Assembly: GCF_000473365.1 (NCBI RefSeq) | Contig: NZ_KI421517.1 | Location: 889,363 to 953,362, forward strand | Direction: 5' to 3' | DNA length: 64,000 bases | Source of the DNA: Adhaeribacter aquaticus DSM 16391 | Lineage (GTDB): Bacteria > Bacteroidota > Bacteroidia > Cytophagales > Hymenobacteraceae | Part shown: piece after piece, positions 1-64,000 of the stretch | How positions within the stretch are numbered: the stretch's first letter is position 1 | Layout of the letters: the number at the start of each line of letters is the position of its first letter | Translations under genes and position numbers: made by a program | Notes under the pieces: generated by a model | Databases searched by the model: none | What the model was told of the DNA's origin: nothing | Seen by the model: only the letters and a program-made list of their open reading frames with translations

Positions 1-1850
1 CCAACCCTTCATCCAGGTACGATGCGGAAGGCGAAGGTGGAATTATCAATATTATTCTTAAAAAAGAAAGTCAACGGGGCTTTCATGGGCAGGCAGCCGC
101 CAATATTGCTTCTCCTTACCGACTAAATACCTCACTTAATTTAAATTACCGGTACAAGCGCGTTAACTTTTACGGCTCTTATGATCTGCGTCAGGAAAGA
201 AGAACCGGGTACAGCCGGCAAACCCGTTTTACCCAAATTGGCAGTGATATTTCTAACCTGAACCAGTCGTCGAACGAAAGTCGGAACGGCAGTGTATACA
301 CCGTAAAAGTAGGCGCTGACCTGGAACTTACTTCTACGCAAACCCTATCAGCTTCTTTTATTTACCGCAACCATTACTCCCTGGAAGGCGAAAATTTAGT
401 TAACCGGATTACTGGTGCTAATAATAATTTACGGCAATATTATTTCAGGAGCAACGATGAACGGGAGAAAGAATATAATTATGATTATGTATTGGGCTAC
501 CGGAAAGCCTTTGCCCAAAAAGGTCGGGAACTAACCGCTGATTTTGTTTTCTCACCTTCCAATGGTTTAGAAACTCAGAACTTTATTCAGCAAAACCTGG
601 AAACTACACCATCGCCCCGCCTTCAGCAACCAAGAAGTTTTAATAACGAGAATAACTATCAGGTAACAGGCCAACTCGATTACACCGAACCGCTGGGCGA
701 AAAAGGGAAATTGGATGCCGGTTATAAAAGTATTATTACCCACCGCGACGGCGATTACTTTATCCAGAAGCTTAATACTGACGGCCAGAACTGGGTAGAT
801 GTACCCAACAGCACTAACCATTTTGTGCTGGATCAACAGGTGCATTCGCTGTACTCCACCTATGGGAATAGCATAAATAAAACCAGCTACCAGATAGGTG
901 GCCGGGTAGAATATACCAATGTAAAAGGTGAACTTATAAGCAATAACCAGATAGCTCCAGACAGCTCTTACCTAAACTTTTTCCCCAGTATATTTATCAC
1001 GCAGGAACTGAGCAAAAACGACCAGCTTCAGGTAAGCTACACCCGTCGCATTAACCGGCCCGGGTTCGGTAATCTGAATCCTTTTTTAGATTCTATCTCC
1101 GACCCTTTAACTTTTCAGCGGGGCAATCCAGGTTTAAGACCCGAGCTAGCTAATTCATTTGAATTTAGTCAGATACATTACGGTGATAAAGGTTCTATTA
1201 CCGGTACTGCTTTTTACCGCGAAACCAATAACGCCATTCAGGGTTACCGCATAATTTTAGATGCAAACGACCCACGCATTAACGCTAATCAGGTGCTGCG
1301 CCCAGCCAACACACCCGATATAACCTTGATAACTCCTATTAATTTAGGCAGCCGTCGCGCTTTTGGAATAGAACTTACCGCTAACCGTACCTTAACCAGT
1401 TTCTGGAAAATAAACGGCAATATTTCTGGTTTCCGGAACCAGATTAGAGGTGGCAATGCTGGTACAAACCTAAACAATCAGAACTTTAGCTGGACGTCCC
1501 GCTTAAACTCTACCTTTAGCTTCAATAAAGGATTAGACGTACAGGTTTCCGGCTTCTACCGGTCGCCGGTTATATTAGCCCAAGGTACTTTAAGAGCTGT
1601 TTATGCTACCGAAATGGCTTTGAAGAAAGATATTTTAAAGGAGAAGGGAACCATCAATTTACGAGTAACAGATATTTTTAATACCGTTCGGTTTACTACC
1701 CGGCAAAGCGGCGAAAATTTCAATTCTACGAACATGACCAAACTGCAAACCCGATTTGTATTTGTAGGCTTTACCTATCGCTTTGGTAACTTAACCGGCA
1801 AGCGGAAACAATCCGATGACGACGCGGACGATGATGTGTATGAGAATTAA
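1..1850 (+). CDS. TonB-dependent outer-membrane receptor, C-terminal part (5' end outside window)
   Basis: The reading frame is open from base 3 to the stop at 1848-1850, so about 616 residues are visible and the start lies before the window. The first visible residues, NPSSRYDAEGEGGIINIILK, are the hallmark end of a TonB plug domain. The rest is rich in aromatic and Asn residues in alternating strands, as in a 22-strand beta-barrel, and ends with an acidic tail (DDDADDD). It fits the Bacteroidota group of barrel receptors (OMP_b-brl_3 type) that import ligands across the outer membrane with TonB energy. The ligand cannot be told. A TTG-initiated start at 492 would be an artefact because homologous sequence continues upstream. 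No SusD partner follows downstream, so a SusCD polysaccharide pair is not supported here. Confidence 0.9.
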   Translation, partial: NPSSRYDAEGEGGIINIILKKESQRGFHGQAAANIASPYRLNTSLNLNYRYKRVNFYGSYDLRQERRTGYSRQTRFTQIGSDISNLNQSSNESRNGSVYTVKVGADLELTSTQTLSASFIYRNHYSLEGENLVNRITGANNNLRQYYFRSNDEREKEYNYDYVLGYRKAFAQKGRELTADFVFSPSNGLETQNFIQQNLETTPSPRLQQPRSFNNENNYQVTGQLDYTEPLGEKGKLDAGYKSIITHRDGDYFIQKLNTDGQNWVDVPNSTNHFVLDQQVHSLYSTYGNSINKTSYQIGGRVEYTNVKGELISNNQIAPDSSYLNFFPSIFITQELSKNDQLQVSYTRRINRPGFGNLNPFLDSISDPLTFQRGNPGLRPELANSFEFSQIHYGDKGSITGTAFYRETNNAIQGYRIILDANDPRINANQVLRPANTPDITLITPINLGSRRAFGIELTANRTLTSFWKINGNISGFRNQIRGGNAGTNLNNQNFSWTSRLNSTFSFNKGLDVQVSGFYRSPVILAQGTLRAVYATEMALKKDILKEKGTINLRVTDIFNTVRFTTRQSGENFNSTNMTKLQTRFVFVGFTYRFGNLTGKRKQSDDDADDDVYEN

Positions 1851-2383
1851 TAAACTTAGCAGCTTTAATTCATACAAAAGTTTAGAAAGAAAAAATTAAT
1901 ACCAATCAGTTAATGGCACTTTTTCTTTGAAATAAAATTAGTAACCAGGTAAACAGAATCAGCAAGGGTAATAAATTTAACCAGAAAGTATTTAATAGAT
2001 CCAAATAAGACCTTTGGCATAAAACCAATTACCTAGCTTGATAAAGTGAAGGGAACCATCTTTGTCAATAATATTTTTTATTCACATGGGGTAATTTTCA
2101 CCAGAACCACGATCGTGGTATAAGTGGCTAAAGCCAGCCATACTGTTTAACTATTTTACTTATTTACTGATTCTTCTATTTAACTTTTAAAAGTTGCTGC
2201 AGATGGCATCAAATCTATTATTAGCGGCACTTTAATCCTTAAATATTAGACAATAAGCATGTAACTACATGACAAACAGTGGAAAACCCTGTGCATAAAG
2301 AATCTAAATTTAACTTGCATCCTCTTCACGGGGGCTCTACCTTTAACTACCTGAATAAGTCCGCTAACTTAATCTTTGGGAAG
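1851..2383. other. Long intergenic region with a 14-bp palindrome
   Basis: This 533-base AT-rich stretch between the receptor gene and the LysM gene has no convincing coding frame once the LysM start is placed at 2384. The one notable element is a perfect 14-base palindrome, ACCACGATCGTGGT, at 2106-2119. I see no clear terminator hairpin after the receptor stop. Confidence 0.5.
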
Positions 2384-3481
2384 ATGAAGAAAAATAGAAT
2401 GAACTGGTTTTTACATGGCTTCCTTTTAATCTTTTTCTTTACCGCTACTTCCTGGGCACAGGTTCCGGCCTCCGGGCCAGGATATCACTTGGTAGTAAAG
2501 GGAGACACTTATTATCAGTTAGCAAAACGATACCAGATCCCCCTGGATAGTCTCTTTGCATGGAATGGCAAAGCCTTACAGATCGGTAGTGTTATTCGGG
2601 TAGTAACCAATACAAGCCCATCTGCTGCTACTGACCCAGAACCTGCTACTACGGAGGAAGCATTCCTGGCAGATCAAGTTCCAACCTCAGTACCCGAACC
2701 ACAACCTGCCACACCTGTTACTACTCAAACAACAGCCAAATACGCGAAAGCCAATAAACAGGCCCAACGGATTTTAATAATCCCATTCGATCCGCACCTC
2801 TATTTCTCAGATGCCGATAATGACATTGCTCTCCAATCGAAAATTCCGCGCCAGCATATTCGTTATATTTTCCGGAGCCAGCTAAATGCTTATTTAAAAC
2901 CGGAAGGCTATGAAAATATTAATCTAATTGGCGGCGCATTTCACGATAGTACGGCAGAAGCTGCTAAGATTTATAAATCTTTAAGTTATAACTACCAGCG
3001 TGTTACGAAGTCTAAATTTTATACAGACCCTTTGCCTCAAAAAACAGCTACGAACAATTGGCTACAAAAACAGAAAGAAAAGCTTAAAGCTGCTTCTGGA
3101 ACACCCAAAAGCCCCGCAGTATCTCAGGATGACAGCAAGTACTATGGTGTACAGGTAAAGGACTCTTCTTTATACACGTATTTTAATACCCAGTATGCTG
3201 TAGATTATTACCTGTTTATTAATCAATTTGAAATTCACACCGACTATACCAGTTGCCTGGATCGGGTAACTAAAAATTTCGTCCGGGATTTTGTTGTTCA
3301 TTATACCATATTGACTAATGAAGGGGAAATAATTGCAGGTAATAAACTGCGGATACCTTATGTTTCTAACATAAACGACATTAACCGGATTGTGTGGGAT
3401 AACCTTACTAAGATGGCGCAACGCATTATGCAGGACCTGCCCCGGCCCCAATCTGTTAGTACAACTGCATTAAGTAACTAA
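2384..3481 (+). CDS. Exported LysM-domain protein
   Basis: The protein has 365 residues. I place the start at ATG 2384 rather than GTG 2279 because it opens a classic signal peptide (MKKNRMNWFLHGFLLIFFF, cleavage near SWA-Q) and GGGAAG lies just before it. One LysM domain follows at about residues 34-76 (YHLVVKGDTYYQLAKRYQIP and a G..IRV end), which binds peptidoglycan or related glycans. A Pro/Thr-rich linker spans about 80-120. The C-terminal 240 residues start with QRILIIPFDPHLYFSDADND and I cannot assign them to a named domain. It is probably a periplasmic or surface cell-wall-bound protein. It stands alone, convergent with the next gene. Confidence 0.8.
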   Translation: MKKNRMNWFLHGFLLIFFFTATSWAQVPASGPGYHLVVKGDTYYQLAKRYQIPLDSLFAWNGKALQIGSVIRVVTNTSPSAATDPEPATTEEAFLADQVPTSVPEPQPATPVTTQTTAKYAKANKQAQRILIIPFDPHLYFSDADNDIALQSKIPRQHIRYIFRSQLNAYLKPEGYENINLIGGAFHDSTAEAAKIYKSLSYNYQRVTKSKFYTDPLPQKTATNNWLQKQKEKLKAASGTPKSPAVSQDDSKYYGVQVKDSSLYTYFNTQYAVDYYLFINQFEIHTDYTSCLDRVTKNFVRDFVVHYTILTNEGEIIAGNKLRIPYVSNINDINRIVWDNLTKMAQRIMQDLPRPQSVSTTALSN

Positions 3482-3570
3482 GCTTTAGGAGTATTGTTTA
3501 AAATTTAATTACCTCCTTATCTCATCAGGAGGCTCCTGGAATAAATGGACTTACTACAGATATAGGTTGT

Positions 3571-4743
3571 TTAAAATAAATTTGTTTGACTACCCGGCAG
3601 CCCATCTTTATTACTTCCGTGTAGTTTATAAAATACAAAAACATTATCCGTTATAACTTTTACCTGCTTATTGTTTTGGTCTACTAAATTAATCCGGCCA
3701 AGCTCTTTTAACATTTTAAAAGCTGTCGAGTAATTTTTTTTGCTATAAGGTGTTCCGGCCCCATGCTCCTCGTAAACCTCCTGAATGGTTTTATAATGGA
3801 ACCGGCTTTTGCTTTGGGCTAACTCTTCTACCAGGTTTTCCAGGCAGTATTTATTAATTTGTTTAAAGAAGCCGGGTATAGTTGGTGCTACGTCCTGTAA
3901 GTTTGCCCCCATCAGCGGCACTTCATCTTCCTGCAAATCGCTATACTGTTGTAGCCTTTCCTTAAAAGCCAGGTAAACAGGTTTTGCCTGAGAAGCAAAC
4001 AGCAGGTAGTAGTCGGCCTGATTTTTATCAGGATGATTAATTTTAAAAGAAAGGGTATGGTAGTTTAAATCTGAAAAAATAGCTTCTAATTTAGTTATTA
4101 GCAGTTGCTCTCTTCGTTTAATACTCTTTTCAGATTTGAATGCTGTTTTAGAGGCAGAAATTCGGGACGTTAAAAAGTATTGATCCTCTTTTTCACCCTC
4201 ATTAGCCAATAAGGTAGCTTTTAATTTAGTAGGGCTAAAAATAAAAAAGAAATCAGCGGCCCATTTATCAGGTTCTAAACCTGCCAATAATTTCTGACTA
4301 TAACCACTACTGAAAGGGTCCATACACACCAATGCCGGATGTTGCTTATTGAGCAGTTCTAATAAATCCGCTTGACTAGCCTCTTCATCTAAATAAGCAA
4401 GTGCGTCAGCTAACGGGTTATCTTCTGCCGCCTCTTCAAGATTTGCTTTAATCTTTACAAGATTGTTTTTATTAGGATCGTGCAGAAATACCTGAACCTG
4501 ATCAGCAGCAATCTGGCCGGCTTTCAAAGTATCAAATAATTGAAGAACCGCAGCAGGATTTCCTTCCTTATCGTACCCAGCTCCAGTATTAAGATCCAGA
4601 AAAAGCTTCTTTTTTGCAGCAACTCCAGGGTTATGATGATGCTGCTCCAGCCATACTTTAAAAAAAGGCAATAGTATTTCTGTTTTTATCTCAGAAGCAT
4701 TACGCCTAATCTTAAAAAAATCACCTAGCTGTAGTAAAGACAT
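3571..4743 (-). CDS. Three-Cys-motif partner (TcmP)-like protein
   Basis: The 390-residue cytoplasmic protein has no signal peptide. Its start region (KTEILLPFFKVWLEQH), then FLDLNTGAGYDKEGNPAAVL near residues 48-68, then CMDPFSSGY near 140 match the layout of the TcmP family, which reads K.EIL..Y...W, then D.FAG.G, then DPFG. The fold resembles SAM-dependent methyltransferases, but the glycine motif here is altered. A winged-helix-like tail (TIQEVYEEHGAGTPYSKKNY) follows. TcmP proteins usually sit beside a three-cysteine radical-SAM-like partner of the phage Gp37/Gp68 type. None is seen nearby, so this is an orphan copy. A terminator separates it from ettA upstream. Function unknown. Family call fairly sure, activity not. 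Confidence 0.7.
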   Translation of the reverse strand: MSLLQLGDFFKIRRNASEIKTEILLPFFKVWLEQHHHNPGVAAKKKLFLDLNTGAGYDKEGNPAAVLQLFDTLKAGQIAADQVQVFLHDPNKNNLVKIKANLEEAAEDNPLADALAYLDEEASQADLLELLNKQHPALVCMDPFSSGYSQKLLAGLEPDKWAADFFFIFSPTKLKATLLANEGEKEDQYFLTSRISASKTAFKSEKSIKRREQLLITKLEAIFSDLNYHTLSFKINHPDKNQADYYLLFASQAKPVYLAFKERLQQYSDLQEDEVPLMGANLQDVAPTIPGFFKQINKYCLENLVEELAQSKSRFHYKTIQEVYEEHGAGTPYSKKNYSTAFKMLKELGRINLVDQNNKQVKVITDNVFVFYKLHGSNKDGLPGSQTNLF

Positions 4744-4830
4744 TTATTTAACAAGATTTTACTTTAGATATTTTACTTCAACAAATTAAACATAACCAGT
4801 TGTTCAATGGCAGAAGTAATTTCAGCATAA

Positions 4831-4858
4831 AAAAGGCAGCTCATAAAGGCTGCCTTTT
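4831..4858 (-). terminator. Intrinsic terminator after ettA
   Basis: The arms AAAAGGCAGC (4831-4840) and GCTGCCTTTT (4849-4858) form a 10-bp stem with an 8-base loop and a T run on the minus strand. It sits 26 bases after the ettA stop and before the tcmP-like start, so it separates the two genes. Confidence 0.8.
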
Positions 4859-4884
4859 AATATATTATGCTCCAGAACTTATTA

Positions 4885-6549
4885 TTAATCTACTAATTTT
4901 TTATACCGGATACGTTTTGGTTCCACATCACCCAGGCGTTTGCGTTTAGCTTCTTCGTAGTCCGAGAAGTTTCCTTCAAACCAAACCACCTGCGACTCGC
5001 CTTCAAACGCCAAAATGTGAGTAGCAATCCGGTCCAGGAACCAACGGTCGTGGGAAATAACGACAGCACAACCAGCAAAGTTTTCAAGGGCATCTTCCAG
5101 TGCCCGGATAGCATTTACATCCAAGTCATTGGTTGGCTCATCGAGCAGTAACAAGTTGGCTCCTTGTTTTAAGGTCATAGCCAGGTGCACCCGGTTACGC
5201 TCCCCACCCGATAATACGCCTACTTTTTTCTCCTGGTCCGAACCTGTAAAGTTAAACCTACCAACATAGGCCCTGGAGTTTATTTGGCGACCAGCTAAGA
5301 GCATGGTTTCAGTTCCGCCCGAAATAGTTTCGAAAACTGATTTGTTAGGATCCAGGGATTCATGTTGCTGATCTACGTAAGCTACTTCTACCGTTGGCCC
5401 AACTGTTACCGTACCGGCATCGGGTTTATCGCGGCCGGTAACTAACCGAAATAAGGTGGATTTACCCGCTCCGTTTGGCCCAATAATACCTACAATACCA
5501 GCTGGCGGTAACGAGAAGGATAAATTCTCAAATAATAATTTATCGCCGAAAGCTTTGCTCAACCCTTCAGCCTCAATTACTAAATTTCCTAAACGCGGAC
5601 CATCCGGAATAAATAACTCCAGTTTTTGTTCTTTCTCTTTTGCTTCTTCGCTGGCTAATTTCTCGTAGTTACCTAAACGGGCTTTAGACTTTGCCTGACG
5701 AGCCTTAGGCGACATACGGGCCCACTCCAACTCGCGCTGTAATGTTTTCTGACGTTTGCTTTCCTGCTTTTCTTCTTTTGCTAACCGGTTAGCTTTTTGC
5801 TCTAACCAGCTGGTATAATTTCCTTTCCACGGAATACCTTCGCCGCGGTCTAATTCTAGAATCCAGCCGGCCACTTTATCCAGGAAGTACCGGTCGTGGG
5901 TAACGGCAATTACCGTTCCTTTGTATTGCTGTAAGTGCTGCTCCAACCATAACACCGATTCAGCATCCAGGTGGTTGGTAGGCTCATCCAGTAATAATAC
6001 ATCCGGCTCTTGTAATAGTAGGCGGCACAACGCCACCCGCCGCTTTTCACCTCCCGATAAATTACCAATAACAGCCTCGCCTGGTGGTGTGCGGAGCGCA
6101 TCCATGGCCCGTTCTAATTTGCTGTCTAGTTCCCAGGCGCCAAAATGGTCCAGTTTTTCCTGCACCTCGCCCTGACGGGTTAACAATTTATCATAGTCGG
6201 CATCCGGATCGGCAAAGGCTTCGTTTATTTCGTCAAACTCCTTTAATAAGGCCACTACTTCGGCCACCCCTTCTTCCACTATTTCCTTAACCGTTTTAGT
6301 GGGGTCTAATTGTGGTTCCTGCTCCAGGTAACCTACCGTATATCCCTGCGAAAAGGCAACTTCGCCCTGGTAAGCTTTATCTACGCCGGCAATAATTTTA
6401 AGTAAACTAGATTTACCCGAACCGTTTAAACCCAGTACTCCAATTTTTGCTCCGTAAAAGAAAGAAAGGTAAATATTCTTAAGAACTTGTTTCTGAGGCG
6501 GATAAATTTTATTTACCCCCGCCATCGAAAATATTATGGTTTCACTCAT
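4885..6549 (-). CDS. ettA: Energy-dependent translational throttle protein EttA (ABC-F ATPase)
   Basis: The 554-residue soluble protein has two ABC ATPase domains and no membrane segments, as expected for ABC-F. Walker A motifs are GLNGSGKSS (about 40-48) and GPNGAGKST (about 357-365). The signatures are LSGGEKRRV (about 164) and LSGGERNRV. Each is followed by LLLDEPTN(H/D)LD. Between the domains is the basic linker ELEWARMSPKARQAKSKARL, which is characteristic of EttA. EttA binds the ribosomal E site and gates the first peptide bond according to the ATP/ADP ratio. Length matches the family (about 555). Starts at ATG 6549, single gene, divergent from the DUF349 gene. Confidence 0.95.
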   Translation of the reverse strand: MSETIIFSMAGVNKIYPPQKQVLKNIYLSFFYGAKIGVLGLNGSGKSSLLKIIAGVDKAYQGEVAFSQGYTVGYLEQEPQLDPTKTVKEIVEEGVAEVVALLKEFDEINEAFADPDADYDKLLTRQGEVQEKLDHFGAWELDSKLERAMDALRTPPGEAVIGNLSGGEKRRVALCRLLLQEPDVLLLDEPTNHLDAESVLWLEQHLQQYKGTVIAVTHDRYFLDKVAGWILELDRGEGIPWKGNYTSWLEQKANRLAKEEKQESKRQKTLQRELEWARMSPKARQAKSKARLGNYEKLASEEAKEKEQKLELFIPDGPRLGNLVIEAEGLSKAFGDKLLFENLSFSLPPAGIVGIIGPNGAGKSTLFRLVTGRDKPDAGTVTVGPTVEVAYVDQQHESLDPNKSVFETISGGTETMLLAGRQINSRAYVGRFNFTGSDQEKKVGVLSGGERNRVHLAMTLKQGANLLLLDEPTNDLDVNAIRALEDALENFAGCAVVISHDRWFLDRIATHILAFEGESQVVWFEGNFSDYEEAKRKRLGDVEPKRIRYKKLVD

Positions 6550-6745
6550 ATAATAGCTATCGTTCTAAGTATAAACTAAATATCAAAAATAAATGCGCAA
6601 CAAATTTAAGCTACTTATAGGCAGGAAAGAAAGGATATAATAACTTTGACAACAACTTTTTAACCAACAATAAGTATATTCTAACGCCTATATTACAGGT
6701 AGGCAACTTTGGCAAATATCGGAAATATTCTCACGTTTTCGGTTT

Positions 6746-6772
6746 TTGAAACTAGAGAAAGTAGTAAACTTG
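6746..6772 (+). promoter_or_regulatory. Likely Bacteroidota-type promoter for the DUF349 gene
   Basis: TTG at 6746-6748 is followed after 16 bases by TAAACTTG (6765-6772). This is close to the Bacteroidota -33 TTTG and -7 TAnnTTTG pattern and lies 27 bases before the start codon. The -7 box has one mismatch. Confidence 0.45.
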
Positions 6773-6798
6773 TGAAATTTTTAGTTTAATCCAATTAA

Positions 6799-8085
6799 AT
6801 GGAAAATAAAGACTATCTAGAAGAGGCCCGGAAGTACGGATATATACAGGAAAATCAGGTGTGGTTGAAACCATTCATGAACTTTCCGGCCAGACAAGTT
6901 GGCGAAGTGAAGGACGTGGAAGAAGAATCGCTGCAATACTTTGCTTATCGTTTCGAAACGTTTCGTGAAAAAGTAAATGCGCTTTTAAAGAAAATTGAAG
7001 AATCTGAAAATAAAGGTTCGTTCCTGATGAAGGTAATGCACCTGAAAGAACAGGTAGAAAAATACGATGCGCTAGGCGATTTTGAAGGTGTTTATAACCA
7101 GCTTACACAAGCCGAAAACGAAATAAAAGCTTCAATCAGCCGCAACCGCGATAAAAACCTGGCGGCCAAAATAGCTTTGATAACCGAAGCAGAAACCCTG
7201 CAGGACAGTGTAGACTGGAAAGGAACCACTGAGAAACTAAAGGAACTCCGCCTGAACTGGATAAAGACCGGCCCGGTAGATAAAGCCATTGCCGAAGAAA
7301 TTGAAGTTCGTTTCCGAAATGCCGTAGAAAACTTTTTTACCCGTAAAAAAGAGTTTTTTGAGGATAAGCAGAGCATGCTTAACCGCATACTGGATAAATA
7401 TAAAGATTTAATTGCTAAATCGGAGGCTGTTCAGAATTCTGATGATTGGGAAGGTACTACCCAAAAATTAAAAGAATTCCAGCAGCAATGGAAAGAAATT
7501 GGGGGTAACCTGCCACGTAAAACATCTAACGATCTTTGGAATAAATTCCGGAAAGCTCATAACCATTTCTTCGACCGGCTGAAAGAACATATTAACCAGA
7601 CTAAAAATGAATCCAAAGATCGGTACTTTGAGGATAATTTAAGCCGCAAACGCAAACTGGCCGAGGAGGCTGAAGGTTTACTTACCGTAGACATACAACA
7701 AGCTGTACCCAAGGCTAAAGAGTTACAAGCCGCCTGGAAAAAGGTAGGTCCGGTAAAAGGCGAAGAATCTGATAAACTTTGGGAGCGCTTTATAGTGGCC
7801 TGTGATAAGGTATTTGAACTTAGTAGTCTGGAGCACTATTTGCGTAAGCGGAACTTAGCTGGTAAAGCCAACCCAGCCGAACAAAATCACGCCCGAATGA
7901 ATGCTTTGCGCGATTTTATTAAATCCGATAAACAGGAACTGGAAGTATTGGAAACCAACTTAGGCAAGTTGGCCGATACGCCAGGCAATGAAGCTTTCCG
8001 AAGCATGTTGCAAGGCAAAATCAAGAACTTTAACAGAAAGATAAAAACGAAACAAGAACTTATTGAGATGTTAAAGACTCAGTAA
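6799..8085 (+). CDS. DUF349 domain-containing protein
   Basis: The 428-residue protein is highly charged and helical and lacks a signal peptide. It carries at least three DUF349 repeats recognised by the recurring pattern DW..T..KL+EL...W...G: DWKGTTEKLKELRLNWIKTG (about 136-155), DWEGTTQKLKEFQQQWKEIG (about 216-235) and ELQAAWKKVGPVKGEESDKL (about 308-327). The C-terminal part (DFIKSDKQELEVLETNLGKL) is coiled coil. DUF349 proteins are widespread in Bacteroidota. Their role is not established, although distant homology with ribosome- or RNA-associated factors has been suggested. Single gene with its own promoter and a shared terminator downstream. Confidence 0.9.
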   Translation: MENKDYLEEARKYGYIQENQVWLKPFMNFPARQVGEVKDVEEESLQYFAYRFETFREKVNALLKKIEESENKGSFLMKVMHLKEQVEKYDALGDFEGVYNQLTQAENEIKASISRNRDKNLAAKIALITEAETLQDSVDWKGTTEKLKELRLNWIKTGPVDKAIAEEIEVRFRNAVENFFTRKKEFFEDKQSMLNRILDKYKDLIAKSEAVQNSDDWEGTTQKLKEFQQQWKEIGGNLPRKTSNDLWNKFRKAHNHFFDRLKEHINQTKNESKDRYFEDNLSRKRKLAEEAEGLLTVDIQQAVPKAKELQAAWKKVGPVKGEESDKLWERFIVACDKVFELSSLEHYLRKRNLAGKANPAEQNHARMNALRDFIKSDKQELEVLETNLGKLADTPGNEAFRSMLQGKIKNFNRKIKTKQELIEMLKTQ

Positions 8086-8127
8086 AGTTTAGCTGAAAAT
8101 ACTTTTTACCTTATCCGTAAGAGCATT

Positions 8128-8157
8128 AAAAAAGCAGGTTAATTAACCTGCTTTTTT
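8128..8157. terminator. Bidirectional terminator between convergent genes
   Basis: A perfect 30-base palindrome with arms AAAAAAGCAGGTTAA (8128-8142) and TTAACCTGCTTTTTT (8143-8157) has A and T runs on both sides. It can end transcription of both the DUF349 gene and the T9SS gene that faces it. Confidence 0.85.
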
Positions 8158-8186
8158 ATTTAGATAGCTTATAATTCGTACTTAAA

Positions 8187-10367
8187 TTACGGATTAACTA
8201 CCAGCCGTTGGGTTTCATTAAACTGGTTTTGTGGAGAGCTTACCTGTACAAAGTATACCCCTGTAGAAAGCGCATTTAAAGAAAGTGGCGTAGTTGGCTC
8301 CGAAATTTTTAAGTTTCTCACTAATTTTCCCTGCAAATCAAATACACTAATAGTGTAGTCTCCGGTTGTTACTCCGGCAGTATGTAGCTGCACCGTTACA
8401 TGCTGACCAGAAGCAGTAGGGTTTGGATACACTTTCAAAGAAGCCAGGTTATTACTAAGTGGCAGTTTTACCGCTACTACTTTAGAGTATTCCTGGTCGC
8501 CGTTAAAATCTTCCTGGCGCAACCGGTAATAAACTACTTCTTTATTTGCAGCCGGTAACGGATCTACAAACGAATACTCCTGTACGGTATTGGTATTGCC
8601 TTTACCAGCAACTTTGCCAACCGGGGCAAAACCTTTGTCGGGGCTTAAGCTACGCTCTATTTCAAAGAAATTATTATTTTCTTCGGAAGCAGTGGACCAG
8701 GACAGTTTTACCGAATTCCCATTTAATTTTCCGTTAAAAGATAGTAGTGTAACTGGTAAAACATCATTTGGAACTGTACCCTCAGGAGTAATTAGTTTAT
8801 CATCCGCAAAGGCATAATACACCTCCGTATCCTCTAATACTGTTGCTCCTCGGTTTAACTCTACCGCTACATAATCAAAAGGCTGGGTAGTATAGAAATA
8901 TACTTCCTGCTTATTGTTATTTAATAAATTTAGTGCAACTAAAGAACTACCTCTTGCAGACTCAATTAATCTGTCACCAGAGTAAGTAGAAATTACTATA
9001 TTTTCTAAAGCTGCTACATCTATGAGGCCACTAACGGTTCTTAAGATGACTCCAGCCCGGTTACCAGCAGTACCTGTTTTATTAATCCGCAACTTTAACC
9101 CTTTCGAAGAAAGAAGAGATGCCCAATCCTTTAATTCTGCAAAATTTGTTAAATCATTATCAGCAGCTTTAAAGGCATTTAAAGTTGTGCATCCTGGACA
9201 AAGAATGCCATTTTCTTTGGTAGCATAATATTGTGGATCAAGAGAAGAAAACTGAGAAAGTGCTTTATCTCTTGGATCAAGATAGGTAGGTTCTAAACCA
9301 AAACCATAATATATTCTTAAATTTTGTAGAAGAGTTGCTAGGCTATTTAATCGTAGTCGCACTTCATTAAACGGCTTAGTAGAGGTAAAATAAAGTTGTT
9401 GTTTACCATCTGGCAATAGAGCTAAACTCAATAAATTGGCTTCATTAGTTGATTCCTGTTCTGCACCATTTAAAAATGTAGTAATAGTTAAGCGGCTAAG
9501 GGCATCAGCGTCTAAAATACCAGAACTACCAACTATAAATCCTGCCACATAATTAGCTGGCGCATTTTTTTCCAACGATACCTTCATATCAAGCGAGCAG
9601 GTTAGAGCAGCTAAATTATTAATGGTGGCAAAGTTTGTCAAATCTCTATCCGCCACATTTTCTGGAGTTACCCAGCCAGTGGATGAACAGGAGCTGGCGG
9701 CAACATATTTATTTGCTAATGACGAACCAGTACCATCAAACCGGGAAAGATAGCCAACAACAGGTGCTTGAGATCCAATAGGAATTCCATAACCATAATA
9801 AACACGAAGTTTTTGTTCTAATGAAGCTCCGGCCCTAAGCTCAATTTTCACTTGATTAAAATCTTTAGTAGAAATAAACTCCAATTGGAATGGTTTACTT
9901 TTATTACTTAAAAATGCTGCCTTTAATAAATTAGAACTTACTTTGTGCTCCTCCTGAAAACTATTATTTAGATATGTTGTAATATAAACATTACTCCAAA
10001 TATCTGCTGCTGCAATCTGGTAATCATCAGGAGCAACTAAAAATCCTGCTCTTGTACCAGCTTGAGATGTACCATCTAATTTTATCCTTAATGAAATTTG
10101 TTCTCCTATTAAATTATTTCCTAAAACATCAAGTGCTAGAAGTCTATGAAGCGTTGCATATGTAGTAGGATTATCATCGGCTGCATACTCTGCATTAAGT
10201 ATACGGGTTAAAATTTTGTTACTGGAAGGGTTTCGTTCTACAACTCCTGAAGTTCCACCAGTAGAATAATGATTGTGCCCATAAGCAGCGGAGTTTGGCC
10301 AAAAAGTTAGAGTTAGGAGAACACTCAATAGAAATAACCTTAAACTGGGAGTAAAAAGTAGCTTCAT
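8187..10367 (-). CDS. T9SS type A sorting-domain protein with three repeated domains
   Basis: The 726-residue exported protein has a signal peptide at 1-30. Three divergent copies of a domain of about 165 residues follow (about 31-200, 200-365, 366-535). Each copy contains A-D-x-D-x-T-x-(Y/F)-A, a G-(F/V)-(L/I) strand, an (I/V)-T-T-(Y/F) strand, (F/Y)-x-(S/T)-T-(K/Q)-(D/P)-F and ends in YYG(Y/F)G or YYAFA. An FN3-like region (about 540-640, LPVTLLSFNGKLNGNSVKLS) and a type A T9SS tail (LKVYPNPTASG ... GVYFVQV) close the protein. The tail directs passage through the Por secretion machine to the cell surface or medium. Copies 2 and 3 each carry a Cys pair (CSS; CPGC). The three-domain part has no name I recognise and may be adhesive. 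Confidence 0.85.
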   Translation of the reverse strand: MKLLFTPSLRLFLLSVLLTLTFWPNSAAYGHNHYSTGGTSGVVERNPSSNKILTRILNAEYAADDNPTTYATLHRLLALDVLGNNLIGEQISLRIKLDGTSQAGTRAGFLVAPDDYQIAAADIWSNVYITTYLNNSFQEEHKVSSNLLKAAFLSNKSKPFQLEFISTKDFNQVKIELRAGASLEQKLRVYYGYGIPIGSQAPVVGYLSRFDGTGSSLANKYVAASSCSSTGWVTPENVADRDLTNFATINNLAALTCSLDMKVSLEKNAPANYVAGFIVGSSGILDADALSRLTITTFLNGAEQESTNEANLLSLALLPDGKQQLYFTSTKPFNEVRLRLNSLATLLQNLRIYYGFGLEPTYLDPRDKALSQFSSLDPQYYATKENGILCPGCTTLNAFKAADNDLTNFAELKDWASLLSSKGLKLRINKTGTAGNRAGVILRTVSGLIDVAALENIVISTYSGDRLIESARGSSLVALNLLNNNKQEVYFYTTQPFDYVAVELNRGATVLEDTEVYYAFADDKLITPEGTVPNDVLPVTLLSFNGKLNGNSVKLSWSTASEENNNFFEIERSLSPDKGFAPVGKVAGKGNTNTVQEYSFVDPLPAANKEVVYYRLRQEDFNGDQEYSKVVAVKLPLSNNLASLKVYPNPTASGQHVTVQLHTAGVTTGDYTISVFDLQGKLVRNLKISEPTTPLSLNALSTGVYFVQVSSPQNQFNETQRLVVNP

Positions 10368-11027
10368 AAACGTTTGTTTTAAAATTTTTATTTTAATTCT
10401 TATATAGACTCAATGACGGCAAGTCTTATCTCAAATTTGTTATAAGACCTTTGTGGTGGTGGCAGAAAAAAGGCAATACAATTCCTTATGCTTCAAATGT
10501 TTACAAAACACAAGCAAGTAATACAACCTCGATAAAAGCTAAAATTTCTTGACTCCAGAAATCTTAACTCACATTTTATCCCTTATTCTAGTATATCTAT
10601 TAACCTAAATTTTTATAACTATTTATATATTTAATTAAACTTTAAAACTTACTTTTTTAATTTAAATTGTAACTATACGACGATTATTTTGAACCATTTA
10701 AATAAATTAATAAATTAAATATATAAAAAGCAAATATTTATTGATTAAATGCAAAAACTTAACATTGAGATAAACTAGAGGGGGGTTTTAAGGCAAAATT
10801 CAAGGATAAAAACGGATGAGTCTTCAAGCTATAACTTTAATCAGAATTTTTTGAACAATAAATTCTGTCATTAAAGATGTATAGAATTAAATATGAAAAA
10901 ATTGAATTTTTCTTACTCAAATAAGAGCAAGTCTTTTTTATAATAACCGAGATAAAAAAAGATCTTGTTGTAACATCTTATTTCACTTGGGGCGTATACT
11001 TGGGCTAAGTATAAAAACTGACATACT
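10368..11027. other. 660-base AT-rich divergent intergenic region
   Basis: No coding frame of note is visible between the T9SS gene and the beta-barrel gene, which diverge from here. The middle part (about 10560-10760) is almost wholly A and T. A run of six G (AGAGGGGGGTTTT) stands out near 10780. TATACTTG at 10995-11002 could be a -7 element for the downstream gene, but no well-spaced -33 element goes with it. Confidence 0.4.
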
Positions 11028-11846
11028 ATGAAAAGAAATACATTTACCCTTTTTGCTTTTTTATTAGCCGCATTTGTTAACCAGCTACAGGCCCAGGATT
11101 TGGAAGTTACCCCTGACCCAGCTACTCGTAACCAGCACGGGAGCTTTCATTTTGGCTTAACCACCGCTCTGAATAATACCTGGATTATTATTGACCGCAA
11201 CGATGAGGACTTTAACAAGCATAGCCAGCACAACACAACTTTTAAATGGGCACCTATTGGCGTAGCGCTAGGTTACAAAGTAAACAGCCGGCACGATATA
11301 CAAGCAGAAGTTTACCTTTCTAACCAGGGAGAGAACTTTACCATTACCGATGGATCGGGTAAAGAAGTAGGCGAAAAAAGAATAGACTTAACCTATTTGC
11401 AGATACCCTTTCTCTGGAAGTTTACCGGGGGCGATGTTACCCGCTTTAATGTTCATTTTGGGCCACAACTAGGTTTACTGATAAAAGGAGAAGAAGTAAA
11501 CCATTTTAACCAAACCGCCACTTCGGCAGCAAGGGGAGGAAGTTCTAAAACCATAAACCAGGGAACATACGTGCTGGCCAGAAAAGAAAAAGGGGCGCCC
11601 TGGGGCAAACCCGCCGGCGGATTAAATGCCCCTGACCTGTATGCAGTATTAGGTTTTGGCGTGGAGCATGATATTAGCAGCAACTTTTACCTTTCGGCCA
11701 ACCTCCGCGTAAATTATGCTTTTAAAGAAATTCGGGATAAGGAATTTACCCAGGATCAGTATGATTTTGACACCTATATTCTGCGGCATAACACCTACGG
11801 TGGCTTACAGGTAGGAATTCATTATATATTTAAAAAGCCGCAATAA
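11028..11846 (+). CDS. Outer-membrane beta-barrel protein (PorT/OMP_b-brl_2-like)
   Basis: The 272-residue protein starts with a signal peptide (MKRNTFTLFAFLLAAFVNQL, cleavage near LQA-Q). Alternating strands follow: GSFHFGLTTALNN, GVALGYKVNSRHDIQAEVYL, LTYLQIPFLWKFTGG, FNVHFGPQLGLLIKG, and the final GGLQVGIHYIFKK. This is the usual 8-strand porin-like barrel family of Bacteroidota, in which the G.....Y.QIP.L.K ... GP.....L.G pattern is typical. It should sit in the outer membrane. Its precise role is unknown, and nothing in the neighbourhood assigns one. Start ATG 11028 is the only in-frame choice that gives the signal peptide. Confidence 0.8.
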   Translation: MKRNTFTLFAFLLAAFVNQLQAQDLEVTPDPATRNQHGSFHFGLTTALNNTWIIIDRNDEDFNKHSQHNTTFKWAPIGVALGYKVNSRHDIQAEVYLSNQGENFTITDGSGKEVGEKRIDLTYLQIPFLWKFTGGDVTRFNVHFGPQLGLLIKGEEVNHFNQTATSAARGGSSKTINQGTYVLARKEKGAPWGKPAGGLNAPDLYAVLGFGVEHDISSNFYLSANLRVNYAFKEIRDKEFTQDQYDFDTYILRHNTYGGLQVGIHYIFKKPQ

Positions 11847-11942
11847 GCGTGGAAAGTTAAATTTTTCAGAAAACATTTAAGATTTTTATTCGTTGTCAAG
11901 TTAAAATTATCAATAATTCTATTATATTAGTTCTTATTAATA

Positions 11943-11972
11943 TTTGGATTCTAATAAATTATTTTATTTTTG
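11943..11972 (+). promoter_or_regulatory. Strong Bacteroidota-type promoter of the DUF2795 gene
   Basis: TTTG at 11943-11946 is followed after 18 bases by TATTTTTG (11965-11972), an exact TAnnTTTG. A good ribosome site, TTAAGGAG at 11993-12000, precedes the ATG at 12009. This is one of the clearest promoter and leader combinations in the window and suggests high expression. Confidence 0.75.
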
Positions 11973-12008
11973 CGAACCGTTTATAAGTCATTTTAAGGAG
12001 AAAAAGAT

Positions 12009-12230
12009 ATGTATTGGACACTGGAATTAGCCTCATACCTAGAAGATGCCCCTTGGCCGGCAACTAAAGACGAGTTGATTGATTACTCAATTCGTTCAGG
12101 CGCTCCGATGGAGGTTGTAGAAAACTTACAAGCTCTGGAAGATGACGGACAGCCTTATGAAAACATTGAGGAAGTTTGGCCAGACTATCCAACTAAAGAA
12201 GACTTCATGTTTAATGAAGACGAATACTAG
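12009..12230 (+). CDS. DUF2795 domain-containing protein
   Basis: The 73-residue acidic protein begins MYWTLELASYLEDAPWPATK and ends EDFMFNEDEY. Both stretches are highly conserved in a small protein found throughout Bacteroidota. The segment ATKDELIDYSIRSGAPMEVV is the DUF2795 core, a small helical fold that starts with (P/A)A(T/S)K.EL...A...GA. The function is not known. The strict conservation and the strong promoter and Shine-Dalgarno site suggest an abundant housekeeping protein. It lies 74 bases ahead of an ABC ATPase gene on the same strand, with no terminator seen between them, so they may be co-transcribed. Confidence 0.9.
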   Translation: MYWTLELASYLEDAPWPATKDELIDYSIRSGAPMEVVENLQALEDDGQPYENIEEVWPDYPTKEDFMFNEDEY

Positions 12231-12304
12231 AATAAATACGAATTAGGCATTACAGAAAAGAAAAACTTTATTTGTAACTGCCCAATTCAAATTCGTAATT
12301 ATTC

Positions 12305-13042
12305 ATGTTAGAAGTAAAAAACCTGGTTGCGGGATATGAACAACGCGTTCTGATCCGCAACCTTTTTTTTTCAATCCCGGCTCCGGCGCTGGTAGCCATT
12401 GTGGGGCATAACGGCTCAGGCAAAACCACCTTTTTTAAAGCATTTACCAGCACCATTTCTTACCAGGGCCAAATCCTGATTCAGCAACAAAATATAAAGT
12501 TTGTAAAGAACCCGGCTGCCTCCGGTATACTTTCATATTTGCCGCAAAAAAACACCGTAAACTTTCCTATTCAGGTACAAGACCTGGTCGTAATGGGTTT
12601 GTTCCGGAACAAACGCTTTTTTGAACAATACTCCCGGGAAGATTACGTGCTGGCAGAACGGATATTAGCTCGTTTGCAAATTGCTCATTTAGCTAAAAGG
12701 GAGTTTACAGAGTTATCGGGAGGCGAACAGCAACTGATTTGGCTGGCGCAACTCATGCTGCACAATGCAACAGTGTGTTTACTGGATGAACCTACGCAAC
12801 ACCTGGATATTTATCATAAGAAGCGGGTTTTTAATTTACTTCAATCCTGGGTGCAGGAAGATCAGAAACTGGTGCTTTGCATTACCCACGACTTAAGCAA
12901 TTTATACGGCCACACTGGTTACATTCTTAATATATCTAAACCTGAGCCAATTCTGGAGGTACTTTCCAGCGAAACAATCAAAGAAAACATTCTTTTTCTG
13001 GAAGAAAAACACCCATTTCCGGTCAATACTCCTGAATGTTAA
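12305..13042 (+). CDS. ABC transporter ATP-binding protein
   Basis: The 245-residue protein is a single ABC ATPase. Walker A GHNGSGKTT is near residues 34-42, the Q-loop LPQKN near 79, the signature LSGGEQQ near 140, Walker B VCLLDEPTQHLD near 158-169 and the switch His in ITHD near 197. Its length and the LSYLPQ...FP..V.DLV.MG pattern place it with the FecE/ZnuC group, which energises uptake of metal, siderophore or haem. No permease or binding protein is encoded next to it, so the partner and substrate are unknown. It follows the DUF2795 gene on the same strand. Confidence 0.85.
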   Translation: MLEVKNLVAGYEQRVLIRNLFFSIPAPALVAIVGHNGSGKTTFFKAFTSTISYQGQILIQQQNIKFVKNPAASGILSYLPQKNTVNFPIQVQDLVVMGLFRNKRFFEQYSREDYVLAERILARLQIAHLAKREFTELSGGEQQLIWLAQLMLHNATVCLLDEPTQHLDIYHKKRVFNLLQSWVQEDQKLVLCITHDLSNLYGHTGYILNISKPEPILEVLSSETIKENILFLEEKHPFPVNTPEC

Positions 13043-13267
13043 ATGAAATAAAACATTACTGGCAGGACGAGCAGTTAATCAAATAGTTTATTTACAGAAG
13101 TTCTCCTTCTTATGCATGGCTAGCTATACCAGAAAACCATCCCCATACAGGAACTTTACTGCTGCTAAAATGCCTTTCTTAGTTATATTGTTTAATTAAA
13201 AATCGGAGGTTGTTCGGCTTATTTATATGCCGGCCATGGCTGGTTATTTAAGTAGCAGCAACTTTAT

Positions 13268-13275
13268 TATCTTTG
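13268..13275 (+). promoter_or_regulatory. -7 element upstream of the BamE-like gene
   Basis: TATCTTTG is an exact TAnnTTTG match, 30 bases ahead of the ATG at 13306. No good -33 TTG is present at the right distance (GGTTAT lies there instead), so this is a partial call. Confidence 0.4.
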
Positions 13276-13305
13276 TAAAATAAAAGGTTTTACCTTAACA
13301 GCACT

Positions 13306-13641
13306 ATGAAATTACCACAGCTTCCTACTACTTATAAACTTCTACTACCTGTTTTTTTATTTACAGTATTATTTGCCTGCAACCGGAATAAAACATTTAA
13401 TGATATAGAGGCCGGTATGTCGGCGAGTACGGTAAAAGACATTATGGGCGAACCTGACCTTACCACTGGTTGGGTATTACCTTACAAACAAAAGAATGGC
13501 AGCAAAATCAGAGAATCGTTTACAGCGTACCACTATTCTCAGGACACCGTAATTTTTATTTTTAACAAAGAAGGAGAAGTATATCTAAAAGAATCCCAGT
13601 TTCGGAAAAACCGGGCTAATTATAAAGAATACATTCACTAA
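13306..13641 (+). CDS. Small lipoprotein of the BamE/SmpA-OmlA fold
   Basis: The 111-residue protein has a lipoprotein signal ending in VLFAC, with the lipidated Cys at 25. The mature part begins FNDIEAGMSASTVKDIMGEP. This matches the start of the SmpA/OmlA fold, where I..GM....V...LG.P forms the two helices. A short three-strand sheet follows (DTVIFIFNKEGEVYLKES). BamE helps outer-membrane protein assembly in Proteobacteria, but many small Bacteroidota lipoproteins share this fold without that role. I would not call it bamE. The stop is 5 bases from the stop of the convergent GAF gene. Confidence 0.65.
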   Translation: MKLPQLPTTYKLLLPVFLFTVLFACNRNKTFNDIEAGMSASTVKDIMGEPDLTTGWVLPYKQKNGSKIRESFTAYHYSQDTVIFIFNKEGEVYLKESQFRKNRANYKEYIH

Positions 13642-13646
13642 AAAAG

Positions 13647-14303
13647 TTACTTGACAACTTGCTGTTCAATCTTTTGCAGAAGTGATTTGGTTTCTTCCGC
13701 AAGGCTATGCAATTGATCATTACCTAAAGTACCCGCCATATCTTCCAGCTTGTAAACCGAAGCTTTTAGATGCTGCGCGGTTTCTTGTAAAAGCAGGTTT
13801 ACTTTTTTAGTATTCTGGCGGGCTGATAACCTTATTTCAATCTCGTCCATGGCTACCGCTGCAAACTCCCGCAATATTTCTCTTTGATTTTCAGTAAGGT
13901 ATCGCTGCTTTTTATCAATTAAACAAAAAGTACCCAGGTTATAACCATCCCGCGTTTGCAAAGGCGCACCGGCATAAAACCGCAGACCAAAGCCTTCGGC
14001 AGCTAATGGATTAGCCAACGTTCGCAGATCTTCTTTAGCATCCTCAACAATATATACCTCGTTTGATAAAATAGCTGAGTCACATAAACCCGGATCACGG
14101 TCAACCTGCTCTACCTCCAACCCATGATGCGATTTAAACCAGATCCGGTCGGTATCCACCATACTAATTATAGCAATGGGTACATTAAATAATTTAGCGG
14201 CCAATGCGGTTAACCGATCCAAAGAACCATCAGGTGGCGTATCCAAAATATCATACCGTCTTAATACCTTTATGCGTTCTTCTTCTCTGGTCTCTGTTAT
14301 CAT
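13647..14303 (-). CDS. GAF domain-containing protein
   Basis: Starting at ATG 14303 (a TTG at 14312 is also possible), the protein has 218 residues. It opens with EERIKVLRRYDILDTPPDGS, the usual entry to a free-standing GAF sensor of the kind often found ahead of histidine kinases. The GAF core at about 25-155 contains PIAIISMVD, W.KS..G, CDSAI and FYAGAPLQTRDGYNLGTFCL. A helical tail of about 60 residues ends the protein. There is no kinase, cyclase or output domain. It may bind a small ligand or act as a redox or signalling accessory. The stop nearly meets the convergent lipoprotein gene. Confidence 0.85.
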   Translation of the reverse strand: MITETREEERIKVLRRYDILDTPPDGSLDRLTALAAKLFNVPIAIISMVDTDRIWFKSHHGLEVEQVDRDPGLCDSAILSNEVYIVEDAKEDLRTLANPLAAEGFGLRFYAGAPLQTRDGYNLGTFCLIDKKQRYLTENQREILREFAAVAMDEIEIRLSARQNTKKVNLLLQETAQHLKASVYKLEDMAGTLGNDQLHSLAEETKSLLQKIEQQVVK

Positions 14304-14350
14304 GGTATTCAATAAAGTAGTATTGTTTAGCGTAAACCTACTAAAAATAG

Positions 14351-15265
14351 CTAATATTTACTAGTTATCATTTGGCGCATAGCCGGCACATTGTTCACCT
14401 CAATGGCATCTGGTTCCAATTTCAGGGCCTTTAAAATGGAGCTTTTAGCTTTCGGACCAAAAAGAATCACCTGCAAATTCTGCTCCCGGGCTTTTTTTAC
14501 TTTAGCTTCGTCCATACCTTTAGCATTTGCTACTAAGCCCTGTAATTTATTAATCCGAGCTATGGCTAAACCTTTTTCAAAGTCCTGATCAATATCTAAT
14601 AATAAGGTTATCCGGGGCTCTTCTTTTTTAAAAGCCAATAATAAATCTGGTTTTACATACACAATAGATACTTTTTCAACCGGGTATTTGTATCGGCGCA
14701 ATAACCCCATAACCTGCCCTGCAAAATAAGCATGCCGGTTAGGCCCATGATGGCGTAAATCAATATGCAAATACGGATATGCCGGGTACTGCTGAAACTC
14801 CTGCAGCATGGTTTCTAAACTTATAATTTTTTCATTCTGAAAGAGATCATAAGGGTTCCCACCGGTATAGGCTAATCCTACTACCTTTGAGGCTGGCAAG
14901 TCTTCAATTAAGCCTTTACCTGCAGACATGGAGTTTAAGGTTTCATCGTGGTACAGCACCGGAACCCCGTCTTTCGATAAATGCACATCTATTTCTACGC
15001 CATCGGCACCGTCTTTAATGGCTTTAACAATAGAAGCAAAACTACTTGGGGGTAATGGGTTAAAGGGATTTAAAGGAGAGAAAAATCCACTGCCGGCATG
15101 GCCAATTAACAAAACATTTCTTTGTATTGGCGTGAGGGAAGCTATTTGTTCTTTAATTTTGAAAGCGTAACCAAAATAAATAGCAGCCCCTAGTAAAAGT
15201 ATAAGTAAAAAAGTAAATCTTATTTTCTGTTTTAATGAAGATTTTCTGGTTTGCCGGTAATTCAT
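14351..15265 (-). CDS. Glycerophosphodiester phosphodiesterase family protein
   Basis: The 304-residue protein hydrolyses glycerophosphodiesters to an alcohol and glycerol 3-phosphate. I use ATG 15265 as the start. A membrane anchor (FTFLLILLLGAAIYFGYAF) precedes the catalytic TIM barrel. The first conserved motif reads GHAGSG instead of the usual HRG, so the arginine after the first His is replaced. The metal-site motif GADGVEIDVHLSKDGVPVLYHD is intact, and HIDLRHHG and EVNNVPAMRQM also fit the family. The altered HRG motif makes activity less certain. The protein is anchored or periplasmic. It is divergent from the glycosyltransferase gene. Confidence 0.8.
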   Translation of the reverse strand: MNYRQTRKSSLKQKIRFTFLLILLLGAAIYFGYAFKIKEQIASLTPIQRNVLLIGHAGSGFFSPLNPFNPLPPSSFASIVKAIKDGADGVEIDVHLSKDGVPVLYHDETLNSMSAGKGLIEDLPASKVVGLAYTGGNPYDLFQNEKIISLETMLQEFQQYPAYPYLHIDLRHHGPNRHAYFAGQVMGLLRRYKYPVEKVSIVYVKPDLLLAFKKEEPRITLLLDIDQDFEKGLAIARINKLQGLVANAKGMDEAKVKKAREQNLQVILFGPKAKSSILKALKLEPDAIEVNNVPAMRQMITSKY

Positions 15266-15348
15266 AAACAAAGATACTTTGCAGGAAAAAAGTTTTACCT
15301 TTCAAGCTTAATAATTTATCAGGCTGCCTTCACATTTATAATAAGTTT

Positions 15349-16971
15349 ATGGATATACCCGCTCCCCTCCCATCTGATAAAGAAATTCCTGCTACTACCC
15401 CCGACCAAATAGTACCCAACAACCGGTACCTGATTCCGTTGTCGGCTATTTTAATAATTGCCTTACTTATTCGGGTAGCAGCTGCTTTCTTTTCCCGGGG
15501 TTATGCCTTCCATGATGATCATTTTGATATTATCAGAATAGCGCAGGATTGGGTGTATGGTTTACCGGTTTGGCTAAACGAAGACATGCCTCCCAGGCAC
15601 AGCATGTTTTATGCGGGTATACACTATGGCTTATTTTTCTTTTTCGATAAAATAGGTTTTACCAACCCAGACGGGAAAATGATAGTAGTACGTCTGCTAC
15701 ATGGTTTATACTCTTTATTGATCGTCTATTTTGGTTATAAAATAACTGAACTCCTTTCGCACCAGCGCAATGCCCGCATTGTAGGACTAATGCTGGCCCT
15801 TATGTGGTTTATGCCTTTTATGAGTGTCCGTAACCTGGTAGAGATGGTATGTATTCCGCCGTTTCTGGCAGCTTTTTACCTTTTACTTAAAAATCAGAAA
15901 GGTCAAAAAGGCTCCGTTTACTTTTGGGCTGGCGCTTTATTTGCCCTGGCTTTTGTACTGCGGTACCACACCCTGCTTTTAGCCGGAGGCGTTGGCATTG
16001 TTTTACTTTATCAAAAACAATGGCGCCGGTTATTGCTGTTTATTGTAGGTTTTATTCTGCTGGCTTCACTTATTCAGGGTACCATTGATGTAATCTTTTT
16101 TGATTACCCTTTCCATTCGGTAGTTACGTATTTCTTTTATAACACCGACCACGCCCAGGATTTTAGCAGCGGACCAGTATACCGCTTTTTATTAACCATA
16201 TTAGGCTTTTTGGTTCCTCCTCTAAGTGTTTATTTATTAGTGGGCTTTACCCGCATGGCCAAAATAGCACCCATGCTGTTTTGGGGAGGGGTTATCTTTT
16301 TTGTAGCGCACTCGCTTTTCCCTAATAAACAAGAGCGTTTTATCCTGCCGCTTCTTCCGGTTATTATGATTTTAGGTGTGATTGGTTGGCAAGGCTATGT
16401 AAGGCAATCACGCTTTTGGCTAAGACGGCGGAAACTATTGGCCGCCAGCTGGAGCTTTTTCTGGATTATTAATTTCATTGCCGCTACCGCCCTGGCTTTT
16501 ACTTATACCAAAAAGAGCCGTGTCGCTCCGCTGGTTTACCTTTCTGAAAAACAAAACCTGAAGGGAATTCTTTTGGAGTTTGGCAACCATAGCCTAAAAA
16601 TGCCCCCTTTATATTACTTAGGCCGTATGAGCGCCGAAGCCGAAGATTTCGATAAAGATGAGAAACACATCTGGGCTAAGTATAAAACCACTTTGCCTTT
16701 GCCAAAAAACTTTGTAATGGTTTATAGCCTGAACGATAAAAAACCACTTGACTCTTTGCAGGCTGAAATAAAACCAAGGTACAAACCCGCGTATTTAGTA
16801 GTTGTGGGGCAGGATGAGTTAGATAAACGATTAAAGCGTATCCACCATTTATATCCTAAGATAAAACTGGAAAATACCGTTGAACCGTCACTTTATGACC
16901 AATTATTACACCGCTTAAACCCGCGGGTACACAAAGACGAGCACGTGCGTATTTACCAGATTCTGCCGTAG
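15349..16971 (+). CDS. Multi-membrane-span glycosyltransferase (Alg9/GT22- or ArnT/GT39-like)
   Basis: The 540-residue protein has about ten hydrophobic segments after a short cytoplasmic start. The first external loop carries HDDHFDIIRIAQDWVYGLPV, with acidic residues where GT-C enzymes bind metal or the lipid-linked sugar. Later, HSLFPNKQERFILPLLPVIM matches the H-K-E-x-R-F motif of the GT22 (Alg9/PIG-B) family. The enzyme should transfer a sugar from a polyprenyl-phosphate donor at the periplasmic face of the inner membrane. The C-terminal 120 residues are soluble. Its stop is only 5 bases from the stop of the convergent GtrA gene, another lipid-linked sugar function, which may be meaningful. 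Confidence 0.75.
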   Translation: MDIPAPLPSDKEIPATTPDQIVPNNRYLIPLSAILIIALLIRVAAAFFSRGYAFHDDHFDIIRIAQDWVYGLPVWLNEDMPPRHSMFYAGIHYGLFFFFDKIGFTNPDGKMIVVRLLHGLYSLLIVYFGYKITELLSHQRNARIVGLMLALMWFMPFMSVRNLVEMVCIPPFLAAFYLLLKNQKGQKGSVYFWAGALFALAFVLRYHTLLLAGGVGIVLLYQKQWRRLLLFIVGFILLASLIQGTIDVIFFDYPFHSVVTYFFYNTDHAQDFSSGPVYRFLLTILGFLVPPLSVYLLVGFTRMAKIAPMLFWGGVIFFVAHSLFPNKQERFILPLLPVIMILGVIGWQGYVRQSRFWLRRRKLLAASWSFFWIINFIAATALAFTYTKKSRVAPLVYLSEKQNLKGILLEFGNHSLKMPPLYYLGRMSAEAEDFDKDEKHIWAKYKTTLPLPKNFVMVYSLNDKKPLDSLQAEIKPRYKPAYLVVVGQDELDKRLKRIHHLYPKIKLENTVEPSLYDQLLHRLNPRVHKDEHVRIYQILP

Positions 16972-16976
16972 ACTTT

Positions 16977-17372
16977 TTAAGAAGTGAAGGTATACAGGTA
17001 ATTCAAGAAGAAATTCCAGAAAAACACCAGCACGATAGCACAAAACTTACTTACATAAAAGTTTTGTTTAAAGCGCTCGGTTAAGAGAAATATAATAAGG
17101 TTGTTTAATAACAAACCTATTACCGATACTAATAAGAACTTGGAGAATTGCCAGGCTATTTCGGGATCGGCGCTCTGAAAAGTCCAGGCCCGGTTTAAAA
17201 GGTAATTGCTGGTGCAGGCCACAATAAAGCCCAGGCTATTGGCCAAATATTTATTCCAGTTTAGCTTTTCTTTGGTTAAATAAGTTACACCAAAATCCAG
17301 AGCCAATCCGGAGAAACCAACTAAGCCAAACTTAAGAAATTTAAATAACAGAGATACAGTATTGTCAGGCAT
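16977..17372 (-). CDS. GtrA family membrane protein
   Basis: I place the start at ATG 17372, giving 131 residues beginning MPDNTVSLLFKFLKFGLVGF, because the GtrA homology starts there. A TTG at 17450 would add 26 residues of low similarity. Four membrane segments are visible, with the family features KFGLVGFSGLALDFGVTYLL-like helix 1, N-x-x-L-x-N-S-x-G-F, NYLLNRAWTF and FFWNFFLNYLYTF. GtrA-type proteins are thought to flip undecaprenyl-phosphate-sugars for cell-surface glycan decoration. It faces a polyprenol-dependent glycosyltransferase gene tail to tail. Confidence 0.85.
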   Translation of the reverse strand: MPDNTVSLLFKFLKFGLVGFSGLALDFGVTYLTKEKLNWNKYLANSLGFIVACTSNYLLNRAWTFQSADPEIAWQFSKFLLVSVIGLLLNNLIIFLLTERFKQNFYVSKFCAIVLVFFWNFFLNYLYTFTS

Positions 17373-17459
17373 GTATGCTGATTTTCGACTCAGGCTATTT
17401 TTTATTAGCCAATTCTGGTGCAAAAGTAGAAAGTTCTTTTGTAGAAGCAACCATAAATA

Positions 17460-17491
17460 AAAAAGCCAGCTGCTGTAACAACTGGCTTTTT
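17460..17491 (-). terminator. Terminator after the alcohol dehydrogenase
   Basis: The arms AAAAAGCCAG (17460-17469) and CTGGCTTTTT (17482-17491) form a 10-bp stem, with a T run in the minus-strand direction. It lies between the dehydrogenase stop (17513) and the gtrA start (17372). Confidence 0.75.
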
Positions 17492-17512
17492 AAAGTTCTA
17501 ATATAAATAATG

Positions 17513-18556
17513 TTACAATGTTGACATATCTATTACAAACCGGTACCGCACATCGCCTTTTATCATGCGCTCGTAAGCGTTGTTGATTTCAGCCATTGGA
17601 ATTACCTCTACATCCGAAACAATGTTATGTTCGGCACAGTAATCCAGCATTTCCTGAGTTTCGGCAATACCGCCAATCATGGATCCTACGATGCGCTTAC
17701 GTTTAGGAATTAAACTGAAAGCATGCAAGGGTGTTGCCTCAGGTGGTGCCCCTACTAATATCATAGTACCATCGCGTTTTAATAAACTTAGGTACATATT
17801 TAAATCGTGTGGTGCCGAAACAGTATCTAAAATAAAATCGAAATAGCTACCCAAGGCTTTCATTTGTTCCGGATCTTTGGTAACGGCAAATTTATGAGCG
17901 CCCAGTTCTTTGGCATCTGCTTCTTTAGAAGGCGAAGTACTTAAAACAGTAACTTCGGCGCCCATAGAGGCAGCTAATTTTACGCCCATATGCCCTAAAC
18001 CACCTAAACCCACTACAGCTATCTTATGCCCCGCTCCCACTTTCCAGGTACGCAACGGCGAATAAGTAGTGATACCCGCACATAACAGTGGCGCTACACT
18101 TTTCAGGTCCAGTTTTTCCGATATCTTTAAAGTATATTGTTCATCAACGGTAATCTGAGAAGAATAGCCACCATAAGTTGGTGTTTTGCCATCCATTTCC
18201 ACGCTGTTATATGTCTGCACATTGTGTACTTCGCAGTATTGCTCCAGACCTTCCTGGCAGCTGGCACAAGTACGGCAGGAGTCTACAAAGCACCCTACTC
18301 CGGCTAAATCGCCTACTTTAAATTTGGTTACTTTACCGCCTACTTTACTAATGCGGCCCACTATTTCGTGGCCTGGCACCATCGGGAAAATAGACCCGCC
18401 CCACTCATCGCGTGCCTGGTGAATATCAGAATGGCAAACGCCACAATATAAAATATCAATTAATACATCGTTCTCGCCTACTTCCCGGCGTTCAAAATTG
18501 AACGGGCCTAAAGGCGTAGTAGCATTTTGAGCGGCATAACCACGTGCTGGTATCAT
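17513..18556 (-). CDS. Zinc-dependent NAD(P) alcohol dehydrogenase (YahK/CAD type)
   Basis: The 347-residue medium-chain dehydrogenase has catalytic zinc ligands in CGVCHSDIHQ and PGHEIVGRI. The structural zinc site is the four-Cys loop CRTCASCQEGLEQYC. The Rossmann motif is GLGGLGHMGVKLA. The pattern matches the cinnamyl-alcohol/YahK aldehyde reductase subgroup, which reduces a broad range of aldehydes to alcohols, usually with NADPH. Cofactor choice is suggested by VLSTSPSKEADA after the third strand: the STSPSK loop is typical of NADPH users. Cytoplasmic, single gene, starting MIPARGYAAQ at ATG 18556. Confidence 0.9.
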   Translation of the reverse strand: MIPARGYAAQNATTPLGPFNFERREVGENDVLIDILYCGVCHSDIHQARDEWGGSIFPMVPGHEIVGRISKVGGKVTKFKVGDLAGVGCFVDSCRTCASCQEGLEQYCEVHNVQTYNSVEMDGKTPTYGGYSSQITVDEQYTLKISEKLDLKSVAPLLCAGITTYSPLRTWKVGAGHKIAVVGLGGLGHMGVKLAASMGAEVTVLSTSPSKEADAKELGAHKFAVTKDPEQMKALGSYFDFILDTVSAPHDLNMYLSLLKRDGTMILVGAPPEATPLHAFSLIPKRKRIVGSMIGGIAETQEMLDYCAEHNIVSDVEVIPMAEINNAYERMIKGDVRYRFVIDMSTL

Positions 18557-18720
18557 AGTTTTAGTTGGTTTATGTATTGAAGATTATAAACGGGTTCCGT
18601 TATAAATATTTAACCTTATACTGTTATTTTGGCTTTACGTATATTAAACCTTCAAAAATGCTTTAGGGCTAACCCAATATAAGGCCATTATTAGCGCTAA
18701 ACCCCATTATTTTAGCTCCT

Positions 18721-19623
18721 TTATTGGTATTTAAATAAATCTGAAGACAAATAACGGTCGCCACGGTCGCAGATAATACAAACCACCACGCCTTCTTCCA
18801 GTTCCTCAATCAGGCGGGTAGCGGCTAAAACAGCCCCGCCACTGCTCATACCGGCAAACACGCCTTCTTCCCGGGCCAGCCGGCGGGTCATAGCTACTGC
18901 ATCGGCTTCGGCCACATCTATAATCCGATCTACGCGCTCTTTTTCAAAAATAGCTGGTAAATATTCTTGTGGCCACCGCCGGATTCCAGGAATTTGGGAA
19001 CCTTCAATTGGCTGCACCCCCACAATCTGCACGGCCTCGCTTTGCTCTTTTAAGTAACGCGAAACGCCCATAATGGTACCCGTTGTACCCATAGAAGAAA
19101 CAAAATGCGTGACGTTACCAGCCGTATCATTCCAGATTTCCGGACCAGTAGAATAATAATGAGCCATGTAATTATCCGGATTCCCAAACTGGTTTAGCAT
19201 TAAGTAACCGCCACTGGCTACTTTATCACGGGCATAATCAATGGCAGCTTCCATAGAGCCGGCTTCCGGTGTTAAGGTTACTTTTGCCCCAAAGGCTTCC
19301 ATAGTCATAACACGTTCGGCGGTGGCATTTTCCGGCATTACCAGTTCCATTTCAACTCCAAATAATCGGGCAATCATGGCCAACGCAATTCCGGTATTGC
19401 CGCTGGTTGCTTCTATCAGCTTCATCCCCGGTTGTAACTCGCCTCTATCCAAAGCACCCTTAATCATGCCATAAGCCGCACGGTCTTTTACACTGCCGCC
19501 CGGATTATGCCCTTCTAGTTTAGCTAATAACTTTACATTAGCCTTTCGGTTAATATTATTTAATTCAACCAGTGGCGTATTGCCTATAAATTCTAATAAA
19601 GAAGCCATATTTAAATAATTCAT
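18721..19623 (-). CDS. cysM: Cysteine synthase CysM
   Basis: The 300-residue PLP enzyme makes L-cysteine from O-acetylserine and sulfide or thiosulfate. The PLP lysine is K46 in NPGGSVKDRAA. The substrate-binding loop EATSGNTGIALA and the phosphate-cradle SSMGTTGTIMGV follow. VQPIEGSQIPGIRRWPQEYL favours CysM over CysK. A second ATG five codons later (19608, MASLLEFIGN) is equally likely as the start because the family begins at about that point. It is monocistronic, and no sulfate-assimilation genes lie beside it. Cytoplasmic dimer. Confidence 0.9.
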   Translation of the reverse strand: MNYLNMASLLEFIGNTPLVELNNINRKANVKLLAKLEGHNPGGSVKDRAAYGMIKGALDRGELQPGMKLIEATSGNTGIALAMIARLFGVEMELVMPENATAERVMTMEAFGAKVTLTPEAGSMEAAIDYARDKVASGGYLMLNQFGNPDNYMAHYYSTGPEIWNDTAGNVTHFVSSMGTTGTIMGVSRYLKEQSEAVQIVGVQPIEGSQIPGIRRWPQEYLPAIFEKERVDRIIDVAEADAVAMTRRLAREEGVFAGMSSGGAVLAATRLIEELEEGVVVCIICDRGDRYLSSDLFKYQ

Positions 19624-19813
19624 TGGCAGCCATTTTTAGCAAAACTTTTTGTTTTATAAATGGCTGCTTTACCTAAAACTAATAATTTATTTACTGCTGC
19701 AAATATAACAGTTGCCTAAACGGAATAGGAGTAAATTTTCTTAATCATTAAGCCATTCTTCCTTAATTCCTTTACCCCAGAACCTAGCTGATAAGTTTGC
19801 CCTTAGATAAGTT

Positions 19814-20130
19814 TTAAAAAAGTTTTACCTTATGCTTAAGTTCTTCCATTAACTCGGGCTGCATGTAACAGTAACGGCCCGGAATACCTAATAATTTTAG
19901 TTTACGGGCCCTTATCGTTTCTCGGAAGAATTTATTCAGGTATTGTTTCTGTTTTTCTTCCATTACTAAAACAATATCAACCCAACAAAGCTCTCCGCGA
20001 TTACTTGAGCTTTAGCCTTTGCTTCCGATCTGGCAGTTTTAACCTTCAGTTCCGGATACTTTCTAAAAATTATGTGGGCCGTAACGCTGCAATACCGATA
20101 GCTACTACAAATAAATAACACGATCCTAAT
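19814..20130 (-). pseudogene. Frameshifted relic of a small tyrosine-phosphatase-like gene (about 105 codons)
   Basis: On the minus strand from about 20130, one frame reads IVLFICSSYRYCSVTAHIIF, then RKYPELKVKTARSEAKAKAQ. This is the start of the small low-molecular-weight phosphatase-like family (LFVCS.N..RSPTAE..F). That frame ends in TAG at ILF*. The next frame takes over at ELCWVDIVLVMEEKQKQYLN and runs to LLGIPGRYCYMQPELMEELK and a stop at 19814-19816. This is the family's WADLI.VME ... LDIPD.Y.YM.PEL...L end. The arginine of the P-loop (C-x5-R) is replaced by Cys and the ancestral start looks lost (ATT). So this is a decayed gene with one frameshift. An ORF of 49 codons from ATG 19963 survives. 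Confidence 0.75.
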
Positions 20131-20275
20131 TTACTCCAGCTAAAAGAATATACTGCTTGTTATATCCTTCGGCATTTTAACCTTTTTACTCAAAAGAAGT
20201 TTAAAAGAGAAGACTAACGTATACAAGGTAATTGATCTGGTACGTTAATGAACCTGAGCTAAACCCTAAAAAACT

Positions 20276-21121
20276 ATGGAAAATATTAGAAAACAACTTT
20301 CTTACGGATTACTGGCCCTGACTTTATTGTCATCGTCGTGTGTATCATCTAAAAAATACAAAGCTTTAGAATCCCGGCACTTTGATTTACAAAATACGCG
20401 GGATGCTCTAAGCCAGGACAAAGCAGCTTTAGAACAAGAAAAAGCTAGATTGGAACAACAGCGAGCCACGCTGGAAAGGGAAAAAGAAACCTTACAACAA
20501 CAGATGGCTACTACTGAGCGAAACTTGAGCGAAAACTTGAAAAACAGCAATCAGAAAGTTTCTCAATTGAGTTCTGACTTAAAATCAAGAGAGGCTCGCC
20601 TCCTGGAAATGCAGCGAATACTGGCCGAAAAAGATCGAGCCGTCAATGAATTACGAAATCGGGTAAGCAATGCTTTATTAGGCTTTAAATCCGGTGACTT
20701 ATCGGTAAACGTAAAAAACGGGAAGGTATATGTTTCTTTATCTGAGCAGTTATTGTTTAAATCAGGCAGTACCAAAGTAGATCCGAAAGGTCAGGAAGCC
20801 CTACAAAAACTAGCTGCTGCCTTAAAAGATCAGCAGGATGTAAATGTACTGGTAGAAGGCCATACTGATGACGTACCGGTATCCAGAGGCACGGTGGGGA
20901 TGAAAGATAACTGGGATTTAAGTGTATTACGCGCTACTGAAATTGCCCGTATATTAACAACATCTGGTTTATCAGCCCAGCGCGTTACGGCCTCCGGACA
21001 CGGCGAATTTGTACCGGTGGTAGCTAATAATACGCCGGAAAATCGTCAGTTAAACCGCCGAACAGAGATAATTCTGACGCCAAAACTAGACGAGTTATTT
21101 AAAATACTAGAACAAAACTAA
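20276..21121 (+). CDS. OmpA-family lipoprotein
   Basis: The 281-residue protein has a lipoprotein signal with the lipidated Cys at 22 (LLSSSC). A long heptad-rich coiled coil at about 30-125 follows (LEQEKARLEQQRATLEREKE). The C-terminal OmpA domain at about 150-275 carries VLVEGHTDDVPVSRG, NWDLSVLRATEIARIL, GHGEFVPVVAN and NRRTEIILTP. The N-D-L-S..R motif contacts the diaminopimelate of peptidoglycan. It should tether the outer membrane, where the lipid sits, to the wall. The coiled coil may span or multimerise. The gene is monocistronic with a terminator. Confidence 0.9.
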   Translation: MENIRKQLSYGLLALTLLSSSCVSSKKYKALESRHFDLQNTRDALSQDKAALEQEKARLEQQRATLEREKETLQQQMATTERNLSENLKNSNQKVSQLSSDLKSREARLLEMQRILAEKDRAVNELRNRVSNALLGFKSGDLSVNVKNGKVYVSLSEQLLFKSGSTKVDPKGQEALQKLAAALKDQQDVNVLVEGHTDDVPVSRGTVGMKDNWDLSVLRATEIARILTTSGLSAQRVTASGHGEFVPVVANNTPENRQLNRRTEIILTPKLDELFKILEQN

Positions 21122-21135
21122 CTGTCTAACAGCTA

Positions 21136-21172
21136 AAGAAGCTCAGAGAAGACATACTTCCCTGAGCTTCTT
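21136..21172 (+). terminator. Terminator after the OmpA lipoprotein gene
   Basis: AAGAAGCTCAG (21136-21146) pairs perfectly with CTGAGCTTCTT (21162-21172), followed by AATTTTAATTT. It lies 15 bases after the stop codon. Confidence 0.8.
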
Positions 21173-21292
21173 AATTTTAATTTATACCTGCCTAACGGTG
21201 TCATTAACTTTTTAGTCAATCACGCCTACTCACCTCTCTCCTTTTAACAAAAATTACCCTTAACCTGAATAGAACTTTCTACTTTTATTTAG

Positions 21293-21317
21293 TGTATATA
21301 CATTTAATGTATATACA
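21293..21317 (+). promoter_or_regulatory. Double palindromic operator upstream of ygiD
   Basis: Two copies of the 10-base palindrome TGTATATACA (21293-21302 and 21308-21317) are separated by TTTAA, so their centres are 15 bases apart. The pair ends 47 bases before the ygiD start. The same arrangement lies ahead of yceI at 22882-22906. It is a likely dimeric-regulator site; the regulator is unknown. Confidence 0.65.
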
Positions 21318-21364
21318 AATTGGCACATTATTAGCTAAACTTGTATTGCAACACGAGTAAAGCT

Positions 21365-22189
21365 ATGAACCTGAAAGGTCTTGATAACATAACCAAAAAT
21401 TTTACTACTACCGAGGCAATGCCTGTTTTATTTGTAGGTCACGGTAGTCCCATGAATGCTATAGAAGAGAATACGTTTGCTCAGAACTGGCAGCAACTAG
21501 GGAAAACCTTACCCAAACCAACAGCTATACTTTGTATTTCTGCACACTGGCAAACCCGGGGCACTTTTGTTACTGCCGCCGAAAAACCAGAAACTATTCA
21601 TGATTTTGGAGGGTTTCCCCAGGCCTTGTTTGATGTACAATACCAGGCACCAGGAAGCTTAGCCTTAGCCCAGGAAACACAAACTGTTATTACCAGCACA
21701 TCCGTTGGCTTAGATTATAATTGGGGATTAGACCATGGATCATGGAGCATTTTAAAGCACTTCTACCCGAAGGCAGATATTCCGGTAGTGGAAATGAGCC
21801 TGGATTACACTAAAACTCCGCAATGGCATTATGAATTAGCTAAAGAATTGGCAACACTTCGCCGAAAGGGTGTTTTAATTTTGGGAAGCGGTAATATTGT
21901 ACATAACCTCCGGATGATAAACTGGAACAGTCCAAATCAGGGTTTTGACTGGGCTGTAGAGGCTAATGAAAAAGTTAAAAGCTTAATTCAAAAGAAAGAA
22001 CATAAGCCACTTGCCTATTATTCAGGTTTAGGTACGGAACTGCAGTTAGCTATTCCTACACCAGAGCATTTTTTACCTTTGCTTTATACCCTGGGTTTGC
22101 AGGAAGACCAGGAGAAGGTTTCGTTCTTTAACGATGAAACAATTTACGGCTCCATATCCATGACTTCTTTGAAAATAGATAAAGCTTAA
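21365..22189 (+). CDS. ygiD: 4,5-DOPA dioxygenase extradiol family protein YgiD
   Basis: Starting at ATG 21365 the protein has 274 residues. A TTG at 21341 would add eight unrelated residues. It belongs to the class III extradiol dioxygenase (LigB/YgiD) family. Visible motifs are PVLFVGHGSPMNAIEENTFA, ILCISAHWQTRG, YQAPG, LDHGSWSILKHFYPKADIPV and GSGNIVHNLR. They include the His residues that hold the active-site metal (GHGSP, SAHW, HNL). Family members cleave catechols such as DOPA, but the natural substrate in Bacteroidota is unclear. It shares an operator arrangement with the convergent yceI gene and is likely induced by the same signal. Confidence 0.9.
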   Translation: MNLKGLDNITKNFTTTEAMPVLFVGHGSPMNAIEENTFAQNWQQLGKTLPKPTAILCISAHWQTRGTFVTAAEKPETIHDFGGFPQALFDVQYQAPGSLALAQETQTVITSTSVGLDYNWGLDHGSWSILKHFYPKADIPVVEMSLDYTKTPQWHYELAKELATLRRKGVLILGSGNIVHNLRMINWNSPNQGFDWAVEANEKVKSLIQKKEHKPLAYYSGLGTELQLAIPTPEHFLPLLYTLGLQEDQEKVSFFNDETIYGSISMTSLKIDKA

Positions 22190-22246
22190 TACTGGCTCTG
22201 CTTCACCTATTCCACAAAACGACCAGCGCCTTATGTGTTAGCTCAA

Positions 22247-22291
22247 AAAAGAGAAAGCCCTCTGTTTTAAAAACAGAGGGCTTTCTCTTTT
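22247..22291. terminator. Bidirectional 22-bp terminator between ygiD and yceI
   Basis: The arms are 22247-22268 and 22270-22291, a perfect 22-bp stem built around GAGAAAGCCCTCTGTTTT, with A and T runs at the ends. It can stop transcription from both convergent genes. Confidence 0.85.
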
Positions 22292-22307
22292 ATTCTACCT
22301 AAAAACC

Positions 22308-22844
22308 TTAGGCTTGTTTTACAAGCTGAATTTCGGCTTGCAGTTTTATTTCATCACTCACTACCACACTTCCTGCCTCGGTAACAGCACTCCAGGTTAA
22401 GCCAAACTCTTTGCGGCTAACTTTACCGGAAACAGTGAAACCAGCTTTGGTTTGTCCGTATGGGTCTACTACAATACCACCAAACTCTACCTGTAGGCTT
22501 ACCGGCTTGCTGATGCCCCGGATAGTCAGGTTACCATCCAACTGGTAATTATCGCCGCCTACATTTTTATAACCGGTACCTTCAAACCTGATTTCTCCAT
22601 GATTAGCCGCATCAAAGAAATCAGCTGAGCGCAGGTGCGTATCCCGCTGGTCATTATTGGTATTGATGGAATCAACATCCGCTGTAAATACGACACTTTC
22701 TGCTGACGTAAACTGATCATCTGCCGTCTCTGCTTCTACATGAAACTTCTGGAAATATCCTGTTACTGTAGTAATCATTAAATGCTTTACCTTAAACTGC
22801 ACCTCACTGTGCATCGGGTCCACAACCCATTTTACATTAGCCAT
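22308..22844 (-). CDS. YceI family protein
   Basis: The 178-residue protein has the YceI lipocalin-like beta-barrel: WVVDPMHSEVQFKVKHLMIT at the start, DVDSINTNNDQRDTHLRSAD in the middle, YQLDGNLTIRGISKPVSLQV and KVSRKEFGLTW near the end. YceI proteins bind long isoprenoid chains inside the barrel and are often induced by base, osmotic or oxidative stress. Unlike E. coli YceI this one has no signal peptide, so it is cytoplasmic, which is usual for Bacteroidota copies. A twin palindromic operator lies 38 bases upstream of its start and matches that of ygiD. Confidence 0.92.
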   Translation of the reverse strand: MANVKWVVDPMHSEVQFKVKHLMITTVTGYFQKFHVEAETADDQFTSAESVVFTADVDSINTNNDQRDTHLRSADFFDAANHGEIRFEGTGYKNVGGDNYQLDGNLTIRGISKPVSLQVEFGGIVVDPYGQTKAGFTVSGKVSRKEFGLTWSAVTEAGSVVVSDEIKLQAEIQLVKQA

Positions 22845-22881
22845 AGTTTTATTCTGTTTGTTAGTTTAATCTCCATTCAAA

Positions 22882-22906
22882 TGTATGCACAATAAATGTA
22901 TATACA
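22882..22906 (-). promoter_or_regulatory. Double palindromic operator upstream of yceI
   Basis: TGTATGCACA (22882-22891) and TGTATATACA (22897-22906) are spaced by five bases, the same spacing as at 21293-21317. The distal copy is exact and the proximal copy has one changed base pair step (ATGC for ATAT). Confidence 0.65.
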
Positions 22907-23133
22907 TATACTTTTACTAAAATATTTTCTCGCTTTTAATTTCCCATTATTTAAACTAAAATTTAAAAACCATTTTAACGAAGATTATAGAAAAGGGATA
23001 ACATCTGCCAAGGAAATTCACTTTTATACTACTTTACCAGCTAATTAGAAATATTAATGAGGTAAAAGATTTACTGCGTTCATTACTGCTCCAATAAGCT
23101 ACAGGACTTATATCTAAAATAAAAGACAAAAAA

Positions 23134-23164
23134 AAGCCTCAGGAGCTTTACACTGCTGAGGCTT
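23134..23164 (-). terminator. Terminator after the DinB-family gene
   Basis: AAGCCTCAG (23134-23142) pairs with CTGAGGCTT (23156-23164). The minus strand then runs into a tract of eight or more T, so this ends the gene stopping at 23169. The stem starts within five bases of the stop codon. Confidence 0.8.
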
Positions 23165-23168
23165 CTTA

Positions 23169-23735
23169 CTAAAATAACTTCTCGGCTGGTGGCTTAACGC
23201 CCTTCATCCGTAAATAAATAGTGGTTTGCCCCCGATGGTGCGTTTGATGCTCAAAAGCCTTAGCATAAGCCAGCTCCCGGTTGAGGTCGCGGTTAAACAA
23301 TTTTACATTCTCGCCCAGCTGGGCATCGATGGTAGTTTGTAAAGCACTTATTACAAAATCGTAGCTATCCAGTACGGCTTTGGTTAAGGCAGCCTTAGAT
23401 CTAAACTCCTCCATCTTTTCTAAATTTTTACCCTGGTACGGATTAGATTTGCCGGAAGCAGCCGCAGCAAAATTATAATTAGCGTTGGCCAGGTGCAGCA
23501 TTTGCTCACCAAAAGATCTGATCTCCGGATTTGGTTTATAACTGATACCATCTTCTGGCATAGCATCCAAATATTCCTTGGTATACTCTTTGGCCCGCTG
23601 CCAATCGGCTACTAATTGCGATTTAGGTGTTAGAAGTGTAGCAGCAGAAAGCTGACAAACACTACCAGCTACCAGTAAAAATCCTAACAAAACATGCAGG
23701 AACAATTGGGTTAAATTTTTCTTTTTCATAGGCAT
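23169..23735 (-). CDS. DinB family protein with signal peptide
   Basis: The 188-residue protein has a signal peptide (LFLHVLLGFLLVAGSVCQLS). A DinB four-helix bundle follows: LVADWQRAKEYTKEYLDAMP, then EQMLHLANANYNFAAAAS, and AFEHQTHHRGQTTIYLRMKG. The metal-site histidines are H in MLHLA and the HQTHHRGQ pair, as in bacillithiol- or mycothiol-dependent transferase relatives. Most DinB-fold proteins are cytoplasmic. The signal peptide here points to the periplasm, as in a common Bacteroidota subgroup. No enzymatic function is established for that subgroup. Confidence 0.85.
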   Translation of the reverse strand: MPMKKKNLTQLFLHVLLGFLLVAGSVCQLSAATLLTPKSQLVADWQRAKEYTKEYLDAMPEDGISYKPNPEIRSFGEQMLHLANANYNFAAAASGKSNPYQGKNLEKMEEFRSKAALTKAVLDSYDFVISALQTTIDAQLGENVKLFNRDLNRELAYAKAFEHQTHHRGQTTIYLRMKGVKPPAEKLF

Positions 23736-23933
23736 TTCTTTTATACTGTAAAATATTACTTCATTGAAATATATGAAATAAAGTCTGCAGTAAATCTCGG
23801 ATAATTTATTAATAAATAATTAGTTAACCAGATATTTTTTCCTGCCAATAATACTTTTTACTCGTTTTTGGTGTTTACAAAGTTATTATCCTTTTACTGG
23901 CTAATCAAGCTTGCTTTAGACTACTATTTACCC

Positions 23934-25298
23934 ATGAAACCCATTCCATTATTAACCATACTTCTTGCCGTATTTTATATTATAGGTTGCGACAAGCAAG
24001 AGGAAGCTACCCCAAATAAAGTTGTACCTCACCAGATAGAAACATTAAATCTAAATCCTCTAAAGAATACATATGAATACCTGGTAAATGTTTTGGCCAG
24101 TGATTCGCTAAACGGCCGCTGGACGCATGAAACCGGTATAGACCGTACAGAAAAATTTGTTATAAAGCAGATTTCAGAAATTGGTTTGCAGGAACTTCCC
24201 CGTTATAAAAGCTTTAAAGACGGATTTAAAGTAGTATCTACTGATTTTGAAACGCTAACCATAAATCTTAATAACCAACCTGCGAGTCCTGAGCGTATAA
24301 TTATTACGCCCCAAAGCCCGCAGGCCCAGATAAGCTTAAACCAAATTAATCGGGTTGTTTATTTCTCCCCTACCACCACCCTAAAAGAACAGGTTACCAG
24401 CTTACATAACACCTCGGTTGCCGGACAAAATTACTTGGTACTGGTACCACTTGCTTTGCAGGAATCTTTCCAGGAATTTAAAAGCTATTTCCCGGCACTA
24501 GGCGCTTTTGTCCCTAATACTATTCGTTACGCCGCCGGATACCCTATCCGCTATGGTTACAACAATATCATTTATGTTTTGTCAGATACCAAAATGGTAG
24601 AAACATTTACCGGCAGTTTCAAACTTAAAGAAGAGGCTTTGAACAATGTGGTAGCGGTTATTCCGGGCAAATCGAAGCCAAATGAATACGTTATATTCTC
24701 GGCCCACATGGATCATTTAGGTATGGCCCGTTCGGGAACCGACCGAATCTATAATGGTGCAAACGATAACGCCAGCGGAACAGCCGCAGTAATTACCTTG
24801 GCCAAGTATTTTAAGGAGCAAAACTTAAATGAAAGAACGTTGCTATTTGTGCTGTTTAATGCCGAAGAAAAAGGTTTACTGGGTTCTAAAAGCTTTGTAA
24901 ATGCTTTCCCGGACAAATCGGCTATAAAAGCGGTGTTTAATATTGATATGATTGGCAACATTAGTCCATACGGAGCCGGGAAAGCTTTTTTAAGCGGCCA
25001 TTCCCGGTCTACGCTGCAAAGCATCATGAATAAAAACCTGCAACCTATTAATACGCTGATTAACAATGAGCCGGCAGGTTATGATTTGTTCGCGCGATCA
25101 GATAATTATCCTTTTGCCCAGGCACAAATTCCAGCTCATACCATAACAACTTTTAATAGTGCCGACCGCCTATATCATACCGTAGCAGATGAGATAAGTA
25201 CTTTGGACTTGCATTCGGCTTTTACTGTTGTGAAAACAATTGCCCAAAGCAGCTACTCCATTATTAAAGGCACCGATGAACCTAAAATGACCAATTAA
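23934..25298 (+). CDS. M28-family metallopeptidase lipoprotein
   Basis: With the start at ATG 23934 the protein has 454 residues and a lipoprotein signal whose Cys is 19 (FYIIGC). The M28 zinc peptidase core is intact. It contains FSAHMDHLG (zinc His), GANDNASGTAAV (bridging Asp), LFNAEEKGLLGS (catalytic Glu and zinc Glu), FNIDMIG (zinc Asp) and RLYHTVADE (zinc His). A PA-like insert lies between the signal and the core. It should act as an aminopeptidase or carboxypeptidase anchored in the envelope, trimming peptides from outside. The stop is 3 bases from the stop of the convergent DUF4177-like gene, and I see no terminator between them. Confidence 0.92.
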   Translation: MKPIPLLTILLAVFYIIGCDKQEEATPNKVVPHQIETLNLNPLKNTYEYLVNVLASDSLNGRWTHETGIDRTEKFVIKQISEIGLQELPRYKSFKDGFKVVSTDFETLTINLNNQPASPERIIITPQSPQAQISLNQINRVVYFSPTTTLKEQVTSLHNTSVAGQNYLVLVPLALQESFQEFKSYFPALGAFVPNTIRYAAGYPIRYGYNNIIYVLSDTKMVETFTGSFKLKEEALNNVVAVIPGKSKPNEYVIFSAHMDHLGMARSGTDRIYNGANDNASGTAAVITLAKYFKEQNLNERTLLFVLFNAEEKGLLGSKSFVNAFPDKSAIKAVFNIDMIGNISPYGAGKAFLSGHSRSTLQSIMNKNLQPINTLINNEPAGYDLFARSDNYPFAQAQIPAHTITTFNSADRLYHTVADEISTLDLHSAFTVVKTIAQSSYSIIKGTDEPKMTN

Positions 25299-25301
25299 AA
25301 C

Positions 25302-25544
25302 TTAATTAGCCGATGGACTAAGGTTAACATTTTCTAATCCTTCGTTATTTTCCTCCAGCATTTGCTTTAGCTCATCCTCAATAGAGGTGTTTTCTAATAA
25401 AGCAAAATAAACAGCTTCATCACTCCCAATATTAGGATAGGCCATATTAGAAGATACTACTTTCCAGCCAGCCTGCGCCAATTCATTCAGGCTGGTTTCG
25501 AAAGACTCTGCACTTTGTAATTTTACTACTTTATATTTTTTCAT
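25302..25544 (-). CDS. Small DUF4177-like protein
   Basis: Starting at ATG 25544 the protein has 80 residues. KYKVVKLQSAESFETSLNEL, then AGWKVVSSNMA, matches the DUF4177 pattern (KYKVV...F...LNELG.EGWELV). An acidic, probably disordered C-terminal tail of about 25 residues follows. Function unknown; cytoplasmic. It faces the M28 peptidase gene tail to tail with a 3-base gap. Confidence 0.7.
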   Translation of the reverse strand: MKKYKVVKLQSAESFETSLNELAQAGWKVVSSNMAYPNIGSDEAVYFALLENTSIEDELKQMLEENNEGLENVNLSPSAN

Positions 25545-25607
25545 CACAGCTTGTACGAATACCGCGGGTAAGAATGTTCTCTATTTTTACCGGAGCGGAT
25601 ACCCCCC

Positions 25608-26495
25608 TTACCGCCGCTGGTTTTGAATCTGCCTTTTAAAAAAACTCCAGGCTTCCTCGTACACATCTATATCATTCGGATAATCGTGTTTGCCGCCATT
25701 TACTTTAAGTAAGGTTACTTCCGGGCTTCCTTTCTTTTTGTACGTATACTGTTCAATAGTTTTCCCATCGCCAAGATCTTTATCCGGCAAATTAGATTTT
25801 ATAGGATTACCTGTATAGCCAGCCAATTTTGCCCAATATTGTAAAGTATTCTCCGTAGACCGAACCTCGCCAAAGTTGACATTATTAGCAATAACTACGC
25901 CTCCCATATAGGGATTGATTTCATCGTTAGTCCCATTGATAATCATAACAGGTACCGGGATGTTTGCCTCGCCACAATCCAGGTTATCAGGCGTAGGTAA
26001 ATTGGCAATAATAGCTGTTATGGCTCTAAACTCCTGGGGCATAGTAAGAGCGAGTTTGTAAGTCATATGGCCGCCACCGGAAGTACCAATGGCAAAAACT
26101 TGTTTTTTATTTATCTGGTATTTGTCCTGAAAATAGGTAATCATGGCCGCGAAAAAAGCATTTTCATCTATATTCTCCTTGTTAGCTATTGACTGAGCTG
26201 TTCTCCGGCATTCATTCCAATATTTTTTGTATCCGTCCGGGTATACCAATAAAATATTCTCAGTTGCTGATTTTTGCTCTAGTTTAACCGCCTTATCCAT
26301 CATACTCATACCCGTACCACCCGAACCGTGTAATACAAAAATTAAACTTGCTCCTGATTTGGCTTGGCTAGGCTGGTTAAAATGAAAAGCCCGGTAATGA
26401 GTTCCAATTTTAACTGAATCAGAGATTATTGCGGCCTGGCTTTTTATGGCAAAGGCACTAAGTAATATTGTAATAGCAAGAGTGATTAGTTTCAT
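25608..26495 (-). CDS. Secreted PHB-depolymerase-like alpha/beta hydrolase
   Basis: The start at ATG 26495 gives 295 residues with a signal peptide (MKLITLAITILLSAFAIKSQ, cleavage near QA-A). The alpha/beta hydrolase signs are the oxyanion region FVLHGSGGTG, the nucleophile GTSGGGHMTY, and NGTNDEINPYMGG with the likely catalytic Asp. KVNGGKHDYPN carries the His. The layout follows the LpqC/PHB depolymerase (esterase PHB) family, which includes feruloyl and acetyl-xylan esterases. It probably removes acyl groups from plant polysaccharides or cleaves polyesters outside the cytoplasm; the substrate is open. Confidence 0.85.
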   Translation of the reverse strand: MKLITLAITILLSAFAIKSQAAIISDSVKIGTHYRAFHFNQPSQAKSGASLIFVLHGSGGTGMSMMDKAVKLEQKSATENILLVYPDGYKKYWNECRRTAQSIANKENIDENAFFAAMITYFQDKYQINKKQVFAIGTSGGGHMTYKLALTMPQEFRAITAIIANLPTPDNLDCGEANIPVPVMIINGTNDEINPYMGGVVIANNVNFGEVRSTENTLQYWAKLAGYTGNPIKSNLPDKDLGDGKTIEQYTYKKKGSPEVTLLKVNGGKHDYPNDIDVYEEAWSFFKRQIQNQRR

Positions 26496-26621
26496 GTGAG
26501 AATTTACCAAATAAGCTGGTTAAGTTGAAAATTTAAGATAATATCCAGAAGAATAAAATAACTGCAGCTGGTCTTATACGTTACTATACATAAGTATAAC
26601 GCAATTTAAGCACCAAGGACT

Positions 26622-26831
26622 ATGAATGATGATTTTGATAATAACGCAGCCGAGCTAAGAGCTCGGAGCAATTGGCAGGAAACTAAAGGGAAAATCCGGC
26701 AAGCATATGGCGACTTAACAGACGATGATCTGGAATACGCTCAAGGAACACAGGAAGAATGGTTTGGTAAAATCGGCAATAAGATAGGAAAAACCGCTCA
26801 GGATGTAAGAGCCTGGATTGCCGGACTATAA
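26622..26831 (+). CDS. CsbD family stress protein
   Basis: The 69-residue protein carries the CsbD core NWQETKGKIRQAYGDLTDDD, which matches W....G..K...G.LTDDDL, then LEYAQGTQEEWFGKIGNKIG. CsbD proteins are small, hydrophilic and helical and are induced by general stress (SigB-dependent in Bacillus). Their molecular action is unknown. The Bacteroidota copies usually have this length. Single gene with its own terminator. Confidence 0.9.
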   Translation: MNDDFDNNAAELRARSNWQETKGKIRQAYGDLTDDDLEYAQGTQEEWFGKIGNKIGKTAQDVRAWIAGL

Positions 26832-26852
26832 TTCTGTATAATTACCTTATTC

Positions 26853-26888
26853 AAAGCGGCACCTTAACTAGTTTTAGGGTGCCGCTTT
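26853..26888 (+). terminator. Terminator after csbD-like gene
   Basis: AAAGCGGCACC (26853-26863) pairs with GGTGCCGCTTT (26878-26888), followed by ATTTTGTT. It starts 21 bases after the stop and also lies beyond the stop of the convergent lipoprotein gene. Confidence 0.8.
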
Positions 26889-26911
26889 ATTTTGTTGAGA
26901 CTTTGCAATGG

Positions 26912-27409
26912 CTATTTAATTTGGGCTACTACAGCTTTCACTTCTTTGGCAAAAGCAGCTACATTGGCGGGCAAGTTCTTTTCATCCCGTTCGAGAAAAA
27001 TACGTTTTACCTGCCCATTATAAACAAATTCCAGCACTAATCCGCCTTGATCATAGGCATCTGGCGCACCATACACTTCCTGATTAGAAGTAAGCAATTC
27101 CGCAGGCAATTTATTAACCAACTTTTTAGCAACTTCATATTTAGCAGCCGGTAACGGTTCCGGATGAAAAGTAATAAGAGAACTGTTATCACCTACTCGT
27201 TTTATATTATCGGCTAATAATTTATTATCCTGAATTTTATAGACCGTAGCGCAGTCGCTCTCCAGCGGGCAAAACCCAAAATACTCTCCAAATACAAAAG
27301 AATTATTTAATTCATTGGTCTTTATTTCTGGTATAGCGGCATCCTTTTCTTCACAGGAAGAGAAGCTGACCAATAATAAAAGCGCCAGCATAAACTTTAA
27401 TGGTTTCAT
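26912..27409 (-). CDS. Putative lipoprotein of unknown function
   Basis: The 165-residue protein begins with a lipoprotein signal, MKPLKFMLALLLLVSFSSC, with the Cys at 19. The mature part contains FGFCPLESDCATVYKIQDNK, so it holds a C-x5-C pair that could form a disulfide. YGAPDAYDQGGLVLEFVYNG near residue 115 is a second recognisable stretch. I do not recognise a named domain. It follows the TIM-barrel gene on the same strand with a 64-base gap, so a two-gene operon is possible. Confidence 0.6.
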   Translation of the reverse strand: MKPLKFMLALLLLVSFSSCEEKDAAIPEIKTNELNNSFVFGEYFGFCPLESDCATVYKIQDNKLLADNIKRVGDNSSLITFHPEPLPAAKYEVAKKLVNKLPAELLTSNQEVYGAPDAYDQGGLVLEFVYNGQVKRIFLERDEKNLPANVAAFAKEVKAVVAQIK

Positions 27410-27473
27410 ATAATTAAGCTTTTAATGTTCTTAAATAAATGACCCAACTAGCAGTTTATTAGTTGCATAGCCT

Positions 27474-28412
27474 TTAAGAAATATTTCTGGTTATGGCTTT
27501 CATTTTAGCTAAAGCCGTTTGTGCCACCAGTAAAGCATCCTGGGCATAATAACTTTTATTAAATACTTCCAACGACAATATTACCGGCTTATCGGGATTT
27601 CGGATGGTTTGCAGAATACGCTGAATAGGCGCAACTCCATCTCCCGGATAAACCCGATCAGCGTCTGTAATACTAGCAGGTGACATATTGGTCAGGTAAT
27701 CGTTTATATGAAAAATTTCTATACCGGCTTTACCCACCAAAGGCAAACTATCGAGGCTGGAACCGCCCTTGTATAAATGATACACATCCAGCAATACTCT
27801 TGCAAACTTATGGCCGCTTTCGGCTGCTACATATAGTACGTCGCTCAGCCGGCTTAAATTTTGAGAAAAACCCCACATCTCTAAGTGTGGTACAACACCC
27901 GTTTTCTCTCCTAATTCCAGAATAACCCGATAGCGTTCAGCAGCCCGTTTTAGATCCAGTCCCGGATCTTGCGTGGCCCCCACAGGTGGCGCAGCCACCC
28001 GGTTGCAGCCAATCTGGGCGAGCATTTCCATTTCGCGTTGCATTTGTGTTACGCCTTTATTGCGGGTAGCCTCATCATCCACTATCCATTGCGCAAATCC
28101 TATGGCATTTTCAATTGTCAGTCCTAAATCAGTTATGCGTTTACGGGCACTGGTAAGGCTACCACCATTATCCAGGTAGGTCTGCAACGAGTTCATCCAG
28201 ATTTCTACCGACCGGAAGCCAGCTTTGGCAGCAATTTCTAATTCCTTAATAAAACCTAACTTCTGGCCCTGAATAGTGCTCATGTTTAAGCAAAGGGTAA
28301 AGGCCGGCTTGGGTACTGCCTTAGCCATACTAACGGTTGGTATTGCCGCAAGGCCCGCCACAGCTCCTAATAATTTTATGGTATCGCGACGGTTTTTTAA
28401 AGGATTGGACAT
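27474..28412 (-). CDS. Sugar phosphate isomerase/epimerase-like TIM-barrel protein with Tat signal
   Basis: The 312-residue protein starts with a Tat-like signal (NRRDTIKLLGAVAGLAAIP), which suggests folded export, perhaps with a bound metal. The xylose-isomerase-like barrel shows KAGFRSVEIWMNSLQTYL, GVVPHLEMWGFSQN, RVLLDVYHLYKGGS, IFHINDYLT and VILSLEVFNKSYY. These strand ends carry the acidic and His metal ligands usual in the family. Substrates vary from sugars to inositols and cannot be inferred. The downstream lipoprotein on the same strand may be co-transcribed. Confidence 0.82.
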   Translation of the reverse strand: MSNPLKNRRDTIKLLGAVAGLAAIPTVSMAKAVPKPAFTLCLNMSTIQGQKLGFIKELEIAAKAGFRSVEIWMNSLQTYLDNGGSLTSARKRITDLGLTIENAIGFAQWIVDDEATRNKGVTQMQREMEMLAQIGCNRVAAPPVGATQDPGLDLKRAAERYRVILELGEKTGVVPHLEMWGFSQNLSRLSDVLYVAAESGHKFARVLLDVYHLYKGGSSLDSLPLVGKAGIEIFHINDYLTNMSPASITDADRVYPGDGVAPIQRILQTIRNPDKPVILSLEVFNKSYYAQDALLVAQTALAKMKAITRNIS

Positions 28413-28534
28413 GAGTTTATACTGGAAATAATTTAGTGATGGAAATTATAAATAGGGTAATTTGAAGAGGAAGCGGTTGAGCTGTTTTGAGAAGTCTTAC
28501 CTAAGGTAAAACATCACCATTTAATAGGACAATC

Positions 28535-28945
28535 TTAGCGCTTGCTCTTCATGGCCGGGATCACTTTGATGCCTTCTGTCCCTACTAACTTTTTATATTC
28601 TTCAGATTCCATTGGGTAAATGGCAATTTTTCCTTCTTCATTGTAATGGGCTCCCCAACCGTATCTTTTTGTTAGCGACGATGCCCGCATACAAGGATGC
28701 CCTTTGGAGAACAATTCTTGTTTTATCTTTTCTGAATCTCTTGCTAAAACCTCTACCGGAATTTCTTTTTGCCGCACATATACCTGATAAACTAATTCTT
28801 CGTGATTGTAGGCATAAGGCTTTTCCAGAAGAAGCTCGTACTGAAATACATGTATTGGTTTAGTTTTCATTTTGGCTACCGGAATTTCACTTTTATTTAC
28901 CGGACAATCGGCGGCTACTTTAATTAAGGTATCGGTGTAACTCAT
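28535..28945 (-). CDS. DUF6157 family protein
   Basis: The 136-residue cytoplasmic protein has the family landmarks DTLIKVAADCPVNKSEIP, the strand VFQYELLLEKPYAYNHEELV, FSKGHPCMRASSLTKRYGWG and EGKIAIYPMESEEY. The conserved GHPC(M/L)R(A/S)S..(K/T)(K/R)YGWG segment is the strongest sign. The function of this family is not established. It has no signal peptide or membrane segment. Monocistronic. Confidence 0.75.
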   Translation of the reverse strand: MSYTDTLIKVAADCPVNKSEIPVAKMKTKPIHVFQYELLLEKPYAYNHEELVYQVYVRQKEIPVEVLARDSEKIKQELFSKGHPCMRASSLTKRYGWGAHYNEEGKIAIYPMESEEYKKLVGTEGIKVIPAMKSKR

Positions 28946-29072
28946 GTGGTATAGCTCAAAAAGTATATGCTAAATGTAACCGATCCACCCCAAAATAAAA
29001 AGAACAGGCAGCATATAAGGCTTAATAAATATTATTTCTCCCCGGCTTCTATTCTTAATGGATGCAAGATAA

Positions 29073-29108
29073 AAAGAGCTTCATTAGCCCTGGCTAATGA
29101 AGCTCTTT
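29073..29108 (-). terminator. Terminator after the DJ-1/PfpI gene
   Basis: AAAGAGCTTCATTAGCC (29073-29089) pairs perfectly with GGCTAATGAAGCTCTTT (29092-29108), a 17-bp stem with a 2-base spacer. It lies 20 bases after the stop (29129). Confidence 0.85.
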
Positions 29109-29128
29109 AGCATTTTAAAAATTCCGTC

Positions 29129-29809
29129 TTATTTCTGCAGCATTTTTAATAGGGCTTCCGCAGCCGGCTCTGAGGAGGCCGGATTTTGACCGGTTATCAA
29201 TAAACCATCTGTCACTACATACGGAGCCCAATCTTCGGCTTTACTGTACTCCCCACCCAATTCTTTTAGTTTATCTTCTACCAGAAAAGGCACAATATCT
29301 GTTAACTGCACAGCGGCTTCTTCGGAATTAGTAAAGCCCGCTACTTTTTTACCTTTTACCAATGAGCTTCCATCGGGTGCTTTTGCTTTTGCTAACACGG
29401 CTGGTCCATGACAAACAGCCGCTACCGGTTTATTTTGCTTGTAGAACGTTTCGATCAAATTGATAGAATTCCGGTCACTGGTTAAATCCCAAAGCGGGCC
29501 ATGGCCACCCGGATAAAAAACAGCATCATAATCATCTGCCTTTACCTGGCTCAGTTTTTTAGTTTGGCTCAACTTCTCCTGTAATGCAGAGTCATTGTAA
29601 TACCGCTTGGTCGCTTCTGTTTGGGCATCTGGTTCTTCACTTTTCGGATCTATCGGAGGTTGCCCGCCTTTAGGCGAAGCCAGGGTAACGTCTACTCCTT
29701 CATCTGCTAATTTATAATAGGGCGCAGCAAACTCTTCTATCCAAAAACCTGTTTTTTTACCAGTACTACCTAATTCATCATGAGATGTTAAAACAAAAAG
29801 TACTTTCAT
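29129..29809 (-). CDS. Type 1 glutamine amidotransferase-like (DJ-1/PfpI, Hsp31-type) protein
   Basis: The 226-residue protein carries the nucleophile elbow AAVCHGPAVL (Cys near 131) and the acid residue in WIEEFAAPYYKLADEGVDV. YDAVFYPGGHGPLWDL precedes it. The GGHGP...D and E-E-x-x-x-P patterns match the Hsp31/class I glyoxalase III subgroup, which detoxifies methylglyoxal and may repair glycated proteins. It lacks a signal peptide and is cytoplasmic. Single gene. Confidence 0.9.
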   Translation of the reverse strand: MKVLFVLTSHDELGSTGKKTGFWIEEFAAPYYKLADEGVDVTLASPKGGQPPIDPKSEEPDAQTEATKRYYNDSALQEKLSQTKKLSQVKADDYDAVFYPGGHGPLWDLTSDRNSINLIETFYKQNKPVAAVCHGPAVLAKAKAPDGSSLVKGKKVAGFTNSEEAAVQLTDIVPFLVEDKLKELGGEYSKAEDWAPYVVTDGLLITGQNPASSEPAAEALLKMLQK

Positions 29810-29982
29810 AATTTTATCAAATTTTAATCCTATACTTCTCTTCTTACGCGGCGCTAATAAAGGATGGTTGTGGTTGCAGCAACATAGCTGGTATTAATAA
29901 GTTATTGGTAAAGAAAACTTTTAACCTGAGCAAGTAGCCAAAAAGTACCAGTTCCTTACTTTTTCCTTGACCAGCAACCTTT

Positions 29983-31074
29983 TTACTTCCACTTTCTTAT
30001 TAAATACAGGTAAGGCGCCAGTAAATGGTGTGCAAATACATTCTCTTCATCATTAGGATAAATTTTCCGGTACTCTTCGTCGGCCAGTAATACAATAAAA
30101 TTACCTGCGCGGGCATAATTGCTGGTGTTAGCATAAACAGGTGGCACAAACTCCGGCAGTTGCTTCTTTACAAATTTGGCTGCAAAACCACCCAGGTATT
30201 TCTGGTATTTGCGAAGTGCTTTCTTAGTTGGTTTATCCAGCTGATTAAAGCCAAAACTAAACAAAATATTACGCGGGAATTTTTGTCTCTTTATTATACC
30301 GGGAGCATTTTTAAAAGGATTGTTTGGGCTAAAATCATTCAATGTCTGAATGGTAACCGGTGTTTCGGGTACCCAATCGGCGGAATTTACTATGTTATAA
30401 GCCCATCCATTAGCGGTGGCTGCTTCATATTCGTAAGCATAAAATAAATTGCCGGGTTTGGGTGCCGCAATACAATAGGTTTTAAATTGTAGGTTGGGGC
30501 TAATACTGCCATTTTTTTGTAAACTCTTTACATAGGAAGTAAGCAAATACGCTATGGCTCCACCCTGGCTATGCCCCACAATATAAAAATCTTTTACTCC
30601 CAGACGAACACAGGAATCTATCTTGGCTTTGATATCCCGGGAGAGGGCAGCGGTTGCCACTAACCAGCCCACATGCACGGCCGCCTGCGGATTTTCAGCA
30701 AGGCTATAAGTAAAGGTAAAATCTTTGGATAGCTGTAACTGGCCTTTGGCCGGCACCATGGCCGCATAAAAGTTACCCAGCCAGCTAATATTATTACGCA
30801 CTGTTCCTCTTATGCTAATGGCAGCCACTGAATCGGGAGTCAGCCACAAATCCCACCGGTTTTCCAGGCCCAGCACGGGCGACCTGTATATTCTTTTAAA
30901 TTTTTGGGGTACCGGAATATTCCTATAGCGTGTGGTATCGAGTTGCCGCGCCGAAATATACAGCATTTCCAGAAATTCAGTTTTGTTAAACCCGGGCTTC
31001 AGTTTTTGCCCAAAACAACCCGGGGCAGAATAAAATAAGCAGATTAGTAAAATTAATAAAACAGGTTTCTTCAT
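29983..31074 (-). CDS. Exported class 3 lipase-family protein
   Basis: From ATG 31074 the protein has 363 residues with a signal peptide ending near FG-Q (MKKPVLLILLICLFYSAPGC). A Cys at 20 could alternatively be lipidated. The lipase core contains AAISIRGTVRNNISWLGNFY (oxyanion region), FYIVGHSQGGAIAYLL (nucleophile Ser) and SADWVPETP (catalytic Asp region), as in class 3 triacylglycerol lipases (fungal type). The terminal His may be the DEEYRKIYP..E..FAHHL region. It probably hydrolyses lipids in the periplasm or outside. Confidence 0.85.
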   Translation of the reverse strand: MKKPVLLILLICLFYSAPGCFGQKLKPGFNKTEFLEMLYISARQLDTTRYRNIPVPQKFKRIYRSPVLGLENRWDLWLTPDSVAAISIRGTVRNNISWLGNFYAAMVPAKGQLQLSKDFTFTYSLAENPQAAVHVGWLVATAALSRDIKAKIDSCVRLGVKDFYIVGHSQGGAIAYLLTSYVKSLQKNGSISPNLQFKTYCIAAPKPGNLFYAYEYEAATANGWAYNIVNSADWVPETPVTIQTLNDFSPNNPFKNAPGIIKRQKFPRNILFSFGFNQLDKPTKKALRKYQKYLGGFAAKFVKKQLPEFVPPVYANTSNYARAGNFIVLLADEEYRKIYPNDEENVFAHHLLAPYLYLIRKWK

Positions 31075-31140
31075 GTAAATTGTTTTCACCAATGCTTACA
31101 TACGGCAGCTTTAAATTTTATTTTAACAAATTCTTATAAG

Positions 31141-31156
31141 GTGTTAAGCTTAACAC
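31141..31156 (-). promoter_or_regulatory. 16-bp perfect palindrome upstream of the lipase gene
   Basis: GTGTTAAGCTTAACAC is a perfect palindrome 67 bases ahead of the lipase start, just outside the neighbouring terminator. It has the form of a dimeric-regulator operator. No regulator gene is close by. Confidence 0.4.
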
Positions 31157-31162
31157 ATAATA

Positions 31163-31198
31163 AAAGCTTCCGCTACTATTATTAGCAACGGAAGCTTT
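31163..31198 (-). terminator. Terminator after the sugar dehydrogenase gene
   Basis: AAAGCTTCCG (31163-31172) and CGGAAGCTTT (31189-31198) form a 10-bp stem. The minus strand continues with TTATTATG. It lies 28 bases after the stop at 31226. Confidence 0.75.
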
Positions 31199-31225
31199 CC
31201 ATAGTTTTTAATATGGTCCTGCTTT

Positions 31226-32578
31226 CTATTTCTGAGCACTTACCCGCCAGATCGTATTACTGGCATCATCGGCTACCAGCATGGCACCATCTGGTAAAAC
31301 GGCAAGGCCCACCGGGCGGCCGTACACTTCACCTTTTTCTTTGTCAGAAATAAACCCAGTTAAGAAATCCTGGGGATTGCCTGTAGGTTTCCCATTGTCA
31401 AACGGCACAAAAACAACCTTATAACCTACCAAATCAGAGCTATTCCAGGAGCCATGCTGGCCGATAAAAGCACCATTCTGATATTGGGCCGGGAAGGCCT
31501 TTCCTTTATAAAAAGTAAAGCCCAAGGAAGCTGTATGTGAGCCCAGGGCCACCTCCGGCACAATAGTTTTTTTCACTAATTCAGGCTTTTGTCCGGCCAG
31601 GCGCGGGTCTTCGTGCTGACCAAAATATGCATAGGGCCAACCGTAAAAACCACCTTCCCGCACACTGGTTAAATAATCAGGCACTAAGTTATCGCCAATA
31701 CCATCGCGTTCGTTTACAGCTGTCCACAAGGTATTGGTGCCTGGTGCCCAATCCATTGGTACCGGGTTGCGGAGGCCTTCGGCATAAATGCGTTCACCGG
31801 AGCCATCCGGGTTTACCTCCAGAATGGCGGCCCGCCGCACTTCGTGCTCCATGCCGTTTTCCCCCACATTGCTACCCGAACCTACCGATATATATATTTT
31901 AGAACCATCAGCGTTGGCTATAATATTGCGGGTCCAGTGGTTGTTATAGCCGCCAGCTGGTAAGCTGACAATTTTTTGGCCCTTACCAGTAATATTGGTC
32001 TGGCCAGGTTTATAAGGATAACGTAAAAGGCCATCAGTATTGGCAACATAGAAATAATTGCCGAGTACCAACATGCCAAATGGTTGGTTGAGGTCTTTCA
32101 AGAAAACTTTCTTTACCTCTGGTTTTCCATCTTTATCAGCATCCCGGAACAGAGTAACGCGGTTGGCGCTATTACCTAAATTTTGTGACTTATCTTTTCC
32201 GGTGGCTATCGCCTTGGCCTTGTCTATAGGGTCCGGTTCGGTATTGGCTTCAGATACAAATATATCTCCATTAGGGGCAACATAAATCCAGCGGGGATTA
32301 TCCAGTCCATCAGCAAATTTGGTAACAGCGAAACCAGCCGGGGCAACCGGTGTTTGGCCATCGGGCCAGCCAATTACATTGCTATACTTTTTTACCTCAT
32401 GCGTTGTGTCGGGTTCGGGCAAAGGAATATTATTTCCCATACCATACTGGTTTATTTTTTCGGTGGTAGTTTGTGCCGAAGAAGCTTTTGTTGCATCATT
32501 TTTCTGATTTGAATTGTTGCAACCGAACAGGGTACCCGCTAAGAAAAGCCCTAGCCAGTAAAAATCCTTAGTTTTCAT
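31226..32578 (-). CDS. PQQ-type sugar (sorbosone/glucose) dehydrogenase lipoprotein
   Basis: The 450-residue protein has a lipoprotein signal with the Cys at 20 (AGTLFGC). A six-bladed beta-propeller of the GDH-B/sorbosone dehydrogenase family follows. It shows AVTKFADGLDNPRWIYVAPN, GDIFVSEANTEPD, NQPFGMLVLGNYFYVA, GLRNPVPMDWAP, TLWTAVNERDGIGD, and FIGQHGSWNSS near the end. This family oxidises aldoses or related compounds with PQQ and hands electrons to the respiratory chain. Many Bacteroidota members carry the fold without proven PQQ use. The cofactor must come from elsewhere because no pqq genes are here. Confidence 0.85.
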   Translation of the reverse strand: MKTKDFYWLGLFLAGTLFGCNNSNQKNDATKASSAQTTTEKINQYGMGNNIPLPEPDTTHEVKKYSNVIGWPDGQTPVAPAGFAVTKFADGLDNPRWIYVAPNGDIFVSEANTEPDPIDKAKAIATGKDKSQNLGNSANRVTLFRDADKDGKPEVKKVFLKDLNQPFGMLVLGNYFYVANTDGLLRYPYKPGQTNITGKGQKIVSLPAGGYNNHWTRNIIANADGSKIYISVGSGSNVGENGMEHEVRRAAILEVNPDGSGERIYAEGLRNPVPMDWAPGTNTLWTAVNERDGIGDNLVPDYLTSVREGGFYGWPYAYFGQHEDPRLAGQKPELVKKTIVPEVALGSHTASLGFTFYKGKAFPAQYQNGAFIGQHGSWNSSDLVGYKVVFVPFDNGKPTGNPQDFLTGFISDKEKGEVYGRPVGLAVLPDGAMLVADDASNTIWRVSAQK

Positions 32579-32695
32579 AGTTCGTATTTTAGCGCGTTTT
32601 ATTTAAAAGCGTCTATACGAACCTACCAACACAATGGCTCAATATTACCATACTATCCCATGTATCCCAAACTTGTTTCTGTGCTTCAGATACAT

Positions 32696-33775
32696 TTATG
32701 GTTTTGGGTTTTTAGCCCTTAACTCCTCCCGTACGAGTAATCCAGAAGGTGTTATTTGTGCATCAGTCCAGCCACCGGTAGGGCTGGCATTAGGTCTAAG
32801 GGCGGCCGTAGCTTCTACTTTATCCGCAAGAGACCAGTTAGCCCAGGATATTTTATTATCGTCCAGGAACTTCCACCAGGTTTTGGTTTCGGTTACATCT
32901 AGGTTCCCATCGCCGCTGGCTTCGGCAGTACCATATTCCGTAACCATTAACGCTACCCCTCTGTTTAATGCTTGTGTTGCTTTATCGCGTAACCCTTGTT
33001 TGTGGGTAGCAGCATAATAGTGTAACGTATAGGCAATGTTTACACCAGCTATCGGATTATTGGCGGCTTCGGCTACTTCCTGTGACCAGTTTCGGGTACC
33101 TACCACCACAATATTGTCTGGATCGTGCTGCCGGATAGCTGCAATTACGGCTTCCGCATAAGGTTTTATAACGCCACTCCAAGACACATTTAAAGGCTCA
33201 TTATAAATTTCGTAAATCACATTCGGTTTGTCGCCATACTTTTTAGCCATCTCGGCAAAAAAGGTTTTGGCCTCTTCCCGGTAATCCTCCGCATGGTGCG
33301 AATGCCAGTCAATAATAACATATAAACCATTGGCAATAGCCGCATCTACCACGGTTATAACTTTTTGTTTTTCTACTTCTGGCTTTCTCAGGTAACCTTC
33401 TCCATCATCCACGGCCATAGAAGCCCGCACCAGCGTACAACGCCAATCCTTTTTTAGCCATTCTACTGTTTCTGCGGTGTAGTATTTGCCAATCCACTGG
33501 CTCCAAAAAAACGACATGCCCCGTAACTGGACTGGTGTATTATCTTTTCCAACAATTTTGTTACCATTTACTTTTAAAGCGCCATAGGCTTCCACTGCAT
33601 TAGCAATAGATGGATTAGGATTAGGGGTAACCGGCGTAGTGGGAGTTGGTGTGCCGCCTGAAGCATTTTTAGGCGCTGGTGCATCTTCTTTTTTATCGGG
33701 CTTACAAGCCAAACTCAAACATAAAAACAAAACCGGCCATCTAAAATAAGATGCCATGCTGGATAAGTAATTCAT
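32696..33775 (-). CDS. Glycoside hydrolase family 5 lipoprotein (cellulase-like)
   Basis: The 359-residue protein has a lipoprotein signal with Cys 24 (LFLCLSLAC), then a Pro/Thr/Asn-rich linker up to about 55. The GH5 TIM barrel contains LRGMSFFWSQW, the acid/base Glu in VIYEIYNEPLNVSW, IVVGTRNWSQEV, YTLHYYAATHK and the nucleophile Glu in LMVTEYGTAEASGDGN. This is the classic endoglucanase (GH5_2 type) set. It likely hydrolyses beta-1,4-glucan or mannan at the cell surface. It is not in a SusCD locus. Confidence 0.9.
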   Translation of the reverse strand: MNYLSSMASYFRWPVLFLCLSLACKPDKKEDAPAPKNASGGTPTPTTPVTPNPNPSIANAVEAYGALKVNGNKIVGKDNTPVQLRGMSFFWSQWIGKYYTAETVEWLKKDWRCTLVRASMAVDDGEGYLRKPEVEKQKVITVVDAAIANGLYVIIDWHSHHAEDYREEAKTFFAEMAKKYGDKPNVIYEIYNEPLNVSWSGVIKPYAEAVIAAIRQHDPDNIVVVGTRNWSQEVAEAANNPIAGVNIAYTLHYYAATHKQGLRDKATQALNRGVALMVTEYGTAEASGDGNLDVTETKTWWKFLDDNKISWANWSLADKVEATAALRPNASPTGGWTDAQITPSGLLVREELRAKNPKP

Positions 33776-33872
33776 TTTTTTGTGGTGTAGGTGGGAATAA
33801 ATAAGACCAGGTAAATATACCAGATCCAGAAAAACTTGAGCAATTAGTTTCTAAACTAAAAGAAATAATCAA

Positions 33873-34655
33873 TTATTTCTCCTTAAAAAAACGGGCGGCA
33901 ACACTTTCAATTATGCTTTTGGGCAAAAACCGGTTTGAGGTAGCCGAAAAGGTATTTAACAGACCCGGAATGATTTCTGCCTTCTTTTTAAACATGCCTG
34001 CAATTGCCATTTCAGCTACTTTATCGGGTTGCATCTTTAAATTATCAGCAATGCTTTTTAAGGCGCCTAACCCGGCTCGGGCAAAAAAATTAGTATCTAC
34101 CGGACCTGGGCTCAGGCAACTTACGGCAATAGGGCTATTCTTTAATTCGTACCGCAGGCCCCGCGAAAAAGATAACACAAAGGCTTTGGTAGCACTGTAT
34201 AAGCTAAGAGTAGGTATGGCCTGGTAAGCGGCCGTACTGGCAACATTTAATATAAAGCTTTGAGGGTGCCGCTTTAAAACCGGAATAAATAGGTGGGTAA
34301 GTTGTACCAGGGTCAGCATATTAAGCTGCATCATATTGGTTTGGTCCTGCAAACTAAGGGCCTCAAAATTGCCAAACAGGCCATACCCGGCATTATTAAT
34401 TAAAATAGAAACATCATATTTATTAGTCTCACACCAATCCCGTAGTTTTTTGGCTGCTTCTGATTCCGTTAAATCAATTGAAAGAAAGTCCACAGGTACT
34501 TTATGCCGCTTGGTTAAGTCATCGGCTACCTGTTGTAATTCAGCAGCAGAACGTGCCACTAAAAGCAACCCATACCCTTTTCTGGCTAAAATTTCAGCCA
34601 TAGATTTGCCTATCCCTTTGCTGGCACCGGTTATTAATGCATAAGAGGAAGTCAT
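33873..34655 (-). CDS. Short-chain dehydrogenase/reductase (SDR)
   Basis: The 260-residue classical SDR has the cofactor motif TGASKGIGKS (8-17), the NNAGYG structural motif near 89, the catalytic Ser in NVASTAAY and YSATKAFVLS with catalytic Tyr and Lys. R in LLLVARSA after the second strand favours NADP(H). The family makes oxidation or reduction of alcohols or ketones in the cytoplasm; the substrate is not evident. The C-terminal basic tail AARFFKEK is short. The layout resembles YqjQ/DltE-like SDRs. Divergent from dinB. Confidence 0.9.
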   Translation of the reverse strand: MTSSYALITGASKGIGKSMAEILARKGYGLLLVARSAAELQQVADDLTKRHKVPVDFLSIDLTESEAAKKLRDWCETNKYDVSILINNAGYGLFGNFEALSLQDQTNMMQLNMLTLVQLTHLFIPVLKRHPQSFILNVASTAAYQAIPTLSLYSATKAFVLSFSRGLRYELKNSPIAVSCLSPGPVDTNFFARAGLGALKSIADNLKMQPDKVAEMAIAGMFKKKAEIIPGLLNTFSATSNRFLPKSIIESVAARFFKEK

Positions 34656-34710
34656 ATAGCCATAATTTTATTTTAGCACTTCTACGGAAATATAGGCGGT
34701 AAAAGGGAAA

Positions 34711-34742
34711 CTTTGTAAGCTGATTCCATCTTTTTATCTTTA
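34711..34742 (+). promoter_or_regulatory. Bacteroidota-type promoter of dinB
   Basis: TTTG at 34712-34715 and TATCTTTA at 34735-34742 are separated by 19 bases. This is an excellent match to the -33/-7 consensus with one mismatch in the last base. It lies about 31 bases before the TTG start. Confidence 0.6.
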
Positions 34743-34773
34743 CAAAGATTAATACTATTATTGCTCACCAGGT

Positions 34774-35853
34774 TTGAACTCCCCTATTCGTAAAATTATT
34801 CACGTAGACATGGATGCCTTTTATGCGTCGGTGGAGCAGCGCGACAACCCTGAACTACGTGGGAAGCCAGTTGCCGTGGGTGGTTCTAAAGCCAGAGGCG
34901 TGGTAGCAGCTGCCAGCTACGAAGCCCGAAAGTTTGGCGTATTCTCAGCCATGGCGTCTAAAATTGCGCTTCAAAAATGCCCGAATCTAATATTTGTAAA
35001 GCCTCGGTTTGAAGTATACAGTGCCGTATCGCGGCAAATCAGGGAAATCTTCTACACCTACACAGATTTGGTAGAGCCACTTTCTCTCGACGAAGCTTAT
35101 TTAGACGTAACCGAAAATAAAATAGGTATGCCGTCGGCCAGTATAATTGCCAAAGAAATAAAAGCCCGCATCTTAGAAGAAACCAAGCTAACTGCTTCGG
35201 CCGGAGTGTCTTTTAATAAATTTCTGGCTAAGATTGCCTCAGATATGAATAAGCCTAATGGCTTTACTCTAATTACCCCAGACAAAGCCGAAGATTTAGT
35301 CGCCAGTCTGAATATTGGCAAGTTTTATGGCATTGGAAAGGTAACTGCCGCTAAAATGCAAAACATGGGCATCCATACCGGGGCTGATTTACGCACGCGT
35401 ACAGAACAGGAATTGGTTCAACGTTTTGGGAAAGCGGGTCATTATTATTACCAAATTGCCCGTGCCCAGGACAGCCGTTTAGTACAGCCGCATCGGGTAC
35501 GTAAATCTATTGGGGCCGAACGTACTTTCGACGAAGATTTAACCGAGGAAGAAGATATGCTGGAGCGACTGCAATTTTTAGCCCAGGAAGTAACGCAAGA
35601 CCTTACGCGGTTACAAACTTCCGCTAAAACTATTACCTTAAAATTAAAATATTTTGATTTTACCCAGCACACCCGCAGCAAAACCTTACTTACTTATTTA
35701 AGTACTTCGGATGCTATTTATACAGTAGCCAAAGACTTACTGCGCACGCCTCTTCTTCCTCACTCTCCGGTCAGGTTATTAGGCATTTCGGTTTCAAATT
35801 TATTATCCCAACAAGACCTCCAGCCAAACTACCAATTAACTTTTGATTTTTAA
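34774..35853 (+). CDS. dinB: DNA polymerase IV (Y family)
   Basis: The 359-residue translesion polymerase copies past damaged bases. The palm acids are in IIHVDMDAFYASVEQRDNPE (D7 region is DMD) and SLDEAYLDVT (D-E). The little-finger domain fills the C-terminal 130 residues. The helix-hairpin-helix region FYGIGKVTAAKMQNMGIHTG is clear. The start must be TTG 34774, because a TAA lies 19-21 bases upstream and no ATG precedes IRKIIHVDMD. No obvious Shine-Dalgarno site precedes it. It lacks a long C-terminal clamp motif but ends with QPNYQLTFDF, a beta-clamp-binding-like tail (Q.....L.FDF). Confidence 0.95.
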   Translation: MNSPIRKIIHVDMDAFYASVEQRDNPELRGKPVAVGGSKARGVVAAASYEARKFGVFSAMASKIALQKCPNLIFVKPRFEVYSAVSRQIREIFYTYTDLVEPLSLDEAYLDVTENKIGMPSASIIAKEIKARILEETKLTASAGVSFNKFLAKIASDMNKPNGFTLITPDKAEDLVASLNIGKFYGIGKVTAAKMQNMGIHTGADLRTRTEQELVQRFGKAGHYYYQIARAQDSRLVQPHRVRKSIGAERTFDEDLTEEEDMLERLQFLAQEVTQDLTRLQTSAKTITLKLKYFDFTQHTRSKTLLTYLSTSDAIYTVAKDLLRTPLLPHSPVRLLGISVSNLLSQQDLQPNYQLTFDF

Positions 35854-35993
35854 ATGATAGCCTAATAGCTTTTTGTAACTAATTACAGGCTGTTATATAA
35901 TTCGGAATGAATTTGTTACAACGCACTCCCAGAAACAGGGTGTAATAAGCTTCTAAATTATTTTATTAAGTTTTATACTCCCTGACAAAAAAA

Positions 35994-36023
35994 AGCCTGC
36001 CTCAGTACTTACTGATGCAGGCT
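35994..36023 (-). terminator. Terminator after the DEAD-box helicase gene
   Basis: AGCCTGCCTCAGTA (35994-36007) pairs with TACTGATGCAGGCT (36010-36023) with one mismatch and a 2-base gap. The minus strand then has a run of eight or more T. It is 30 bases after the stop at 36053. Confidence 0.7.
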
Positions 36024-36052
36024 ATATATTAACCTAGAGCTATGATTTTAGG

Positions 36053-37303
36053 TTAAGCTGTTTTCTCGCGGCGGTTGCCAAACCATTTCTTCTTTTTAGG
36101 GCTAGCCGTGCTGGCTGCCCGTGCTCTTTCAGCACTTGACAGCACTATTTCAGTTCTATTGATAGAAGCAAAATGATACGGATGCTCTTCTTCTACCGGA
36201 ATAGTTTTGGCAATAAGTTTATGAATATCTTTCAGGTAAGCTTTTTCTTCGGCATCGCAAAAAGATAAGGCTATACCACTGGCACCAGCCCGGCCGGTAC
36301 GGCCAATGCGGTGCACATAAGTTTCCGGCACATTAGGCAATTCATAATTAATTACGTGCGTTAGCTCTTCTACATCAATTCCGCGGGCGGCAATATCGGT
36401 AGCTACTAAAACCCGTGTAGTACGGTTTTTAAAATTACTTAAGGCCCGCTGGCGCGCATTTTGCGATTTATTGCCATGAATGGCTTCAGCCTGAATTCCT
36501 GCCTGGGCTAAATCTTTCACCACGCGATCAGCACCATGTTTAGTCCGGGTAAACACTAAAGCTGTCTCAATGGATCTATCGGCCAAAACATGGTTAAGTA
36601 ACGCACGTTTTTTAGTTTTCTCCACAAAATACATCTTTTGAGTAATGGTATTAGCTGTAGACGAAACTGGCGTCACTTCTACTTTTACCGGAGCATTTAA
36701 AATAGTATCAGCTAATTCCTGGATTACCGAAGGCATAGTAGCCGAGAAAAATAACGACTGCCGTTTAGCTGGTAGTTGTTTTATCAGCTTTTTAACATCA
36801 TTTATAAAGCCCATATCCAGCATCTGGTCAGCTTCATCCAGCACAAATATTTGCAACTGGTTTAGCTTTATAAAGCCCTGATTCATTAAATCGAGCAAAC
36901 GACCCGGAGTAGCTACCAGAATATCTACGCCTTTTCTTAAGGCATCTGTTTGGGATTTCTGATTTACACCACCAAATATTACCAGGTGCTGCAACCCGGT
37001 ATGGCGGCCATAGGCGGTAAAACTTTCTTCTATCTGAATAGCCAGTTCGCGGGTTGGGGTAAGTACCAAAGCCTTAATAGCTTTTAGTCCTTTTTCCGCA
37101 CGCTTTTCGGCATGTAGTATCTGTAAAATAGGAATAGCAAAGGCCGCTGTTTTACCGGTACCGGTTTGGGCGCAGCCTAATAAATCTTTCCGGTTTAAAA
37201 TTAACGGAATGGATTGTGCCTGAATAGGGGTTGGCACAGTATAACCTTCTGCTGTTAAAGCCTGCAGAATGGGCTCAATAAGATTTAATTTTTCGAATGA
37301 CAT
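36053..37303 (-). CDS. DEAD-box ATP-dependent RNA helicase (RhlE-like)
   Basis: With ATG 37303 as the start the protein has 416 residues. A TTG at 37318 would add five. It contains the Q motif ([10 protein letters not shown]), motif [13 protein letters not shown], motif Ia PTRELA, motif [11 protein letters not shown], motif III SAT, motif [11 protein letters not shown] and motif [12 protein letters not shown]. The tail is short and basic ([15 protein letters not shown]), as in RhlE/SrmB/CshA-type cold-shock helicases. It unwinds short RNA duplexes, most likely in ribosome assembly or mRNA decay. The exact subtype is uncertain. Single gene with terminator. Confidence 0.9.
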
Positions 37304-37577
37304 CAGAAATTGTTTCAAAGATAAGCTGAATGCTAATTTCTGCAGTCAGCGTGATAAAAATAGCACTTCTCCTTTTGAATAATAAGATAAAGTCCGGATT
37401 AGAAACTACTTAATGTTTGTTATATATAAAAGCTTTTTAAGCGTGTGAAGGTTCAATCGTGCAGATAGAAACAGGAATAAAATTACTTATAGAAGATTTA
37501 CTTTATTTAATCTGCCCGCGAAGGTAACATAAATATGTTGTTTCTTAAGCTTTTGTTTTTTCAGGCTGTAACCCCTG

Positions 37578-38264
37578 TTATCTAGGGCGCTTCAAAAAAG
37601 CTTCGGCCCACCATAAATCTTCGGGTGTGGTTATTTTAATATTCTCATAACTTCCTTCCACCAGGTTTATTTTCTGACCAAAGCGTTCAACTACTGAGGC
37701 ATCATCGGTGAAAGTAGGCTCCTCCGGCAGCTCATATGCCTTCCGGAACATAGCCAGTCTAAAACATTGCGGCGTTTGAATGAGTTGGTACTGGCTCCGG
37801 TCCATGGCTTTACTCTTGGTTTTAAATATCTGCCGAATAGATTCTTTTAGTGGTACAGCTACCACGGCATTCCCTTTTTGTTTAGCTACCGCAAATGCAT
37901 TGGCAATATTAGCAACAGGCACAAAAGGCCGTACGCCGTCGTGTACCGCAACAATACCATCCTCCGCTGTAATAGCAGCTAAACCATTTTTAACCGAGCC
38001 AAACCTGGTTTTTCCGCCAGCTACCACTTCATGCTTTATCTCAAACACATGCGTAAAACAAAGCGAATTCCAGATTTTGATCTGATTCTGAGGCAGCACC
38101 ACCACGAGTTGCATTTCCGGATTATAGGCATGTAACCGCCTTATGGTGTGCATCAAAATAGGCTCACCGGCTACAGCAATAAACTGCTTGGGCACCTGGC
38201 TTTGCATGCGGGTACCAGAGCCTCCGGCTACAATTATGGCATGTTCTGAAAGAGAAGCAGGCAT
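37578..38264 (-). CDS. ispD: 2-C-methyl-D-erythritol 4-phosphate cytidylyltransferase
   Basis: The 228-residue enzyme makes 4-diphosphocytidyl-methylerythritol, the third step of the MEP isoprenoid pathway. The nucleotide-binding loop reads IIVAGGSGTRMQSQVPKQFI (HA-I-I-V-A-G-G-x-G-x-R-M), then GEPILMHTIRRLH. ECKO-type features AVHDGVRPFVPV, LIQTPQCFRL and FTDDASVVERFGQKINLVEG complete the fold. It is not fused to IspF. Cytoplasmic; upstream is a 315-base gap, downstream the helicase. Confidence 0.92.
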   Translation of the reverse strand: MPASLSEHAIIVAGGSGTRMQSQVPKQFIAVAGEPILMHTIRRLHAYNPEMQLVVVLPQNQIKIWNSLCFTHVFEIKHEVVAGGKTRFGSVKNGLAAITAEDGIVAVHDGVRPFVPVANIANAFAVAKQKGNAVVAVPLKESIRQIFKTKSKAMDRSQYQLIQTPQCFRLAMFRKAYELPEEPTFTDDASVVERFGQKINLVEGSYENIKITTPEDLWWAEAFLKRPR

Positions 38265-38579
38265 TATTCTTTACTTAAATAAACGCACAAGATACTAGAC
38301 TTTAAGGTATATCGGTAGAAAGATTCTTTCTTTTCCCTGATTGGGTCTTAATGGCTGGCTTTCACCTTCCGTTTTAACTGCTGCTGGGTTAGCCTTGCCC
38401 ACTACTGCCGGCCCTTCCCTCTTTACTATGCTGGTACTGTTTCTTCTTTTTAATATCCAATAGAATAATAATTGGCAAAGATTTGATTACAGTTATTTAG
38501 TAAGCCTTTCGGTGTAAAAAAAGAGCCTGTTAATTTAAAATCAACAGGCTCTTTTGGTTAATAATGTTTAACTGTATTA
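38265..38579. other. Gap with queA terminator
   Basis: The 315-base space between ispD and queA holds the queA terminator (38519-38555). The rest shows no coding frame. Confidence 0.5.
38519..38555 (-). terminator. Terminator after queA
   Basis: AAAAGAGCCTGTT (38519-38531) pairs with AACAGGCTCTTTT (38543-38555), a 13-bp perfect stem, with a T run on the minus strand. It starts 25 bases after the queA stop. Confidence 0.85.
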
Positions 38580-39626
38580 TTATACAATCAGCATTACGTC
38601 GCCGTAGCTTAAGAAATTATATTTTTCTTTTACCGCCGTTTTGTAAGCCTCCATTATTAACTCATACCCTCCAAAGGCGCAGGTCATCATTAATAAAGTT
38701 GATTCTGGCATGTGGAAATTTGTAATTAAAGAATTAGAAATTTTAAAATCGTGCGGCGGGAAGATAAATTTATCTGTCCAGTTCTCGGTCGGCTTTAAAC
38801 GCGCACTAGCCGATACTGAAGATTCCATAGCACGCATTGTAGTAGTACCTACTGCACAAACTCTTTTTTTATTATCCAGAGCTTTGTTTACGGCCGCAGC
38901 TGTATCTTCCGGAATAACGAAATTCTCAGAATCCATTTTATGCTTGGTTAGGTCTTCCACATCTACCGGACGGAAAGTACCTAAGCCTACGTGTAAAGTC
39001 AATGGCATTACATCTACCCCGTTCAGCTCCAGGCGTTTTAATACCTCGCGGGTGAAGTGCAAACCCGCTGTTGGGGCAGCTACTGCTCCTACATTCTTTG
39101 CGTAAACAGTTTGGTAACGATCACGGTCTTCTGGTTCAGCAGCCCGTTTTAAATATTTAGGGATAGGTGTTTCGCCTAAATCATGAATGGTTTTATAAAA
39201 TTCTTCATCAGTACCGTCAAATAAAAATTTAATGGTACGGCCCCGGGAAGTAGTATTGTCAATTACTTCGGCTACTAAATCGCTATCGCCAAAGTATAAC
39301 TTATTACCAACCCGAATTTTACGGGCCGGATCAACCAATACATCCCACAGATGGTTTTCTTTATTTAACTCGCGCAGCAGGAATACTTCTATTTTGGCGC
39401 CGGTTTTTTCCTTGTTGCCGTACATACGGGCCGGAAAAACCTTGGTGTCATTAATCACCATTACATCGCCATCATCAAAATACTCCAGGATGTCTTTAAA
39501 AATTTTATGTTCAATTTTGCCAGTACTGCGATGCACCACCATCATACGGGCTTCATCACGGGTTTTGGCAGGGTGTGTAGCCATTAAATTGGCCGGAAGT
39601 TCGAATCTGAATTCGGAGAGTTTCAT
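38580..39626 (-). CDS. queA: S-adenosylmethionine:tRNA ribosyltransferase-isomerase QueA
   Basis: The 348-residue enzyme moves the ribose part of SAM onto 7-aminomethyl-deazaguanine in tRNA to make epoxyqueuosine. Signs are [20 protein letters not shown] (start), [45 protein letters not shown] and [15 protein letters not shown]. Length and order match the family (about 350). Cytoplasmic. It is divergent from a MacB-like permease; queuosine partners (queC, tgt) are not in this window. Confidence 0.95.
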
Positions 39627-39812
39627 GTTTTAATTTTACGGAATTAAATTTATTTTAGCCTCCAGGAAAAAATCAATAAATAATACAGAACCAATGTGTG
39701 CAGGAACTACAACTGCACTACCAATCCTCATTTTATTAGCTCATTGTTCCCGTAAAAAGCGGCGCAAATTTAATTAGTTTTAATGGATAATTCGTAATTT
39801 TATGAAAATTAG

Positions 39813-41078
39813 TTGTATATACCTGACCACTTGATTTTTTTACGGCTTATTCTGGAAAGCTTTCGCTTTGCCTGGCAGGCACTTAAGTCAAATTTACTAC
39901 GTACCATTTTATCTCTCCTGGGCGTAACCATTGGTATATTTGCCATCATTTCTGTTTTTACTATTGTAGATTCGCTGGAACGAAACATACGGAACAGCAT
40001 GAATTTTCTGGGAAATAATGTAATATACGTACAGCGGTTTCCCTGGGCATTTGGCAACGACTACCCCTGGTGGAAATATTTTCAAAGGCCGAGCGCCACC
40101 ATACGGGAATACCGCTTACTGGAGCATAAACTGGAAAATGCTGAAGGCGTTGCCATTTTCTGGGACCGGCGGGGCAACACGTTACGCTACCGGAGCAACA
40201 GTACGTCAGGGGTAAACATACAAGGTATTTCGTATGGCTTTAATAAAATATCGGATGTCCCGGTAGCCCAGGGTCGTTATTTTACCCAGCAAGAGGCAAA
40301 TGCCGCCCGCAACGTTATTATTATCGGAGCAAAAATTGCCGAAAACCTTTTCCCAAATGAAACACCTTTAGGCAAGGCTATTAAAATAAGGGGCCTAAAA
40401 TTTTCGGTTATTGGTGTTATGGAAAAGCAAGGCGAAAACATGCTTGGTATGCCTACCAATGATGCCAATGCTTATATGCCCTTTGGTGCCTTTAACAAAT
40501 TATTTTCTACGGGCAGGCAGGGCATAGAACCTACAATAGGTATAAAAGGTCGCGAAACAGATATCGGGTTACTGGAACTAGAGTACGAAATCAGGGGGGT
40601 GATGCGAAATATCCGGGGCCTGAAACCCCGCGATAGTGACAACTTCGCCTTGAACCGGCCGGAAATGGTAGCAGAAGCCATAACCGGTATGTTTAATGTA
40701 ATAGGAGTTGCTGGCTGGGTAATCGGAGGCTTTTCTATTTTAGTTGGCGGCTTTGGCATTGCCAATATCATGTTTGTATCAGTAAAAGAGCGCACCAACA
40801 TTATAGGCATTCAGAAATCTTTAGGAGCCAAAAATTATTTTATTCTGTTTCAATTTTTATTTGAATCTATATTTTTAAGTTTAATTGGCGGCGGAGTTGG
40901 TATTTTCCTGGTTTACCTGATTACGCTTATTCCTCAGAATGCTCTTGAGCTACTCCTTAGCTTTGGTAATATTACGCTTGGCTTAGGTGTCTCAGTAGTA
41001 ATTGGCGTACTTTCCGGTATTATACCGGCCATACTTGCTTCTAACCTGGATCCGGTAATAGCTATTCGTTCCAAATAA
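39813..41078 (+). CDS. MacB-like ABC transporter permease
   Basis: The protein has up to 421 residues, with four membrane spans: one near the start (LRTILSLLGVTIGIFAIISV) and three near the end (IGGFSILVGGFGIANIMFVS, FLFESIFLSLIGGGVGIFLV, LGLGVSVVIGVLSGIIPAIL). A long periplasmic MacB_PCD domain lies between. VKERTNIIGIQKSLGAK and ASNLDPVIAIR are family landmarks. These permeases move lipoproteins, toxins or macrolides by mechanotransmission with an ABC ATPase. None is adjacent here. The start is uncertain: TTG 39813 or TTG 39831 (reading MIFLRLILES), because no ATG is present before the homology. Confidence 0.88.
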   Translation: MYIPDHLIFLRLILESFRFAWQALKSNLLRTILSLLGVTIGIFAIISVFTIVDSLERNIRNSMNFLGNNVIYVQRFPWAFGNDYPWWKYFQRPSATIREYRLLEHKLENAEGVAIFWDRRGNTLRYRSNSTSGVNIQGISYGFNKISDVPVAQGRYFTQQEANAARNVIIIGAKIAENLFPNETPLGKAIKIRGLKFSVIGVMEKQGENMLGMPTNDANAYMPFGAFNKLFSTGRQGIEPTIGIKGRETDIGLLELEYEIRGVMRNIRGLKPRDSDNFALNRPEMVAEAITGMFNVIGVAGWVIGGFSILVGGFGIANIMFVSVKERTNIIGIQKSLGAKNYFILFQFLFESIFLSLIGGGVGIFLVYLITLIPQNALELLLSFGNITLGLGVSVVIGVLSGIIPAILASNLDPVIAIRSK

Positions 41079-41119
41079 AATTATTTAATAAAAATTCTGA
41101 AAATATCATTACCAATACC

Positions 41120-42178
41120 ATGTTAAAAGCAGTATTGCATTTCCTCTTGTTATTTAGTTTATCTATTCCGGCTTTTAGCCAAACTACCAGTAATTTAAAT
41201 GCAGAAGCTCGTCCTCAAGATGGCTTAAATAAATTAGCCTTAGCTTATTATAAAATTAAATTTACCAAAGAACAGCGAAAAGCTTTAGAGGGACTTGAGC
41301 TGGAATTTATTTATAACATTGATGCACAGGGGACGCCTGTTTTAGAGCAAGTTAATGGTATAAACGATGTGGCTATACTCGATAGCCTGAAAAATACTAC
41401 CCAAGCCCTACCTAAATTTCATCCCAAAACTGTAAACGGCAAAACAGAAAGCACCTTGTATTTCATGAAGCTTACCTTCCCTAAATATAACACGGTGGGA
41501 GAGCCCGCTCATTCCTTCAATGGGTTTAATTATCAGGTATTAAAATTAGAAGACTTTGAATATATCCAGAAGTCTGGCAGCAGGTTTGATTTAGTTTTTG
41601 GTGTAGTTTCTAATGGCTTTGGGGGAAATGCTGGCAAGCATTTAAGTGCTGGCGGCGGCATGAAAATGGATTTATTAGTTACCGGGGAGAAAGGCTATGG
41701 TGCCGGCTTAAATATGAGCTTTTACGGTAATCAATTTAAAATGCCTTACAACCTGGCTACTGACCGGGAGCAGAATAGTGCCCCACCAACTTTATTAGTA
41801 GGAGCACTATTAAATAAATTTATTTCGCAGAAAAAACATCAGAACATAAACGTACAGCTTGAGTTAAATTACGCAATACAAAATGTTACGCCCCGGCTAA
41901 ATGATGCTGATGAAGATTGGATACAGCTACATGGATTTAGCCCTGGTTTGGTAGTTAATTATATGTTTAAAATCGGGAAGGAAAAACCTATGAATTATTA
42001 TGGTAATCCTACTTTAAGTAATAATTATATTAACGTCCACTGTGCCATCAGACCTATTTTATTTAATTTAAAACAAGCGTCGGGGGTCATGTTTGAACTG
42101 GGGCTGGCTTACCGGTTGGGGCTACACGCTATTAAGGATTATAAAATAAAATCTGAAGTAATTCAAAAGGTAAATTAA
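41120..42178 (+). CDS. Exported protein with a TonB-C-like N-terminal region and a barrel-like C-terminal half
   Basis: The 352-residue protein has a signal peptide (MLKAVLHFLLLFSLSIPAFS, cleavage near FS-Q). Residues 45-115 resemble a TonB C-terminal fold (LEGLELEFIYNIDAQGTPVL, then PKFHPKTVNGKTES). The rest alternates like short outer-membrane strands (RFDLVFGVVSN, GAGLNMSFYG, INVQLELNYAIQ, FSPGLVVNYMF, MFELGLAYRLG). I do not recognise a named family. It sits 41 bases after the MacB-like permease on the same strand, so it may be co-transcribed and export-related. Confidence in the domain reading is moderate. Confidence 0.55.
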   Translation: MLKAVLHFLLLFSLSIPAFSQTTSNLNAEARPQDGLNKLALAYYKIKFTKEQRKALEGLELEFIYNIDAQGTPVLEQVNGINDVAILDSLKNTTQALPKFHPKTVNGKTESTLYFMKLTFPKYNTVGEPAHSFNGFNYQVLKLEDFEYIQKSGSRFDLVFGVVSNGFGGNAGKHLSAGGGMKMDLLVTGEKGYGAGLNMSFYGNQFKMPYNLATDREQNSAPPTLLVGALLNKFISQKKHQNINVQLELNYAIQNVTPRLNDADEDWIQLHGFSPGLVVNYMFKIGKEKPMNYYGNPTLSNNYINVHCAIRPILFNLKQASGVMFELGLAYRLGLHAIKDYKIKSEVIQKVN

Positions 42179-42475
42179 TCGCTTGTTCTCCTGCTTAATT
42201 AAGCCTTTAAAGCGCCGGAAAGCTTTTTACCCTTATTAACTTTATGTTTCCTTTGTAACTCTTTTGGATACATATAGTAGAGCATAATAGAACTGCTAGG
42301 AATAGAATAGTAGCTTATAAGCTATAGCAACAAGAATAACTGCAAAAATTGGCAATACTTACTATAAAACGGCAACTTATTTACGTTAATGTAGTAAATG
42401 CTTTTCCATTTTAATATTTATAAATAACCCACCGTACAGCGAAAGAGGCACTGGCCGGTATTTTATTGCACACCC

Positions 42476-43339
42476 ATGACAAAACTAAGAAAAACCAGCA
42501 AAACCAAGCTCCACGAAGAAAACAGTAACGTAGGCAGCGGGGAAACTATTAGTCAGCCGGACGTAAACGATAATAAAGCCAAATCTATAAAGGAGGCCCG
42601 AAAAATTGCGCGCGAAGAAAACCGGGTGATTTCAGACGAAGATCAACGCATACGGCAAGCTTTTGTAGACAAGGATTGGAATGAAATAAAAATTGCAGAC
42701 TCCTGGCAGATATTTAAAGTAATGTCGGAGTTTGTAGAAGGATTTGAAAAGTTAGCCAAAATAGGTCCTTGCGTTTCCATATTTGGTTCGGCCCGTACCA
42801 AACCCGACAACCCTTATTATATAATGGCCGAAGAAATTGCTGCCAAATTAGTACGTCATGGCTACGGTGTTATTACTGGCGGTGGCCCGGGTATTATGGA
42901 AGCTGGTAACAAAGGTGCTCATGCCGAAGGAGGAAAATCGGTTGGGTTAAACATTGAATTACCTTTTGAGCAATTCAATAATATTTACATTGATTCGGAT
43001 AAGCTCATAAACTTTGATTACTTTTTTGTGCGAAAAGTAATGTTTATCAAATATGCTCAGGGATTTGTGGTAATGCCTGGAGGCTTTGGTACACTAGACG
43101 AATTATTTGAAGCCATTACGCTGATCCAAACCCGTAAAATAGGCCGGTTCCCGATTATTATGGTTGGCCGTTCTTATTGGGAAGGCTTATTTAAATGGAT
43201 TGAAGAGGTAATGCTGCACGCCGAAAATAATATTAGCCCTGAAGATTTAGACTTGGTACATATTGTAGATACACCATCTGAAGCCGTAAAAGTGATAGAC
43301 GAGTTTTACAGCAAATACTTACTATCGCCAAACTTCTAG
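42476..43339 (+). CDS. LOG-family (TIGR00730) protein
   Basis: The 287-residue protein has a charged N-terminal extension of about 80 residues followed by a Rossmann-like LOG domain. That domain shows CVSIFGSARTKPDNPYY, YGVITGGGPGIMEAGNKGA and VMPGGFGTLDELFEAITLIQ. The PGGxGTxxE motif and the preceding GGGPG motif are the active site. Family members release cytokinin bases from their ribotides or cleave nucleoside monophosphates. In bacteria the role is often nucleotide salvage. Cytoplasmic, single gene with terminator. Confidence 0.9.
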   Translation: MTKLRKTSKTKLHEENSNVGSGETISQPDVNDNKAKSIKEARKIAREENRVISDEDQRIRQAFVDKDWNEIKIADSWQIFKVMSEFVEGFEKLAKIGPCVSIFGSARTKPDNPYYIMAEEIAAKLVRHGYGVITGGGPGIMEAGNKGAHAEGGKSVGLNIELPFEQFNNIYIDSDKLINFDYFFVRKVMFIKYAQGFVVMPGGFGTLDELFEAITLIQTRKIGRFPIIMVGRSYWEGLFKWIEEVMLHAENNISPEDLDLVHIVDTPSEAVKVIDEFYSKYLLSPNF

Positions 43340-43362
43340 GTTATTTTTTTACCAGCCTATAT

Positions 43363-43396
43363 AAGCTACAGTACAACTTACTGTGGCTTTTTTTAT
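43363..43396 (+). terminator. Terminator after the LOG gene
   Basis: AAGCTACAGTA (43363-43373) pairs with TACTGTGGCTT (43379-43389) apart from one G-T pair, then TTTTTTA follows. It is 24 bases after the stop. Confidence 0.75.
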
Positions 43397-43499
43397 CTAA
43401 AGTAGATTACAATTAAAAGAATTACGTTTTACTGGCAGGCAACCTTTAGGAGGTGCAACCACCTGTAGTCGGTAAGGGAGTAGAATTAATATTACACTT

Positions 43500-45953
43500 T
43501 TGAATTTGAAACAGTTTTTACATCGTACTTGGCTTACCATTCTTGCCATAAAAAATTTCTTGTACCGCTTTCTCCTTCAGCCACTAGCTAAGATTACTTA
43601 TAACCAGCGGCAGCAAAAGCAGAACTCTTTCAAGGCCTTTAACTGGCGAAAAGCCAAACCAGCGGATTTTACTTTTCTTATTAAAGGAGCCGTCAGATTA
43701 GGTTTAATAGCAGTTTTGGGCGTCTTTATATTTTACCTAATAGTTTATTTTGGCTTTTTGGGTAGCCTACCCTCTCGCTCCGATTTAAGATCTAGGCAAA
43801 ACAATACGGCCTCTGAGGTATATTCAGCCGATGGTGTTTTGTTAGGCCGTTATTATATTCAGGACCGAACCAATGTAACCTTTAACAAAATTTCCCCAAA
43901 TGTTATTCAAGCATTAATTGCTACAGAGGATGCCCGTTTTTATGAACACAACGGCATAGACCCTCGAAGTTTGTTACGGGTACTTTTCAAAACTATATTA
44001 TTTCAGGAGGAAAGTTCGGGTGGTGGCAGTACGCTGAGCCAGCAATTAGCCAAAAACTTATACCCCCGCAAAAATTACTGGTTCTTTAGCACCCCCATCA
44101 ATAAACTGCGGGAATACATTATTGCCCGTCGGCTGGAAAAAGTTTATTCAAAACAGGAAATATTAGAGTTGTATTTAAATACCGTTCCCATGGGTGGCGA
44201 CCTATATGGAATTGAGCGGGCTGCCAGACGATTTTTTAACACTTCTGCCGATTCTATAAAGCTGGAAGAGGCAGCCGTTCTGGTCGGCATGTTAAAAGCC
44301 ACTACTACCTATAACCCTCGCCTGAACCTGGAAAAATCCAGACAACGGCGTAACGTGGTTTTAAATCAAATGGTAAAGTATGAATACATATCGGCCCAAA
44401 AAGCTTCTGAGTTAAAAGAAAAACCCATTGAATTGAAATACCGCTACGAAACCCATAACGATGGTCTGGCTCCTTATTTTCGGGAACAACTCCGGTTAGA
44501 ATTAGTTAAGTGGTGTGCTACTCAGCAAAAAGAAGATGGTACTCCCTATAATCTCTATACCGATGGGTTAAAGATTTATACCACCATTCATGCCGGAATG
44601 CAGGCTAAAGCTGAGAAAGCAGTAAAGAAGCACATGTTCCGGCTACAAAAACTATTTAATAGCCATTGGCAAGGCCGCTCCCCGTGGGGTAATAAATCTG
44701 AAGTTATTAAAACGGCTATGCAACGCTCAGACCGGTATAAAAAATTAAAAGCGGCCGGGTTAGCAGAAACAGAAATTACTGAAAAATTTAAGGAACCTGT
44801 ACCTATGCAGGTATTTAGCTGGCAGGAAATTACCAGGAAAACCATGAGTCCGCTGGACTCCTTACGCTATTACCAGAAATACCTGAATACCGGTTTATTT
44901 GCCATGGAACCCCATACTGGTTACGTGCGCACTTGGGTAGGCGGTATAAATCACACCTTTTTTAAATACGATCATGTGCGTTCTAAAAGGCAGGTAGGCT
45001 CCACTTTTAAACCTATTCTATATGCAACTGCTTTAGAAAGAGGTATTGCTCCCTGCACGTATTTCCAGAATAAGCTTACTACCTATTCTGATTATGAGAA
45101 CTGGACTCCCCGAAATGCAGATGGCCAATATGGCGGCGAATACAGTATGCGGGGTGCTCTGGCACACTCTGTAAATACAATTTCGGCCCAACTGATTATG
45201 CAAACCGGCATTGAACCCGTTATTTCAACAGCATCCCGCTTGGGCATTCAAACCAAACTTCCCCAGGTTCCGGCCTTAGCATTGGGTACCGCCGAGCTTT
45301 CTTTATTTGAAATGGTAAATGCCTATGCTACCCTGGCTAATAATGGCTACCGGGTAAAACCTACCTATATAACAAAAATAGTAGACCGGAAAGAGAAAGT
45401 TATTTTTCAGCACAATACTAGGGAAAGTATGGCTAAAGCAATGTCTTCGGATGTGGCAGCCATTATGATTGAATTGTTGAAAGGTGTGGTAGAAGAAGGC
45501 ACCGCTGGCAGAGTTCGGTCAGAGTTTAACCTAAGCATGGAGATAGCGGGGAAAACGGGTACCACCCAAAACCACAGCGATGGCTGGTTTATTGGTATTA
45601 CCCCTGATTTAGTTACGGGCGTTTGGGTAGGAGCCGAAAATCCATCAGTACGTTTCCGTACGCTGGAGTTAGGGCAAGGATCACACACAGCCCTACCTAT
45701 TTGGGGCGAATTTATGTCTCAGGTAATCAAGGATCCTTATTTTAAGGATTACCGTTACAGCCGTTTTAAGCCCCTGCCGGCCATGCTGCAGAGCAGCCTG
45801 CTTTGTGATGGCTTTATAAGTAATCGTCCGGAACCAATTATTAGAGAAGCTACTTTTTTAGGCCGTTTCTTTGACCGAATTAAAGAAAAGCGAAAGAAAA
45901 AGAGAGAAAAAAAAGAACGCAAAAAATTTGGGAAATGGATAAGAGGCGAGTAA
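43500..45953 (+). CDS. Bifunctional penicillin-binding protein 1A-type
   Basis: The 817-residue inner-membrane enzyme polymerises and crosslinks peptidoglycan. A membrane span (LGLIAVLGVFIFYLIVYFGF) is near residues 72-91. The GT51 transglycosylase carries ATEDARFYEHNGIDPRSLLR and GGGSTLSQQLAKNLYPRKNY. The transpeptidase carries the nucleophile KRQVGSTFKPILY (S-x-x-K), SVN in AHSVNTISAQL, and AGKTGTTQ. A basic C-terminal tail (KKKREKKERKKFG) follows. The start is TTG 43500; no ATG is available before the homology. A terminator follows the stop. Confidence 0.92.
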   Translation: MNLKQFLHRTWLTILAIKNFLYRFLLQPLAKITYNQRQQKQNSFKAFNWRKAKPADFTFLIKGAVRLGLIAVLGVFIFYLIVYFGFLGSLPSRSDLRSRQNNTASEVYSADGVLLGRYYIQDRTNVTFNKISPNVIQALIATEDARFYEHNGIDPRSLLRVLFKTILFQEESSGGGSTLSQQLAKNLYPRKNYWFFSTPINKLREYIIARRLEKVYSKQEILELYLNTVPMGGDLYGIERAARRFFNTSADSIKLEEAAVLVGMLKATTTYNPRLNLEKSRQRRNVVLNQMVKYEYISAQKASELKEKPIELKYRYETHNDGLAPYFREQLRLELVKWCATQQKEDGTPYNLYTDGLKIYTTIHAGMQAKAEKAVKKHMFRLQKLFNSHWQGRSPWGNKSEVIKTAMQRSDRYKKLKAAGLAETEITEKFKEPVPMQVFSWQEITRKTMSPLDSLRYYQKYLNTGLFAMEPHTGYVRTWVGGINHTFFKYDHVRSKRQVGSTFKPILYATALERGIAPCTYFQNKLTTYSDYENWTPRNADGQYGGEYSMRGALAHSVNTISAQLIMQTGIEPVISTASRLGIQTKLPQVPALALGTAELSLFEMVNAYATLANNGYRVKPTYITKIVDRKEKVIFQHNTRESMAKAMSSDVAAIMIELLKGVVEEGTAGRVRSEFNLSMEIAGKTGTTQNHSDGWFIGITPDLVTGVWVGAENPSVRFRTLELGQGSHTALPIWGEFMSQVIKDPYFKDYRYSRFKPLPAMLQSSLLCDGFISNRPEPIIREATFLGRFFDRIKEKRKKKREKKERKKFGKWIRGE

Positions 45954-46346
45954 GATTGACTTTAGCTTCCTAGCTCTGATTTAGCTGATCGCCACCCTTT
46001 TTTATTTGAATTTTTGTATTCCGGAAGTTAATGAAAGGCCTGAAAAAAATTCCAGGCCTTTCTCTTTTTATATTTTGTTATTTTACAACTTATAGACAGA
46101 AATTGCAAAAGATAAACCGCTGTTTTAGGGTCCATAAAAAATTTTGCCTTTCCTCGCCAGTTCCTTTGAACCTTTAAAAATATTCTTTCCGGCAAAATGT
46201 TATTATTTCATTTGCTACGCTGTTAGTTGGTACTGACTCAAATAATTTTACATTAAAATCAATTTTTTATTTCTTCTCATAAAACTGGTACAGTTTTTAA
46301 TATAGATAATTTACTATCTTGATTATTAACTTTTATTTATGAAATA
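45954..46346. other. AT-rich gap containing the PBP1A terminator
   Basis: The 393-base gap holds the terminator at 46033-46062. Its second half is strongly AT-rich and is the likely promoter region of the next gene. No coding frame is seen. Confidence 0.5.
46033..46062 (+). terminator. Terminator after the PBP1A gene
   Basis: GAAAGGCCTG (46033-46042) pairs with CAGGCCTTTC (46053-46062), then TCTTTTTATATTTTG follows. It sits about 80 bases beyond the stop. Confidence 0.75.
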
Positions 46347-47468
46347 ATGTTACCCCAATTTTTATCCCTACTCCTTATTGCGGTATTCTTCAGCTGCTCC
46401 TCCGGTAAAAAATCTTTTGAAAAAGGAGATTATGATAAAGCTGTCTTACAAGCAGTTAACCGCTTACAAAAAGACCCCAATAATTCTAAAGCGCTTTCTA
46501 CCTTAAAACATGCCTTTAAATACGCTGAAGAAAGCCACCTGACCCGCATTAAACATTTAGCAGCAACGTCGGATCTTTACCGCTGGGAAATAATTATACA
46601 GGAATATGCAGATTTGAACAACCTGAACGAAGCTGTCAGAAGATGCCCATCTTGCCGCGAAGTGGTTGGAGCTAACGAACTTTATATAGAGCAGCTTGCG
46701 CAGGCTACCCAAAAAGCAGCCGAAGTCCGGTTTGCCCAGGGGGTAAAATTATTGGCCGCCGGAGACCGTATGAGCGCCCGGCAGGCTTATGAAAACTTTG
46801 AAAGAACAGAACAACTGGTACCAAACTTTAAAGATGCTAAAAAACAAATGGAAGATGCTTATTGGGCCGCTGTTTTAAAAGTGGTAGTAGAGCCAGTAGA
46901 GGTTCGCCGGGGCATTTACGAAATAAGCAACGACTATTTTCAAAATAAAATTTATGAATACTTACAGCATTACGAGCGGTCGAGTTTTATCAAGTTTTAT
47001 ACACCGCAAGAAGTTCGGAACAAACAATTTGTACCTGACCAGGTACTAACGTTGAGTTTCGACGATTTTGTAGTGGGCCAGACGTACCTGAAAGAAAAAG
47101 AGCAAGAAGTAAAACGTGATAGTGTAAAAATATCGAGCAAAGATGAAAAAGATATTTACAGCACAGTTAAAGCTAAATACATTACGTTTGAAAAAACTAT
47201 TTCCTCCAGCGGCTTACTTGATTTCCGGGTAATGGATTGGAAAACTAAGAATATCGTGACGCAGGAAAAAATGCCGGGTACATTTGTTTGGCAGGATACC
47301 TGGGCCACCTATAAAGGGGATGACCGGGCCCTGACTGACGCACAAAGAAAAATGATTAAAAGAAGGGAAAGCCCTAACCCGCCACCACAAACTTTATTTG
47401 TAGAATTTACCAAACCTATCTACGACCAGTTAACCGGAAAAATTCGCAGCTTTTACCGTCGTTACTAA
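46347..47468 (+). CDS. TPR-like lipoprotein of unknown function
   Basis: The 373-residue protein has a lipoprotein signal with Cys 17 (IAVFFSC). KKSFEKGDYDKAVLQAVNRL, then ALSTLKHAFKYA and ARQAYENFERTEQLVPNFKD, are helical pairs like degenerate TPR repeats (about 20-175). CPSCRE near 98 is a short Cys pair. The second half (about 180-360) is beta-rich with VVVEPVEVRRG, FVPDQVLTLSFDDFVVGQTY and GLLDFRVMDW. I cannot name it. Its position between PBP1A and a lytic transglycosylase suggests, by context only, an envelope role. Confidence 0.6.
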   Translation: MLPQFLSLLLIAVFFSCSSGKKSFEKGDYDKAVLQAVNRLQKDPNNSKALSTLKHAFKYAEESHLTRIKHLAATSDLYRWEIIIQEYADLNNLNEAVRRCPSCREVVGANELYIEQLAQATQKAAEVRFAQGVKLLAAGDRMSARQAYENFERTEQLVPNFKDAKKQMEDAYWAAVLKVVVEPVEVRRGIYEISNDYFQNKIYEYLQHYERSSFIKFYTPQEVRNKQFVPDQVLTLSFDDFVVGQTYLKEKEQEVKRDSVKISSKDEKDIYSTVKAKYITFEKTISSSGLLDFRVMDWKTKNIVTQEKMPGTFVWQDTWATYKGDDRALTDAQRKMIKRRESPNPPPQTLFVEFTKPIYDQLTGKIRSFYRRY

Positions 47469-47484
47469 ATAAATTAAATCAGGT

Positions 47485-47515
47485 AAAAAGCCACTCATTT
47501 AGTTGAGTGGCTTTT
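47485..47515 (+). terminator. Terminator after the TPR-like lipoprotein gene
   Basis: AAAAGCCACTCA and TGAGTGGCTTTT form a 12-bp perfect stem within 47485-47515, with a 6-base loop and CCTTTTCTT after it. It lies 17 bases after the stop. Confidence 0.8.
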
Positions 47516-47577
47516 CCTTTTCTTCAGATTATCTCCAACATCCCTTTATTATATTGAGTATAATTTAAGACGGTTAA

Positions 47578-48492
47578 ATGAAAATGAATAAAAATATGGC
47601 TACTGTTCAGCGTTATTGGAAAACAATCTTTACCACTATTTTAATAGTAGGTGGAGTAATATTAAGCAGCCAGCAGGTACCGGATCTTCCCCAACTTACG
47701 AATTTATACGGGTCTTACCCCGTACCGCAAGAACTTAACTTTGCCGGAGAACCAGTACCATTACACATAACAGATGTAGCCGAGCGTATGGATCGGGAGT
47801 TACAGTCTAATGCCTATTTCCACTCCAATACCATTTTGGCTTTAAAACGCCTAACCCGTTTTTTACCTGAAATAGAAGCTAGTTTGCGCGAGAAAGACAT
47901 GCCAGCAGATTTAAAATATGTAGCCCTTGCCGAGAGCCTTTTTGGCAATGTAGTTTCGCCGGTTGGTGCCGCCGGTTTCTGGCAACTTATGCCCGAAACT
48001 TCCCGGGGGTATGGTATTATTATTAATGATGAAATTGACGAACGTTATCACTTACCTAAGGCTACCAATGCAGCCATTGGTTATTTTAAAAAGGCTAAAG
48101 AAAAATTTGGCACCTGGACCGATGCCGCCGCTTCTTACAACCGGGGCATGAGTGGTTTGCAACGCGCCTTTGATACCCAGCATGTATCTTCTTTTTATGA
48201 CTTATACCTAAACGACGAAACATCCCGGTATATATTCCGGATTCTGGCGCTGAAAGAAGTTTTGGAACATCCCGATCGGTATGGCTATGATCTTAATCAT
48301 ATCCGTGGCTACGAGCCAGTCAAAGTCCGCACCGTTACGGTAAAGGAATCCATTCCGGACTTACCTCAATTTGCTTTAGACCAAGGGGTTAATTACAAAA
48401 TTTTAAAGCTGTATAATCCTTGGATAAAAGGCTATAAACTAACTGTAACCAATACTATTCCCAGCTACGATTTAAAGCTACCGCTGCAATAA
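47578..48492 (+). CDS. Lytic transglycosylase (SLT domain)
   Basis: The 304-residue protein has a membrane-anchoring or signal segment near the start (IFTTILIVGGVILSS). The SLT domain at about 85-235 carries the catalytic Glu in LKYVALAESLFGNVVSPVGA. AGFWQLMPETSRGYGI, DERYHLPKATNAAIGYFKKA and AAASYNRG follow. These are the goose-lysozyme-like MltD-type motifs. It cleaves peptidoglycan with formation of 1,6-anhydromuramic ends. Unlike MltD, no LysM repeat follows. The protein ends with a short partial repeat-like segment. ATG 47578 was chosen; MATVQRYWKT (47593) is an alternative. Confidence 0.88.
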   Translation: MKMNKNMATVQRYWKTIFTTILIVGGVILSSQQVPDLPQLTNLYGSYPVPQELNFAGEPVPLHITDVAERMDRELQSNAYFHSNTILALKRLTRFLPEIEASLREKDMPADLKYVALAESLFGNVVSPVGAAGFWQLMPETSRGYGIIINDEIDERYHLPKATNAAIGYFKKAKEKFGTWTDAAASYNRGMSGLQRAFDTQHVSSFYDLYLNDETSRYIFRILALKEVLEHPDRYGYDLNHIRGYEPVKVRTVTVKESIPDLPQFALDQGVNYKILKLYNPWIKGYKLTVTNTIPSYDLKLPLQ

Positions 48493-48599
48493 AATCTGGT
48501 AAGAGTAGTTTGAAATAAAACAATCTAAATCAAACTAAATAGCTTGTCTATCAGTTATCAATAGATAGAACGATATCTGCAAAAGCGGGAATAAATACG

Positions 48600-48607
48600 T
48601 ATCTTTG
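48600..48607 (+). promoter_or_regulatory. -7 element upstream of uvrA
   Basis: TATCTTTG is an exact TAnnTTTG at 48600-48607, 22 bases before the uvrA ATG. The -33 position has only a weak TCTG. No LexA-like inverted repeat is apparent, so SOS control cannot be claimed. Confidence 0.45.
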
Positions 48608-48629
48608 CGGATTAATTGAACAACCAGCA

Positions 48630-51527
48630 ATGGGTCGAAAAAAAGAAAATTCTACCGTTTTAGACGGCAATACCATACAACAACCTTCCGCCCCTGTTAC
48701 TTCTGAAATTGCGCAACAAATTGAAGTTTACGGAGCCCGGGAGCACAATTTAAAAAACGTTAGCCTTTCCATACCGCGTAATAAACTGGTGGTTTTTACA
48801 GGCATCAGCGGCAGTGGCAAATCTTCCTTAGCTTTTGACACTATATATGCCGAAGGTCAGCGCCGTTACATGGAAACCTTCTCGGCTTATGCCCGATCTT
48901 TTTTAGGTGGACTGGAACGGCCGGATGTAGATAAGATAGAAGGGTTAAGTCCGGTAATATCTATCGAGCAAAAAACTACCAGCCGGAATCCTCGCTCTAC
49001 AGTAGGTACCATAACCGAGATCTACGATTTTATGCGCTTACTTTTTGCCCGAACCGGCGAAGCTTTTAGCTATGTATCGGGCAAAAGAATGATCAGGCAG
49101 AGCGATGACCAAATTGTACAGCACATCCTGGAGAATTTTAACGGGAAAAAGCTGATTATTCTGGCTCCGGTGGTAAAAGGCCGGAAAGGGCATTATCGCG
49201 AATTGTTTGAGCAGATCCGGAAAATGGGCTTTGTGCGGGTACGGATAGATGGTGATCTGATGGAACTGGTACCCAAAATGCAGGTAGACCGCTATAAGAT
49301 TCACGACATTGAAATTGTAGTGGATAAAATTGTGGTGAATGCAGATGATCGGTATCGTATTTCCAGCTCGGTGCAAAATGCGCTTACGCATGGTAAGGGT
49401 ACTATTTCTATTCTGGAACCAGATACCAATAATACCCATTTCTTCTCCCGGCATTTAATGGATCCGGAAACCGGTATTGCTTATGACGATCCGGCACCTA
49501 ATACATTCTCTTTTAACTCGCCCTATGGGGCTTGCCCGATTTGTAATGGATTAGGCGAAATACAGGAAATTACCGAAGATTCTATTATACCAGATAAATC
49601 TTTAAGCATTAGCCGGGGTGGTATTGCGCCTTTAGGTGAGTTCCGGGATATCTGGATTTTTAATCAAATACAGGCGCTTTTAAAAATTTATAAGCTTAAC
49701 ATTTCTACGCCTATTCAGGACTTGCCGCAGGAAGTATTAAATATACTTATGAACGGAGTGGATGGCGAATTGGAAGTAAATGCAAAAGGCGGCAGCTATA
49801 CAGTAGAATTTGAGGGCATCATTAATTTCCTTCGGAAGCAAATGGATTCCGATTCAGATGCTATCCGGTCGTGGATAAATGATTTTACGCAAACCAGTAC
49901 TTGCCCCGAGTGTAACGGACACCGGCTAAAAAAAGAATCGCTCCATATCAAAATTGATAATAAAAACATAGGGGAGCTTTCGCAGCTAAATATTGCCAAA
50001 TTAGCTGACTGGTTCCAAAACCTGGAGGAGCGCTTATCGGAAAGGCAAAACTTAATTGCCCGCGAATTATTAAAGGAAATCCGGAAACGAATTGGCTTTT
50101 TATTAGATGTAGGCTTGGATTACCTGAACCTGCACCGCTCTGTGCGCACCCTTTCCGGCGGCGAATCGCAACGGATACGACTGGCTACCCAAATAGGCAC
50201 GCAACTGGTTGGGGTTTTATACATCATGGATGAACCAAGCATAGGTTTGCACCAGCGCGATAACGAAAAGCTGATTGCCGCCCTGAAAAACCTGCGTGAT
50301 ATTGGTAATTCGGTTATTGTGGTGGAGCACGACAAGGATATGATTATGCATGCTGACCATGTGCTGGATATTGGACCGGGCGCGGGCATACACGGCGGAA
50401 ACATAGTAGCATCAGGTTCGCCGAAAGATATATTTAACTCCGGTAGTTTAACCTCGCAGTATTTAAGCGGACAAAAGCATATTGAGGTTCCCCGGGAAAA
50501 AAGAAAAGGAAACGGAAAATCCATAACATTAGCAGGTGCTACCGGCCATAACTTAAAAAATGTTACGGTAAACTTTCCGCTTGGTAAATTAATTGCTGTA
50601 ACCGGCGTTTCGGGTAGTGGTAAATCTACTTTAATTCATGATACCCTATACCCCATACTAAACCGGCACTTTTTTAATGCCAAACGCGAACCGCTTCCTT
50701 ACAAAGCTATTGAAGGGTTGGAACATATTGATAAAGTAATTGAGGTAGATCAGTCACCGATTGGCCGTACCCCACGTTCTAACCCGGCTACTTACACAGG
50801 TATGTTTACCGATATCCGTACCTTATTTGCCCAGTTGCCAGAAGCTAAAATTCGGGGCTACTCAGCTGGCCGGTTTAGTTTTAACGTTAAAGGTGGCCGC
50901 TGCGAAACCTGCGAAGGAGCCGGCATGCGGGTAATAGAAATGAATTTTTTACCGGATGTGAATGTGCCCTGTGAAACCTGCAAAGGCAAACGCTACAACC
51001 GCGAAACCCTGGAGGTCCGATTTAAAGGTAAATCTATTACAGATGTACTGGACATGACGGTGGAGAAAGCAGTAGAGTTTTTTGATAACCAACCTAAAAT
51101 TCTGCGCAAAGTTAAAATATTGAACGAAGTGGGTTTAGGTTATATAACCTTAGGCCAGCAGGCAACCACCCTCTCCGGCGGCGAAGCTCAACGGGTAAAG
51201 TTAGCCACAGAACTAGCCAAAAAGGATACGGGTAAAACTTTCTATATTTTGGATGAACCTACTACTGGCTTACATTTTGAAGATATCCGTCATTTATCGG
51301 ATGTTATTCATAAACTGGTGGATAAAGGCAATTCGGTATTAATTATTGAACACAACCTGGATATGATTAAAGTAGCCGATCATATTATAGATATTGGTCC
51401 TGAAGGAGGCGAAGCCGGCGGCACGGTAGTAGCCGAAGGGCCACCCGAAGCAGTAGCAAAAATCAAGAAAGGTTACACCAGCCGATTTTTAAAAGAAGAG
51501 TTAGCTACCAGCCAGTATAAAGATTAA
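48630..51527 (+). CDS. uvrA: Excinuclease ABC subunit A
   Basis: The 965-residue ATPase scans DNA for bulky damage and loads UvrB. It has Walker [15 protein letters not shown] (about 66) and [14 protein letters not shown] (about 658). The signatures are LSGGESQRI and LSGGEAQRV. The zinc modules are CPICNGLGE...CPECNGHRL and CETCEGAGM...CETCKGKRY. The first 30 residues ([13 protein letters not shown] and on) are a poorly conserved extension before [15 protein letters not shown]. Length is slightly above the usual 940. It is followed by a terminator and forms a single-gene unit. Confidence 0.97.
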
Positions 51528-51530
51528 ATT

Positions 51531-51563
51531 AAAAAGCCTGACTTACGGTAAGTCAGGCTTTTT
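51531..51563 (+). terminator. Terminator after uvrA
   Basis: AAAAAGCCTGACTTA (51531-51545) pairs perfectly with TAAGTCAGGCTTTTT (51549-51563), a 15-bp stem with a CGG loop. It starts 4 bases after the stop. Confidence 0.9.
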
Positions 51564-51782
51564 AATTTAACAAAGAATTGAACTCCACAGCAGCATTTAT
51601 TTTCCTTAACTTAAATTCTTAATAAGCCACTTTTTCATCAAATCTATAAGCAGCTTTAAGTACATAAACCTAAGAAGCAATATTTTCTATCCTCAAACTG
51701 GTGTATTATTTTTAAAAAAGGTCAAACCTTTTTACTTAACCTTCGTTAACCAATTTGGTTTAACTACAGTTTGGAGCTCTAT

Positions 51783-51790
51783 TATATTTG
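51783..51790 (+). promoter_or_regulatory. -7 element of the first small paralogue gene
   Basis: TATATTTG is an exact TAnnTTTG immediately followed by a G-rich stretch (GGGGGAAGGG, 51791-51800) that ends two bases before the ATG. An identical TATATTTG lies at 52181-52188 ahead of the second paralogue. Confidence 0.5.
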
Positions 51791-51801
51791 GGGGGAAGGG
51801 A

Positions 51802-52047
51802 ATGAATTCCATTAATACTACAAGAATCATTACAGATTGCGGAAAGGAATTTGAATTAAATAATTTAGAACCGGTTACTAACGGAAGTATTAATTCGAAC
51901 GCTAATTATACCTATACTATTTATAAAACACCAACACAGGAATATATAAAAAAGAAATGCTTTTATAATCCTTCCATGAATCATACATCTATAAATTATG
52001 AATTGATTCCGGAATCATTAGTACAAAGTTTTACCTCTAGTAATTAA
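51802..52047 (+). CDS. Small protein of unknown function, first of a tandem pair
   Basis: The 81-residue protein starts at ATG 51802, preceded by a purine-rich GGGGGAAGGG. It has no signal peptide or membrane segment. The pattern (I/T)T(D/E)CGK.FELNNLEPV, then TYTIYKTPTQEYIKKK and NYELIPESL recurs in the next gene. I do not recognise a family. The pair lies between uvrA and asnS in a region rich in long hairpins. A C in DCGKEF is kept in both copies. It could be a local small-protein family. Confidence 0.55.
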   Translation: MNSINTTRIITDCGKEFELNNLEPVTNGSINSNANYTYTIYKTPTQEYIKKKCFYNPSMNHTSINYELIPESLVQSFTSSN

Positions 52048-52089
52048 AAGATTTTTCTTAATAAAAATAAAAGTAGCTTGTACAGAAGG

Positions 52090-52113
52090 GCCGCCAATAA
52101 CGCGGCTTTTTTT
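52090..52113 (+). terminator. Terminator after the first small paralogue gene
   Basis: GCCGC and GCGGC bracket CAATAAC and are followed by TTTTTTTG. It lies between the two paralogue genes, 43 bases after the first stop, so each copy is probably transcribed separately. Confidence 0.6.
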
Positions 52114-52160
52114 GTGCCAATTTAGTACCTATCTGTTCGCCATTTACGTAATTTCTGGTA

Positions 52161-52188
52161 TTGTAATTGCAGCCATTGGTTATATTTG
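52161..52188 (+). promoter_or_regulatory. Promoter of the second small paralogue gene
   Basis: TTG at 52161-52163 is spaced by 17 bases from TATATTTG (52181-52188), an exact -7 match. The ATG is at 52204, with GGAG at 52190-52193 between them. The short distance implies a very short leader. Confidence 0.5.
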
Positions 52189-52203
52189 TGGAGCATAAAA
52201 ATT

Positions 52204-52488
52204 ATGAGTAATCTAAATTTAATAACAACAGAGTGCGGCCAGCAATTTATTATTGATTATCTGGACCAGGTGGCCCTGGGGATAATTGATTCAAAAGAAT
52301 ATGTTCCAAATTCTTTATTTATACCGCCAACTTATTCTTTATATAAAACCGTAAATCAAGATTATTTACTGGAAATAACCCATTTCAATACAAAAAATCA
52401 TTCTTTAGAAACGACCTACCGCCTGCTTCCGGAGACAGAGGCTACTACTTACCTTGAAAATGGCAATTTAAATGTGCTTATGCATTAA
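52204..52488 (+). CDS. Small protein of unknown function, second of a tandem pair
   Basis: With ATG 52204 the protein has 94 residues. TTG 52186 would give 100, but GGAG lies at a good distance before the ATG. The sequence LITTECGQQFIIDYLDQVAL, then TYSLYKTVNQDYLLEITHFN and TTYRLLPETEATTYL, aligns along its length with the preceding gene product (CGK.F, IYKTPTQEY, NYELIPES). So it is a diverged duplicate. It has no signal peptide. No function can be assigned. Confidence 0.6.
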   Translation: MSNLNLITTECGQQFIIDYLDQVALGIIDSKEYVPNSLFIPPTYSLYKTVNQDYLLEITHFNTKNHSLETTYRLLPETEATTYLENGNLNVLMH

Positions 52489-52501
52489 TGAAACCTTATA
52501 A

Positions 52502-52561
52502 TACATAAAAACAGTAAAAGCAGCCTTTTATCTCAAAGGCTGCTTTTACTGTTTTTATGTA
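52502..52561. terminator. 27-bp perfect hairpin (bidirectional terminator)
   Basis: The arms are 52502-52528 and 52535-52561 with a 6-base loop (TATCTC). The stem is perfect for 27 bp and includes AAAACAGTAAAAGCAGCC. It lies between the second paralogue and the convergent lipoprotein gene, and can end both. It is unusually long for a terminator. Confidence 0.8.
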
Positions 52562-52594
52562 GTCTTTCTCTTTATTTATGTTGAGATGCCCTGA

Positions 52595-52786
52595 CTAACG
52601 TGTCATGGTAGTGTCTTCTCCTTCGTGTGATTTATTAGTATCGCTTCCATAACCAGATTCAGCCGCACTTTCTGCTTGTACTTGTTCATCCGGCTGTTTC
52701 CGGTCAGTATTCATCTGCGATTGGTCGCAGCCATAACTCCAAAATAATACGACCGCAAATAATCCTTTTATAATTACCTTTTTCAT
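52595..52786 (-). CDS. Small lipoprotein of unknown function
   Basis: The 63-residue protein has a lipoprotein signal with the Cys at 20 (LFWSYGC). The mature 44 residues are hydrophilic (DQSQMNTDRKQPDEQVQAES, then TNKSHEGEDTTMTR) and probably disordered. Two very long perfect hairpins flank the gene on both sides. Similar short lipoproteins are common in Bacteroidota but rarely characterised. It could serve as a surface or stress-related peptide. No partner gene suggests a job. Confidence 0.6.
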   Translation of the reverse strand: MKKVIIKGLFAVVLFWSYGCDQSQMNTDRKQPDEQVQAESAAESGYGSDTNKSHEGEDTTMTR

Positions 52787-52918
52787 AGTTTCAGCATTTA
52801 ATAAATAGATGATGAACTATACGGTTTAGGTATACCATTGTTTTAAGACCGCTATTTTCCTTTTGCCACCTATTACAATAAGCTTTATTCCTCAAAAAGA
52901 ATAGTAAGAAACGTCCCG

Positions 52919-52982
52919 ATTTACCGCTAAAACAAAAGAGGCATAAGAATTAACTTATGCCTCTTTTGTTTTAGCGGTAAAT
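52919..52982 (-). terminator. 29-bp perfect hairpin after asnS
   Basis: Arms 52919-52947 and 52954-52982 form a 29-bp perfect stem around AATTAA. The core reads AACAAAAGAGGCATAAG and its complement. The asnS stop is at 52989, so this acts as its terminator, though it is about twice the usual stem length. Confidence 0.8.
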
Positions 52983-52988
52983 ATAATT

Positions 52989-54389
52989 TTAAAACTCAGC
53001 ACTTTTAGGAAAACGTGGGAATGGTATTACATCCCGAATATTACCCATACCCGTCACGAATAAAATTAAGCGTTCAAAACCTAGGCCGAAACCAGAATGC
53101 GGAGCCGTACCAAATTTGCGCAACTCCAGGTACCACCATAGTTCTTCTTCATGAATACCCATTTCCTGAACCCGGGCTAATAGTTTCTCATAATTTTCTT
53201 CCCGTTGCGAACCGCCAATAATTTCGCCTATTCCAGGGAATAAAACATCCATGGCCCGCACAGTTTTGCCATCTTCATTCTGTTTCATGTAGAAGGCTTT
53301 AATGTGTTTAGGATAATTTATAAGAATAACCGGCTTTTTAAAATGCTTTTCAACCAGGTAACGCTCGTGTTCACTTTGCAAATCGGTACCCCACTCTACC
53401 GGGAACTCAAACTTTTGCTTCGCTGATTTTAATATTTCAACCGCCGCTGTATAATCCAACCGTTCAAAACTATTTTGTACCACAAAATTTAAGCGGTTTA
53501 ACAGTTCCTTATCGTACATGTCGTTCAGGAACTGCAGGTCGTCTTTGCAGTTGTTTAGCGCATACATTACCAGAAACTTCAGGAAGTCTTCTGCTAAGTC
53601 CATATTATCTTCCAGCTCATAAAAGGCCATTTCCGGCTCAATCATCCAGAACTCCGCTAAGTGGCGGGTGGTGTTAGAATTTTCGGCCCGGAAGGTAGGA
53701 CCAAAGGTATAAATTTGACCTAGGGCCATAGCCGCTACCTCTCCTTCCAACTGCCCCGAAACGGTCAAGTTAGTAGCTTTACCAAAGAAATCATCGGCAT
53801 AATTAACCTCACCAGCTTCGGTCATAGGCGGATTAACCGGATCTAACGTGGTTACCCGGAACATTTGGCCGGCACCTTCAGCATCTGAGCCCGTTATAAT
53901 TGGGGTATGTACATTGTAGAACCCGTGATCATTAAAATATTTATGCACCGCAAAAGCCATGGCATGCCTCACCCGCAACACCGCCCCAAAAGTATTGGTC
54001 CGCGGACGTAAGTGTGCAATCTCACGTAAAAACTCCAGGGAATGGCCTTTTTTCTGCAACGGATATTTTTCCGGATCAGCTGTACCCAATACTTCAATTT
54101 TAGAAGCTTGAATCTCTACTGTCTGGCCTTTCCCCTGCGAAGCTACCAATGTACCGGTAACCGCAATACAGGCGCCAGTTGTAACATCTTTCAGGCTTTC
54201 TTCACTAAATTTCTCAGCATCAGCTACAACCTGGATATTATTTATAGTAGAGCCATCGTTAAGGGCTATGAAGCTTACAAATTTGTTACCACGCTTGGTC
54301 CGTACCCAGCCCTTTACCAGCACTTGTTTGTCTAAATCAGTGGCAGCCAATACGTCTGCTACTTTAGTTCGTCTCATATATTTTGTCAT
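52989..54389 (-). CDS. asnS: Asparaginyl-tRNA synthetase
   Basis: The 466-residue class IIb synthetase charges tRNA-Asn. The N-terminal OB fold ([20 protein letters not shown]) binds the anticodon. Class II motifs follow: [20 protein letters not shown] (motif 1 region), [20 protein letters not shown] (motif 2) and [20 protein letters not shown] (motif 3). [11 protein letters not shown] and MAFYELEDN are typical of AsnRS. The start may be ATG 54389 or ATG 54377 ([12 protein letters not shown]), since homology begins at about the latter. Cytoplasmic dimer. Divergent from rpoN. Confidence 0.96.
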
Positions 54390-54581
54390 TAGCTCTTTCG
54401 TTATAGCCCAGAGTACCTTACCTGTTTTCTAAATTAAAGCTTTTTTTATTTTAGAATATCCCGGCAAACGGCTCTTTTAAAAGCACAAAGTAATGATATT
54501 TTAACCTTTTTTTTAAAGAAGAGTAAAAATATTCTAAATTTGAGGGTCATCATTCATACTTAGACCTGGTGTGAAACCGAT

Positions 54582-56096
54582 ATGCAGCGACTAGATTTAA
54601 AGCAACTTTTATCACAGAAACTTTCTCCCCAGCAGATTCAGTTCATAAAACTGTTGCAAATTCCTACTGCCGAACTGGAAGCACGCATTAAGGAAGAAAT
54701 GGAGGTAAACCCAGCGCTGGAAGAAGGCCCTGATGAAGACAATGATCGTTCAGAGGAAGACAATGACAGCAATGATGATTTTGATACGGACGATAGTTTA
54801 GACGAAGACTTCAATGATGCGGGCTCAGATGATGATTCGCCGGGCCTGGAAGAAGATTATCGGCAGGACAATGACATTGACTTAACTGACTATATTCATG
54901 ACGATGAGATAGCCGGTTACAAAATGCAGGGCGATGGCCCCGGTGAAGAAGAAGATCGGGAAACCCCAGTTGCCGGCACCTCTTCCCTAACTGATGCGTT
55001 AATAGATCAGTTAGGTTTCCTGGACTTAGACGAAAAGCAGCAGGCAATAGGAATGCAACTGGTTGGTAGCATCGATAGCGATGGGTATATTCGTCGTGAT
55101 TTAAATGCCATTGCCAACGACCTCGCATTTTCACAAAATATTGAGACTTCTATAGAAGAAATTGAAGCGGTACTGCGGGAAATCCAAAGCTTTGACCCAC
55201 CAGGTATTGCAGCCCGCGATTTACAGGAGTGCCTTTTACTGCAATTGGAGCGCCGTAACCAGGACGAGAATACGGAGATAGCCGAGCAAATCATTTTAGA
55301 GTGCTTTGATGAATTTACTAAAAAGCATTATTCTAAAATACAATCGAAGCTGGATATTGAAGATGACGAGCTTAAAGATGCCTTAAATATTATATTGCAC
55401 CTAAACCCAAAGCCGGGGGGCAATTCTTCCGGATTAGCTAAGGCGCAATACATTGTACCGGATTTTATTATTACCAATGACAACGGCATCTTAAGTATTA
55501 CCCTTAACGCCCGTAATGCTCCTGACTTGCGCGTAAGCCGCACCTATACTGAAATGTTTGATGCCTACGACAAGGGAGCTAAAAAAGATAAAAAGCTTAA
55601 AGAAGCCGTAACATTTGTAAAGCAAAAGTTAGACTCCGCCAAATGGTTTATCGATGCCATCAAACAACGGCAGAACACCTTACTGCGCACCATGGAGTCC
55701 ATTGTACGCTTCCAGCACGACTTCTTTTTAGAAGGTGACGAAACTAAGTTGCGGCCCATGATTCTGAAAGACATTGCTACAGAAATTGACATGGATATTT
55801 CCACCGTTTCGCGGGTTGCCAACAGCAAATGGGTACAAACCGAATTTGGCGTTTACCCACTGAAATATTTTTTCTCTGAAGGTATAGCCACCGACTCCGG
55901 CGAGGACGCCAGTAGCCGCGAGGTAAAACAAATACTAAAAGAAGAAATAGAGAAAGAAGATAAGCATAAGCCCTTATCTGATGACAAACTGGAAAAAATA
56001 TTAAACGAGAAAGGCTATAATATTGCCCGTCGTACAGTTGCCAAATACCGCGAACAATTAAATATTCCGGTAGCCCGGCTCCGGAAAGAGCTTTAA
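54582..56096 (+). CDS. rpoN: RNA polymerase sigma-54 factor
   Basis: The 504-residue sigma factor reads -24/-12 promoters and needs an activator ATPase. Region I begins QKLSPQQIQFIKLLQIPTAE. A very acidic linker follows at about 47-125 (EDNDSNDDFDTDDSLDEDFN and more). The core-binding domain and then the helix-turn-helix (DIDMDISTVSRVANSKW) lie at about 280-430. The RpoN box ARRTVAKYREQLNIP ends the protein. No activator gene lies in the window. Start ATG 54582 is consistent with the family. Confidence 0.96.
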   Translation: MQRLDLKQLLSQKLSPQQIQFIKLLQIPTAELEARIKEEMEVNPALEEGPDEDNDRSEEDNDSNDDFDTDDSLDEDFNDAGSDDDSPGLEEDYRQDNDIDLTDYIHDDEIAGYKMQGDGPGEEEDRETPVAGTSSLTDALIDQLGFLDLDEKQQAIGMQLVGSIDSDGYIRRDLNAIANDLAFSQNIETSIEEIEAVLREIQSFDPPGIAARDLQECLLLQLERRNQDENTEIAEQIILECFDEFTKKHYSKIQSKLDIEDDELKDALNIILHLNPKPGGNSSGLAKAQYIVPDFIITNDNGILSITLNARNAPDLRVSRTYTEMFDAYDKGAKKDKKLKEAVTFVKQKLDSAKWFIDAIKQRQNTLLRTMESIVRFQHDFFLEGDETKLRPMILKDIATEIDMDISTVSRVANSKWVQTEFGVYPLKYFFSEGIATDSGEDASSREVKQILKEEIEKEDKHKPLSDDKLEKILNEKGYNIARRTVAKYREQLNIPVARLRKEL

Positions 56097-56156
56097 CTTA
56101 AAAACACAAAGATTCTGTCCCTATAAATCAATTATTTCTGTATTTATAAATAATCT

Positions 56157-56777
56157 GTGAACCGCACTTTAGCGCAAGTTTTGTCAGCAGTATTTCATCC
56201 TTTGCTGGTACCTACTTTTCTGTTCTTTATTATTTTTTATATCATTCCTGCATCTGCCATCACGTTTCCGGTAGAGAGCCGGTGGATTATTTTAGTTATG
56301 TTGTTCTTTACCACCTGCATGGTTCCGGGGCTAGGAACCTATGCCATGCTGCGCAGTGGGTACATTAAAAGCTTACAACTTGAAGACCGCCCCGAAAGAA
56401 GCATGCCATTCTTTTTTACTTCAATGTGTTTTGCTACTACTACTTACATGCTTTACCGCGAAAGTTATTTCGATAGGCTGTTATTCTATGTAATGTGCCT
56501 GATTACGATATCGGTCTTCTTGACTTATTTATTTTCGTTTTTCTGGAAAATAAGTGCTCATAGTGTAGGTATGGGCGGGCTCCTAAGCATTTTATTATTG
56601 CTTAACACTATTATAATGGATACCAGTTTACTTTATACCCTTGTGGCTAGTATTGTTTTAGCTGGATTGGTTATGGCAGCCCGATTAGCCTTAGATGCCC
56701 ACACGCCTGCTGAAGTTTACAGTGGTTTTGCACTTGGCTTCTCTACCGGTTTGGGTATGTGGCTGGTTATAGCTTAA
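56157..56777 (+). CDS. PAP2-like integral membrane protein
   Basis: The 206-residue protein has six hydrophobic spans. KSLQLEDRPERSMPFFFTSM, then KISAHSVGMGGLLS, then AARLALDAHTPAEVYSGFAL resemble the three phosphatase motifs of PAP2 enzymes (K..x..RP, SxH, and H with a later acid). They are partly altered (SAHS for SGHS; DAHTPAE). It may dephosphorylate undecaprenyl pyrophosphate or lipid phosphates at the inner membrane, or be a catalytically reduced relative. The start is GTG 56157, 60 bases after rpoN; co-transcription is possible. Confidence 0.7.
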   Translation: MNRTLAQVLSAVFHPLLVPTFLFFIIFYIIPASAITFPVESRWIILVMLFFTTCMVPGLGTYAMLRSGYIKSLQLEDRPERSMPFFFTSMCFATTTYMLYRESYFDRLLFYVMCLITISVFLTYLFSFFWKISAHSVGMGGLLSILLLLNTIIMDTSLLYTLVASIVLAGLVMAARLALDAHTPAEVYSGFALGFSTGLGMWLVIA

Positions 56778-57101
56778 GCATAAATTAGCTTTCTCCTTTT
56801 TATTTATTACCTGTTCTGAGAATGAATTATAAACAATTTTCCGCAACAGCTTAAAGCCTGATATAGTGGCAAGCCATGATAAAGCTTTTAAATATTGGCT
56901 TAATGCTTAATTATAGAATAGCTACTTTCAATATAGGTAACGGACTTTAAAGTACTCCTCCTCAATTCACCTGGTCTTTCTGTTATTTTACCCAGCTCTT
57001 TATTCCATTCGCGGAATATTACTTTCAGGAGCCGCACAATTAAGCCAGTTTTGCTTAGTCTTTAAAAGCTGATTTGTATTAATTAACCTTAAAATTTTAG
57101 A
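56778..57101. other. Intergenic region without recognisable features
   Basis: The 324 bases between the PAP2-like gene and the DUF4188 gene are AT-rich. I see no coding frame, hairpin or promoter that I would defend. Confidence 0.4.
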
Positions 57102-57581
57102 ATGGCTGCTATAATAAAAGAAAGAATGACGGCCCGCCTGGACCAGAATTTCGTTGTATTTCTGATTGGAATGCGGATTAACAATTTTTGGAAAGTTAAA
57201 AGTTGGTTACCCGTAGCCATGGCCATGCCCAAAATGATTAAAGAACTGGAAGCTAATCCGGAATCAGGTTTTCTGGGCGGCGAACAATGGTTAGGCAGAA
57301 CCACCATCATGGTACAATACTGGGAGTCTTTTGAGAAACTGGAAGCATATGCCCGCAATCGTGATGCACAGCATTACCCGGCCTGGATGGCATTTAACAA
57401 GAATATCCGTAAATCCAATGAGGTAGGAATTTGGCATGAAACGTACCAGGTAGCAGCTGGTAATTACGAAACTATCTATTACAATATGCCGGCTTTTGGT
57501 CTAGGCAAAGCGGGACACTTGGTTTCGGTTGGGAGGCCAAATAATGCGGCTAAAGAACGTATGCAGGCTAGTAGTCAATAA
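57102..57581 (+). CDS. DUF4188 family protein
   Basis: The 159-residue protein shows FVVFLIGMRINNFWKVKSWL, LEANPESGFLGGEQWLGRTT, IMVQYWESFEKLEAYARNRD and GIWHETYQVAAGNYETIYYN. This is the DUF4188 layout. The fold resembles the ferredoxin-like dimeric alpha-beta barrel, and some relatives bind haem (phenylacetaldoxime-dehydratase-like), but activity is not established for this one. A His in W-H-E-T-Y could be a haem ligand. Cytoplasmic, single gene. Confidence 0.8.
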   Translation: MAAIIKERMTARLDQNFVVFLIGMRINNFWKVKSWLPVAMAMPKMIKELEANPESGFLGGEQWLGRTTIMVQYWESFEKLEAYARNRDAQHYPAWMAFNKNIRKSNEVGIWHETYQVAAGNYETIYYNMPAFGLGKAGHLVSVGRPNNAAKERMQASSQ

Positions 57582-57700
57582 TTTAACACTAGCAACTAGG
57601 CTATTATTTAAGAAAAACAACTTTATCTTTTAAGTAAACTGGCGTGGCCAAATTACCATTATTTATCAAGGTCTTGGCATGTTCTTTTTTTAACCAGCGG

Positions 57701-59020
57701 CTATTCGCCTAACTGCATTATTTCGCGATAGCTTTCTTCAAGCTGTTTTAACTGAAGTTCACTTACTCCTTCGCGGGCCTCTTGAAAAATTCCGGTAGCT
57801 TTGGTCCGGAGTACATTTAAAAGCTCGGAATTTGCACCAATATAAAGAGGCTTTTTAATAGCAGCCAGCATTTCAAGAGTTACGAACAAATTAGATTTGC
57901 CATACAACTGAAACTGGTTAAAGCAGGTATCGACAATTTCCTGGTAGGTAATCTGGTTTAAAATTACCCTAATGTTTTCTTCTTTATCGTATAAAAAAGG
58001 ATTATTAAGTTTTTTTTTAGATAATTCCGATAAAGCAGCTCCAATCCAGTGGATACAGGTAATTGCCGTATATGGATCATTGGTGCCGGGTGACAAGGCT
58101 CTTACCCCAACCTCTACGATTTGCCGGAGAGAAAATACCAGGTCCTGGTTAGGCGTTCGTTGGTAAGCCGTAAAAAGAAATTTCCGAATTTGCTGGTCCG
58201 GCTTATGGTTCTGAGGTGAATGATGATGCACTACGGCAAATGCCTGAAAAATGGTGGCAAAAAGCCCGGGATATACTAACCACTCTATTACGGCCTCGTT
58301 TTTTTCTGCCCAGCTGCAGGCACCTTCGTAATCTATACTCTGGACATAACCTGAACTATCAAAGTAAATTTCGGTTGAGAATGGATAATCAGTCTTGACT
58401 TTTTTTACCTGTTCTGGAATGTTTGCTGACTCTACCTGCTTGTTCTCATCTAAAAGCGCATGAGTTATTAGCTTCTGAAAATCATTATAAGAAGTTTTGA
58501 TTATATAATCGGCCTGAATAGAAGTGGCTACATGATGAATAAAATAAATAAGCACCCCCAGACTTTGAACAGCCAACAGGAAGGCAAAAACAATAGAAAT
58601 TTTTGGAACAAACATTTCATCATCACCAGAACCCCGGATGGTCAATAAAACAATTAAAGAATAAATAAAGGTGGATATAAAAGTACCGATTACAAACTGA
58701 TTACCTTTATCTGAAATAAAATTGCGAAGCAAACGGGGGCCAAACTGTGAAGAAGCCATGGTAAGCGCCACCAGGGTAATGGAAAACGTAACGCCTGCAA
58801 TGGTAACCATAGATGAGGCAATGGTGGATAGCACAGATCTGGCTCCATCGCGTTGCCCACCATAAAGAAACCAGGCAATCGGAAAATCATCATAATTAAT
58901 GCGGGAATCTAATTCAATAAACCCAAATGCCAGTATGGTAGCTGAAATCGCCATCATGGTTGGCAAAAACCACAAGCTATTTTTTATATTGAACCAATAC
59001 TGTTTGATTCGTATTTCCAT
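57701..59020 (-). CDS. DUF2254 membrane protein
   Basis: The 439-residue protein has four membrane spans within the first 160 residues (MMAISATILAFGFIELDS; AGVTFSITLVALTMASSQFG; FVIGTFISTFIYSLIVLLTI; SIVFAFLLAVQSLGVLIYFI). Then a large soluble part follows, with GYVQSIDYEGACSWAEKNEA and RQIVEVGVRALSPGTNDPYT. The A-L-S-P-(G/A)-x-N-D-P-x-T motif is the family signature. Function unknown, presumably an inner-membrane protein. Divergent from the long gap and the SMP-30 gene. Confidence 0.88.
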   Translation of the reverse strand: MEIRIKQYWFNIKNSLWFLPTMMAISATILAFGFIELDSRINYDDFPIAWFLYGGQRDGARSVLSTIASSMVTIAGVTFSITLVALTMASSQFGPRLLRNFISDKGNQFVIGTFISTFIYSLIVLLTIRGSGDDEMFVPKISIVFAFLLAVQSLGVLIYFIHHVATSIQADYIIKTSYNDFQKLITHALLDENKQVESANIPEQVKKVKTDYPFSTEIYFDSSGYVQSIDYEGACSWAEKNEAVIEWLVYPGLFATIFQAFAVVHHHSPQNHKPDQQIRKFLFTAYQRTPNQDLVFSLRQIVEVGVRALSPGTNDPYTAITCIHWIGAALSELSKKKLNNPFLYDKEENIRVILNQITYQEIVDTCFNQFQLYGKSNLFVTLEMLAAIKKPLYIGANSELLNVLRTKATGIFQEAREGVSELQLKQLEESYREIMQLGE

Positions 59021-59770
59021 TGCATAAAATTAAATTTTGAGCACCTGCTTGTGGCTGCTTGTAACTGTTAAAAGATAAAAGTATGCTGTCACGGTTCAAA
59101 CGAAACACAATTAACTTCGCTAGTGTCCTTGATCAACAATAAAAATTCTTTGTTAATCAGCCAAGTAAAATGAGTTGCGTAAGTGCGCTTTTATCAAATA
59201 CTTTCGACCTTTAGTTAAAAACTTTATTCTGAACCACAGCCACTTGTACGGGTGAAAGAATAATCTGATTACTTAAGGAGGAAGCATGACCAAAGCTGAA
59301 ACTTCTAATGCTATCAGCAGCAGCCCAGGAAGAGAATAAATATTAACGAATGGGACAGTGTAATTACTGCTAAGATCTGCTATGTCTAACCCTAAAAGAT
59401 CATGAAGTTCAGGTAGAAACGCTTGTTGAAAAATAAAGGCTAATCAGCAAAAAAAGTGTTTGACAGCTGAAATGGAATTCCTATTTTTCACAATTATTTA
59501 TACAAGCCTGAAAAGGAAAAGAAAAGCCTAAACTTATCCTATAAATTGAAGGTTCAAGTACCTTATATAGCATAAACAACTGCTTTTATTGCGAATTTTA
59601 CCAGCAGATAGTAGCAGGAGCTTTCGCATGGGCGGTGATAAAACCTCCATTCTTTTTCAGGCGGAAATATTAAACAGAAGCTTTGCCTCTATCAAAATAC
59701 CAGTAGGCTATATTTTTGCATCTGATACAACTATTGATTGTTTTTAAATCTATACAGTAAAATAAACCAT
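59021..59770. other. 750-base intergenic region with a tiny ORF
   Basis: The region upstream of the SMP-30 gene has no convincing gene. AAGGAGG at 59275-59281 precedes ATG 59286 and a 17-codon frame that ends at TAA (59337-59339). I cannot tell whether it is translated or a leftover. At the other end, TATTTTTG at 59711-59718 is an exact -7 box, but the nearest TTTG lies 25 bases upstream, which is long. Confidence 0.4.
59711..59718 (+). promoter_or_regulatory. -7 element upstream of the SMP-30 gene
   Basis: TATTTTTG is an exact TAnnTTTG at 59711-59718, 52 bases before the start at 59771. A TTTG at 59682-59685 is spaced by 25 bases rather than the usual 19-21. Partial support. Confidence 0.4.
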
Positions 59771-60769
59771 ATGAAGAAGACGTGTACGCTTATATTGTTC
59801 TTAGTTTCCGGCTGTTTTTCGGGCTTTGCGCAAGCAACCAAACCAGCTGTAGGTACTATTGAATTTACCTCAAATGAATTAACTAGGCTTATTAAAAAAG
59901 ATGCTAAAATAGAAGTAATAGCCGAAGGTTTCCAATTTACTGAAGGTCCGGTATGGGTAGAGAAAGAGAAAATGCTCGTATTTTCCGATGTTCCGGCTAA
60001 TACTGTTTACAAGTGGACAGCAGCTAAAGGCAAAGAAGTTTACCTGAGACCTTCTGGCTATACTGGAAAGACTACCCGGGGTGGCTTTATGGGATCTAAT
60101 GGATTGATTCTTTCTCCGGATGGTAAGTTGTTGCTTTGCCAGCACGGCGACAGAAGAGTAGCCCAAATGGACGCACCGCTAAATGCACCCAGAGCCAACT
60201 ATGTAACTGTAGCCGGAACCTACAAGGGTAAAAAATTAAACAGTCCCAACGACCTTGTCTTCAATACTGCTGGCGACCTCTATTTTACCGATCCTGCTTA
60301 TGGTTTTGAAGGTGGTTTAAAGGACCCTAAGAAAGAAATTCCTTTTCAGGGTGTATATAAAATGAATAAGGCCGGATTAGTAACCCTTTTAACTGATTCC
60401 ATCGAACAACCTAACGGAATAGGTTTTTTCCCTGGCGGAAAGAAGCTGTTAGTAGCTAACTCAGCAGAGAAGAAAAATGGCTGGTATATTTATGATATTA
60501 CCTCAAATGGTTCTTTAACGAACGGTAAAGTTTTTTATAACGTACGGAATGAGAAAGAAGCGGGCGGATGTGATGGCTTTAAAATAGACAAAGCAGGTAA
60601 TGTGTTTGCCACCGGTCCGGGTGGGCTTTGGATATTTAATAAATCTGGAAAATTGCTGGGTAAAATAAAGCTAAACGGGATAGTTGCTGCTAACTGCGCT
60701 TTTACGCCCGATGGTAAAACCATATTTATTACAGCTTCTAATTACCTGCTTCGGGTAAAGATGCAGTAA
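59771..60769 (+). CDS. Exported SMP-30/gluconolactonase family protein
   Basis: Starting at ATG 59771 the protein has 332 residues and a signal peptide (TLILFLVSGCFSGFA, cleavage near FAQA). The six-bladed propeller contains EGFQFTEGPVWVEKEKMLVF, SNGLILSPDGKLLLCQHGDR, LNSPNDLVFNTAGDLYFTDP and GCDGFKIDKAGNVFATGPGG. E in TEGP, N in SPNDL and D in CDG match the metal ligands of the family. It likely hydrolyses an aldonolactone made by a dehydrogenase in the periplasm. The PQQ propeller gene nearby supports that context. Confidence 0.88.
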   Translation: MKKTCTLILFLVSGCFSGFAQATKPAVGTIEFTSNELTRLIKKDAKIEVIAEGFQFTEGPVWVEKEKMLVFSDVPANTVYKWTAAKGKEVYLRPSGYTGKTTRGGFMGSNGLILSPDGKLLLCQHGDRRVAQMDAPLNAPRANYVTVAGTYKGKKLNSPNDLVFNTAGDLYFTDPAYGFEGGLKDPKKEIPFQGVYKMNKAGLVTLLTDSIEQPNGIGFFPGGKKLLVANSAEKKNGWYIYDITSNGSLTNGKVFYNVRNEKEAGGCDGFKIDKAGNVFATGPGGLWIFNKSGKLLGKIKLNGIVAANCAFTPDGKTIFITASNYLLRVKMQ

Positions 60770-60883
60770 TTTTTACCTGTCAAGGTTCAATTAGTTATAC
60801 CGGGCATTCTTAAGAATCAAATTTATAGATATCGAAAGATTTAACCGAAGTAGGATATTCTTTGAGCAATTAGTAAGGAAATG

Positions 60884-60914
60884 TTTAGATCCTTCGCCCA
60901 GCTCAGGATGACAA
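60884..60914. repeat. Copy of a dispersed GATCCTTCG...CAGGATGAC repeat
   Basis: GATCCTTCGCCCAGCTCAGG, followed by ATGACA, resembles the short repeat AGATCCTTCGC-TGCG-CTCAGGATGAC that is scattered through intergenic DNA of many Bacteroidota genomes. The unit is itself an imperfect inverted repeat (TCCT...AGGA). Only one copy is in this window, so the call rests on prior knowledge. Confidence 0.45.
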
Positions 60915-60975
60915 TAAATACTTTATTATTTTAATGAAAGGGAATTATCAAAGATTTAACAAGCTTTAAAAAATA

Positions 60976-61010
60976 AAAAGGTCTCCTGATTTATAAGGAG
61001 ACCTTTTTAG
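60976..61010. terminator. Bidirectional terminator between SMP-30 and RraA-like genes
   Basis: AAAAAGGTCTCCT and AGGAGACCTTTTT form a 13-bp perfect stem around GATTTATA within 60976-61010. A and T runs on both sides allow use from either convergent gene. Confidence 0.85.
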
Positions 61011-61088
61011 GTATAGATTAATTAGCCATTGTTAACAAGGATTCAGGCCTTGTTATTTGTTCTAGTATTCTAACTTATAAACCTAGTA

Positions 61089-62015
61089 TTACCAAGTTCT
61101 TTTTTCCATCACTTTATCGACTTCAGCTCTGGTCATTTTACCTAGTTCCGGGTGTTTTTCCAGCCACTTTACAAAATCATCTTTTATTTTATCAGTCCAT
61201 TGGCTGTCAATTTCGCCGGTGCTGTACTTGCCTGTGCGTACCATCTCAAAGCCAAACTTGTCTTTGCGGATTACGAATTCTGAAGTACTAACTACTAACT
61301 CAGCCAGGTGAGAAGGAACAAACAGTACGCCTTCGGGCTGAACAATCACTAAATCTCCGGGAAGAACTACTGCCCGGCCAATCCGGATAGGAGTATTAAG
61401 TCCGGATAAAACCATTTCTTCCGTGTAAGAAGGGTGGAAATCCCGAACTACGGCATTAAATCCTTTGATATTACGTATCTCCTGTAAATCGCGGGACGCG
61501 CCATCAAACACCACTCCATTACCAGATTTGCTGATAATTGAATTAGCTAAAGTAGCCCCCATAATGCCGCCACCAGCTATTTTACCAAAAGCATCGGCCA
61601 CATATAAATCCCCTTTCGTCAGAATATCAATGGGCCAGGCGTTCGTATTGCCTTTGCGGCCTTGCCTGGCTCCCCGGTCTTTAATTTGCTTTTCTAAATC
61701 AGGACGGCTCGGCAGGTATACAGCTGTTACGGCACGTCCGGTCATGGGCATATCATTCACCATTTTCCAGTTACCTTCAAACTGGTTCACATAGCCTTCG
61801 TTTTTCAGTACCGCCCAGGCATCATCTATCATAATGACTTTTGCCCGCTCCAGCAGATTATCTGAAATCTTGGGCCGCCCATCCGCAAACCTTTCTCCCT
61901 TCCAATCGGCCGTCAGGTAAGTTAATTCTTCTTTGGATATAGTCTGGGCAGAAGCTACTCCGCTCCAAATAAAGCTACTTAATAACACTAAAAGAAAAAT
62001 ACTTTTGAATTTCAT
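61089..62015 (-). CDS. Exported RraA-like protein
   Basis: The 308-residue protein has a signal peptide (IFLLVLLSSFIWSGVASAQ, cut after ASA). The RraA/HMG-aldolase-like fold carries GKIAGGGIMGATLANSIISK, VVFDGASRDLQEI (D-G-x-x-R-D metal and substrate site) and GDLVIVQPEGVLFVPSHLAE. Relatives act as oxaloacetate or 4-hydroxy-4-methyl-2-oxoglutarate aldolases or as RNase E inhibitors. A signal peptide is unusual for the family and excludes an RNase E role for this copy. A C-terminal extension of about 50 residues (WLEKHPELGKMTRAEVDKVM) is present. It is 151 bases downstream of the cupin gene on the same strand. Confidence 0.85.
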   Translation of the reverse strand: MKFKSIFLLVLLSSFIWSGVASAQTISKEELTYLTADWKGERFADGRPKISDNLLERAKVIMIDDAWAVLKNEGYVNQFEGNWKMVNDMPMTGRAVTAVYLPSRPDLEKQIKDRGARQGRKGNTNAWPIDILTKGDLYVADAFGKIAGGGIMGATLANSIISKSGNGVVFDGASRDLQEIRNIKGFNAVVRDFHPSYTEEMVLSGLNTPIRIGRAVVLPGDLVIVQPEGVLFVPSHLAELVVSTSEFVIRKDKFGFEMVRTGKYSTGEIDSQWTDKIKDDFVKWLEKHPELGKMTRAEVDKVMEKRTW

Positions 62016-62166
62016 TTGATAATTAATTAGTTATTATGGTTTGTTTAGAATTTAATAATTTCAACCCCTCAGCTATTTCGCTAAATATTAAGCGGCATCT
62101 GTTCCGTCTTCATCCAAAGCCGGGTATGGAAAGAACAAAATTAGAAAACTCACCGGATTATTTCAA

Positions 62167-63393
62167 TTAACGTTTATTCTGAGTCTGGTCATCCTCGCCC
62201 ATTACGTCATACCCACGCCACTTGTATTCTTTCCCAATATTTATGGCTGCCGGCCAGGCAATCTGGTGCTGGCTGCTGGCTACCCATTTCCGGCGGTTTT
62301 CTTCTGTATCAAACGAAATCTGGATTTGGTAATTGTAAGTAGTTGGTTCGGCCTGTATTTCTTTTGAAATATTTTCTGGGTATAAACGCAATAGTTTGGA
62401 GCCTAAATATCCCTGCTGCACTAGCATGGCCGGCACATAAACGGAACGGTACATTTTCTCAAAGGCTTCACTTTCCTGTTTCGGAACCTTAAAGTCCATT
62501 TGCAATACCATGGCTTTTGGTTTTCCCGGTGTTGTTTGTAAGCTAAGGCCTTTTTGTTTGGTAGTGGAAGTGCCAATAACCAATATTTCCAGGTCTTCTC
62601 TTCCATCATTTGTAATAGTTACATTTTCACCAACTAAGCCATAGGCTGCATCTTCTGGTTTGAGTGCTGCTTTATCATTATTGATGGCAATGGCACCATT
62701 CCCTTTTATTACAAAATATACTTCTTCGATGCCCTCCAACTGGCGTTGCCCGGAAGAACTGCCGGCTGGAATGATTACGTGGTCCACATGGTTCCAGCTG
62801 GTACTGAAAATGTCAGGTCCAAAAACCCGGCGGTAAAGAACTCCCTTGCCCGTATAAGCTGGATTATTAGCTCTAAGTTTATCCCGCTCCAAACGACCAG
62901 ATACAAACACCGGGATTGGATCGATAGCCGCACCTACGCGGGTATCACCCAGATCAAAGGCATCGCCGCGGCCTTTAGTTTCGCTAACAGCAAAGTTAAG
63001 CCAACGAACAGGTTGATTAGATGGATTGTGAATAGCATGGGCATCTCCCAATTTACATGGCACAACAGCTGGTGCTTTTATCTTGGAAGTACGACCATTC
63101 ACGGTAAATTCTGCTTCTCCGGTTAGCAGCACATACATTTCCTCAATTTTATGATGAAAATGGTGGCCAATACCTGATTTAGGCTCTATAACTCCGGAGT
63201 GCAGGTAAAGAAAATTAGAGGTTACTTCTTTACTGCCTACTAATTGGGTATAACCCATTTTCCCAGCTCCGGCATGTACGGCGGTTAAGGGACGGTATTT
63301 ACTTGGATCATTGGGAATAACCCTGTCTCTGGCAGGTTGGGCCACCGTCGCAAGAGACGTTAGTGTTAAAATTGTTAGTAATAATCGTTTCAT
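62167..63393 (-). CDS. Exported two-cupin protein with a C-terminal ABM-like domain
   Basis: The 408-residue protein has a signal peptide (MKRLLLTILTLTSLATVAQ). Cupin 1 at about 40-155 carries GIGHHFHHKIEEMYVLLTGE (metal His/Glu) and HAIHNPSNQPVRWLNF. Cupin 2 at about 205-285 carries RQLEGIEEVYFVIKGNGAIA; its His set is incomplete, so it may not bind metal. The last 120 residues (QMDFKVPKQESEAFEKMYRS, then GYLGSKLLRLYPENI, then NRRKWVASSQHQIAWPA) look like the ferredoxin-like antibiotic-monooxygenase (ABM) fold. That fusion is not one I recognise. Same strand as the RraA-like gene. Confidence 0.78.
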   Translation of the reverse strand: MKRLLLTILTLTSLATVAQPARDRVIPNDPSKYRPLTAVHAGAGKMGYTQLVGSKEVTSNFLYLHSGVIEPKSGIGHHFHHKIEEMYVLLTGEAEFTVNGRTSKIKAPAVVPCKLGDAHAIHNPSNQPVRWLNFAVSETKGRGDAFDLGDTRVGAAIDPIPVFVSGRLERDKLRANNPAYTGKGVLYRRVFGPDIFSTSWNHVDHVIIPAGSSSGQRQLEGIEEVYFVIKGNGAIAINNDKAALKPEDAAYGLVGENVTITNDGREDLEILVIGTSTTKQKGLSLQTTPGKPKAMVLQMDFKVPKQESEAFEKMYRSVYVPAMLVQQGYLGSKLLRLYPENISKEIQAEPTTYNYQIQISFDTEENRRKWVASSQHQIAWPAAINIGKEYKWRGYDVMGEDDQTQNKR

Positions 63394-63442
63394 ATTAGGT
63401 GGTGGTTTAATTAACTAAATGAGTAGTAAATTTTAACATTAC

Positions 63443-63493
63443 AAGTAGTAAGATGCTAAGCTTTTATTAATCAAGCATTTCATCTTACTACTT
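63443..63493 (-). other. 13-bp stem hairpin between the cupin and PQQ genes
   Basis: AAGTAGTAAGATG (63443-63455) pairs perfectly with CATCTTACTACTT (63481-63493). The loop is 25 bases, and a second pairing, AAGC/GCTT, lies inside. It may be a terminator with a weak T run or an mRNA structure. Confidence 0.45.
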
Positions 63494-63545
63494 ATTAAAA
63501 TAAATTTAAGAATCTTAAAAGAAGCGTATTAGCTGCCTTAAAATA

Positions 63546-64000
63546 TTATTTTTTACCGGACAGTGCATATACCACGTAACCTCTTGGTAAAGCGCCTGGC
63601 TTTTTGGCATGGTTAATACCATCTTGCGTAAAGTTAGAAGAGGCATTAACTACCAAATATTGTTTACCTTTTGCTTCGTACATAATTGGCTGTGCATTCG
63701 ATTCATGGCTCAGGGTAGTTTCCCATAAAAGTTTACCATTGCCAGAGTCATAGGCATATAACTTACCACCTTTAGCAGTACAGAACAACACCCCGGTCGA
63801 CGTTACCACAATGCCTTTGCGCTGCGTACCACCCGGCGTGCCTAAGTTTTGGGTTTCTTTCTTCATCGCCAGCGTATCTTCGCCAATGGGTCTTTCCCAC
63901 TTAATGGTACCCGTGTTTAAATCGTAAGCCACTACTCTTGACCATTTCGGATTTAACAAGCCCGGCCAGAAGGTACCGTAATCAGTCGTATAGCGGTCTT
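63546..64000 (-). CDS. PQQ-dependent dehydrogenase-like propeller, C-terminal part (continues past window end)
   Basis: The frame is open through base 64000 on the minus strand, so the N-terminal part is missing; about 150 residues are visible. Upstream of TTG 63959 the frame reads DRYTTDYGTFWPG, so that TTG is not the true start. Blade motifs are VAYDLNTGTIKWERPIG, GVLFCTAKGGKLYAYDSGNG and LLWETTLSHESNAQPIMYEA, typical of the PQQ-type eight-bladed propeller (GDG-K-L-W tryptophan-docking motif). GGTQRKGIVVTSTGVL is the likely tunnel region. It may oxidise alcohols or aldoses in the periplasm, with the downstream cupin, RraA and SMP-30 genes. It could also be a BamB-like propeller. Confidence 0.8.
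   Translation of the reverse strand, partial: DRYTTDYGTFWPGLLNPKWSRVVAYDLNTGTIKWERPIGEDTLAMKKETQNLGTPGGTQRKGIVVTSTGVLFCTAKGGKLYAYDSGNGKLLWETTLSHESNAQPIMYEAKGKQYLVVNASSNFTQDGINHAKKPGALPRGYVVYALSGKK

Follow-up and report, generated by a model that had tools for sequence, protein, structure and literature searches.

Two convergent genes of Adhaeribacter aquaticus, ygiD and yceI, are each preceded by a pair of short palindromes, and the locus raises the question of whether both answer to a common regulator and which regulator that would be. The window analysed here is a stretch of 64,000 nucleotides (C1:889363-953362). A sequence-only reading of it had placed the palindromes exactly five bases apart, with centres 15 bp from each other, ahead of two convergent genes, and the letters and gene coordinates bear this out for both operators (Table 1). 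It had also described the same palindrome type at both genes. In the ygiD operator (TGTATATACA-TTTAA-TGTATATACA) both arms are indeed perfect, and in the yceI operator (TGTATGCACA-ATAAA-TGTATATACA on the + strand) one arm has two mismatches. The distance from operator to start codon is 47 bases for ygiD, as had been given, and 37 rather than 38 for yceI. The ygiD start was set at the ATG at 21365, the mechanically called reading frame beginning at a TTG at 21341. The ygiD product scored 327.6 bits against NCBIfam PRK10628 (cut-off 233) and the yceI product 156.2 bits against PF04264 (cut-off 23.7), which places each in its family.

Table 1. Positions of the operators, genes and promoter boxes in the window, and of the related genes and sites elsewhere in the genome.
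Feature	Position	Strand	Remarks
ygiD double-palindrome operator (site 1 of 7)	21293..21317	none	decamers 21293-21302 and 21308-21317, spacer TTTAA; only site of the seven with both decamers perfect
ygiD candidate -7 box TAAACTTG	21336..21343	+	by eye; one mismatch to TAnnTTTG; low confidence
ygiD, LigB-fold 4,5-DOPA extradiol dioxygenase	21365..22189	+	PF02900 E 2.5e-17; NCBIfam PRK10628
yceI, YceI-family lipocalin, 178 aa	22308..22844	-	PF04264 E 1e-45
yceI sigma-ABfr -7 box TACATTTG	22878..22885	-	shares the last four bases of the operator
yceI double-palindrome operator (site 2 of 7)	22882..22906	none	perfect decamer 22897-22906; imperfect TGTATGCACA 22882-22891
Site 3 of 7	locus L070		upstream of SDR reductase
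Site 4 of 7	locus L069		upstream of Old Yellow Enzyme (OYE)
Site 5 of 7	locus L068		upstream of second yceI
Site 6 of 7	locus L069		upstream of MarR1 gene, itself just upstream of Old Yellow Enzyme
Site 7 of 7	locus L067		upstream of MarR2 gene, itself upstream of a YceI gene
MarR1 gene	C1:4045688-4046134		beside Old Yellow Enzyme
MarR2 gene	C1:1676470-1676919		MarR1 paralogue; upstream of YceI predicted to be secreted

Exact TGTATATACA occurred three times in the window, all three within the two operators. The 25-mer at up to three mismatches was found seven times in the genome and the reversed-pattern control not at all. At up to two mismatches there were six sites in the real 5.17 Mb and none in 25.6 Mb simulated with an order-3 Markov model trained on the window. 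In a phylum-wide sample of 246 further genomes, the strict form TGTANNTACA-N5-TGTANNTACA was present in 4, with one match in each. Both paired palindromes are genuine and greatly exceed what chance would yield.

When the genome was searched for TGT-N4-ACA-N5-TGT-N4-ACA, exactly seven sites were obtained and the reversed control gave none, so the frequent random occurrence that would have spoken against a shared operator was not seen. All seven sites lie upstream of a gene, 14-52 bp from its start codon. The second yceI is followed on the same strand by genes for a pirin, a glyoxalase-fold protein (PF00903) and a carboxylesterase (PF02230). A location at C1:1513070, with three mismatches to the 25-mer, was dropped; it does not fit the pattern, and the reading frames around it look phage-like by eye.

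The search for a regulator gene bearing the same site, which the sequence-only reading had suggested, returned two MarR-family genes. Since these genes carry the palindromic operator at their own promoters, the regulator sought appears to have been found. Both lie far from the window, which fits the earlier observation that no regulator is encoded nearby. The idea that ygiD and yceI are controlled together is supported by the seven-site set; that one regulator does so goes beyond the evidence, because both marR paralogues have the site. MarR1 is a protein of 149 aa whose only Pfam matches are MarR (PF01047, 32.6 bits, cut-off 24.6) and MarR_2 (PF12802, 32.5 bits, cut-off 27). A homologue 79% identical to it (L189) was predicted to adopt the winged-helix MarR fold (pLDDT 92.9), and the 50 Foldseek matches shown for this model all read as MarR-family structures or relatives, with MepR structures among them. 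The YceI gene beside MarR2 was taken to encode a secreted protein from its N-terminus.

We consider it very probable that the 25-bp elements are the operators of a MarR-family repressor regulon, governed by MarR1 and/or MarR2 and presumably induced by electrophiles or quinone-like compounds. MarR1 and/or MarR2 would bind the paired palindrome, and an electrophilic or phenolic/quinone-like ligand would free the repressor from the operator. The genes induced would then be those for the YceI lipocalins, pirin, the glyoxalase-fold dioxygenase, the carboxylesterase, OYE, the SDR reductase, the ygiD catechol dioxygenase and the regulators themselves.

How the operator may be read was approached through its architecture. 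In 16 genomes, with spacings of 0-30 bp allowed, 22 of 24 decamer pairs had the 5-bp spacing, and the reversed control yielded two pairs. Pooling gave 148 sites (reversed control 2) from loci many of which were picked for having a site; 109 of these could be oriented, and the remaining 39 stayed outside the promoter counts, with the neighbouring gene scanned for some of them. Among 127 distinct sites selected through their triplets, the decamer middles were variable and the spacer was AT-rich. Triplet conservation in the pooled sites was dropped as an argument because the sites had been picked by those very triplets (at most 1 of 12 mismatches), and their equal information content is therefore partly built in.

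Counts were instead anchored in 110 distinct MarR upstream regions that had not been chosen for a site. The inner ACA-N5-TGT was present in 57 of them, 47 of which add the outer left TGT and 48 the outer right ACA; the outer pair was present in 56, with the two inner triplets in 43 and 45 of these. A single decamer (TGTANNTACA) is left in 17 of the 62 MarR upstream regions without the full operator (shuffled mean 0.32, maximum 2), and the core TACA-N5-TGTA is left in 5 (shuffled mean 0.37, maximum 2). Twelve of the 17 lone decamers are without a partner triplet at the right spacing and five keep one. Within 46 distinct decamers, complementarity exceeded that of shuffles at positions 4:7 (p = 0.006) and 5:6 (p = 0.029), and off-register position pairs had no excess covariation over shuffles. 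Shared ancestry may inflate every such sequence-counting test. Because of the anchored triplets, the lone decamers and the within-decamer covariation, the most likely arrangement is two dimers per operator, predicted to sit one on each decamer with centres 15 bp (about 1.4 turns) apart.

A single MarR dimer might instead read the whole 25-mer, with its helices on the inner TACA-N5-TGTA and its wings on the outer halves. The 25-mer is itself palindromic, and MarR regulators have been described as binding pseudo-palindromes of 16-20 bp (PMC6798810). Among the four whole-dyad pairs tested, covariation was seen at 5:21 (p = 0.0035), weakly at 4:22 (p = 0.034) and not at 6:20 or 7:19, and the core alone is kept in incomplete operators above its shuffled expectation. 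However, inner and outer triplets are retained at similar rates whichever pair anchors the count, a lone decamer survives in incomplete operators at three times the frequency of the core, and the decamers vary symmetrically around their own centres. A single dimer on the 25-mer is thus possible but doubtful, and one dimer per decamer is the reading carried forward. Such a site is predicted to be a strong tandem-dimer MarR operator that could be used as a reporter.

A perfect TGTATATACA alone was found in 15 of 61 upstream regions, those of Pontibacter and Rufibacter among them. Upstream of MarR1-type genes of these two genera (L194, L196, L199, L203, L190), one perfect TGTATATACA stands in place of the two decamers of A. 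aquaticus.

Conservation in related genomes differed between the two genes of the window. Upstream of yceI relatives (350 bp searched; 30 loci, one per genome, from 53 matches), a site with at most one mismatch was present at 17 of 30 loci, including 14 of 14 at 76% identity or more, the window's own locus counted. Upstream of relatives of ygiD (DODA; 28 loci of 28 matches, 350 bp searched), a site with at most two mismatches was present at 2 of 28, a count that includes the window. Upkeep of the motif in relatives, which the sequence-only reading had taken as decisive for both genes, therefore holds for yceI and fails for ygiD. An operator upstream of DODA was rejected as an ancestral feature, and the ygiD site, kept at so few loci, looks lineage-specific.

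The ygiD site could on these grounds be a recent and perhaps non-functional copy, the ancestral regulon holding only yceI of the two genes; its absence from 26 of the 28 DODA loci and the lack of a perfect -7 box at ygiD are consistent with this. Against it, the ygiD site alone among the seven has both decamers perfect, and DODA neighbours regulon genes in four relatives: in G013 a site is followed by yceI and then DODA, both on one strand, and in G001, G002 and G007 a site is flanked by DODA and a secreted yceI. We regard a recent, perhaps non-functional copy as unlikely and retain ygiD as a probable member of the regulon.

For the regulators themselves, 30 marR loci were taken as the best match per genome in a search with the MarR1 protein alone and were not picked for a site. 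A site with at most 2 of 16 mismatches lay within 150 bp upstream of marR at 23 of the 30, and the full operator was absent from that interval at the other 7. When loci fetched for a site are counted in, 31 of 38 distinct MarR proteins (among 57 matches, some at loci picked for having a site) had one. By the same limits of distance and mismatch, 25 of 80 named homologues (the best 80 of 550 confirmed) had a site and 55 were without the full operator; 200 permuted palindromic patterns on the same 80 averaged 0.02 and reached 1 at most. These best 80 of 550 include records from Cytophagales, Mucilaginibacter, Chitinophaga, Aquimarina, Saprospiraceae, Ignavibacteria and Calditrichota, and sites with at most two mismatches reach Ignavibacteria (L224, L239), Chitinophaga (L264) and Aquimarina (L251).

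It is conceivable that the site belongs to another transcription factor and that the marR genes are merely among its targets. In an order-wide sample of 148 genomes, 112 had a MarR homologue and 36 did not; sites with at most one mismatch occurred in 56 of the former and 8 of the latter (Fisher p = 0.0037), absence meaning no homologue at E ≤ 1e-20, with 16 of the MarR-negative genomes inferred from absence in a hand tally. Site and MarR homologue are coupled in these genomes, but loosely, and the eight MarR-negative genomes favour another factor. Part of the matches at this threshold is however background (by hand tally, 119 sites with the forward pattern and 12 in the reversed control), and both marR paralogues bear the site here, as do 23 of 30 relatives and 25 of 80 named homologues (best 80 of 550). 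Control by another factor is accordingly quite improbable, and a MarR-family repressor remains the preferred explanation. That AT-rich palindromes such as TGTATATACA arose by chance in a window of 40.5% GC is refuted by the absence of simulated and reversed-control matches, the fixed spacing and the conservation.

The sites of relatives add further target families, namely nitroreductase, flavodoxin-fold reductase, aldo-keto reductase, pirin and many YceI. A larger proposal, on which we find the balance even, is that of a YceI-centred lipophilic-electrophile regulon extending across Bacteroidota and Ignavibacteria, in which two paralogous MarR proteins would share a two-decamer code with strict 5-bp spacing. 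The two dimers, one to a decamer, would sit on almost opposite sides of the helix, the operator would stand in register with TAnnTTTG, and in Pontibacter and Rufibacter it would be reduced to one decamer. Relative G028 (L076:3244-7287) has four sites in about 4 kb, around marR, yceI, OYE and a Na/H exchanger with a Usp domain. At L201, L214, L228, L244, L265 and L268, which come from MAGs of lineages including Calditrichia and Kapaibacterium, sites near marR or yceI are built from variant decamers, for example TGTTGCAACA.

The position of the operators relative to the promoter was then considered. Bacteroidota sigma-ABfr promoters are described as having the elements TTTG/TANNTTTG (PMC6847099; PMC9723704), with a -7 box consensus of TAnnTTTG (PMC6847099). 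At yceI, TACATTTG is a perfect match to this consensus in the +21 register. No perfect TAnnTTTG was seen by eye between the ygiD operator and its ATG. Among the 109 oriented sites, 49 had TAnnTTTG in one of two registers, 16 at +21 (over the last TACA) and 33 at +25 (directly after the site); shuffled flanks gave a mean of 0.34 and a maximum of 2 at these positions. None of ten OYE sites had a TAHHTTTG box in range. A sigma-70-type promoter scan of 21100-23100 returned 2 matches against 5.1 expected. Because operators commonly run into the -7 box or border on it, as at yceI, repression by promoter occlusion is likely: a repressor bound at the yceI operator, which reaches the -7 box, would be expected to exclude the sigma-ABfr polymerase.

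The gene content suggests what the regulon may respond to. In B. subtilis and S. aureus, the MarR-family quinone sensor MhqR controls the dioxygenase MhqE and the phospholipase/carboxylesterase MhqD, and in B. subtilis also quinone/azo- and nitroreductases and more dioxygenases (PMC6798810). Judged by Pfam family alone, a comparable set is found here: yceI-pirin is followed by PF00903 and PF02230 genes and OYE adjoins MarR1, with a nitroreductase or flavodoxin-fold reductase at sites in relatives. The Burkholderia YceI-family lipocalin BcnA has been implicated in defence against lipid peroxyl radicals, and ubiquinone-8 has been reported in YceI lipocalins (PMC9113575), proteins of the same family as those here; the available text of that paper holds no occurrence of MarR. 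From the MhqR-like enzyme set together with these lipocalin reports we infer a response to lipophilic quinones or electrophiles, the inducer class being assigned by analogy. The earlier suggestion of a catechol, quinone or oxidative stress signal is thereby supported in the form of catechol, quinone or electrophile.

In gene content the regulon thus resembles the one that the quinone sensor MhqR controls in Firmicutes, but it has a different operator. The MhqR operator is a single 9-9 inverted repeat, TATCTCGAA-aTCGAaATA (PMC6798810), unlike the two decamers and 5-bp spacer found here. The structure of S. aureus MhqR (9QDR) ranked eighth in the profile search (1.3e-12), behind 3u2r (8e-27) and others, and YceI and pirin have no occurrence in the available text of the MhqR paper (PMC6798810). 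MepR is thought to bind the mepA promoter as two dimers across core promoter elements (PMC3617543, a review), which resembles the putative two-dimer binding of a MarR-family repressor over promoter elements proposed here. The mepA promoter has one high- and one low-affinity site, whereas the decamers here are near-equal, fixed in spacing and repeated across the regulon. Searches of titles and abstract openings found no description of the operator or regulon in the Bacteroidota literature, among the matches listed.

QsrR and YodB are regulators of the HxlR/DUF24 type. They act as thiol-switch regulators of quinone stress on the same kind of target enzymes, QsrR having a conserved Cys5 (PMC6798810). 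Unlike QsrR, MarR1 has no cysteine in residues 1-35 and matches only the MarR and MarR_2 families, and a QsrR-type thiol switch was rejected. Its only widely conserved cysteine, Cys96, is present in 64 of the 80 named homologues (best 80 of 550) and lies at the wing in the predicted model of the L189 homologue. It is only a candidate sensor; Cys95 of S. aureus MhqR was reported to be dispensable for quinone sensing (PMC6798810).

The analysis thus offers a concrete regulon, an operator code and candidate regulators for a predicted stress response in Bacteroidota. The roles of YceI lipocalins and YgiD are unsettled, and the analysis links both to enzymes of putative quinone and electrophile defence. 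To our knowledge, the understanding of transcription factors in this phylum is largely confined to polysaccharide use.

Several smaller features were seen around the two genes. A long inverted repeat at 22250-22288 (AGAGAAAGCCCTCTGTTTT / AAAACAGAGGGCTTTCTCT, by eye) lies between the convergent ygiD and yceI and is likely a two-way terminator; it was absent from the output of the terminator scan, perhaps through the loop rule of the scan. A DinB-family gene at 23169-23735 adjoins the yceI promoter and is without a double-palindrome operator of its own. The two yceI genes of the genome (22308-22844 and L068:3385-3921) encode proteins 97% identical and have near-identical DNA bodies with diverged 5' ends and upstream flanks, which points to a recent gene conversion or duplication of yceI, yet the operator and TACATTTG stay alike in both copies.
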